Origin: Lewinellaceae bacterium
GTDB lineage: Bacteria; Bacteroidota; Bacteroidia; Chitinophagales; Saprospiraceae
Length of the DNA: 32,615 nt
Direction of reading: 5' to 3'
Assembly (NCBI GenBank): GCA_947459655.1
Contig: CANHEE010000022.1
Coordinates: 1 to 32,615, forward strand
Below, piece after piece: positions 1-32,615 of this stretch; the first letter of the stretch is position 1; each line of letters begins with the position of its first letter. The position numbers and the translations under genes are program-made. The notes beneath the pieces were generated by a model. The model was not told where the DNA came from, made no database searches, and was given only the letters and a program-made list of their open reading frames with translations.

Positions 1-534
<534 letters not shown>

Positions 535-692
535 TTAGATGAAATAGTATGGTTTGCTTCGTTAGGGTGAATTGAAGTATCAATTGAAACTTAAAACATG
601 ATTTCGCAGACTAACATACCTTTGAAAGTAACTCGATGGGAGTTATAACGTGATTTGTCCTAGCTTGCTTAACCGGCTTTCAAATTTTGCTG

Positions 693-700
693 CAAAATTA
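693..700 (-). promoter_or_regulatory. Possible -7 element for mdh
   Basis: The minus strand reads TAATTTTG, matching the Bacteroidota TAnnTTTG element. No TTG is seen at the -33 distance, and the leader to the mdh ATG would be about 170 nt, so the assignment is weak. The rest of 520-831 is AT-rich. Apart from this site and the plus-strand element at 777-784, it holds one isolated plus-strand TAnnTTTG at 617-624 and no convincing gene. Confidence 0.25.
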
Positions 701-776
701 CATTTTTTTGACTTAGTGTAAGAAATTATGGGAAGAAATGAGTGTTAAATAAATGATTAGAAAATTTATTTTCGCC

Positions 777-784
777 TATCTTTG
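777..784 (+). promoter_or_regulatory. -7 element (TATCTTTG) upstream of the M43 protease
   Basis: TATCTTTG is an exact TAnnTTTG match, 47 nt upstream of the ATG at 832, the usual leader length in this phylum. A clear TTTG at -33 is missing. Confidence 0.5.
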
Positions 785-831
785 CTATCTGTACGATTTA
801 AAAACATCAAGTTAAATAATCTCTATTTTTT

Positions 832-2433
832 ATGAAGCAATTATTCCTCATGTTAATGGCCTGCTGCGCACTTTCTTTTGCTGCAAATGCCCAGAATATG
901 TCTGAACTCTGTGGTACGAACGATTGGAAAACGCTGTCAGAAAGGTTGATTGAAAACAGAAGATTCATGGAAGCCGGTCATTACAATATTGACAGGAGTA
1001 TCGTGAAATACGTGCCAATCAAGTTCCACCTGATAGCGAGAAAGGATGGCACAAATAGGTTGTCTGAGGCTAGAGTATTTGAAAATTTATGCCAGTTAAA
1101 TAAAGACTATGCAGACCAGAATATGGTTTTTTACATCGCTGACGGCAAGATGAGCTATATCAACGACAACAATGCGTATACCAATCAGAGTAATACGTTT
1201 GGGGCGGCTGCACTGAATGCTGCAAAAGTAAAAAACGCAATCAATATCTACTTCGCCGCTGAAACCCCATCACAGAGCGGTCTCGGTGGAACCACATTGG
1301 GCTATTATTCAACGCAGAATGATTGGTTGGTCATCAGGAATGACCAGGTAAACAACGTATCCGGAACATTGAGTCACGAATTGGGACACTGTTTCAGTCT
1401 CAAACATCCTTTTTCTGGGTGGGACCAGGAATCGTTCCTTCAATGGTATGCAAAAAAATTCAGTAAAGCAGAGAATTGGGGGCAGGTGCCTACATGGTTT
1501 AAGCTCTCTGTAGTAAATAATCTCGCTCCAGATGGTTTTACCAAAATTGAGTGTTTTAACGGCAGTAATTGTGCTACTTCAGGTGATTTTGTATGTGACA
1601 CACCGGCAGACTACAATTTCGGTTTTGGATGGTCGGGCTGTTCTCCATTCAACAGGAGGCTAATTGGCCCTTGTGACAAAGACAGCATTAAGGATACTAT
1701 GGAGGACAACTTTATGGCCTATTTCATTGGTTGTTCAAAATACAAATTTACCACTGAACAAAAAGCATTGATACAGGCCGACTACTATAGTGCAAGAAGA
1801 GCATACATCCGATCTAATTACGTTCCCAAAATTGATGTTATCAGTCAGCAGGCGGCAAATTTATCTCCCAATGGACCGATTATAGTTCAGTTTTACGACA
1901 ATGTATCCCTAAAGTGGGATGATGTTCCCGGAGCTGATGCATACCTCGTGGAAGTTGACAGAACCAGTTCTTTTAATTCTTCTTCTCTATTGCGTTATGT
2001 AGTTGGCAGTAGCAGTTTGACGGTTTTTAAACTTGAACCGAGCAAGACCTATTACTGGCGTGTAATACCTTTCGATGCAGAAGGGGGGACTTGTCTCAAT
2101 CTTAACGATGCTGTAAAAGCCAGGTTTTCAACATCGGCTTTCACCATCGGAACCAGCGATATTGCTGCAATGAACCAGTGGAGTGTGTCTCCCAATCCGG
2201 TTGTTTCGGGTAGTCCGCTTTGGCTGAATATGGATGTACATTCAGGCTTTACTGCGGACATCATTTTGTATAATGCCGTAGGCCAGGAAATCAGAACCCT
2301 TGGACAGCAACAGATTGGAGAAGGTGAAGTGCAGCTTTCAATTGATACGCAAGGTTTAAGCAAGGGTATCTATTATGTACAGCTTCGAAGCACTTCTGGG
2401 ACAGAGAGTAAAAGGGTAATCATTGCAGATTAG
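832..2433 (+). CDS. Secreted M43-like (pappalysin-type) metalloprotease with Fn3-like and type IX sorting domains
   Basis: This is a 533-residue predicted extracellular zinc protease. Residues 1-20 form a signal peptide ending ANA|Q. The zinc site is HELGHCFSLKH at 182-192 (His182, Glu183, His186, His192), followed by the M43-type VCDTPAD at 254-260 and a Met-turn NFMAY at 293-297. Residues about 345-435 resemble a fibronectin type III domain (KTYYWRVIPFD). The last ~85 residues, from SPNPV (453), look like a type A C-terminal sorting domain, which would send the protein through the type IX secretion system to the surface or medium. One oddity is that the metzincin glycine (HExxHxxGxxH) is Ser189 here. 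Several Cys between 241 and 301 could form disulfides. The gene is monocistronic: it has its own -7 element and a terminator just after the stop. The substrate is unknown. Confidence 0.85.
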   Translation: MKQLFLMLMACCALSFAANAQNMSELCGTNDWKTLSERLIENRRFMEAGHYNIDRSIVKYVPIKFHLIARKDGTNRLSEARVFENLCQLNKDYADQNMVFYIADGKMSYINDNNAYTNQSNTFGAAALNAAKVKNAINIYFAAETPSQSGLGGTTLGYYSTQNDWLVIRNDQVNNVSGTLSHELGHCFSLKHPFSGWDQESFLQWYAKKFSKAENWGQVPTWFKLSVVNNLAPDGFTKIECFNGSNCATSGDFVCDTPADYNFGFGWSGCSPFNRRLIGPCDKDSIKDTMEDNFMAYFIGCSKYKFTTEQKALIQADYYSARRAYIRSNYVPKIDVISQQAANLSPNGPIIVQFYDNVSLKWDDVPGADAYLVEVDRTSSFNSSSLLRYVVGSSSLTVFKLEPSKTYYWRVIPFDAEGGTCLNLNDAVKARFSTSAFTIGTSDIAAMNQWSVSPNPVVSGSPLWLNMDVHSGFTADIILYNAVGQEIRTLGQQQIGEGEVQLSIDTQGLSKGIYYVQLRSTSGTESKRVIIAD

Positions 2434-2453
2434 TTTAGGGAAATTATACGAAC

Positions 2454-2483
2454 AACCGCAAAAGGGAAGCTTTTTGCGGTTTT
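2454..2483 (+). terminator. Rho-independent terminator after the M43 protease
   Basis: A 10-bp perfect stem (AACCGCAAAA, 2454-2463, with TTTTGCGGTT, 2472-2481) encloses an 8-nt loop and is followed by T-rich sequence. It sits 20 nt after the protease stop codon. Confidence 0.8.
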
Positions 2484-2608
2484 CTTATTTATATTGTAAT
2501 ATCAACTATTTTGCTTTGCGGTCTTGAGGATAATCTCGGACTTACTTTTTTGTAATATCGATGAGTTTACAAGCCGTGGTGATGGCGAAAAAAAAAGAAA
2601 GAATTTAG

Positions 2609-3568
2609 ATGAGCTTTTTAGATAGGACAGGAAATTTTGAAGTGCTTATTATCGGTGATGTCATGATTGACACTTACCTGAACGGAAGGGTGACGAGAAT
2701 TTCTCCCGAAGCACCAGTTCCGGTAGTAGAATTTCGGTCTAGGGTAGAGCGTCTGGGTGGTGCAGCAAACGTCGCATTAAACATCAAGGCGCTGGATGCT
2801 GTTCCGGTTTTGCTCAGCATCGTCGGAAGTGATGAAAATGCAGGACTTTTCAGGCATTTGCTTCAGAGAGAAAAAATTGACAGCAGTTACATCATAGAAA
2901 TTCCAGGTAGGCAGACCACTATAAAAACTCGGATAATGTCGGGAAACCAGCAGTTGCTGAGAATAGACATGGAAGATACACATGATATTTCAGAAGAGGA
3001 GTCAGCACTTGTACTGGGTCACCTTGAAGAAATATTGCTTTCTCGTAAAATAAAAGTAATCATCATCCAGGATTACAACAAAGGATTACTGACTGCTGAT
3101 TTGATTCAAAAGATCATCCGCTCAGCAAACTCCCAAAATATTCCAATAGCAGTAGACCCGAAGCGGAAAAATTTCTTTGCGTACAGTAATGTTTCCCTTT
3201 TCAAACCCAATCTTAAAGAGATTTCTGAAGCCCTGTCCATGCGTGCAGTACCCCAGATTGACGACTTGTTGCAACTGACAAAAGAGTTGAACAACCGCAT
3301 GCCACATTCAATGACCATGATTACCCTTTCTGACAAAGGTATTTTTACATCCGATGGCATAGAAGCAAGTTTGCGACCCACTCAGCCAAGAGACATCGCC
3401 GATGTCTGCGGAGCAGGGGACTCTGTCATTTCGGTGGCCGCTCTTGGGATTGCTGCTGGAGAGGATATTTCAGAAATTGCTAGGGTAGCAAATGTTGCTG
3501 GAGGACAAGTGTGTGAGGAAATAGGAGTGGTTCCGGTCAACAAAACCAAATTGCTGAGAGAGATATGA
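2609..3568 (+). CDS. rfaE1: PfkB-family kinase, D-glycero-beta-D-manno-heptose-7-phosphate kinase type (RfaE1/HldE N-domain)
   Basis: This 319-residue kinase probably phosphorylates D-glycero-D-manno-heptose 7-phosphate at C1 for ADP-heptose and LPS core synthesis. The N-terminal signature GDVMIDTYLNGRVTRISPEA (residues 16-35) is typical of the HldE kinase domain, and GGAANVALN at 50-58 is the PfkB substrate motif. DYNKGLLT (155-162) and DPK (183-185) follow. The catalytic anion-hole motif is DVCGAGD (265-271) with Asp271 as base; a Cys replaces the common Thr. The length fits a stand-alone kinase; no nucleotidyltransferase half is attached or adjacent. The stop overlaps the nth start by ATGA, so the two are translationally coupled. 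Another sugar kinase of the same subfamily cannot be excluded. Confidence 0.82.
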   Translation: MSFLDRTGNFEVLIIGDVMIDTYLNGRVTRISPEAPVPVVEFRSRVERLGGAANVALNIKALDAVPVLLSIVGSDENAGLFRHLLQREKIDSSYIIEIPGRQTTIKTRIMSGNQQLLRIDMEDTHDISEEESALVLGHLEEILLSRKIKVIIIQDYNKGLLTADLIQKIIRSANSQNIPIAVDPKRKNFFAYSNVSLFKPNLKEISEALSMRAVPQIDDLLQLTKELNNRMPHSMTMITLSDKGIFTSDGIEASLRPTQPRDIADVCGAGDSVISVAALGIAAGEDISEIARVANVAGGQVCEEIGVVPVNKTKLLREI

Positions 3569-4203
3569 GCAGGAAAAAAATGACCAAACCTGAAAATATC
3601 GTTGCCATATTGGAGGAGCTTTACCCGGAGACACCCATTCCCCTAGATTTTCAAAATGCCTTTACGCTGCTGGTTGCAGTGTTGCTTTCTGCGCAGTGCA
3701 CGGATGAAAGGGTGAATAAGGTTACTCCTGCACTCTTCGCGCTTGCCAATAACCCACACGATATGGCCAAATTGGATGTGGCGCAAATCAGAGACATCAT
3801 CAGGCCCTGCGGACTTTCTCCACGCAAGTCGCAGGCTATAAAAGATTTATCGGTCATTTTGATTGAAAGATACAATGGCGAGGTTCCCCGCTCCTTCGAT
3901 GCCCTTGAGTCGCTACCCGGGGTAGGTCACAAGACGGCATCGGTGGTGATGTCACAATGGTTTGGTGAGCCTGCATTTCCTGTCGATACGCATATTCACC
4001 GCCTTGCTCGTCGCTGGGGTTTAAGTGAAGCCCGCAACGTGGAGCAGACAGAAGCCGACCTGAAAAAGGTTTTCCCAAAAACATTGTGGAATAAACTGCA
4101 TCTTCAGATTATATTTTACGGTAGGGAATATTGTAAGGCCCGCGGCCACCAATTTGAGAAATGTCCCATATGCACGCTTTATGGTAATGAGGCCAATTCC
4201 TGA
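3565..4203 (+). CDS. nth: Endonuclease III (DNA glycosylase/AP lyase) with an incomplete Fe-S cysteine set
   Basis: This is a 212-residue base-excision repair enzyme that removes oxidised pyrimidines and nicks abasic sites. LLSAQCTDERVN (40-51) is the family signature. The helix-hairpin-helix LPGVGHKTASVV (117-128) carries the catalytic Lys123, and VDTHIHRLARR (140-150) the catalytic Asp141. The C-terminal cluster loop normally reads C-x6-C-x2-C-x5-C. Here only Cys190, Cys200 and Cys203 are present, spaced C-x9-C-x2-C, and the protein ends nine residues later without a fourth Cys. The 4Fe-4S cluster may therefore be absent or liganded differently. The start codon overlaps the preceding kinase stop (ATGA). 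Confidence 0.93.
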   Translation: MSRKKMTKPENIVAILEELYPETPIPLDFQNAFTLLVAVLLSAQCTDERVNKVTPALFALANNPHDMAKLDVAQIRDIIRPCGLSPRKSQAIKDLSVILIERYNGEVPRSFDALESLPGVGHKTASVVMSQWFGEPAFPVDTHIHRLARRWGLSEARNVEQTEADLKKVFPKTLWNKLHLQIIFYGREYCKARGHQFEKCPICTLYGNEANS

Positions 4204-4347
4204 TGTAATGTGGTACTCATTTTCACAATTCAAAGTGCAGAGAGCAACTAAGGAGCTAATTTATTCGTAATGACAAAATAACACCTGTGTGGTTTTTCTT
4301 TTGTGAAAAATCGAATTACTTTTTAAATTTTCAAAAAACAATTTAAA

Positions 4348-4701
4348 ATGAAAATCTTAGTAGTATTTACTGTGCTATTGCTCGTTTTTTCATCATGTCT
4401 GTACAAGAATGAAGAGGACATTACAGGAATTTGTGACACATCAGCCGTGAAGTATAGCACTGATATAGTGAGGATTATGGACGAAAACTGCAATGGTTGC
4501 CATTCAACTGATCAACATCAGGGTAAAGTAATTTTGGATACTTATGCCCAAACCGTTGTTCATGTCAAGAACGGCAAGTTGATGGGTTCTATTCTCCATA
4601 AATCAGGTTATGATGCAATGCCGAAAAATGCAGCAAAGCTGGATAATTGTTCGATTGCCACACTAAATGCGTGGATTAAGGCAGGTTATCCGAACAATTA
4701 A
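4348..4701 (+). CDS. Small lipoprotein with a c-type haem motif
   Basis: This is a 117-residue predicted envelope lipoprotein. A signal sequence ends in a lipobox with Cys17 (VFSSC). A single CNGCH (48-52) is a canonical c-type haem attachment motif, and Met91 in AMPKN is a candidate sixth ligand. The layout (haem near the N-terminus, then a stretch ending LNAWIKAGYP) recalls the small cytochrome domain found in planctomycete-type cytochromes and many Bacteroidota lipoproteins. The residues after Cys17 (LYKNEED) are acidic, reminiscent of surface-export signals in this phylum, but that is inference. It is the first gene of a four-gene cluster with OB-fold, YceI and DUF5777 proteins. The electron partner is unknown. 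Confidence 0.75.
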   Translation: MKILVVFTVLLLVFSSCLYKNEEDITGICDTSAVKYSTDIVRIMDENCNGCHSTDQHQGKVILDTYAQTVVHVKNGKLMGSILHKSGYDAMPKNAAKLDNCSIATLNAWIKAGYPNN

Positions 4702-4737
4702 TGGTATCAATAAAATGTTAATTCATAAAGTTTACTG

Positions 4738-5157
4738 ATGATGAAAGCAAAGAAGGTATTGATTGTTCTGGCAATTTTAGGAATTGCAGGAGCCGTTTAT
4801 GTGGCCTACGAGTGGAATAGGAAAAACCCAAGTATGGCGACTGCAAAAGAGGACTTGAGCATAGACGCTAAAGCTTTATATGAAGAATTTGCCCTGAATG
4901 AATCTGCCGCAAGTATCAAATATATTGATAAGGTGATTTTGGTTCGTGGAGTTGTCTCATCAGTCGATAAGAGCAATGGGCAAGTTGCGATAATGTTGGA
5001 CACAGGTGATCCACTTGGTGCCGTGATGTGTCAACTTGACCCTGAAATCAGTCAGAATAGTGAAGAATTCAAAGAAGGAGATCAAGTCAAATTTAAAGGC
5101 ACCTGCAGTGGTTTTATGACTGATGTTCAGATTTCAAGGTGTGCAGTAGTCAGGTGA
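4738..5157 (+). CDS. Membrane-anchored OB-fold protein (tRNA_anti-like)
   Basis: This 139-residue protein has an N-terminal hydrophobic segment at about residues 6-25, probably a membrane anchor or uncleaved signal. The rest resembles the tRNA_anti-like OB-fold family (a small envelope OB domain, despite the name), with the pattern KVILVRGVVSSVD, then VAIMLDTGD, then EGDQVKFKGTCSGF. Two Cys (near residues 117 and 135) could pair. No catalytic residues are evident. It lies 36 bp after the haem lipoprotein and 83 bp before yceI, so co-transcription is likely. The role is unknown; similar OB-fold proteins usually bind ligands or stabilise partners. Confidence 0.65.
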   Translation: MMKAKKVLIVLAILGIAGAVYVAYEWNRKNPSMATAKEDLSIDAKALYEEFALNESAASIKYIDKVILVRGVVSSVDKSNGQVAIMLDTGDPLGAVMCQLDPEISQNSEEFKEGDQVKFKGTCSGFMTDVQISRCAVVR

Positions 5158-5240
5158 TAATGGGTGGCAGCTAAATTTATATTCAAATTAGCCGACTCTC
5201 ATCATCAAGTATCAATCATTTTAACTTACAACAGATTTAT

Positions 5241-5792
5241 ATGAAAAAGTTGCTTTTTACGCTGCTGATGAGTGGCGCCTTTTTCTCGCTTCAGGCTCAA
5301 AAATATTTTACCAAAACAGGAAATATTTCTTTCAGCGCTACTTCGTCTATCGAAGCCATTGAGGCCAGTACCCGTACTGCTTCTTGCGTAGTCGATGCTG
5401 CGACAGGTAATATTGAATTCGCGGTGCTCATCAAAACGTTTCAGTTTGAAAAGGCACTGATGCAGGAGCATTTTAATGAGAACTATATGGAATCCGATAA
5501 GTATCCTAAGGGGTCATTCAAAGGCAAAATAGATAACATCAGGGACATTAAGTTCAATAAAGATGGATCCTATAAGGCAAAAGTCAGTGGAGTATTAGAG
5601 ATTCATGGTGTTTCAAAGCCAGTCTCAACAACTGCCGATTTTACGATTGGAGGTGGTAAAATTAAGGCAAACGCCAACTTCTCAGTTGCTTTGGCCGATT
5701 ACAACATCAAAATTCCCGGAGCCGTATCAGATAAAATTTCGAAATCTGCCAAAATCAGTGTAGTTGCTGACTTTCAGGAATTAAAAAAATAA
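5241..5792 (+). CDS. YceI-family periplasmic lipid-binding protein
   Basis: This 183-residue protein has a signal peptide ending SLQAQ (about residue 19-20). The mature part matches YceI: an N-terminal TGNISFSATSSIEAIEAS strand pair, then MESDKYPKGSFKGKI, VSGVLEIHGVSKPV and a C-terminal VSDKISKSAKISV. YceI proteins form a lipocalin-like beta-barrel that binds polyisoprenoids or quinone-like lipids in the periplasm. The gap to the next gene is only 12 bp. With a haem protein and a barrel as neighbours, a role with redox-active lipid is possible but not shown. Confidence 0.85.
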   Translation: MKKLLFTLLMSGAFFSLQAQKYFTKTGNISFSATSSIEAIEASTRTASCVVDAATGNIEFAVLIKTFQFEKALMQEHFNENYMESDKYPKGSFKGKIDNIRDIKFNKDGSYKAKVSGVLEIHGVSKPVSTTADFTIGGGKIKANANFSVALADYNIKIPGAVSDKISKSAKISVVADFQELKK

Positions 5793-5804
5793 AAACAAAT
5801 ACGC

Positions 5805-6686
5805 ATGAAACCAATTTTAACGATTCTTTCTGTTTTGTTGTGTTTTCCGTTGTTTGGTCAGGATGATATGTTGTCCTTGCTGGGTGAAGAGAAAACGTCA
5901 GATTTTGCGACCGCAGCTTTTAAAACCAACCGGGTCATCAATGGCCATTCCATTGAGAATACAGCCAAAGGAGTAATGGATTTCAAAATCAACCACCGAT
6001 TCGGTACTGTAAATGGTGGAGTGTATGAACTCTTTGGAATTGACCAGGCCTATGTGCGTTTTGGATTTGATTATGGAATTACTGATCGTTTGATGGTTGG
6101 TGTTGGCCGCAATAGTTATGAGAAAGTGTACGATGGCTTTGTAAAGTACAGGATTCTCAGACAGCAAACCGGAAAGCGAAACATTCCCCTAAGCATTAGT
6201 TATATGGGTAATATTGATTACAAGACTGTAGAGTGGAATAACCCGGTTTTTAGCGGTGATCCATGGCTGCGAACCTACTATACCCAGCAATTTTTGATAG
6301 CACGGAAGTTCAGCAGCTGGACCAGTGTTCAGATTATGCCGACGTGGGTGCATAGAAATCTGACAGCAACCAAGGCAGAGAAAAATGATATATTCCTGAT
6401 TGGAATTGCTGCAAGACAAAAAATAAGCAACAGAATTGCGATCAATGCGGAATATACTTATGCCTTTCCAAATCAGCTTGCATTGGACATTGTTCCTACA
6501 TTGTCGCTTGGTGTAGATATTGAAACGGGTGGTCACGTCTTTCAGTTGATGCTGACCAACTCCAATGGCACCGACCACAGAAGTTTTCTTACCGAGGCAA
6601 ACCAGAAATGGCGAGATGGAGGCATCAGATTTGGTTTTAATGTTTCTCGGGTATTTACCATAGTCAAACCCAAACCGATGCTTTGA
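5805..6686 (+). CDS. DUF5777-like outer-membrane beta-barrel protein
   Basis: This 293-residue protein has a signal peptide ending PLFGQ. The remainder alternates hydrophobic and polar residues with aromatic girdles, as in outer-membrane barrels, and ends in a beta strand rich in Phe and Val. ENTAKGVMDFKINHRFG near the start, then VYELFGIDQAYVRFGFDYG, is the pattern I associate with DUF5777 proteins of Bacteroidota. It is the last gene of the 4348-6686 cluster, followed at once by a strong terminator. I cannot name a substrate; a porin-like or scaffolding role for the upstream lipoprotein and YceI is inference. Confidence 0.7.
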   Translation: MKPILTILSVLLCFPLFGQDDMLSLLGEEKTSDFATAAFKTNRVINGHSIENTAKGVMDFKINHRFGTVNGGVYELFGIDQAYVRFGFDYGITDRLMVGVGRNSYEKVYDGFVKYRILRQQTGKRNIPLSISYMGNIDYKTVEWNNPVFSGDPWLRTYYTQQFLIARKFSSWTSVQIMPTWVHRNLTATKAEKNDIFLIGIAARQKISNRIAINAEYTYAFPNQLALDIVPTLSLGVDIETGGHVFQLMLTNSNGTDHRSFLTEANQKWRDGGIRFGFNVSRVFTIVKPKPML

Positions 6687-6700
6687 TTCAGAAAAAATTT

Positions 6701-6742
6701 AAAATGACGAAAACGGCTCCTGCTGTTTTCGTCATTTTTTTT
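6701..6742 (+). terminator. Strong Rho-independent terminator after the envelope cluster
   Basis: A 14-bp perfect stem (AAAATGACGAAAAC at 6701-6714 with GTTTTCGTCATTTT at 6725-6738) has a 10-nt loop and a run of T to 6742. It begins 15 nt after the DUF5777 stop and separates it from the next lipoprotein unit. Confidence 0.9.
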
Positions 6743-6774
6743 GTTTGACCGGTTCATCGTTGTATTTTTTTGCA

Positions 6775-6782
6775 TACATTTG
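6775..6782 (+). promoter_or_regulatory. -7 element (TACATTTG) for the lipoprotein/DUF5723 pair
   Basis: TACATTTG is an exact TAnnTTTG match, 59 nt before the ATG at 6842 and just after a terminator. It also argues that translation begins at 6842 and not at an upstream in-frame codon. A -33 TTTG occurs at 6744-6747 but is too far (27 nt) to be convincing. Confidence 0.5.
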
Positions 6783-6841
6783 TTTCTGTAGGAAGGGTAG
6801 AAATTACACTATCTGATACAACTCTACACACAATTTTCCAT

Positions 6842-8377
6842 ATGAAAAGAAATATATTGCTTTTACTGCTTGTAGCACTGCTCGCACTCCAGGGATGCAA
6901 AATTCAGGAGGACCTCAACGACCTTAAAGATGCGTACGGCCCTGAGTTGGCATTGCCGTTATTTCATAGTAAGTTCACGATGCCCGACATTGTGGGTTCA
7001 AGAAATGCCTCTACCCTAATAATTGCTCCTGATGGCAATATGAACCTTTTCTACAAGAGCAATTTTACGGAAAGAAAAGCCAGCGATATCCTCAAGATTT
7101 TTGGTAATTCCATTATTCCCCTCAATTTTCAGGATTCCGTAACCTATTCCAGGGCATTGTATTCTCAGGAAATGGTCATACAGAAAATTGACTATAAAAA
7201 GGGAACAACACTTGGAATGGGAGTCCAGCTTCTGACACCAAACATTACTGACCCGATTAACCTCAAGATTTGGATTCCGACCCTAGTCAAAGCCGGAAAA
7301 CCATTCGAATTATCATATACTGGTGCGATTCCGACTTCCAGTTTTTTACCGCTCACCGTAGGAGTTGACCTTTTTGGTTACAGACTGACACCTTTCCCTG
7401 CCAATTCGGATTCTATACAACTTCGTTACAGGGCATACACTACAAAGGGTGTTCCTGTAAAAATCAGTGTTCTTGGAGCAGTTGCTAATCCTGCCTTTGA
7501 TTATGTCGAGGGATTTATGTCAAAGCGTGATATTCAGATTGACAATGGTCAGGTGGATGTTTCCATCTACAACCAGATTGTCAAAGGAGATTTGAAGTTC
7601 TCAGATCCCAAAATATCGGTACTGGTTGAAAACTCCTACGGCTATCCGATGCGGACAAAAGTAAATCTGGTGAAGGCAATCTCCAAAAGGGGAGATACCA
7701 TCGCGTTGGTCGCCAGCAATCTGATCAATGACGGATTTGATTTTCCCTACCCGACATTGAACGAAGTAGGGGTTACAAAAAAAATGCGTTTTGATTTTAC
7801 CAATGCCAATTCCAACATAAAAGAATTGCTGAATGCGGGTCCGAATACCATTTTGTACAGTATTGATGCTGTTGCAAACCCTCTGGGCCTGAAGGCCAAT
7901 GGTTTCATGACAGATTCGACGACGCTTCGGATTGGGTTGGAAGTAAATATTCCATTGCTGGGTTCAGCATCCAATTTTCAGGGCAGCGACACAATACGTA
8001 ACATCAATCTAAAAGATTTGGAAAATGTTGAATCCGCAGAGTTTAAATTTGTATCGGACAATGAACTCCCTGTCGGAATAATGTTGGAAGGCATTTTTTT
8101 GGATGGTAACGGGCAGGTACTGGACAAGCTTACCGATTTGCCTTTCAAGCTGGTAGAATCAGCAAAGGTTAACATTACGGGTGACGTCATTGAGTCCACT
8201 CACAACGAGACTTTCATTCCGGTGTCTGCGGATAAATTTTCGCGAATCAAGGAGGCAAAACAGCTGATTCTTGCGGGGAGTTTTTCCACATATGATCAGG
8301 GGAAACGAGAGGTGCGCATTTTATCGACTCAGCAGGTTAACCTTAGGTGTGGTTTGAAAATTATTCCTAAAATTTAA
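6842..8377 (+). CDS. Large lipoprotein of unknown function
   Basis: I do not recognise a named family for this 511-residue protein. A poly-Leu signal ends in the lipobox ALQGC (Cys19), so it should be an outer-membrane lipoprotein. The rest is beta-rich with no Cys until near the end, no enzyme motif, and repeated stretches of the type 'hydrophobic strand - Asn/Asp turn - strand', suggesting beta-sandwich domains. I chose the ATG at 6842 because it alone gives a good signal peptide and lies at a normal distance from the -7 element at 6775. It is followed 50 bp later by a DUF5723-like barrel, an arrangement consistent with a lipoprotein/barrel pair. The function is unknown. Confidence 0.7.
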   Translation: MKRNILLLLLVALLALQGCKIQEDLNDLKDAYGPELALPLFHSKFTMPDIVGSRNASTLIIAPDGNMNLFYKSNFTERKASDILKIFGNSIIPLNFQDSVTYSRALYSQEMVIQKIDYKKGTTLGMGVQLLTPNITDPINLKIWIPTLVKAGKPFELSYTGAIPTSSFLPLTVGVDLFGYRLTPFPANSDSIQLRYRAYTTKGVPVKISVLGAVANPAFDYVEGFMSKRDIQIDNGQVDVSIYNQIVKGDLKFSDPKISVLVENSYGYPMRTKVNLVKAISKRGDTIALVASNLINDGFDFPYPTLNEVGVTKKMRFDFTNANSNIKELLNAGPNTILYSIDAVANPLGLKANGFMTDSTTLRIGLEVNIPLLGSASNFQGSDTIRNINLKDLENVESAEFKFVSDNELPVGIMLEGIFLDGNGQVLDKLTDLPFKLVESAKVNITGDVIESTHNETFIPVSADKFSRIKEAKQLILAGSFSTYDQGKREVRILSTQQVNLRCGLKIIPKI

Positions 8378-8427
8378 TTGTATCTGAAGACGCCAGGTCA
8401 CTAAGCAGACCGTTAATTAAGGTTATA

Positions 8428-9699
8428 ATGAAAAAAATACTGATATTTTTATCGCTGTTCTCCGCTAAAGCAGCACTCGCACAATTAAATCTTGCAGCTG
8501 CAGGCATGCCTTTTCTGCAGCAACAATCTTCGCTGAATCCTTCATTTATTCCAACGCACCGTTTTGTAATCGGAGGCGATGTTGAAGCCGGTGCATACAA
8601 TTCTTTCAGGGGCTTGAAAGTTGTGAATTCAAAGATTTATGCGGGACACTCTGCAGATCCCTCTGTTCTTTACACGCGACTAAACTGTAACCTGCTGAAT
8701 GCGGGTTTGCGCATTGGTAAAAAATCCTACCTCACTTTTTCGGAGTCTGTCAGACAGTTGAATTTCGGAAGTTTGTCTTCAGATGGATTGGGAATGCTGC
8801 TTCATGGCAATGCCCCATATATCGGACAAACGGTGAACGCAAATCCCAACATTCAAAGCCTTTTTTACAATGAACTTAGTCTGGGATTTGCACAAAAAAT
8901 TGGAAAACTGCAGCTGGGCGTTCGAGGTAAAATGTGGAACGGTGTTGGAGCCATTTCCACGGGTGCAGACCAAAAGTTGTCGGTCCTAACGGAAAAAGAT
9001 GCTTACCAGCTGACACTCAACTCCGATTATAGTATTTATGCAGCCCCGTCGGTAGACGTTGATGGTCTGCTTAACGGCGGATTTGCACTCTCAGGTCTAA
9101 AGCCGGACAGCAAAGGGTGGGGGGTTGATTTGGGTGCCAGATTTGAATTCAACGACAAGTTTAGTGTTAGTGCAAGTATGATTGATCTGGGCAGCATACA
9201 ATGGGTTGGAAGAAAGAATACAAGCAAAGGCACCGTCAGGTATGAGGGCTTTGATGCAACGAAAGCTTTTACAGATAGGGGAGATCTGACATTCGGCGTT
9301 AATCTTGATACATTGGTTGACCAATTGAAATTTAGATCTACAGATGGTGTCGGTTTCACCACCACATTGCCGCAAACCTTTCTGGTCAGCGGTACCTACC
9401 GGTTTGGTGATAAATTGACCGCAACATGCCTATATTCAGGTACATCCTATCAAAAGACGAGCATGAACACAATTATGATAAACGGACAATATCAGGCATT
9501 GGGTTTCCTGAATTTGGGACTGAGCTACAGTCTCAGAGATGCAACAAGCTTGCTAGGTGCAAATTTGACACTTGGCAGCAGAACTGTTCAGGCATTCGTT
9601 ATGACGGATAATCTTCCAGGGTTTTTCAGGCCGGTAAGAACGTCAATACTGAATGTAAGAATGGGTTTGAACCTTCGCTTTGGAAGAATGAATAAGTAG
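8428..9699 (+). CDS. DUF5723-like outer-membrane barrel protein
   Basis: This 423-residue protein has a signal peptide (KAALAQ, cleavage near residue 18-19). The mature start, FLQQQSSLNPSFIP, matches the 'QSS-NPAF-P' opening of DUF5723 and related PorV/FadL-like Bacteroidota barrels. Later segments such as WGVDLGARFEFNDKFSVSAS and the alternating strands up to MGLNLRFGRMNK are typical of a large transmembrane beta-barrel. It is second in a unit with the lipoprotein at 6842. The family has no established function, and transport of a hydrophobic ligand or surface assembly is only inference. The DUF number is from memory of the motif and is moderately secure. Confidence 0.65.
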   Translation: MKKILIFLSLFSAKAALAQLNLAAAGMPFLQQQSSLNPSFIPTHRFVIGGDVEAGAYNSFRGLKVVNSKIYAGHSADPSVLYTRLNCNLLNAGLRIGKKSYLTFSESVRQLNFGSLSSDGLGMLLHGNAPYIGQTVNANPNIQSLFYNELSLGFAQKIGKLQLGVRGKMWNGVGAISTGADQKLSVLTEKDAYQLTLNSDYSIYAAPSVDVDGLLNGGFALSGLKPDSKGWGVDLGARFEFNDKFSVSASMIDLGSIQWVGRKNTSKGTVRYEGFDATKAFTDRGDLTFGVNLDTLVDQLKFRSTDGVGFTTTLPQTFLVSGTYRFGDKLTATCLYSGTSYQKTSMNTIMINGQYQALGFLNLGLSYSLRDATSLLGANLTLGSRTVQAFVMTDNLPGFFRPVRTSILNVRMGLNLRFGRMNK

Positions 9700-9759
9700 A
9701 TTCGGCTGGTTAAATTTGAACCGCTGTCAATTTTTAGGAATATTATTTTTTCGCTTATA

Positions 9760-10203
9760 TCAACGAAGCCTGTCCATTGACTGAACTTTTCGCTCGTCCT
9801 TGATGGTATTATATCTGGCCATTAGAAAAAACAGAAATGTAAACACAGGTAATCCAAGTCCAAGCTCATCTTTGACACGGTTAAAATTTGTTATAGACCA
9901 GCTGTCTTGTGTAAAGATAATGGCCATTAAAGCAAATGAGACTACGGAAATGGCAGATCCCCATGATGCCAATTTGATTTGTAATTTGCGGTTTTTAAAG
10001 CAAAAAATTCCGGTTGCGGCAATGAGACCCATTGCTGCAAAGATTAGTTCAAGTCCAAAATTGTCGTAAACTGTATAGCTCCCGTCACCGAACAAAACTG
10101 AGGGGACGTCAATCTGGTTTATTGAAGCAAAAGGCAATCTGAAGACTGCAGCTGAGGCAATAGCAGCCAGCAAAAGATAAATGGTCTGAATTCTTTGTAT
10201 CAT
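9760..10203 (-). CDS. DUF4293 family four-helix membrane protein
   Basis: This 147-residue integral membrane protein opens with MIQRIQTIYLLLAA, the characteristic start of DUF4293, and has about four hydrophobic helices followed by a basic, cytoplasmic-looking tail (NTIKDERKVQSMDRLR). An in-frame upstream extension exists. I chose the ATG at 10203 because the family starts here and an exact -7 element lies at 10225-10218. The function of the family is unknown; it is restricted largely to Bacteroidota. It converges with the DUF5723 gene and is divergent from the OsmC gene. Confidence 0.8.
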   Translation of the reverse strand: MIQRIQTIYLLLAAIASAAVFRLPFASINQIDVPSVLFGDGSYTVYDNFGLELIFAAMGLIAATGIFCFKNRKLQIKLASWGSAISVVSFALMAIIFTQDSWSITNFNRVKDELGLGLPVFTFLFFLMARYNTIKDERKVQSMDRLR

Positions 10204-10217
10204 GCTTTGATTTTGGG

Positions 10218-10225
10218 CAAAGATA
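10218..10225 (-). promoter_or_regulatory. -7 element (TATCTTTG) for the DUF4293 gene
   Basis: The minus strand reads TATCTTTG, an exact TAnnTTTG, ending 14 nt before the ATG at 10203. A TTTG occurs upstream at 10243-10240 with a 14-nt spacer, shorter than usual. This site decides against the longer in-frame start. Confidence 0.5.
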
Positions 10226-10309
10226 GCAATAGAAAAGAACAAAGAAAATTTTTGTCTGAACACCGGGCCGCCTAACCACTGGCGCTGCACCGGATTAAAA
10301 AAATAAAAT

Positions 10310-10756
10310 ATGTCAAAAAAAACACTCGTGGTGGAACTCCAAAGGAAGAGCGGAGACTTTCATTTTGAGGCCCTTGGGGCAAATAAAATGGCTGTTCAAA
10401 TAGATGCAGGATCTTCAATTGGCGGAACCAACATAGGTGCGAGTCCTATGGAACTTCTCTTGATGGGTATAGGAGGATGTTCTGCCATAGATGTGGTTAT
10501 GATTCTCAAAAAATCAAAGCAGCAGATTGATGATATCCGAATCAGTGTCTCCGGTGAGCGCGATGCAGAGGCGGTTCCAGCACCATTTGAAAAAATTCAT
10601 CTGGAATTTATTCTGAAAGGTCATATCAAACAGAGCAAAGCGGAAGAGGCTATCAGGCTTTCAATGGAAAAGTACTGTTCTGCTGCTGTCATGCTTGCCA
10701 AAACTGCACAGATCTCGTGGTCATGCGTGGTGGAAAATGATTTGGAGATAAAGTGA
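10310..10756 (+). CDS. OsmC/Ohr-family protein
   Basis: This 148-residue cytoplasmic protein has the OsmC fold. The two redox cysteines of the family are present: Cys57 in GIGGCSAIDVV and Cys123 in MEKYCSAAVML. The central SPMELLLMGIGGCSA motif is the family hallmark. Members with a short N-terminus like this one are usually called OsmC-like; some reduce organic hydroperoxides, but for many the substrate is undefined. The first codons follow an A-rich leader with no strong ribosome-binding site, which is common in this phylum. It is monocistronic, followed by about 720 bp without an obvious gene. Confidence 0.88.
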   Translation: MSKKTLVVELQRKSGDFHFEALGANKMAVQIDAGSSIGGTNIGASPMELLLMGIGGCSAIDVVMILKKSKQQIDDIRISVSGERDAEAVPAPFEKIHLEFILKGHIKQSKAEEAIRLSMEKYCSAAVMLAKTAQISWSCVVENDLEIK

Positions 10757-10850
10757 AATGATGTATCGGGCAGATACAGTAAGTGCTGCATAAATACCAA
10801 ATGATTACCACCGCGCTTCGACCATCAGACCGGACCATATCCCTCAAACA

Positions 10851-10970
10851 TTATCCGTGGCTTTGCAAGGAGAGAAGCAACAAGGTGATGCACATCAGCA
10901 ACGGTACCAGAATAATATGCCAGACCGATGCGAGTCTGTTGATAATTTGTGGAGTGTTGAACGATTTCAT
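10851..10970 (-). CDS. Candidate small single-pass membrane protein (39 aa)
   Basis: From the ATG at 10970 the minus strand encodes 39 residues: a polar head (MKSFNTPQIINRLASVWH), a continuous hydrophobic segment of about 16 residues (IILVPLLMCITLLLLS) and a short polar tail ending HG before TAA. A polar head plus one clean transmembrane helix is the typical shape of bacterial small membrane proteins, and chance frames seldom look like this. There is no strong ribosome-binding site and no exact promoter element close by. I do not recognise a family. Confidence 0.3.
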   Translation of the reverse strand: MKSFNTPQIINRLASVWHIILVPLLMCITLLLLSLQSHG

Positions 10971-11096
10971 TTTCAGGGTTTGGAGTTGTTTAGAAAATGT
11001 AATTTACTTGTAAGGCACTGTATTTATGGTGCAGCAAACTAATTTCAAGTTCTGTTCCAACTAAATTTTGCTCATGTATATTGTTACCCGAAAAGG

Positions 11097-11113
11097 TAAG
11101 TAATCATTACTTA
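11097..11113. repeat. 17-bp perfect palindrome (possible operator)
   Basis: TAAGTAAT, a single C, then ATTACTTA forms an uninterrupted inverted repeat with 8-bp arms. It is too short-looped to be a terminator and is not followed by a T-run. It lies in the gene-poor gap and could be a regulator binding site, or chance in AT-rich DNA. Confidence 0.4.
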
Positions 11114-11198
11114 GTTTGCCAAGCAAGACCAAACCAATTAAAGTGAAAAAAATCTTATTTATTTGTTTCTTTCGGCATTTTGGCTAACTTTACAAAAA

Positions 11199-11432
11199 TA
11201 TTTGTATTTAATTCCAAATATTGTTTTAAAAAAACCTTTTAGAAATAGTGGCTAAATATATGATAAAGGATATATTTTCGCTGCAGGACATGTCAAATCG
11301 CTCACTAATCCATCAAAAAAACGAAAACAAAACGAAAGTAAATTTTGGAAAAGTCCAATGAGCGGCGCAGCAGTAAAGTCTGATTGTGTCGCATTTTTTT
11401 ACTTGTCTACCAAAATAGCTGACAAGGTTTTT
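11199..11432 (+). ncRNA. Speculative small RNA transcription unit
   Basis: A near-consensus promoter precedes this segment: TTTG at 11162-11165, a 19-nt spacer and TAACTTTA at 11185-11192 (one mismatch to TAnnTTTG). Transcription would begin near 11199. A hairpin CTTGTC (11402-11407) with GACAAG (11421-11426), followed by GTTTTT, could end it about 230 nt later. The segment has no convincing reading frame (the best is about 34-41 codons, hydrophilic). No known RNA family is recognised. Confidence 0.2.
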
Positions 11433-11476
11433 AAGGGGAGAGTAGCAGAAAGATATTGTGTTGCAGCTGTAATTAA

Positions 11477-14314
11477 TCAACGAAACAGCTGAATGAATCC
11501 GCTAAGTGCTTCCTTTCGCTTAACCTTTCCTTCTACCCTTTGCTCGTAAACAATGCACTGGTAGTAGTAAACGCCTTCGGCCAGATCTTCTCCATTTAGA
11601 TTTTTGCCGTCCCAGTTAAGATGGGGATCAGTCGTAGCAAATACCAACCCTCCCCACCTGTTAAATACCTTGAAGTCTACTTCTGCAATAAACCTCAACG
11701 TAGGAAAAGGTCTGAAAAGATCGTTTCGGTTATCGCCATTTGGCGTAAAGGTGTTGGGAAGTTCAAAAACAGGGCAGTTGTCAACACATACTATGTTCCC
11801 AGGGGCACTGGCGTTTTTTAGGCTGTCAAAAGCTGTAAGGTAATAACAGCCCGCAAGGCTTTTTAATGGTCCGTGCACGTATGATGTATCATTTTGCAGG
11901 TTGATTTCTGCGAGTAAATCAAATTGGCCGCCACTCAAATTGCTGAAATAAATGCGGTATCCGGCTGCATCCTTGCCTGTAAGGCAGGTTTTACTGATGT
12001 CTCGCCAGTTCAGATAATTGACTGATGTATCTGTCGCTGCTACCATCGCATCGTTGCAAATATTTGTGACGGTCAATTGTGGAGGACAAGGAGGAATGTT
12101 GTCGACCGGGACGGCGCACACTTCCTGTGAGCGGTTCACTAGCGGTGAACGTATACCGCCGATGGAGTAAGCTCCAAAACTCTTGATAAGGTAGCAATAG
12201 TTCTGCCCGTTGATCAATCCCTCATCCCGGTAGTTTCTGTTGATGGTTGTCGCGATAGAATCGTAGCTGCCGGTGCCGTTGTTTTTTCTGAGCACCACGT
12301 ATTTGATATTTGCCCAGGGTGTTTTCTCTGACCAGCTTAAAATGTTGGTTTGATCAGTTGAAATTATATTTAAGAGGATAGCACTTGCCACAGGTGACGT
12401 TCCCAGCGGGATGGTCTGATCATTGACATAAAAAACGAGCTTGTAAAAGTGTTTTTCTCCCGTCCTGAGCATTTTGTGCTCGAAAGTAGTGTCGGTAGTA
12501 CTGTTAAAATTCGATGCCACCACAGTGAAAACAGGAGTAAACGGACCACTCTCATTTGCTGAATGTACCAGTTCATATCGGTAGGGGCCTCGGTTCAGCA
12601 TTGTGTCAAGATCTGCTGCACTGGGTTTGTTCCAAACTATTTTTATTGTACCGTCTGTCGTGCCTGTTTTTATAACGTCAACCTGTAATGGCAGTGGAAT
12701 ATCGCGGTTGAGCTGGATACAGACTTCACCGGAAGCCAGTCCCTCTACCAGATTGTACGGCACTGATGAACTGGTCAGTCTGGCAAATTCTGCCTGTACT
12801 CTGTAGCAATAGCTGATACCTCTTTCTGCTGTTGCATCTGTAAATTCGTAACGGTTGTTGATATTTTGTTTCCACTTGAACGCGAGTCGGGTGTAACCCT
12901 TTCCTTTTAGTCCGGGATTGCAGGTATCCGGTTGGATGTTGCTGCTGTTTTCTTTTCTCCATATAGAGAAACCATAAAAGTAATTTTCTGCTACGGCATC
13001 GCATTCATAGGGTTTTTCCCAGTTCAAATCAATCTTACTTTGGCCGGTGCTGATCTTCAAATTTTTGGGCGCAGGTGCAACGATTTTTATCCTTATGGTT
13101 TTTAGGGTAGCGAGGCCGGTGGTGTCACTGAGAAAATTGTCCACGGCTTTGAATACGACATTGTAATATTGATTGGAAATGTGCTCACAGGTAGTCTGCC
13201 ATCTGAAGGTGCCGCTGACCGGATCATTTTGATATCCGCTTGGTGCTGTGAAAGTTGCAGGGCTATAACGGGTCTGTAGAGGTCCGCCCAGTGCCGTGAG
13301 TGCCACCTTTTGTTGCTTTGGACTGTCATCTGGATCTGAAGCGGTCACTTTAATTTCTACAAGTGTACCTGCGATTACACATATGTCCTGTCCACCCGCT
13401 ATCTGTGGAGGATCATTTTTGCAGTTGTCGCGAATTTCAATCTGCATATCCCTTATCAATGTGTCAATGGGCACACCCTGCCGGAATTCTACAACCATGA
13501 TGGTGATGTTGTATTCCCCGGCTTTTTGCGGGGCATTCCATACCAGTTCACCTGTTTTCTCATTCAGTGTCAAGATATTGTTCCCCATGCCGCCGCCAAT
13601 CCGGTTGGGATAGACATAATTGGGAACCCTTACTCCCGGTGCGGCTCGCGGCTCGGTAAGCTGATAGTATAAACTGTCCCCATCGACATCGTAGGCGTTG
13701 GGATTGTGTATGAATATTTCTCCCACACATCCGAAATCTATGGGTGGTTGCAGCAGAATTGGTGTGCTGTTTACACCCTGGAACTGCTGGCTCAGGAAGG
13801 TGAAGGTGGTGGAAAGGCTGAATTGTACACTATCAGAAAAGGGTGCATTGATGTTAAGGATTCCAGCATTCCTGTTGGGGTCGGTCATGGTGACCACATA
13901 GAATGGGGCAAAGCCGCTGTAGGTGTGTTCCCCTTTGTAGATGTTTTTTTTGATATCGTTCTGCAGTTCCTCCCCTTTGTGAAATCCATCTTTGTCCTTT
14001 GGTCCGTTCATCCGCACAAGAGTGGTTTTGGTTCCGTCACCCCAGTCAATGGTTAGGGAGTCACGGTCGGCTGAAAAACTGGAGGTCTGGGTATAGGTAA
14101 TAATGGTTGCCTCTATAGACAGAGGACCAATCTGCTTGATCAATATTTCTCCGGCCCTGTTGTGTGTGGCAGAGGCAAAAAATGGGTATGTCAGCATCAG
14201 TACCAATAAAGCACCTGGTTTCACTTTTTTTCCAATAGCAATGAATATTACCATGGCCACTGAAGAAAAACCAAAAATACGAGGGGAGCTAATACCTTTT
14301 TTTAGAGCATTCAT
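11477..14314 (-). CDS. Large secreted protein with gliding-motility-associated C-terminal (CHU_C) domain
   Basis: This is a 945-residue surface or secreted protein. The mature part starts near ATHNRAGEI (residues 49-57), preceded by a hydrophobic signal; a second hydrophobic stretch lies upstream (residues about 14-29), so the true start may be the internal ATG at 14254. Residues about 50-410 are immunoglobulin-like beta domains with DGDSLYYQLTEP and SDPDD repeats. Residues about 410-840 contain several fibronectin III-like modules (KNLKISTGQSKIDLNWEKP, YCYRVQAEF). The last ~93 residues, from PNTFTPNGDNRNDLF through FNRWGGLVF and WDGKNLNGEDLAEGVYYYQC, are a CHU_C type B sorting domain for type IX secretion. 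No enzyme motif is seen, so adhesion is the likely role. It lies downstream of panD on the same strand. Confidence 0.88.
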   Translation of the reverse strand: MNALKKGISSPRIFGFSSVAMVIFIAIGKKVKPGALLVLMLTYPFFASATHNRAGEILIKQIGPLSIEATIITYTQTSSFSADRDSLTIDWGDGTKTTLVRMNGPKDKDGFHKGEELQNDIKKNIYKGEHTYSGFAPFYVVTMTDPNRNAGILNINAPFSDSVQFSLSTTFTFLSQQFQGVNSTPILLQPPIDFGCVGEIFIHNPNAYDVDGDSLYYQLTEPRAAPGVRVPNYVYPNRIGGGMGNNILTLNEKTGELVWNAPQKAGEYNITIMVVEFRQGVPIDTLIRDMQIEIRDNCKNDPPQIAGGQDICVIAGTLVEIKVTASDPDDSPKQQKVALTALGGPLQTRYSPATFTAPSGYQNDPVSGTFRWQTTCEHISNQYYNVVFKAVDNFLSDTTGLATLKTIRIKIVAPAPKNLKISTGQSKIDLNWEKPYECDAVAENYFYGFSIWRKENSSNIQPDTCNPGLKGKGYTRLAFKWKQNINNRYEFTDATAERGISYCYRVQAEFARLTSSSVPYNLVEGLASGEVCIQLNRDIPLPLQVDVIKTGTTDGTIKIVWNKPSAADLDTMLNRGPYRYELVHSANESGPFTPVFTVVASNFNSTTDTTFEHKMLRTGEKHFYKLVFYVNDQTIPLGTSPVASAILLNIISTDQTNILSWSEKTPWANIKYVVLRKNNGTGSYDSIATTINRNYRDEGLINGQNYCYLIKSFGAYSIGGIRSPLVNRSQEVCAVPVDNIPPCPPQLTVTNICNDAMVAATDTSVNYLNWRDISKTCLTGKDAAGYRIYFSNLSGGQFDLLAEINLQNDTSYVHGPLKSLAGCYYLTAFDSLKNASAPGNIVCVDNCPVFELPNTFTPNGDNRNDLFRPFPTLRFIAEVDFKVFNRWGGLVFATTDPHLNWDGKNLNGEDLAEGVYYYQCIVYEQRVEGKVKRKEALSGFIQLFR

Positions 14315-14405
14315 CTGATATACTGCTGCTGGTGATCATTAATAAAGGTACGACAAATATGGACATCTGCTAAAAAAAAGCAGACATTGTTAGAGGGGGC
14401 AAAAA

Positions 14406-14753
14406 TCAGAAGAGTCTGTTTTGCTCATCCGGGAAGATGGCAATCGGCTTGTAATGCCTGGCCTCTTCTTGGGTCATCATAGCGTAGGACATGATAATGA
14501 GTATATCGCCGACTTCGACAAGTCTTGCTGCAGCGCCATTCAGTGCAATAATGCCCGAACCTCTTTCACCTCTGATGACGTAGGTTTCCAGTCTGGCTCC
14601 GTTGTTGTTGTCCACAATCTGCACTTTCTCATTTTCCACCAGTTGTGCAGCATCCATCAGATCCTCATCAATGGTGACGCTGCCAACATAGTTGAGATTG
14701 GCTTCGGTTACTTTAACCCTGTGGATTTTTGATTTTAGTATATGAACAAACAT
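14406..14753 (-). CDS. panD: Aspartate 1-decarboxylase (proenzyme)
   Basis: This gene makes beta-alanine from L-aspartate for pantothenate and coenzyme A synthesis in the cytoplasm. The 115-residue proenzyme has the self-cleavage site YVGSVTID, with Gly24-Ser25 at the same position as in E. coli; cleavage makes the pyruvoyl group on Ser25. Other conserved parts are [14 protein letters not shown] at the start, the [14 protein letters not shown] segment and IIMSYAMM. It lies 49 bp after panC on the same strand, so its product feeds directly into the PanC reaction. Confidence 0.97.
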
Positions 14754-14802
14754 AAGGTGATGTTTATGGTCGGGGCTGCTGAAGTAGATTCACTACTGCA
14801 CA

Positions 14803-15663
14803 TTAAATGCCTGCCGGGGCTTTCATGATGATGTTGTCAATCAGTCTGACCTCTCCAAGCCATGTTGCCACACAGGCCACTACAAAATCGTGTCTTTTAA
14901 AATCTGTTATTTGCTGAAGCGTTCTACCATCAACAATTTCAAAGTACTCGGGTTTAAAATTTGGCAAAGATAATTCATTCATTCCCCATTTTTCAATTTC
15001 TGGGGGACTGGAATCCTGCATCTTATCTTTTGCTTGCAGCAGGGCCTCATATATGAAGTGCGCCATTTTTCGCAGGGTCGGAGTAAGTCGGGTATTTCTG
15101 CTGCTCATGGCAAGGCCATCCGGCTCCCTGATGGTTTCACCCATGATTAGTTGAATTTTAATTCCCGTTTGACTAAGCAGATGCTGCACAATGGAAAACT
15201 GCTGAAAATCTTTCTGTCCCATGTAAAGGTGGTCGGGGTTTACAATATCCAGCAGCCTTTTCACTACCATGGCCATGCCATCAAAATGTCCCTTTCTGAA
15301 TCTGCCCTCCATCACCTCTATTAAACTACCAAAATCAATATCGAGTTCCAGATTCAAATCTCGCGGGTAAACCTCTTTTACATCAGGCATGAAAAGAATG
15401 TCACATGGTGAGAAACCGAGCATTTCAATGTCTGCGGCCTCAGTACGGGGATATTTTTCCAGATCTTTCGGATCATTGAACTGTGCGGGATTGACAAAAA
15501 TGCTGCAGACAACAATGTTGCACTCCTTTGCGGCTTTTTCTACCAACGATAGATGTCCTGCATGCAAGGCCCCCATGGTAGGGACAAAGCCGACCGAGCT
15601 ACCCTTGCTTTTCGCTGCTGTGATGTATTTTTGGAGATCCTTAACTTTCTTAAACAAGAGCAT
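14803..15663 (-). CDS. panC: Pantothenate synthetase
   Basis: This enzyme joins pantoate and beta-alanine using ATP. The 286-residue protein has PTMGALHAGHLSLV at 28-41, with the HxGH nucleotide motif (HAGH, 34-37), FVNPAQFNDPKDLEKYPR at 56-73, GQKDFQQ at 149-155 and the KMSKS-like MSSRN at 186-190. The length is normal for the family. The ATG at 15663 fits the family start (a short stretch before GFVPTMG). It is the first gene of a minus-strand run followed by panD and the CHU_C protein; the intergenic region 15664-15812 separates it from a divergent lipoprotein gene. panB is not in the window. Confidence 0.97.
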   Translation of the reverse strand: MLLFKKVKDLQKYITAAKSKGSSVGFVPTMGALHAGHLSLVEKAAKECNIVVCSIFVNPAQFNDPKDLEKYPRTEAADIEMLGFSPCDILFMPDVKEVYPRDLNLELDIDFGSLIEVMEGRFRKGHFDGMAMVVKRLLDIVNPDHLYMGQKDFQQFSIVQHLLSQTGIKIQLIMGETIREPDGLAMSSRNTRLTPTLRKMAHFIYEALLQAKDKMQDSSPPEIEKWGMNELSLPNFKPEYFEIVDGRTLQQITDFKRHDFVVACVATWLGEVRLIDNIIMKAPAGI

Positions 15664-15812
15664 GAATTAGAGCGGTCAGATTATCGTCTACTAAACAGAC
15701 CGTAAATTTTGCACAAAGTTTTAATTCTGCCTATATTTTTTCGTATCTTTTGCCTTTAAATAGATTTTATTTTTGGATAGATGAAGAGCATTTTTTGCAT
15801 AAAGCATAGATT

Positions 15813-16313
15813 ATGAGGGTAATAAAATCAGATTTGGCCGTAGGGAGGATTTTGAAGCTAACGACTTTTTCAGTGATTTTACCGGCATTGATGGCCTCGT
15901 GCAGCAAACGTTACATTTTTGACAATCTACCGCCAAACCAGTTGTTTTTTGGTTATGGCGGTGGTTTTTCCGGAAAAGAATCGGGTTATCTCTTTCTTGA
16001 AAATGGTCAGGTATTTGAAAAAAAACCGATGCTGAACGAGTATGAAGAATATGGCAAAATCCATTCTACCCAAGCCCGGTCTTTATTCAAATCTGTACGT
16101 CAATGTGAGCATTTCAAAACAAATCAGACCTCGAGTGCGTATTCATTTATCAGATTGAAAATGGGCAACACAAGCAAGAGTTTTGTGTTCTCTGTTCCCG
16201 GTCTTCCTGCCGATAGTTTGACTCACAATTTATTGTTGTTGCACGAAAAAATGCTGGATGCGGTCAGCAACGCTGAAAAGACAACAAAAAAAGACCGGAC
16301 AATGACCGAATGA
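15813..16313 (+). CDS. Putative lipoprotein of unknown function
   Basis: I do not recognise this 166-residue protein. A basic N-terminus and hydrophobic stretch (residues 13-29) end in MASCSKRY, a fair lipobox with Cys30. The mature part has YGGGFSGKESGYLFLENGQVFEKK, suggesting a small beta-rich domain of the kind seen in uncharacterised Bacteroidota lipoproteins, and ends in a Lys/Thr-rich tail. It lies divergent from panC and upstream of the division genes, about 100 bp before the next small gene. No catalytic motif is visible. Confidence 0.6.
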   Translation: MRVIKSDLAVGRILKLTTFSVILPALMASCSKRYIFDNLPPNQLFFGYGGGFSGKESGYLFLENGQVFEKKPMLNEYEEYGKIHSTQARSLFKSVRQCEHFKTNQTSSAYSFIRLKMGNTSKSFVFSVPGLPADSLTHNLLLLHEKMLDAVSNAEKTTKKDRTMTE

Positions 16314-16415
16314 GGAAAAAGGTGAGGTTAACATACAGAATTTGTCATTCTTTTACAGCAACTTGTTCATACGTGTTTACGAAATTGAGGGTTGTGTATC
16401 AAAAACGAACATACC

Positions 16416-16634
16416 ATGTTTTCACAAAAATATCCTGCAATTCATTTCTGGCTTCAAAACTACGGTTCCGTTGAGCTTGGGGAAGATGACAAAACCCATT
16501 CACTAATCAGGATAATGGACGAAGATGGTATTCTTTACGAGGACAGAGCATCGGCAACATTTGACGAGTCAGTTGACGAGGCAGAGGCTTTCCTAAAGGA
16601 CTATTTTTTTGAAAATTTTGAAATTAAGATATAA
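16416..16634 (+). CDS. Small conserved-looking acidic protein
   Basis: This 72-residue cytoplasmic protein begins MFSQKYPAIHFWLQNYGSVE and continues as a strongly acidic protein with 'EDGILYED' and 'DEAEAFLKDYFFENFEIKI'. A TTG eight codons upstream is in frame, but the ATG at 16416 is preferred. I have an impression of similar short proteins in related genomes next to cell-wall genes but cannot name a family. It lies 39 nt before the -7 element of the ftsL-like gene, so it is probably a separate unit. Confidence 0.55.
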   Translation: MFSQKYPAIHFWLQNYGSVELGEDDKTHSLIRIMDEDGILYEDRASATFDESVDEAEAFLKDYFFENFEIKI

Positions 16635-16672
16635 TATCAACATTTTATTCTATTAATATTCCCGCCCTGTTT

Positions 16673-16680
16673 TACCTTTG
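16673..16680 (+). promoter_or_regulatory. -7 element (TACCTTTG) for the ftsL-PBP-murE genes
   Basis: TACCTTTG is an exact TAnnTTTG match, 25 nt before the ATG at 16705. No clear TTTG is found at -33. It would drive ftsL, the PBP and murE. Confidence 0.5.
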
Positions 16681-16704
16681 TGAATACAAATTTTTCGGCT
16701 TCGG

Positions 16705-17022
16705 ATGGCAAAAAAAACGATTGATTACAAGCAACTGCTCAATTTTGGCAACTTTGCTACAACATGGTTTTACAAAAACCTATCTTTTGTATTTTTTATT
16801 TTTGTCCTCATCCTGTTGTACATCGCCAATATTCATTATGCTGAAAAGAAGGTGAAGGAGATTCAGCATATGCAAAAAGAAATTCGGGAACTGCGCGGAG
16901 AATACATGACCATCAAATCCAAAGTAATGTACCAAACCAAACACTCTGAACTGAGTAAGGAAGTTAGTGCTTACGGGTTGGGTGTTACGGACAAAAAACC
17001 TTATCGCATAATTACGGAGTAA
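16705..17022 (+). CDS. ftsL: FtsL-like cell division protein
   Basis: This 105-residue bitopic membrane protein has a basic cytoplasmic N-terminus, one transmembrane helix at about residues 25-44 (FVFFIFVLILLYIAN) and a periplasmic coiled coil (EKKVKEIQHMQKEIRELRGE). Size, topology and position directly before the division PBP match FtsL of Bacteroidota. FtsL joins FtsB and FtsQ to activate septal peptidoglycan synthesis. The identification rests mainly on context and topology, since FtsL sequences are poorly conserved. Upstream mraZ and rsmH, commonly next to ftsL, are not present here. Confidence 0.8.
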   Translation: MAKKTIDYKQLLNFGNFATTWFYKNLSFVFFIFVLILLYIANIHYAEKKVKEIQHMQKEIRELRGEYMTIKSKVMYQTKHSELSKEVSAYGLGVTDKKPYRIITE

Positions 17023-17084
17023 GCAGGTTTACAATATTGTCATATTGCAAGTTCTGACCGGTATTTCTTTATTTTCTGATTTTT

Positions 17085-19211
17085 ATGACTACGATAAAAA
17101 ATGAGGTTCTAATTCGTGTATATGTTGTCACTCTGCTGTTGGTACTGGCTGCATTGGCCGTATTTTCAAGAGCATTCGTCATATCCATCAGCGAAGGGAA
17201 AAAATGGCGGGATCTCGGTGATCAGCAGTTTGTAAAACTGATGCCAATCGAGCCCCTTCGCGGAAATATTTTTGCCAGTGATGGCAGCATTCTGGCTACG
17301 TCTCTTCCTTTTTACGAAATACGTTTTGACCCCCTTACTTCCAATATCACTGAGTCGTTGTTTGCACAGAAAGTTGATTCGCTGAGTATGTGTCTCGCGA
17401 GTATAAGTGATAAATTCGATGCGAAAGGCTGGAAGGATTATCTTTGGAAGGCAAGAAAGGAACCCATCCGCGGTGTGCTGATCATGGAAAAAGCGACTCA
17501 GGAACAATATGAGCGAATGAAAATGTTTCCACTTTTCAGATTGGGTAAGTACAAAGGCGGATTTATCGCCAGTCAGAAAAGCTTCCGTTCTCATCCATTT
17601 GGCACACTCGCACTCCGCACGCTCGGATATGTCAATCCGGAAGATTCCAAATACGTGGGACTGGAAGGTTACTACAATAATTACGTTGGTGGTGAACAGG
17701 GTGAGGAAATGATGCATAAGGTGGGTCGCGACCTGTGGCTTCCGATGAATGACCTCAAGCAGGTGGATCCCCGAAATGGAGACGACTTGCTTACTACGCT
17801 TGATGTCAATATTCAGGACATAACCCAGGAAGCATTGCTCAAATCCATTGATTATCACAATGCAGATGGTGGCTGTGCAATCGTCATGGAGGTAAAAACG
17901 GGGGCAATAAAGGCCATTTCCAATTTCAGGAGAATAGGAAAGGACACCCTAGGTGAGATTTACAATGACGCAATTAATAAAAGAACCGAACCTGGATCAA
18001 CATTAAAACTTGCCTCCATAATGGCGATGCTCGAGGATGACTATGTGAATCTCGAGGATACTGTAGATGTTAATTATGGAAAAACCAGATTTTTTGACCG
18101 GATCCTGGAAGATGCTGAAAAACATGGAATGAAACTGACCACTGTCAGGCATGCATTCGAGATGTCATCCAACGTTGGTATTTCCAGATTGGTGCAGCGC
18201 TTTTACGGTGAAAACAAGAAAGCTGAGAAATTCATCGCACACCTGAGAGATTTTAACCTGGATAAAAAAACGGGTATTGACCTGGAAGGAGAAAGTGATC
18301 CTGAAATCAAAGAGGCTTATAATGCCAAGAAAGAATGGTCGGGTATTACGCTTCCGTGGATGTCTATAGGATACGAAATGACGCTCACTCCACTGCAGGT
18401 ACTTACTTTTTACAATGCAGTTGCCAATGACGGCATGATGATGAAGCCTTATCTGTTGTCGGAGGTTCAGCGACTCGGCGAGCCGATTAAAACTTTTAAG
18501 CCTGTCGTTATTAAGCGTAGAATAGCTTCCAAGAAAACCATAACTATGGCAAAAAGCCTGTTAGAGGGAGTTGTTTTAAATGGGACCGCAAAAGATTTGC
18601 GAACCTCCAAGTTCAGTTTTGCTGGTAAAACCGGTACAGCTCAGGTAAACTATGGTAAACTAGGTCCGGATGATAAAAAAGAGTATCAGGCCTCCTTTGC
18701 AGGATATTTCCCAGCTGAAAATCCTGTATATTCCTGCATCGTCGTGGTTTATAATCCAAAACAATATGGTTTTTACGGTGCCATATGTGCGGGGCCTGTC
18801 TTCAGAGAAATAGCCGATAAAGCATTTACATTAAAAACGGAACTGCACGACTGCATCAATAAACGCGAAAAAATGCCCATGAAGGGTCCCATGCTTCCTT
18901 CCGGAGATGCCGGAATGGCTTATGATATCGACTTTCTTCTCGATAAACTAAATTTTAGGTATTACAAGCAAGCAAAAAAAGAATTTGCAGCCCTGAAAGT
19001 AAGTGGTGACAGTCTGAAGCTAACTGACCGCAATATAGATGTCAACGCTGTTCCCAACGTAGTGGGAATGCGGCTAAAAGATGCCCTGCACCTACTCGAA
19101 AACAGAGGGCTGAAAGTGGGGGTAAATGGTTATGGTGTGGTGAGACGACAATCTATTCCAGCAGGTGCTCGCGTGGCTGCCGGAGCATATATTGCCATCG
19201 CCTTGGAGTAA
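17085..19211 (+). CDS. ftsI: Class B penicillin-binding protein (FtsI type) with PASTA domain
   Basis: This 708-residue peptidoglycan transpeptidase makes the septal cross-links. One N-terminal membrane helix lies at about residues 10-30. The dimerisation domain is at about 50-220 (PLRGNIFASDG at 57-67). The transpeptidase motifs are all present: S305-T-L-K308, S361-S-N363 and K515-T-G517 (GKTGTAQV). Residues about 652-706 form a C-terminal PASTA domain (VPNVVGMRLKDALHLLENRG), which is common in division PBPs of this phylum. The gene lies 62 bp after the ftsL-like gene and 34 bp before murE, an operon arrangement. No motif residue is missing, so it should be active and beta-lactam sensitive. 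Confidence 0.94.
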   Translation: MTTIKNEVLIRVYVVTLLLVLAALAVFSRAFVISISEGKKWRDLGDQQFVKLMPIEPLRGNIFASDGSILATSLPFYEIRFDPLTSNITESLFAQKVDSLSMCLASISDKFDAKGWKDYLWKARKEPIRGVLIMEKATQEQYERMKMFPLFRLGKYKGGFIASQKSFRSHPFGTLALRTLGYVNPEDSKYVGLEGYYNNYVGGEQGEEMMHKVGRDLWLPMNDLKQVDPRNGDDLLTTLDVNIQDITQEALLKSIDYHNADGGCAIVMEVKTGAIKAISNFRRIGKDTLGEIYNDAINKRTEPGSTLKLASIMAMLEDDYVNLEDTVDVNYGKTRFFDRILEDAEKHGMKLTTVRHAFEMSSNVGISRLVQRFYGENKKAEKFIAHLRDFNLDKKTGIDLEGESDPEIKEAYNAKKEWSGITLPWMSIGYEMTLTPLQVLTFYNAVANDGMMMKPYLLSEVQRLGEPIKTFKPVVIKRRIASKKTITMAKSLLEGVVLNGTAKDLRTSKFSFAGKTGTAQVNYGKLGPDDKKEYQASFAGYFPAENPVYSCIVVVYNPKQYGFYGAICAGPVFREIADKAFTLKTELHDCINKREKMPMKGPMLPSGDAGMAYDIDFLLDKLNFRYYKQAKKEFAALKVSGDSLKLTDRNIDVNAVPNVVGMRLKDALHLLENRGLKVGVNGYGVVRRQSIPAGARVAAGAYIAIALE

Positions 19212-19245
19212 CGCTGTCTCCGTGAAAATATAGCTGAATGACCGA

Positions 19246-20745
19246 ATGAAAATGAATCCGATGAATCTAAGTTTGCTGCTGACAGCCCTTAAAACGCGTA
19301 AAATTACTGGTCGACAGGACAAAGAAATCACAAATATTACCTTTGACAGCAGGACTGTCGCTCCCGGGAGTCTTTTCGTAGCCGTACGAGGCACACAGGC
19401 AGACGGCCACGATTATATCTCAAAAGCACTTGCATCCGGCGCAACAGCGATTGTCTGTGAGCAATTCTCCGGAACTTTGAACGAAGAAGTGACCATGATC
19501 GAGGTCGATCAATCTGCAGAGGCGCTCGGCCTCTTATCTTCAGTGTTCTATGGCAATCCAACGAGACAATTAAAGCTCGTCGGTGTAACGGGTACGAATG
19601 GTAAGACAACAACTGCAACCCTATGCTTCGATCTATTTAAGCGGTTGGGTTACAAAACGGGACTTGTTTCAACCATTGAAAACAGGATAGGTGACCGGAT
19701 TGTGCCTGCCACCCATACCACACCGGATCCCGTTCAGTTGAATGCCCTTTTGCGACAAATGGCTGATGAGGGCTGTGATTTTGTGTTTATGGAAGTAAGT
19801 TCGCATGCTATTGATCAGCGTAGAATAGCAGGACTTTACTTTGCCGGAGCTTTCTTCACCAATATTACCCACGATCATATCGATTACCATAAGACTTTCG
19901 GTGCATATCTGAAGGCCAAGAAACGACTTTTTGATGACCTTCCCAAAGATGCTTTTGCCCTAACAAATGCCGATGACAGAAACGGGTCGGTAATGCTGCA
20001 GAATACCAAAGCCAAGAAATACAGTTATGGACTGAAGAAAATGGCTGATTTCAAAGCCCGGATCATCGAAAACGGTATTTCGGGACTACATCTTGAACTC
20101 GATCGTCAGGACTTTATTTGCAGAATGATTGGCGAATTCAACGCTTACAATCTTCTGGCGGTCTATGGCGTCGCAACATTATTGGGTGCCCGAAAAGAAG
20201 ATGTGCTGCCTATACTCAGCAGTCTGGGAGGAGCCGAGGGTAGGTTTGACTACATTCAGGAAAATGGCATTACCGCCATCGTAGACTATGCGCACACGCC
20301 TGATGCACTTGAAAAGGTTTTGGCCACCCTTGATGATATCCGCAGAGGAAAAGGAAATATCATTACAGTAGTGGGCTGCGGTGGTGACCGCGATAAGGCC
20401 AAAAGGCCATTAATGGCCCGTGCCGCTTGTGATTACAGTAAAACGGTAATCCTTACTTCAGACAATCCAAGAAGCGAAGACCCTGCGGCAATACTTCGCG
20501 ATATGCAGGCTGGTGTACCCATCGGTTCGGAGAAAAAAGTTCTTGTGGTTTCTGACAGAGAGCAGGCGATTAGGACGGCTTACAGGATGGCACAAGACGG
20601 TGATTTTGTCCTTGTCGCCGGTAAAGGACATGAGAAGTATCAGGAGTTTGCTCAAAAAAGCAGAATTTATTTTGACGACAAGGCCGTGTTACTGAACGAA
20701 ATGAAGAACATGTCGCTGCCAGGTGACTTTGGTAAAACGCTGTAA
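19246..20745 (+). CDS. murE: UDP-MurNAc-tripeptide synthetase (meso-diaminopimelate adding)
   Basis: This enzyme adds the third amino acid to UDP-MurNAc-L-Ala-D-Glu. The 499-residue protein has the ATP loop GVTGTNGKTTTATL (113-126), the HTTPDPVQL region, and YHKTFGAYLKAKKRLF (214-229), which holds the lysine that is carbamylated in the family. The DNPR motif at 406-409 indicates meso-diaminopimelate as substrate rather than lysine. The ATG at 19246 gives two extra Met starts at 19252 and 19261; the exact one is uncertain. It follows the PBP gene by 34 bp. A promoter for mraY starts inside its last codons. Confidence 0.95.
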   Translation: MKMNPMNLSLLLTALKTRKITGRQDKEITNITFDSRTVAPGSLFVAVRGTQADGHDYISKALASGATAIVCEQFSGTLNEEVTMIEVDQSAEALGLLSSVFYGNPTRQLKLVGVTGTNGKTTTATLCFDLFKRLGYKTGLVSTIENRIGDRIVPATHTTPDPVQLNALLRQMADEGCDFVFMEVSSHAIDQRRIAGLYFAGAFFTNITHDHIDYHKTFGAYLKAKKRLFDDLPKDAFALTNADDRNGSVMLQNTKAKKYSYGLKKMADFKARIIENGISGLHLELDRQDFICRMIGEFNAYNLLAVYGVATLLGARKEDVLPILSSLGGAEGRFDYIQENGITAIVDYAHTPDALEKVLATLDDIRRGKGNIITVVGCGGDRDKAKRPLMARAACDYSKTVILTSDNPRSEDPAAILRDMQAGVPIGSEKKVLVVSDREQAIRTAYRMAQDGDFVLVAGKGHEKYQEFAQKSRIYFDDKAVLLNEMKNMSLPGDFGKTL

Positions 20746-20759
20746 TTAAACTATTTTTG
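20728..20759 (+). promoter_or_regulatory. Full Bacteroidota promoter for mraY
   Basis: TTTG at 20728-20731 (inside murE), a 20-nt spacer and TATTTTTG at 20752-20759 form the best two-part promoter match in the window. A second -7-like site, TATATTTG, follows at 20765-20772. The leader to the mraY ATG at 20824 would be about 55 nt, so mraY can be expressed apart from murE. Confidence 0.65.
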
Positions 20760-20823
20760 CATCTTATATTTGTTTTTTGCGTATATAAATCAGCCTGGTC
20801 ATAACCCTCAGGGATTTGTATCT

Positions 20824-22077
20824 ATGTTTTATCACCTTTTTCACTGGCTGAATACCGCTTATCACTTTCCGGGAGCCCGGTTGTTTGAGTACATTACCTT
20901 CAGAGCGGGCATGGCCGTGATTTTATCGCTCTTTATCTCACTGATGATTGGCAGAAAGCTGATCGGCAGACTACAGAAAGCGCAGATAGGTGAGATTGTC
21001 CGCGATCTTGGTCTGGAAGGTCAAATGCAGAAAAAGGGAACTCCGACCATGGGTGGGATTATCATCATACTTTCTATCCTGATTCCATGTCTGCTTTTTG
21101 CCCGCCTAGACAACATCTATGTCCAGCTGATGTTGCTCACAACAATCTGGCTTGGTGCTCTCGGCTTTCTGGATGACTATATCAAAGTTTTCAAAAAAGA
21201 CAAGGAGGGGTTACCAGGAAGGTATAAAATCGTCGGGCAAATTATTCTTGGTCTGGTAGTGGGACTGGTCATGCTCTACCACAAAGATGTGGTGGTAAGG
21301 ATGGAAAAAACCGAAGCACTGCAACATGGATATCAAATTGTCAAAGAATTGAAAGCGGTAGATCACCGAGGCAATACGAGGGATATGGTCTATGTGAAGG
21401 CTCCCCTTACAAATGTGCCCTTTGTTAAGGGCAACGAAACAGACTACGGCAAAATAGTACAGTTTTTTGGAGGAGACCCCACAAAGTATCTCTGGTTACT
21501 GTTTGTGCCATTTATTATTTTTATTGTTACCGCGGTTTCAAATGCTGCTAATCTCACTGACGGTCTCGATGGCCTTGCGACTGGAGTATCCGGTATAATC
21601 GGTGCGACGCTGGCCATTCTTGCCTACGTATCTTCAAATGTCATTTTTTCAGAATACTTGAATATTCTTTACTTGCCCAATACACAGGAGATGGTCATTT
21701 TTGCCGCCTGCTTTCTAGGCGGTTGTATAGGTTTCCTATGGTATAATACCTTTCCTGCCAAGGTTTTCATGGGCGATACGGGAAGTCTGACCCTAGGCGG
21801 AATCATAGCAGTGATGGCCATTCTAATTAGAAAAGAGCTGCTCATTCCCATCCTGTGCGGAATTTTTGTGATCGAAAATCTGAGTGTTGTGATGCAGGTT
21901 AGTTATTTCAAATATACCCGCAGGAAATTCGGGGAGGGGAGGCGGATTTTTCTGATGTCGCCCCTACACCATCATTTTCAAAAGAAGGGCATTCCCGAGG
22001 CGCGATTGGTAACCAGGTTCTGGATTGTCGGACTTGTTCTTGCAGTATTAACAATTATCACGTTGAAGCTAAGGTAG
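20824..22077 (+). CDS. mraY: Phospho-N-acetylmuramoyl-pentapeptide-transferase
   Basis: MraY transfers phospho-MurNAc-pentapeptide to undecaprenyl phosphate, making lipid I in the inner membrane. The 417-residue protein has about ten membrane helices. Key motifs are [13 protein letters not shown] (catalytic Asp117-Asp118), [13 protein letters not shown] (240-252) and [10 protein letters not shown] near the C-terminus. Residues about 154-220 are an insertion ([12 protein letters not shown]... to DPTKYLW) that I know as common in Bacteroidota MraY. I chose the ATG at 20824 because it fits the family start; an in-frame TTG at 20770 overlaps promoter elements. Next in many dcw clusters would come murD, ftsW and murG, but here the cluster stops and lipB is encoded on the other strand only 8 bp away. 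Confidence 0.96.
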
Positions 22078-22085
22078 CAGTCGTA

Positions 22086-22802
22086 TCAAGCCCATTCAAA
22101 CCCAAACAAGGCCTGAAAATGCATTTTCACCTTTTCTTTCACTTCCTCCATTTCTATCTGTCTCCCTAGCTCATTGGAAAGTGTGGTTATGGTTTTGTTT
22201 TCGTCCGTAATACCACAGGCGACAATATTGCTAAAATAAGTCAGGTCGGTATTGATGTTGAAAGCAAAACCATGCATGGTTGTCCATCTGCTGAGGTGAA
22301 CCCCAATTGCGCAGATTTTCCTTTTTGGCCCTCCCGCATTATCATCCACCCACACACCGGTATAGTCTTTTTCCCTTAGCCCCTCGATACCGTAATCTGC
22401 TAGTGTTAGGATAACTACTTCTTCCAGATAACGCACATAACGGTGCACATCGGTAAAGAAACAATCTAGATCAAAAATGGGGTAAGCTACAATCTGCCCA
22501 AAGCCATGAAATGTGATGTCTCCTCCACGGTTTATTTTAAAAAAACCGATGTTTTGAGCTTCCAGTTCCTCCCCTGAAATCAGCAGATTATCCATACTGC
22601 CGCTCTTTCCCAGCGTGTACACAGGTGGGTGCTCGCAAAACAGGAGGTAGTGTTCCTGCTCAAGCAATTTCCGATGCTCTGCCTCCAGTGTTCTGTTCTC
22701 CAATTTGCGGTCTACAAGTTGTTTGTGGATACTGGCTTGGTAGTCCCATGCTTCCTGATAGGAAATGTTTCCGAGGTCCTGAAAATGTACGATGGGTTTC
22801 AT
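22086..22802 (-). CDS. lipB: Octanoyltransferase (lipoate biosynthesis)
   Basis: LipB moves octanoyl from acyl carrier protein to lipoyl domains of dehydrogenase complexes in the cytoplasm. The 238-residue protein shows LLFCEHPPVYTLGKSG, the core RGGDITFHGFGQIVAYPIF (92-110), the catalytic Lys162 in KRKICAIGVHLSRW and the catalytic Cys196 in IVACGI. The length is normal. The ATG at 22802 is preceded by a -7 element so close that the mRNA may be leaderless. The gene converges with mraY and is divergent from the dTDP-glucose dehydratase. lipA is not in the window. Confidence 0.95.
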   Translation of the reverse strand: MKPIVHFQDLGNISYQEAWDYQASIHKQLVDRKLENRTLEAEHRKLLEQEHYLLFCEHPPVYTLGKSGSMDNLLISGEELEAQNIGFFKINRGGDITFHGFGQIVAYPIFDLDCFFTDVHRYVRYLEEVVILTLADYGIEGLREKDYTGVWVDDNAGGPKRKICAIGVHLSRWTTMHGFAFNINTDLTYFSNIVACGITDENKTITTLSNELGRQIEMEEVKEKVKMHFQALFGFEWA

Positions 22803-22806
22803 TATG

Positions 22807-22841
22807 CAAAGTTACAGACAATTTGATTGAACCCGCTCAAA
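22807..22841 (-). promoter_or_regulatory. lipB promoter; possible leaderless transcript
   Basis: On the minus strand TTTG (22841-22838), a 23-nt spacer and TAACTTTG (22814-22807) match the Bacteroidota promoter pattern. The -7 element ends 4 nt before the ATG at 22802, so transcription would start about at the start codon. Confidence 0.5.
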
Positions 22842-22876
22842 ACACCTGATTTTTAAGGAAAAACGGCAGGACATTA

Positions 22877-22905
22877 TTTGCAGAAATTAAAAAGCAGTAT
22901 ATTTG
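22877..22905 (+). promoter_or_regulatory. Promoter of the dTDP-glucose dehydratase gene
   Basis: TTTG (22877-22880), a 17-nt spacer and TATATTTG (22898-22905) form a two-part match to the Bacteroidota promoter. Its position rules out the in-frame TTG at 22878 as the start and supports the ATG at 22938. Confidence 0.6.
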
Positions 22906-22937
22906 TTCCCTTAAATTTTATTTTCCGGTTGATTCAG

Positions 22938-23993
22938 ATGCGCAAATTACTTATTACCGGTGGTGCCGGATTCATAGGCTCTCACGTTGTACGACTTTTC
23001 GTAAATAAATATCCTGATTATCAGATATATAATTTGGACAAATTGACCTATGCCGGCAATCTTGAGAACCTGACAGATATTGAAACCCGGCCCAACTATC
23101 ATTTTCTAAAGGCGGATATTACCGATGCAGCCGTTATCGATGAGTTGTTTGCCCGTTACGAATTTGATGGCGTCATTCACTTAGCGGCAGAATCGCATGT
23201 TGACCGCTCTATCAAAGATCCGCTTGCATTCATTCAAACCAATATTATAGGAACGGTCAACCTGTTGAACGCTGCCCGAAACACCTGGAAAGATAATATG
23301 GGTGAGCAGCGGTTTTACCATATTTCTACCGATGAGGTATATGGCAGTCTTGGCGAAGAGGGTTATTTTACGGAAGAAACTCCTTACGACCCTCGATCAC
23401 CATATTCTGCATCGAAGGCAAGTTCAGATCATATGGTCAGGGCCTACTTTCACACCTATGACTTACCCGTGTTGATTTCAAACTGCTCAAATAATTATGG
23501 ACCCAATCATTTTCCTGAAAAACTAATTCCCCTGGTGATCCATAATATTCGAAACAACAAACCAATTCCAGTTTATGGAGATGGAAAGTATACCCGCGAC
23601 TGGTTGTGGGTCATGGATCATGCGACGGCAATCGACACCATATTTCACCGGGGCAGGATAGGGGAGACTTACAATATTGGTGGTAATAACGAATGGAAAA
23701 ATATCGACCTCGTCCAGAACCTGTGTGATATCATGGATGAATTGCTTGGACGGGAAAAAGGTGCAAGCAGAAAGCTCATCACTTTTGTGAAAGACAGACC
23801 CGGTCACGATAAGCGATATGCAATAGACGCAACTAAAATAAAAACCGAATTGGGATGGCAGCCAACGCTTGCTTCAATTGAGGGCTTCAGGCGAACTGCA
23901 CAATGGTATCTTGACAATGAGTCCTGGCTAGAAAAAGTAACATCTGGAGCATATCAGAACTACTACAGCGAGCACTATAGCCATTACAAATAA
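22938..23993 (+). CDS. rfbB: dTDP-glucose 4,6-dehydratase
   Basis: This enzyme converts dTDP-glucose to dTDP-4-keto-6-deoxyglucose, the branch point to rhamnose and other deoxysugars of surface polysaccharides. The 351-residue protein has the NAD motif GGAGFIGSH (8-16), LAAESHVDRSI, the catalytic triad-type STDEVYG (Thr131-Asp132-Glu133) and YSASK (Tyr156, Lys160), then NNYGPNHFPEKLIP. It is a complete member of the family. The other dTDP-sugar genes (rfbA, C, D) are not in the window. It is followed 20 bp later by a small secreted protein and then by the SLBB export gene, so the neighbourhood concerns exopolysaccharide. Confidence 0.95.
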   Translation: MRKLLITGGAGFIGSHVVRLFVNKYPDYQIYNLDKLTYAGNLENLTDIETRPNYHFLKADITDAAVIDELFARYEFDGVIHLAAESHVDRSIKDPLAFIQTNIIGTVNLLNAARNTWKDNMGEQRFYHISTDEVYGSLGEEGYFTEETPYDPRSPYSASKASSDHMVRAYFHTYDLPVLISNCSNNYGPNHFPEKLIPLVIHNIRNNKPIPVYGDGKYTRDWLWVMDHATAIDTIFHRGRIGETYNIGGNNEWKNIDLVQNLCDIMDELLGREKGASRKLITFVKDRPGHDKRYAIDATKIKTELGWQPTLASIEGFRRTAQWYLDNESWLEKVTSGAYQNYYSEHYSHYK

Positions 23994-24013
23994 CCCACAC
24001 ACCTATATAGACT

Positions 24014-24496
24014 ATGAAATCATCTAAATCTGTTTTTATATACAGGAGCGGCAAATTGCTTTCAGTGTTGATTTTTGCCGCGTTTTTATTGCTATCAACT
24101 AATCGTGGTAACTGTCAGCAACCACTATCTTCCGAACCTGCTGTAATCAAGCCTTCTGCAACAATAGCACTTAATGGCACCAGAAACAAAGAGCAACTAC
24201 GGACGGCCAAATCATTTGCCAGAATGTCTTTTAAGAAATACCTTCAGCGAAAGGTGATGGAGAAAACAAGGGAAATGGCCATTGAGCTAAAAGAGTGGAC
24301 CTTTGATGAGAATAAAGAGCGGTACACGATTGAATATGAGGTCAGTTTTGAAATCTTGAAAGACGATTTCTACGGTGATGAGTGGATTACCTTAAAAAGA
24401 ACATTTGTGCTGTCATGCGATGTCGATGGAAGGAATGCCAGCCTGAAAAACACCGAGGAAAAATTAAATTATGTATTTGAAAACATCAGCAACTAA
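24014..24496 (+). CDS. Secreted protein of unknown function
   Basis: This 160-residue protein has a signal sequence (hydrophobic residues about 14-28, cleavage near GNCQQ). The mature domain is basic then acidic: FARMSFKKYLQRKVMEKTREM looks like an amphipathic helix, followed by WTFDENKERYTIEYEVSFEI and DEWITLKRTFVLSC strands. I do not recognise a family. The 20-bp spacing puts it in one unit with the dTDP-glucose dehydratase. No enzyme motif is seen. A role alongside the downstream export protein is possible by context only. Confidence 0.6.
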   Translation: MKSSKSVFIYRSGKLLSVLIFAAFLLLSTNRGNCQQPLSSEPAVIKPSATIALNGTRNKEQLRTAKSFARMSFKKYLQRKVMEKTREMAIELKEWTFDENKERYTIEYEVSFEILKDDFYGDEWITLKRTFVLSCDVDGRNASLKNTEEKLNYVFENISN

Positions 24497-24629
24497 GGGA
24501 AACTGCCCTTGGGAATTTATTATTTCAATGTTGCTGAGACAACACCTAAAAACCTTTTTTGTCGGTACTTATTTGCGACAAATTATCGCCGAAAAATGCT
24601 GATCAGAAAAAAAAGTAAAATTGACCGTT

Positions 24630-27449
24630 ATGAGGAAAATACTGCTTATTTCATGTGTGCTTCTTTCCAGCTTTGTTTCTTCTGTACTTGCCCAGACCAT
24701 TCAGAATCCGGTGGTACAACAGCAGATTCAGGTTGAGCTGCAGAAAAGGGGACTCAATCAGACTGAGGTCGATGCCCGTCTGAAAGAAAAGGGTATCGAT
24801 GTAACCAATATCAAGCCTGAAGATGTTCCCCGTCTGGAAGCTCAGATTCAGGCAGTCCTGAAGGAAATGGAGGCCGAAAAACTGGGTAAGAAATCAAAAA
24901 CAAAAGTGGACGATGGCGAAGCAGAAAACATTGATGTTTCCGAGCCGGAACCATTTGAGGATAAAAACAAGGATGTAAAAGTAGGTGCTCAACGCAAAGT
25001 TCAGACTAGAGGAGGAACAGACCTCAAGGTTGACGAAATTAGTAAAGCCATCAAAAGTGGTGAATCTGTTGATGTTGCCATTGCCGAAAAACTGGATGAG
25101 TCCAAGGAAACATCTGTGCTTGCTCCAGTCTATGGTATGCAGCTTTTTCGTAACAAGAGCATAAAGGTTTTCCGCAATGTCGATGATGTAAAGGCTGCCG
25201 ACAATTATGTACTTGGTGTAGGCGACCAGCTTGCGGTATCCATATGGGGCGTTGCAGAATATGAGGGTGTGCTGACCATCAACAAGGAAGGGTACGTCCA
25301 ACCCGATAGAATGCCCCGAATCTATCTTCGCGGAGTGACATACGGCAAGGCAAAGGAAATTCTCAAGGCTAAATTTGGACAATACTATCCTGTCAACAGC
25401 GAGCGATTTTCAGTAACAGTTAATTACAAGCGCACGCTCACAGTGAATATTTATGGGGAAGTGTTTACTCCCGGTGGGTACACCCTTCCTGCCACAAATA
25501 CCGCTTTCAATGCACTGGTCGCTGCAGGTGGACCGAGTGATATGGGATCCGTACGTCGTATACAGTTGCTGCGTGAAGGAGCCAAACCACGGACCATTGA
25601 CGTATATGAATTCATGAATGACCCGAGTATCAGAGACAAGTATTATCTGGAAGACAATGACATCATACATGTACCAATAGCAGACCGTATTGTGACAATC
25701 GAAGGAGCAGTAAAAAGACCATACAGTTATGAACTGCTACCGGGAGAAAACCTTGAGAAACTCATCGACTTTGCAGGTTCTCTTGCCGACAGCGCCTACA
25801 CTGACATCATTCAGATAAAACGCTATGTAAACAACAAACAGGTTCTTCTAGATGTCAAATACAGGGAACTGAGGGAAAGCAAAAAGGACTTTGAGTTGAT
25901 GTCCGGAGATATCGTAATGGTAAACAAAGTCAGTAAAATTTATGATAATTTTGTTTCCATTTCCGGAGCGGTTGATTTTCCAAAATCTTATGAGCTTTCC
26001 GGCGGAATGAAAATTTCAGATCTTGTTGGTAAAGCTGTTCTGAGTAAAAACGCTCGACGCGACGTTGCATTTCTGCAGAGAACCAACCTTGACGGTACAT
26101 TTAGCTACACGCGAATTAATCTAGAAGAGATACTTTCAGGCAAACTGCCTGAAAACAATCTTGAGCTGAGGTCTAAAGACAAGCTGATTATTTATGGACT
26201 TGAAAAATATGCCGACAGATACAGCATCAATATCACCGGCGCTGTTCGTTTGCCGCAACGATATCCATTTGATTCGAGCAAGCAATTGAAAGTAGAAGAC
26301 GCTCTTTTGCTCGCTGGCGGACTGAAGCCAGATGCAAGTGATGTAGCCTACGTGATGAGGAGAAAATTGGATGATCCGATGTCGAGGGAATACATAAGGG
26401 TGAATTTGAAAAATATGTTGATCAACAAAGCCTCATCAGACAATTTTTACCTGCAGCCCTCAGATAGTCTTTTTGTTCTCAGTAAAAGCAGTTTCAAGGA
26501 TATATTTCAAATCAGGGTTAGCGGAGCAGTTCGGAATCCTGGTGATTACCAGTATGATTCCTCTCTTAAGTTGAAAGATGTTCTGACCCTTTGCGGTGGA
26601 CTTCAGCTTCAGGGAGCTTCCAATAGAATAGAGATCAGTCGGGTAGAAATGCGGAACAACGCCCCGACCCGCGTTATTGTTCAAACTGTTTCGGTAGACG
26701 AAAATTATGAGTCTGAGAACGGTGATGTTCAGCTGCTTCCGTTTGATCAAATTGTCGTTAGGACCATTCCGGAGTTTTCGTTTCAGAAAAGTGTAACGCT
26801 ACAGGGAGAAGTTATGTATCCGGGTACTTATGTTTTGACAAACAAGAACGAAACGCTGAGAAATCTGATTGATCGCGCTGGGGGACTTACAGAGGAGGCT
26901 TTCCTGAAAGGCTCACAGTTGTATAGGGTAAAGGATGAAGTTGGTTTTATCGTCATGAATCTGGAAAGTGCGATGAAAGATGACAAATCAAAATACAACT
27001 ACATTATGGTTGAAAATGATGTGGTTACCATACCAAAAATCAGGGACTTTGTTACCATTGAGGGAGCGACCAACGCCAGAGATTTATTTGTGGGAACCGT
27101 GGCAGCAACGGGTAAACTGGCAGTTCCGTTTCACAAGGGGAGGAGAGCGAATTACTACGTTAACAACTATACCGGTGGATTTTCAAAAAATGCATCAAAG
27201 ACGGACATTACTGTTTTGTATCCTAATGGGAGTATAAAAGGAACAGTTCATCTGGGTTTATTTAAGATCTATCCCCATCCTACCAAAGGGTCAACAATCA
27301 AAGTTGGTTACCGGGAGGCACTTACTGACAATAAGTCAAAAGGTGATAAGAAGGAAAAAGTTGAATGGGAGAAGCTATTTTCCAGTACCATAGCACAGGC
27401 ATCAGGTATCCTTACCCTTATCCTACTTGCTCAGCAATTGTCGAAATAA
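24630..27449 (+). CDS. Large polysaccharide-export-type protein with about seven SLBB repeats
   Basis: This is a 939-residue envelope protein of the Wza/Poly_export family. Its signal peptide ends SVLAQ with no lipobox, unlike Wza. Residues about 25-160 are a charged helical region (QKRGLNQTEVDARLKEKGID). The Poly_export core is YVLGVGDQLAVSIWG and following (about 193-267). SLBB repeats then begin near 272, 354, 442, 533, 627 and 721 (for example VNIYGEVFTPGGYTL and VSGAVRNPGDYQY), with a degenerate seventh near 807. A C-terminal hydrophobic helix (ASGILTLILLAQQL) may cross the outer membrane. I used the ATG at 24630 rather than an in-frame TTG. It probably forms the outer-membrane exit for a polysaccharide; no Wzc, polymerase or flippase is in the window. 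Confidence 0.85.
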   Translation: MRKILLISCVLLSSFVSSVLAQTIQNPVVQQQIQVELQKRGLNQTEVDARLKEKGIDVTNIKPEDVPRLEAQIQAVLKEMEAEKLGKKSKTKVDDGEAENIDVSEPEPFEDKNKDVKVGAQRKVQTRGGTDLKVDEISKAIKSGESVDVAIAEKLDESKETSVLAPVYGMQLFRNKSIKVFRNVDDVKAADNYVLGVGDQLAVSIWGVAEYEGVLTINKEGYVQPDRMPRIYLRGVTYGKAKEILKAKFGQYYPVNSERFSVTVNYKRTLTVNIYGEVFTPGGYTLPATNTAFNALVAAGGPSDMGSVRRIQLLREGAKPRTIDVYEFMNDPSIRDKYYLEDNDIIHVPIADRIVTIEGAVKRPYSYELLPGENLEKLIDFAGSLADSAYTDIIQIKRYVNNKQVLLDVKYRELRESKKDFELMSGDIVMVNKVSKIYDNFVSISGAVDFPKSYELSGGMKISDLVGKAVLSKNARRDVAFLQRTNLDGTFSYTRINLEEILSGKLPENNLELRSKDKLIIYGLEKYADRYSINITGAVRLPQRYPFDSSKQLKVEDALLLAGGLKPDASDVAYVMRRKLDDPMSREYIRVNLKNMLINKASSDNFYLQPSDSLFVLSKSSFKDIFQIRVSGAVRNPGDYQYDSSLKLKDVLTLCGGLQLQGASNRIEISRVEMRNNAPTRVIVQTVSVDENYESENGDVQLLPFDQIVVRTIPEFSFQKSVTLQGEVMYPGTYVLTNKNETLRNLIDRAGGLTEEAFLKGSQLYRVKDEVGFIVMNLESAMKDDKSKYNYIMVENDVVTIPKIRDFVTIEGATNARDLFVGTVAATGKLAVPFHKGRRANYYVNNYTGGFSKNASKTDITVLYPNGSIKGTVHLGLFKIYPHPTKGSTIKVGYREALTDNKSKGDKKEKVEWEKLFSSTIAQASGILTLILLAQQLSK

Positions 27450-27485
27450 TTTTTTAAAAGTTATCAAATAAAATCAAACTGAAAC

Positions 27486-28688
27486 ATGTCAAAAATATTG
27501 ATTATCGGTGCAGGAGGTGTCGGACAGGTGGTTGTGCACAAATGTGCCCAGCATCCTGAGGTATTTTCTAAAATAATGCTTGCGAGTCGTACAAAGTCAA
27601 AGTGTGACCGCATTGCTGAGGATGTTGAAAAGAGGTATGGCAGAAAGATCAAAACTGCAAAAATTGATGCAGATGATGTACCTCAGCTGGTTAAACTAAT
27701 TCAAAAGTTCAAACCGAAAATGGTGCTGAATGTTGCGCTTCCATATCAGGATCTCACTATAATGGACGCTTGTCTCGCAACGGGAGTTCACTATTTGGAT
27801 ACGGCCAATTACGAGCCAAAAGATGTTGCAAAATTTGAATATTCCTGGCAGTGGGCCTACCATGACCGCTTCAAAAAAGCCGGTCTAATGGCAGTATTGG
27901 GTTGCGGATTTGACCCGGGAGTTACCAATGTTTACACCGCGTATGCTGCCCGTCATCATTTTGATGAAATACACTATCTTGATATTGTTGACGCTAATGC
28001 AGGTGACCACGGAAAAGCATTTGCGACCAACTTTAATCCTGAAATCAACATCAGGGAGATTACGCAACCTGGCAGATACTTTGAAAATGGTAAGTGGGTG
28101 GAAATTCCGCCTCATTCAATTATGAAACCGCTGAATTACCCTGAAATCGGTCCCAAAAATTCATATGTCATTTTCCATGAGGAACTTGAATCACTTGTGA
28201 AGCATTTTCCTACGCTGAAAAGAGCCCGTTTCTGGATGACTTTTGGTGATGAATACCTCACACACCTTCGGGTAATCCAGAATATTGGCATGGCAGGCAT
28301 AGAACCGGTAACTTTCAAAGGAAAGAAGATTGTACCGCTGGAATTTCTTAAGGCTGTATTGCCTGATCCCGGCGATTTGGGTGAAAACTACACCGGCTGG
28401 ACATCCATAGGATGCCGCATCAGGGGTGTGAAAAACGGAAAGGAAGTAACGTACTATGTTTACAACAACTGCAGTCACGAAGCAGCTTATCGAGAAACAG
28501 GTACGCAGGGTGTGAGTTATACAACAGGTGTGCCGGCAATGATTGGTGCGATGATGATGCTCACCGGAGAGTGGAAGGGTAGTGGAGTCTTTAATGTAGA
28601 ACAACTGAATCCTGATCCGTTCATGGCCAAGTTGAATGAATATGGTTTACCATGGCATGAAATACATAATGGTGATCTTGAATTGTAA
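27486..28688 (+). CDS. Saccharopine-dehydrogenase-family enzyme, carboxynorspermidine dehydrogenase type
   Basis: This 400-residue cytoplasmic oxidoreductase starts with the Rossmann motif IIGAGGVGQVV (residues 6-16). LNVALPYQDLTIMDACLATGVHYLDTANYE and LGCGFDPGVTNVY are typical of the LYS9-like group that includes carboxynorspermidine (carboxyspermidine) synthase. That enzyme condenses a diamine with aspartate semialdehyde using NADPH, to make norspermidine or spermidine by an alternative route. The decarboxylase partner is not in the window, so the substrate is uncertain; saccharopine dehydrogenase is the alternative. It lies 36 bp after the SLBB gene and is followed by a strong terminator. 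Confidence 0.8.
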   Translation: MSKILIIGAGGVGQVVVHKCAQHPEVFSKIMLASRTKSKCDRIAEDVEKRYGRKIKTAKIDADDVPQLVKLIQKFKPKMVLNVALPYQDLTIMDACLATGVHYLDTANYEPKDVAKFEYSWQWAYHDRFKKAGLMAVLGCGFDPGVTNVYTAYAARHHFDEIHYLDIVDANAGDHGKAFATNFNPEINIREITQPGRYFENGKWVEIPPHSIMKPLNYPEIGPKNSYVIFHEELESLVKHFPTLKRARFWMTFGDEYLTHLRVIQNIGMAGIEPVTFKGKKIVPLEFLKAVLPDPGDLGENYTGWTSIGCRIRGVKNGKEVTYYVYNNCSHEAAYRETGTQGVSYTTGVPAMIGAMMMLTGEWKGSGVFNVEQLNPDPFMAKLNEYGLPWHEIHNGDLEL

Positions 28689-28709
28689 TCTTCGATTCTA
28701 CATTATGAT

Positions 28710-28760
28710 ATAAACGAAAGTTGCCCTTCATCTACCGGACGAAGGGCAACTTTCGTTTAT
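28710..28760. terminator. Bidirectional terminator with a 20-bp perfect stem
   Basis: The arms at 28710-28729 and 28741-28760 are exact reverse complements (20 bp), with an 11-nt loop. The plus strand continues into TTTG. It lies between two convergent genes (stops at 28688 and 28777) and can serve both. Confidence 0.92.
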
Positions 28761-28776
28761 TTTGTATGTACTGAAT

Positions 28777-29235
28777 TTACCAGGTCATGTCATCATCGTG
28801 GTCTTTGAGGTCTTCCGGTTTTTCGGAATTGTTCTCTGCGTTGTTTTCCACGTCGCTTTCAGAATTGTCATCAAACTCACCTCTGGCCTTGCGCTCTTCC
28901 CATTCCTGCTGACGTCTTTCGAATTCTTCGTAATCGTACTCAGGCATCAAATCTGTCTTGATGAGATTTACAACACTTTCGAGTTCTTTCATGAAACGGT
29001 TAAAATCTTCTTTGTACAGAAAAATCTTATGTCGCTCAAAACTTCCGTTTAGCTTTTTTGTGCTTTCAGTTATGGTGAGATAGTGGTCATTTCCCAACGT
29101 TCGGCGAACGTCAAGGAAATAGGTGCGGCGCTTTCCTGCCCTGACCTTTGTAGAATGTACAAGATCGTGCTGAGGAGCCTGGGAACGATCTTTCCTATAC
29201 GGACCCTTGTTGTAATCTTTGTCCCTGTGTTCCAC
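28777..29235 (-). CDS. PUR-domain (DUF3276) nucleic-acid-binding protein with acidic tail
   Basis: This 152-residue protein has one PUR-alpha-type domain at about residues 25-100: STKVRAGKRRTYFLDVRRT, then DHYLTITESTKK and FERHKIFLYKEDFNRFMKEL. This family (DUF3276) includes the Borrelia nucleic-acid-binding regulator BpuR; members bind single-stranded DNA or RNA. The N-terminus is very basic and polar, while residues about 101-152 are a strongly acidic, Asn/Glu-rich tail. The start is GTG at 29235: the codon before it is TAA and there is no internal ATG before the domain. A -7 element lies 50 nt upstream. Confidence 0.85.
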   Translation of the reverse strand: MEHRDKDYNKGPYRKDRSQAPQHDLVHSTKVRAGKRRTYFLDVRRTLGNDHYLTITESTKKLNGSFERHKIFLYKEDFNRFMKELESVVNLIKTDLMPEYDYEEFERRQQEWEERKARGEFDDNSESDVENNAENNSEKPEDLKDHDDDMTW

Positions 29236-29284
29236 TTAAAAGATTTTGTATAATAATATTAGTAGAATATTGATATTGTCAATA

Positions 29285-29292
29285 CAAAAGTA
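29285..29292 (-). promoter_or_regulatory. -7 element (TACTTTTG) for the PUR-domain gene
   Basis: The minus strand reads TACTTTTG, an exact TAnnTTTG, 50 nt before the GTG start at 29235. A -33 TTTG at normal spacing is not seen. Confidence 0.5.
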
Positions 29293-29355
29293 AATATAAG
29301 TTTGAGAAATAAAAATAATTACAAAAAAAATAACTCCGTAGCAGGGCAGCACAAA

Positions 29356-29387
29356 AAAAACGCTTTGAAGGGCATCAAAGCGTTTTT
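29356..29387 (-). terminator. Terminator after the response regulator
   Basis: A 13-bp stem (AAAAACGCTTTGA, 29356-29368, with TCAAAGCGTTTTT, 29375-29387) and 6-nt loop is followed on the minus strand by a run of eight T. It begins 16 nt after the response-regulator stop. Confidence 0.88.
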
Positions 29388-29402
29388 ATGTGATGAATCA
29401 AA

Positions 29403-30086
29403 TCAAATGGAGAACTTGTAACCAATTCCCCTTATGGATTGAAAGTGTTTCGGATTGGCAGGGTCTTTCTCAAAGTACTTTCTGAATGACAGTATAAAGT
29501 TATCAATGGTTCTGGTTGATGGATAGACGTCATAGCCCCACACTGCCTGTAGAATCTGCTGCCTTGAAACGACCTCATTTTTGCGTTCGATCAGTAGTTT
29601 GAGTAGCATTGCTTCTTTTTTAGTCAGGATAAACTGCCCTGAGTTTTCAGAATGCACTTCGAAGGTGGTAAAATTTATCGTATTTCCACCAAAACTAAAG
29701 GTCTCTGCCACGTTTTCATGTGCTTTGATGCTTCTGCTGATTAGTTTTTGCACACGCAACTGCAATTCTTCCAGATTAAATGGTTTGGTCAGATAATCAT
29801 CCGCGCCACGTTTGAGTCCCTGTACCCTGTCTGCAGGAGTATCCTTTGCAGTTAGCATAATGATGGGTACCTCGCTGTTGTTCAGCCTTATTTGCTCTGC
29901 GAGTGAAAATCCGTCGATTTCCGGCATCATCACATCAAGTATAACCAAATCAAAATGCTCTCCCAGGAAGCGCTGAAGTCCTTTTTTACCATTGTTTGCG
30001 GTAACTACTTCGTAACCATCAAGCTCAAGATTTAGCTTCACAACTTCTCTGATGTTGTCTTCGTCATCTACAACCAGTATTCTCAT
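29403..30086 (-). CDS. OmpR/PhoB-family response regulator
   Basis: This is a 227-residue two-component transcription factor. The receiver domain (1-118) has the acidic pair Asp7-Asp8, the phosphoacceptor Asp51 (LVILDVMMPEIDG), Thr79 (MLTA) and Lys101 (LTKPF). The C-terminal winged helix (about 135-227) has LKLLIERKNEVVSRQQILQ, AVWGYDVYPSTRTIDNFI and IRGIGYKF. I chose the ATG at 30086 because MRILVVDDED is the usual start; the longer frame adds 13 unlikely residues. No histidine kinase lies in the window, so its partner is elsewhere. It sits 156 bp downstream of the OmpA-type gene on the same strand and ends at a terminator. Confidence 0.93.
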   Translation of the reverse strand: MRILVVDDEDNIREVVKLNLELDGYEVVTANNGKKGLQRFLGEHFDLVILDVMMPEIDGFSLAEQIRLNNSEVPIIMLTAKDTPADRVQGLKRGADDYLTKPFNLEELQLRVQKLISRSIKAHENVAETFSFGGNTINFTTFEVHSENSGQFILTKKEAMLLKLLIERKNEVVSRQQILQAVWGYDVYPSTRTIDNFILSFRKYFEKDPANPKHFQSIRGIGYKFSI

Positions 30087-30242
30087 TTCTATAATTCCTC
30101 TAATTTTGTTACGCCAAGTAAACATCCCAAGACAACCGAATGTTCATTTTGAATATTGCAGTTTTACGTGGTCATGACTTGAGGAACAGTGCTTTGTATT
30201 CCGGTCGTTCTCGATTTTATATTTTCTGCTATCTGTCGGATA

Positions 30243-32591
30243 TTAATCCCTGATGATAAAAGCCTGAATTTTACGGGCACGAAGTTGTTTGTACGTTGCC
30301 AGGGCATCCGGCAACATGGTCGATTCACTTATAACCACACGGTAAAATCGGATATCTTCCATGAATCTTACGGTAGCTAAATCGAAACCTTTGCTCTTCA
30401 ATTTTGAAAGATGGTTTAAAGCATTGTCTTCCTTTTGGAATGAACCAGCCACAACCAGGAAGTTTCCGTTGCCGGTTTTTCCTGAGATTTTAATCACATC
30501 ATCACCACTTACTTTCATGTCCTCTTCCTCATCCTCAATATGCACAACCTTGTCGTCTCTACCTGTACTGACTTCATTTGCACTAAGGTCTGCAAGATTC
30601 TTGCCGTATAATTTCTCTATAACACTTTCATCAAGATCATTTCCGCCTTTGCTGACTTTAACCTCTGTCCTTCTATTCACCTGGTGTTCTGCATCTGAAC
30701 AGGCTATTCCATCCTTGCAATGATTCCGGATTCTGGACTCACCATATCCGACAGCCTTAACACGGTTCCCGTCTATTCCATGATCTGTCAGGTATTTAAC
30801 CACGCTTTCTGCTCGGCGCTGCGATAGTTCCTGGTTGTATTCCGCTTTACCCCTGCAATCTGTGTGAGATGAGAGTTCAATTTCAACCTCAGGGTAAGTC
30901 TTCAAAATCGAAACCAGCGGATCAAGGTCTTTTTTCGCGTCAGGACGGAGGGTTGCATCATTGTAATTATAGTATACATTGCTCAGCTGAAAAACGCGAC
31001 CGGTAGGTAGTGGAGTGGTAATTTCGGCCATGACCATGTTTAGAGGGATATCGGTCGCAGATGCAGGCTCGTTCCCGGAATTGAACTTTACAGTAGCCGC
31101 AAGGTGATTATCTTTGGTCGCAGTGACAGAATAATTGGTGTTCGGCTTAACATTGAAGGAGTACTTACCAAAATTATCCGTTTTTATTTCCTGTACCTCA
31201 TTGCTGTTCTCTTCAGTTATGGTCATGGTGGCATTCGAAATGGCCTGGCCACGGTTGTTTTTCAGTGTGCCCGTGAGAGCGACGCTGTTGTCAGATACTT
31301 TTTCCAGCAACAACATCATTTCAGCGCGGTCGTCACTGATGTTCACAATGGTTTGCTTTGTCTTGTAGCCTTCTTTGGACAAGTTGATGAAATAATCTCC
31401 GTTTTTCAGGTTAACTATGATTTTCCCATCTGCACCTCTGGTAATTGGAATGCCCTCGCTGTTCACAATAGTTGTGAGTATGTTGGTACTGTCAGTGGAG
31501 GTCAGTTTTATGATATTACCCTCATTGTCAGTAACCTGGTCGCCAATTTCATATTCGCCGAGCGGACAGATTTTAATGCTTACCTCACTGAGGTCCGTTC
31601 CGTCGCTGTTATCGTTGATGAGTAAAACAATAGGCTTGTCCTGGTTCTTTTCAGGTTCTGTTCCAATTTTTTCGGGACTGGAGAAACTGTAAATATCATC
31701 TTCGCCCTTACCACCTGAGCGGTTGGAGGTGAAGTAACCATTTTTTCGTTCCAGGTCCAGAATGAAGCCAAAGTCATCAGCTTCAGAATTGAATGGCTTG
31801 CCAATATTTGCGGCCTCTTGAAATTCATCATTCAACATGACGCTGGAGAAAATGTCCAATCCTCCGAGTGAATTTTTTCCATCGCAGGCAAAATATAGCG
31901 TTCCGTCAGGATGGATGTAAGGGAAAACTTCATTTTTTTCAGAGTTTACATTCGGTCCAAGGTTCTCCGGTTCTCCCCATATTTCGCCAATCTTTTTGCT
32001 GACATAGAGATCCATCCCTCCATAGCCACCATCTTTGTTGCTGGCAAAAATGAGCATATTCCCGTCAACTGACAGGCTGGGATGCACGTATACAAACTCA
32101 ATATCATTGAAAGAAAGATCCGTGAGATTTGTCCACACGCCACCCTGAGAAACTGCACTTTGAATTTTCTGCTTCACCAGTCCATCTTTCGCCTTTATTT
32201 TTTTTCCGGTTGTGCTCTGGTTGTTGGTAGAAAAAAAGATGGTCTCATTGGTTCGGTCAAACGAGACCGGTCCATCGTTTAGGGCAGAAGTGATTTCTTT
32301 GGCAAAAATATCAGGGGCGTTCAGCATCCCTTCGGGCCCACGTCGGGAAATCATAATCGTTGAAGCCTTTTTGCCCTGCCTGAAATCAAAAGCTTTCTGT
32401 GCTTTTTTAGGGTCTGAGGAGATGAAAACGATACCATTTTCATAGAAAGCAGGACTATATTCCAGGTTTTTAGTGTTTATAGTGCTCTCATTGTAGATGG
32501 TCACTTTTTCATTGTTCGGTATTTCACTTTGTGCCCAGCCGGACTGATGCAGGAATGCCACCGAAATGATTGTATAAATGGTGCGTTTCAT
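30243..32591 (-). CDS. Envelope protein with PD40 repeats, OmpA domain and C-terminal SPOR domain
   Basis: This 782-residue predicted periplasmic/outer-membrane protein has a signal peptide ending GWAQ (residue 21). Residues about 45-310 contain WD40-like PD40 repeats (HPSLSVDGNMLIFASNKDG, HPDGTLYFACDG, GYFTSNRSGGKGEDDIY). Residues about 435-505 are a carboxypeptidase-regulatory-like beta domain. Residues 535-646 form an OmpA peptidoglycan-binding domain, with Asp578 (HTDCRG) and Arg592/593 as the expected diaminopimelate contacts and a Cys pair at 625/631. Residues about 708-782 form a SPOR domain (FLVVAGSFQKEDNALNHL). PD40-OmpA proteins in this phylum include type IX secretion components such as PorE; the SPOR end is an extra. 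The gene starts 24 bp from the window edge. Confidence 0.88.
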   Translation of the reverse strand: MKRTIYTIISVAFLHQSGWAQSEIPNNEKVTIYNESTINTKNLEYSPAFYENGIVFISSDPKKAQKAFDFRQGKKASTIMISRRGPEGMLNAPDIFAKEITSALNDGPVSFDRTNETIFFSTNNQSTTGKKIKAKDGLVKQKIQSAVSQGGVWTNLTDLSFNDIEFVYVHPSLSVDGNMLIFASNKDGGYGGMDLYVSKKIGEIWGEPENLGPNVNSEKNEVFPYIHPDGTLYFACDGKNSLGGLDIFSSVMLNDEFQEAANIGKPFNSEADDFGFILDLERKNGYFTSNRSGGKGEDDIYSFSSPEKIGTEPEKNQDKPIVLLINDNSDGTDLSEVSIKICPLGEYEIGDQVTDNEGNIIKLTSTDSTNILTTIVNSEGIPITRGADGKIIVNLKNGDYFINLSKEGYKTKQTIVNISDDRAEMMLLLEKVSDNSVALTGTLKNNRGQAISNATMTITEENSNEVQEIKTDNFGKYSFNVKPNTNYSVTATKDNHLAATVKFNSGNEPASATDIPLNMVMAEITTPLPTGRVFQLSNVYYNYNDATLRPDAKKDLDPLVSILKTYPEVEIELSSHTDCRGKAEYNQELSQRRAESVVKYLTDHGIDGNRVKAVGYGESRIRNHCKDGIACSDAEHQVNRRTEVKVSKGGNDLDESVIEKLYGKNLADLSANEVSTGRDDKVVHIEDEEEDMKVSGDDVIKISGKTGNGNFLVVAGSFQKEDNALNHLSKLKSKGFDLATVRFMEDIRFYRVVISESTMLPDALATYKQLRARKIQAFIIRD

Positions 32592-32615
32592 ATCGAAAAA
32601 TATAATCTTTGAATA

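Follow-up and report, generated by a model that had tools for sequence, protein, structure and literature searches.

Haem lipoprotein and DUF5777 barrel genes as the core of a candidate envelope redox module in Bacteroidota

In a 32,615-nucleotide stretch of contig CANHEE010000022.1 from a Lewinellaceae bacterium (hereafter the window), four neighbouring genes encode a lipoprotein with a haem c attachment motif, an OB-fold protein, a YceI lipocalin and an outer-membrane barrel of the DUF5777 family. The locus raises the question of whether these genes constitute a functional unit and, if so, what such a unit might do; a sequence-only reading of the same DNA had suggested a redox or lipid-handling module spanning the periplasm and the outer membrane. 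No mention of DUF5777 was found in the literature searched, the coverage of which excluded most subscription journals, and no description of the gene combination was found in the literature searched on YceI and cytochromes in Bacteroidetes and on NrfD/lipoprotein electron transfer.

In this study, the window proteins were compared with known families and solved structures, and the gene neighbourhoods of DUF5777 barrels were analyzed in three partly overlapping samples. Sample a comprised 60 genomes, namely that of the window and others from the same family and order. Sample b comprised the best 80 of at least 582 confirmed loci, ranked by similarity to the barrel alignment, and is biased to near relatives. 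Sample c comprised 198 genomes spread over the phylum Bacteroidota, together with 14 control genomes. All sets taken together gave 238 pooled barrels; two of the loci (L140 and L049) are probably one contig.

The operon and its predicted proteins

The four open reading frames at 4348-6686 are intact, lie on the + strand and are separated by gaps of only 36, 83 and 12 bases (Table 1). Both this arrangement and the families assigned to the genes in the sequence-only reading agree with the open reading frames and with Pfam. The strong hairpin that had been described as closing the operon is also present, with 17 pairs rather than 14 and beyond the end of the barrel gene rather than within 4348-6686; its stability (-23.6 kcal/mol, z -6.7) was equalled in none of 200 shuffles. 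According to Pfam, the upstream neighbours encode a PfkB-type kinase and an HhH-GPD protein (endonuclease III-like), and the downstream neighbours encode a protein without a Pfam match and a DUF5723 protein. An NCBIfam scan of the window genes gave either no match or only matches below the cut-off. Two cytochrome c assembly matches and two haem-copper oxidase matches were obtained in the window genome.

Table 1. Features of the operon and its terminator, in window coordinates
Feature	Position	Strand	Size or basis
Mono-haem c lipoprotein (predicted), class I (FoxE/PccH-like) domain	4348..4701	+	117 aa
CNGCH haem c attachment motif, residues 48-52	4489..4503	+	sequence and alignment
Met91, predicted axial haem ligand	4618..4620	+	alignment, PDB profile alignment
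OB-fold protein (PF12869), N-terminal hydrophobic anchor, accessory	4738..5157	+	139 aa; Pfam
YceI-family lipocalin (PF04264), likely signal peptide	5241..5792	+	183 aa; Pfam
DUF5777 (PF19089) outer-membrane beta-barrel, predicted 12 strands	5805..6686	+	293 aa; Pfam, AF2
Intrinsic terminator closing the operon	6701..6738	+	17-pair hairpin then T run

The first protein is predicted to be a class I cytochrome c with a domain of the FoxE/PccH type. Pfam returned cytochrome c families only below the cut-off, and the single sequence matched nothing in the PDB; the family profile, in turn, matched cytochrome c6 (E = 1.9e-5), PccH (E = 1.3e-3) and FoxE (E = 0.034), with Met91 lining up with the Met-Pro of cytochrome c6. 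In an alignment of the window protein with 55 homologues, which form part of a longer homologue list, the lipobox residue Cys17, as well as Cys48, Cys51, His52, Met91, Pro92, Trp109 and Gly113, are invariant in all 56 sequences. These include both cysteines of the CNGCH motif, on the conservation of which the module idea had been made to depend. In addition to the CxxCH motif and the downstream axial Met expected of class I cytochromes c, the AF2 (AlphaFold) model (pLDDT 90.7) has a cytochrome c fold, for which the Foldseek evidence is weaker. The closest solved folds are FoxE (Z 9.1, r.m.s.d. 2.5, 83 residues) and PccH (Z 8.2, 82 residues, 27% identity), with the next chain at 2.6; Foldseek ranked PccH first, at E = 0.097. 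Since the Foldseek value is only this strong and the family of FoxE/PccH-type domains is a broad one (hydrazine synthase was also matched in the profile search with the di-haem partner described below), function is not transferable from these matches.

The second protein belongs to PF12869, the tRNA_anti-like OB family (E = 7.1e-20; 71.5 bits against a cut-off of 23.5). Residues conserved in at least 90% of 46 sequences are Cys98, Cys123, one Lys and three Gly, and the top match among solved structures is to a putative lipoprotein that binds nucleic acid (E = 0.0025). A role as a CcmE-like haem chaperone was considered, and the conserved positions gave no pointer to haem binding. The third protein is assigned to PF04264 (E = 9.2e-16; 59.0 bits against a cut-off of 23.7), and its PDB relatives are YceI/polyisoprenoid-binding proteins, at E = 0.0025 and weaker. 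The window genome has two other YceI genes besides the operon copy.

The fourth protein is assigned to PF19089 (E = 3.7e-91; 305.2 bits against a cut-off of 23.1). The DUF5777 profile found no relative by sequence among solved structures. The AF2 model (pLDDT 90.9, pTM 0.83) has 12 strands, and its structural neighbours are KdgM, FapF, NanC, COG4313 and other porins and channels at Z 16-18; such matches to the model are generic and nearly tied in Z, and they inform on the predicted fold and not on function. A 12-strand barrel is apparently too narrow to house a cytochrome, and for this reason a classical porin-cytochrome wire is unlikely; it was rejected on the 12 strands of the barrel model and the one haem site of the cytochrome. 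The fold matches bear equally on a different reading, in which DUF5777 would be a specific KdgM/NanC-like pore and the haem lipoprotein would oxidize or reduce an imported small molecule. That the best matches are sugar-acid porins, FapF and COG4313 channels is consistent with such a substrate channel, as is the presence near the pooled barrels of beta-propeller sensor genes (32/238) and LytTR regulator genes (36/238); in near-relative loci, the corresponding counts were 20/80 for a beta-propeller sensor kinase and 36/80 for a LytTR regulator. However, the generic nature and near tie of the matches argue against a specific pore, and no catabolic enzyme family recurs among the 25 largest neighbour clusters of the near relatives. 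A substrate channel coupled to a redox enzyme is considered quite unlikely.

Conservation and co-divergence of the haem lipoprotein and barrel

The sequence-only reading held that the module idea would fail if the four genes were not neighbours in most relatives. In sample a, the barrel was found in 54 of the 60 genomes, and the 52 of 60 loci with enough flank to be counted had a nearby same-strand haem lipoprotein gene in 45 cases, YceI in 26 and the OB gene in 15; four loci among the relatives (L032, L035, L052 and L081) had no partner within 2.5 kb. Sample b, which covers Bacteroidota such as Saprospiraceae, Chitinophagaceae, Flavobacteriales and Bacteroidales, gave 62 countable loci of 80 after the exclusion of 18 with short flanks. 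All 62 have the haem lipoprotein, 53 the OB gene, 51 YceI and 48 all three partners, and two haem-family genes occur in 49.

The phylum-wide picture was obtained from sample c, in which DUF5777 occurs in 77 of the 198 genomes and in none of the 14 controls. Here, 97 of 102 barrel matches were taken and 94 were evaluable by flank. The five matches not taken were the window itself, a truncated copy, G055 and G028 twice; of these, G055 and one G028 copy already belonged to the first set. A haem lipoprotein gene accompanies the barrel at 77 of the 94 loci and YceI at 76, with both on the same strand as the barrel at 63. Among the 77 haem loci, 75 combine a C-x2-5-CH motif with a downstream Met-Pro, and 69 have a short open reading frame; the haem ('cyt') profile was iterated at E = 0.01 and caught some larger cytochromes too. 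At the other 17 loci, a haem gene was found among the neighbours examined on the opposite strand in three cases and on neither strand in 14. The OB gene is present at only 19 loci and all three partners at only 15, and the four-gene set is therefore rejected as a phylum-wide unit. The core across the phylum is the haem lipoprotein and the barrel, usually with YceI, and the four-gene arrangement belongs to a single clade. The expectation of conserved neighbours was thus borne out in near relatives and failed for the full set phylum-wide, and the proposed module survives as a conserved one with the OB protein outside its core.

The 72 short homologues encoded next to barrels of the phylum sample comprise 39 with CX2CH and 31 with CX4CH, each followed by Met-Pro, and two that have a haem motif without Met-Pro. 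The family/order set contains 49 short homologues: 44 have CX2CH or CX4CH with Met-Pro, two have CX5CH, one is without Met-Pro and two are without the motif. CX2CH or CX4CH with Met-Pro was likewise found in 70 of 75 short homologues from near relatives, the other five having CX3CH (three), CX5CH (one) or no motif (one). As a check for a surface-export signal on the haem lipoprotein, cases with at least three acidic residues after the lipobox Cys were counted; these amounted to 45/74 short homologues in near relatives, 14/44 in the family/order set and 11/71 in the phylum sample, compared with 9% of 53 lipobox open reading frames as background.

The same survey bears on the reading that the genes are loose neighbours, sharing an operon for general envelope expression with no joint mechanism. 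The patchy occurrence of the OB gene, the variable gene order and the 17 of 94 barrels without a same-strand haem neighbour would fit this reading, against which stand the recurrence of the haem lipoprotein and barrel pair in varied gene contexts throughout the phylum, the distribution of architectures on the barrel tree and the co-divergence of paralogues. In the FastTree barrel tree, the architectures cluster: they require 35 changes, compared with 76.5 on average after shuffling, and none of 200 shuffles was as low. The window belongs to a group of 23 rows in which the YceI+OB type accounts for 21, two of these without a haem gene.

Co-divergence was assessed in 13 sample c genomes with two or three haem-paired barrel copies. 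The pairing of barrel and haem protein agrees between genomes in 74 of 102 comparisons without a threshold and, as comparisons with weak margins were dropped at rising margins, in 39/41, 31/32 and 27/27, these counts being of non-independent genome pairs. Because copies were compared within genomes, species relatedness alone does not explain the pairing. The equivalent test with YceI gave 12 agreements in 21 cases only, without a threshold, and is uninformative. A set of genes without any joint mechanism is judged very unlikely.

The distribution of the barrel was also compared with that of respiration genes. Each of the 77 genomes with DUF5777 also has a haem-copper oxidase, and the ten genomes without such an oxidase all lack DUF5777; this link to aerobic respiration is confounded, since nine of those ten genomes belong to one family.

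Partner genes and a possible electron-transfer role

Further partners are found in relatives of the window. A gene with two haem motifs, typically encoding a di-haem lipoprotein, is present in 46 of 62 near-relative loci. CX4CH-Met and CX2CH-Met are invariant in 41 aligned sequences of this partner, which are part of a longer list, and its profile matches FoxE at E = 1.6e-6. The window genome lacks this partner: a search of it with one such protein returned the mono-haem gene only. In a second form of the locus, found for 22 of the 238 pooled barrels, the pair is joined by a 340-aa di-haem protein. A third form, with NrfD, 4Fe-4S, EB_dh and/or more cytochrome genes beside the pair, occurs at eight loci in seven genomes of sample c. 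NrfD and 4Fe-4S proteins are quinone-linked electron carriers, and no other feature of the gene context speaks as strongly for electron transfer as this third form. Of the two functions first suggested for the module, the redox role is therefore favoured by comparison, through the NrfD, 4Fe-4S and EB_dh neighbours together with the invariant Met and the di-haem partner, and lipid handling is not directly supported.

The preferred reading, the chances of which appear evenly balanced, is that the operon encodes an electron-transfer module at the outer membrane, with YceI or NrfD-type partners as its link to the quinone pool. The window operon would then be one clade's version of an envelope redox module that extends across Bacteroidota. 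Such a module would team a membrane-tethered mono-haem lipoprotein, often together with a di-haem one, with the 12-strand DUF5777 barrel. The reading draws on the gene linkage, the co-divergence of haem protein and barrel, the conserved haem chemistry and the electron-transfer neighbours; BcnA-LcoA (PMC9113575) and Cbp2D (PMC8981238, PMC12542752) are precedents for YceI acting with haem proteins, and the cytochrome c assembly and haem-copper oxidase matches in the window genome also count in its favour. The haem lipoprotein would bind haem and contact the barrel. The haem lipoproteins might relay electrons, in either direction, between the periplasmic quinone-linked respiratory chain and a partner or substrate that lies at the outer membrane or is reached through it, and we infer that electrons cross or reach this membrane. 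YceI would most likely be the carrier of a (mena)quinone or related isoprenoid serving as a mobile redox or lipid cofactor. The OB-fold protein may be a membrane-anchored accessory. A stricter version, namely a phylum-wide redox conduit in which FoxE/PccH-like haem lipoproteins are docked on the small barrel and fed by a quinone-carrying YceI or an NrfD/4Fe-4S complex, is rather doubtful.

The presence of YceI also permits a reading as an envelope antioxidant system, in which the isoprenoid quinone of YceI would quench lipid peroxyl radicals, the haem lipoproteins would re-reduce the quinone and the barrel would act as an outer-membrane anchor or lipid port. A precedent is provided by BcnA-LcoA, a YceI lipocalin and a cytochrome b561, for which quenching of lipid peroxyl radicals, with LcoA re-reducing the quinone of BcnA, is proposed in the available part of the account, where ubiquinone-8 (Ubi-8) or similar isoprenoids are also reported in the barrels of YceI proteins (PMC9113575). 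The adjacency of YceI to the barrel at 76 of 94 sample c loci points the same way, as do a gene of the di-haem peroxidase family CCP_MauG beside the pair at L042 and the bacilliredoxin-type genes at 14 pooled loci, at one of which (L089) the gene is divergent from the pair. However, the pair is also found at loci without YceI, such as the 340-aa di-haem form and most NrfD-type forms, CCP_MauG homologues occur at only two pooled loci and no barrel is named in the available part of the BcnA-LcoA account (PMC9113575). An antioxidant function is regarded as unlikely.

If the stricter version, a phylum-wide conduit, is true, ordinary respiring Bacteroidota could gain or discharge electrons at the surface without multihaem wires. 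Electron movement by the pair at the outer membrane would give many environmental Bacteroidota a redox route in the envelope that a search for multihaem cytochromes would miss, because each protein has only one or two haem sites, often of the CX4CH type. The linkage itself is a concrete handle for testing the function of YceI lipocalins.

Comparison with known systems

The closest solved relative of the haem domain is FoxE, the putative iron oxidase of the foxEYZ operon of Rhodobacter ferrooxidans SW2, the fold of which is alike at the Z score given above. FoxE is described in the available text as the di-haem protein of this operon, which serves phototrophic iron oxidation, and its ligand layout is known from the R. 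ferrireducens FoxE (PMC10654088, in part). Along the chain of the di-haem partner, haem motifs and Met residues follow one another as they do in FoxE, with which it also shares a W-I-x-x-G-A motif. Unlike FoxE, the proteins described here are predicted lipoproteins, the mono-haem one consists of one domain and CX4CH occurs often. Furthermore, FoxE is described beside FoxY and FoxZ with no barrel or YceI; neither FoxY (a PQQ propeller) nor FoxZ was found among the window neighbours. PccH of Geobacter sulfurreducens, which is linked to current-consuming biofilms, has a fold like that of the mono-haem protein, with the identity noted above extending over 82 residues.

MtrAB, PioAB, MtoAB and Cyc2 resemble the present locus in that a cytochrome c is encoded beside an outer-membrane barrel; Cyc2 is called a fused porin-cytochrome in the available part of its description (PMC5566968). 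The multihaem cytochrome and large barrel of MtrAB/PioAB contrast with the single haem motif and 12-strand model in the window: MtrB has 28 strands, as far as the available text goes, against 12 predicted here, and porin-cytochrome complexes have ten haems against one or two sites per protein here, where the haem proteins are separate lipoproteins and YceI is usual.

BcnA-LcoA is alike, within the available part of its account, in that a YceI lipocalin and a haem protein are genetically connected and are proposed to have a redox role. It differs, on the same text, in that a c-type lipoprotein takes the place of cytochrome b561 here and an outer-membrane barrel is added; no cytochrome b561 gene was found among the window neighbours scanned. 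In Cbp2D of Cellvibrio japonicus, a YceI-like X158 domain and c-type cytochrome domains are described within one protein (PMC8981238 and PMC12542752, each in part). According to these excerpts, the likeness lies in the combination of a YceI-type quinone-binding domain with cytochrome c outside the cytoplasm, and the difference in that Cbp2D is one modular protein with a carbohydrate-binding module and no barrel. The parts of the present module are known families, and their combination is a new variant among outer-membrane cytochrome-barrel modules.

Neighbours of the cluster and further YceI genes

The proteins encoded at 6842-8374, for which no Pfam match was found, and at 8428-9696 look like envelope proteins. 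For the two large proteins with a type IX secretion system (T9SS) sorting domain, no Pfam match below E 1e-4 was obtained besides that domain. Both further YceI genes of the genome score higher against PF04264 than the YceI gene of the cluster, the product of which is a divergent member of this family.

Features of the window and of its own genome (G000)
Feature	Location	Strand	Remark
Lipoprotein-like protein	6842-8374		Directly downstream of the terminator; tandem with DUF5723 gene
DUF5723 protein	8428-9696		Tandem with 6842-8374 gene
Large protein, T9SS sorting domain	832-2430		
Large protein, T9SS sorting domain	11480-14314	-	
Further YceI gene	G000:C129:3422-3925		
Further YceI gene	G000:C13:20271-20774		

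Putative secreted proteins and di-haem proteins in relatives

Upstream of the cytochrome-YceI-DUF5777 genes lies a gene of ∼280 codons in L060 (7974-8810), with genes of similar length in L057, L062 and L069. The product was examined in L060: it is a Reeler/choice-of-anchor V protein that is sorted by the T9SS and itself carries a CX4CH motif, and it is possibly an extracellular haem protein. Elsewhere, the gene two genes upstream of the di-haem gene, on the same strand, encodes a T9SS-type protein of 1264 amino acids that combines PKD repeats and copper domains of the plastocyanin-like kind (L112:44-3835). A second form (L089:5522-7841 and similar loci) has the order haem lipoprotein, DUF5777 barrel and 340-amino-acid di-haem protein, the last without a family assignment; in L089 a divergent BrxA/BrxB bacilliredoxin gene adjoins these genes.

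The pair beside NrfD, 4Fe-4S and EB_dh genes

A haem lipoprotein and DUF5777 barrel of the same kind as those of the window occur in L238 (1659-8357), L240, L242, L243, L247 and L252, and the surrounding arrangement is present in part in L251 and L255. Within this L238-L255 group, the pair lies near 4Fe-4S and NrfD-type genes (six loci), EB_dh genes (five loci) or both, and near further cytochromes, including a six-CxxCH protein at one locus. Such loci are candidates for a quinone-to-envelope electron-transfer complex.
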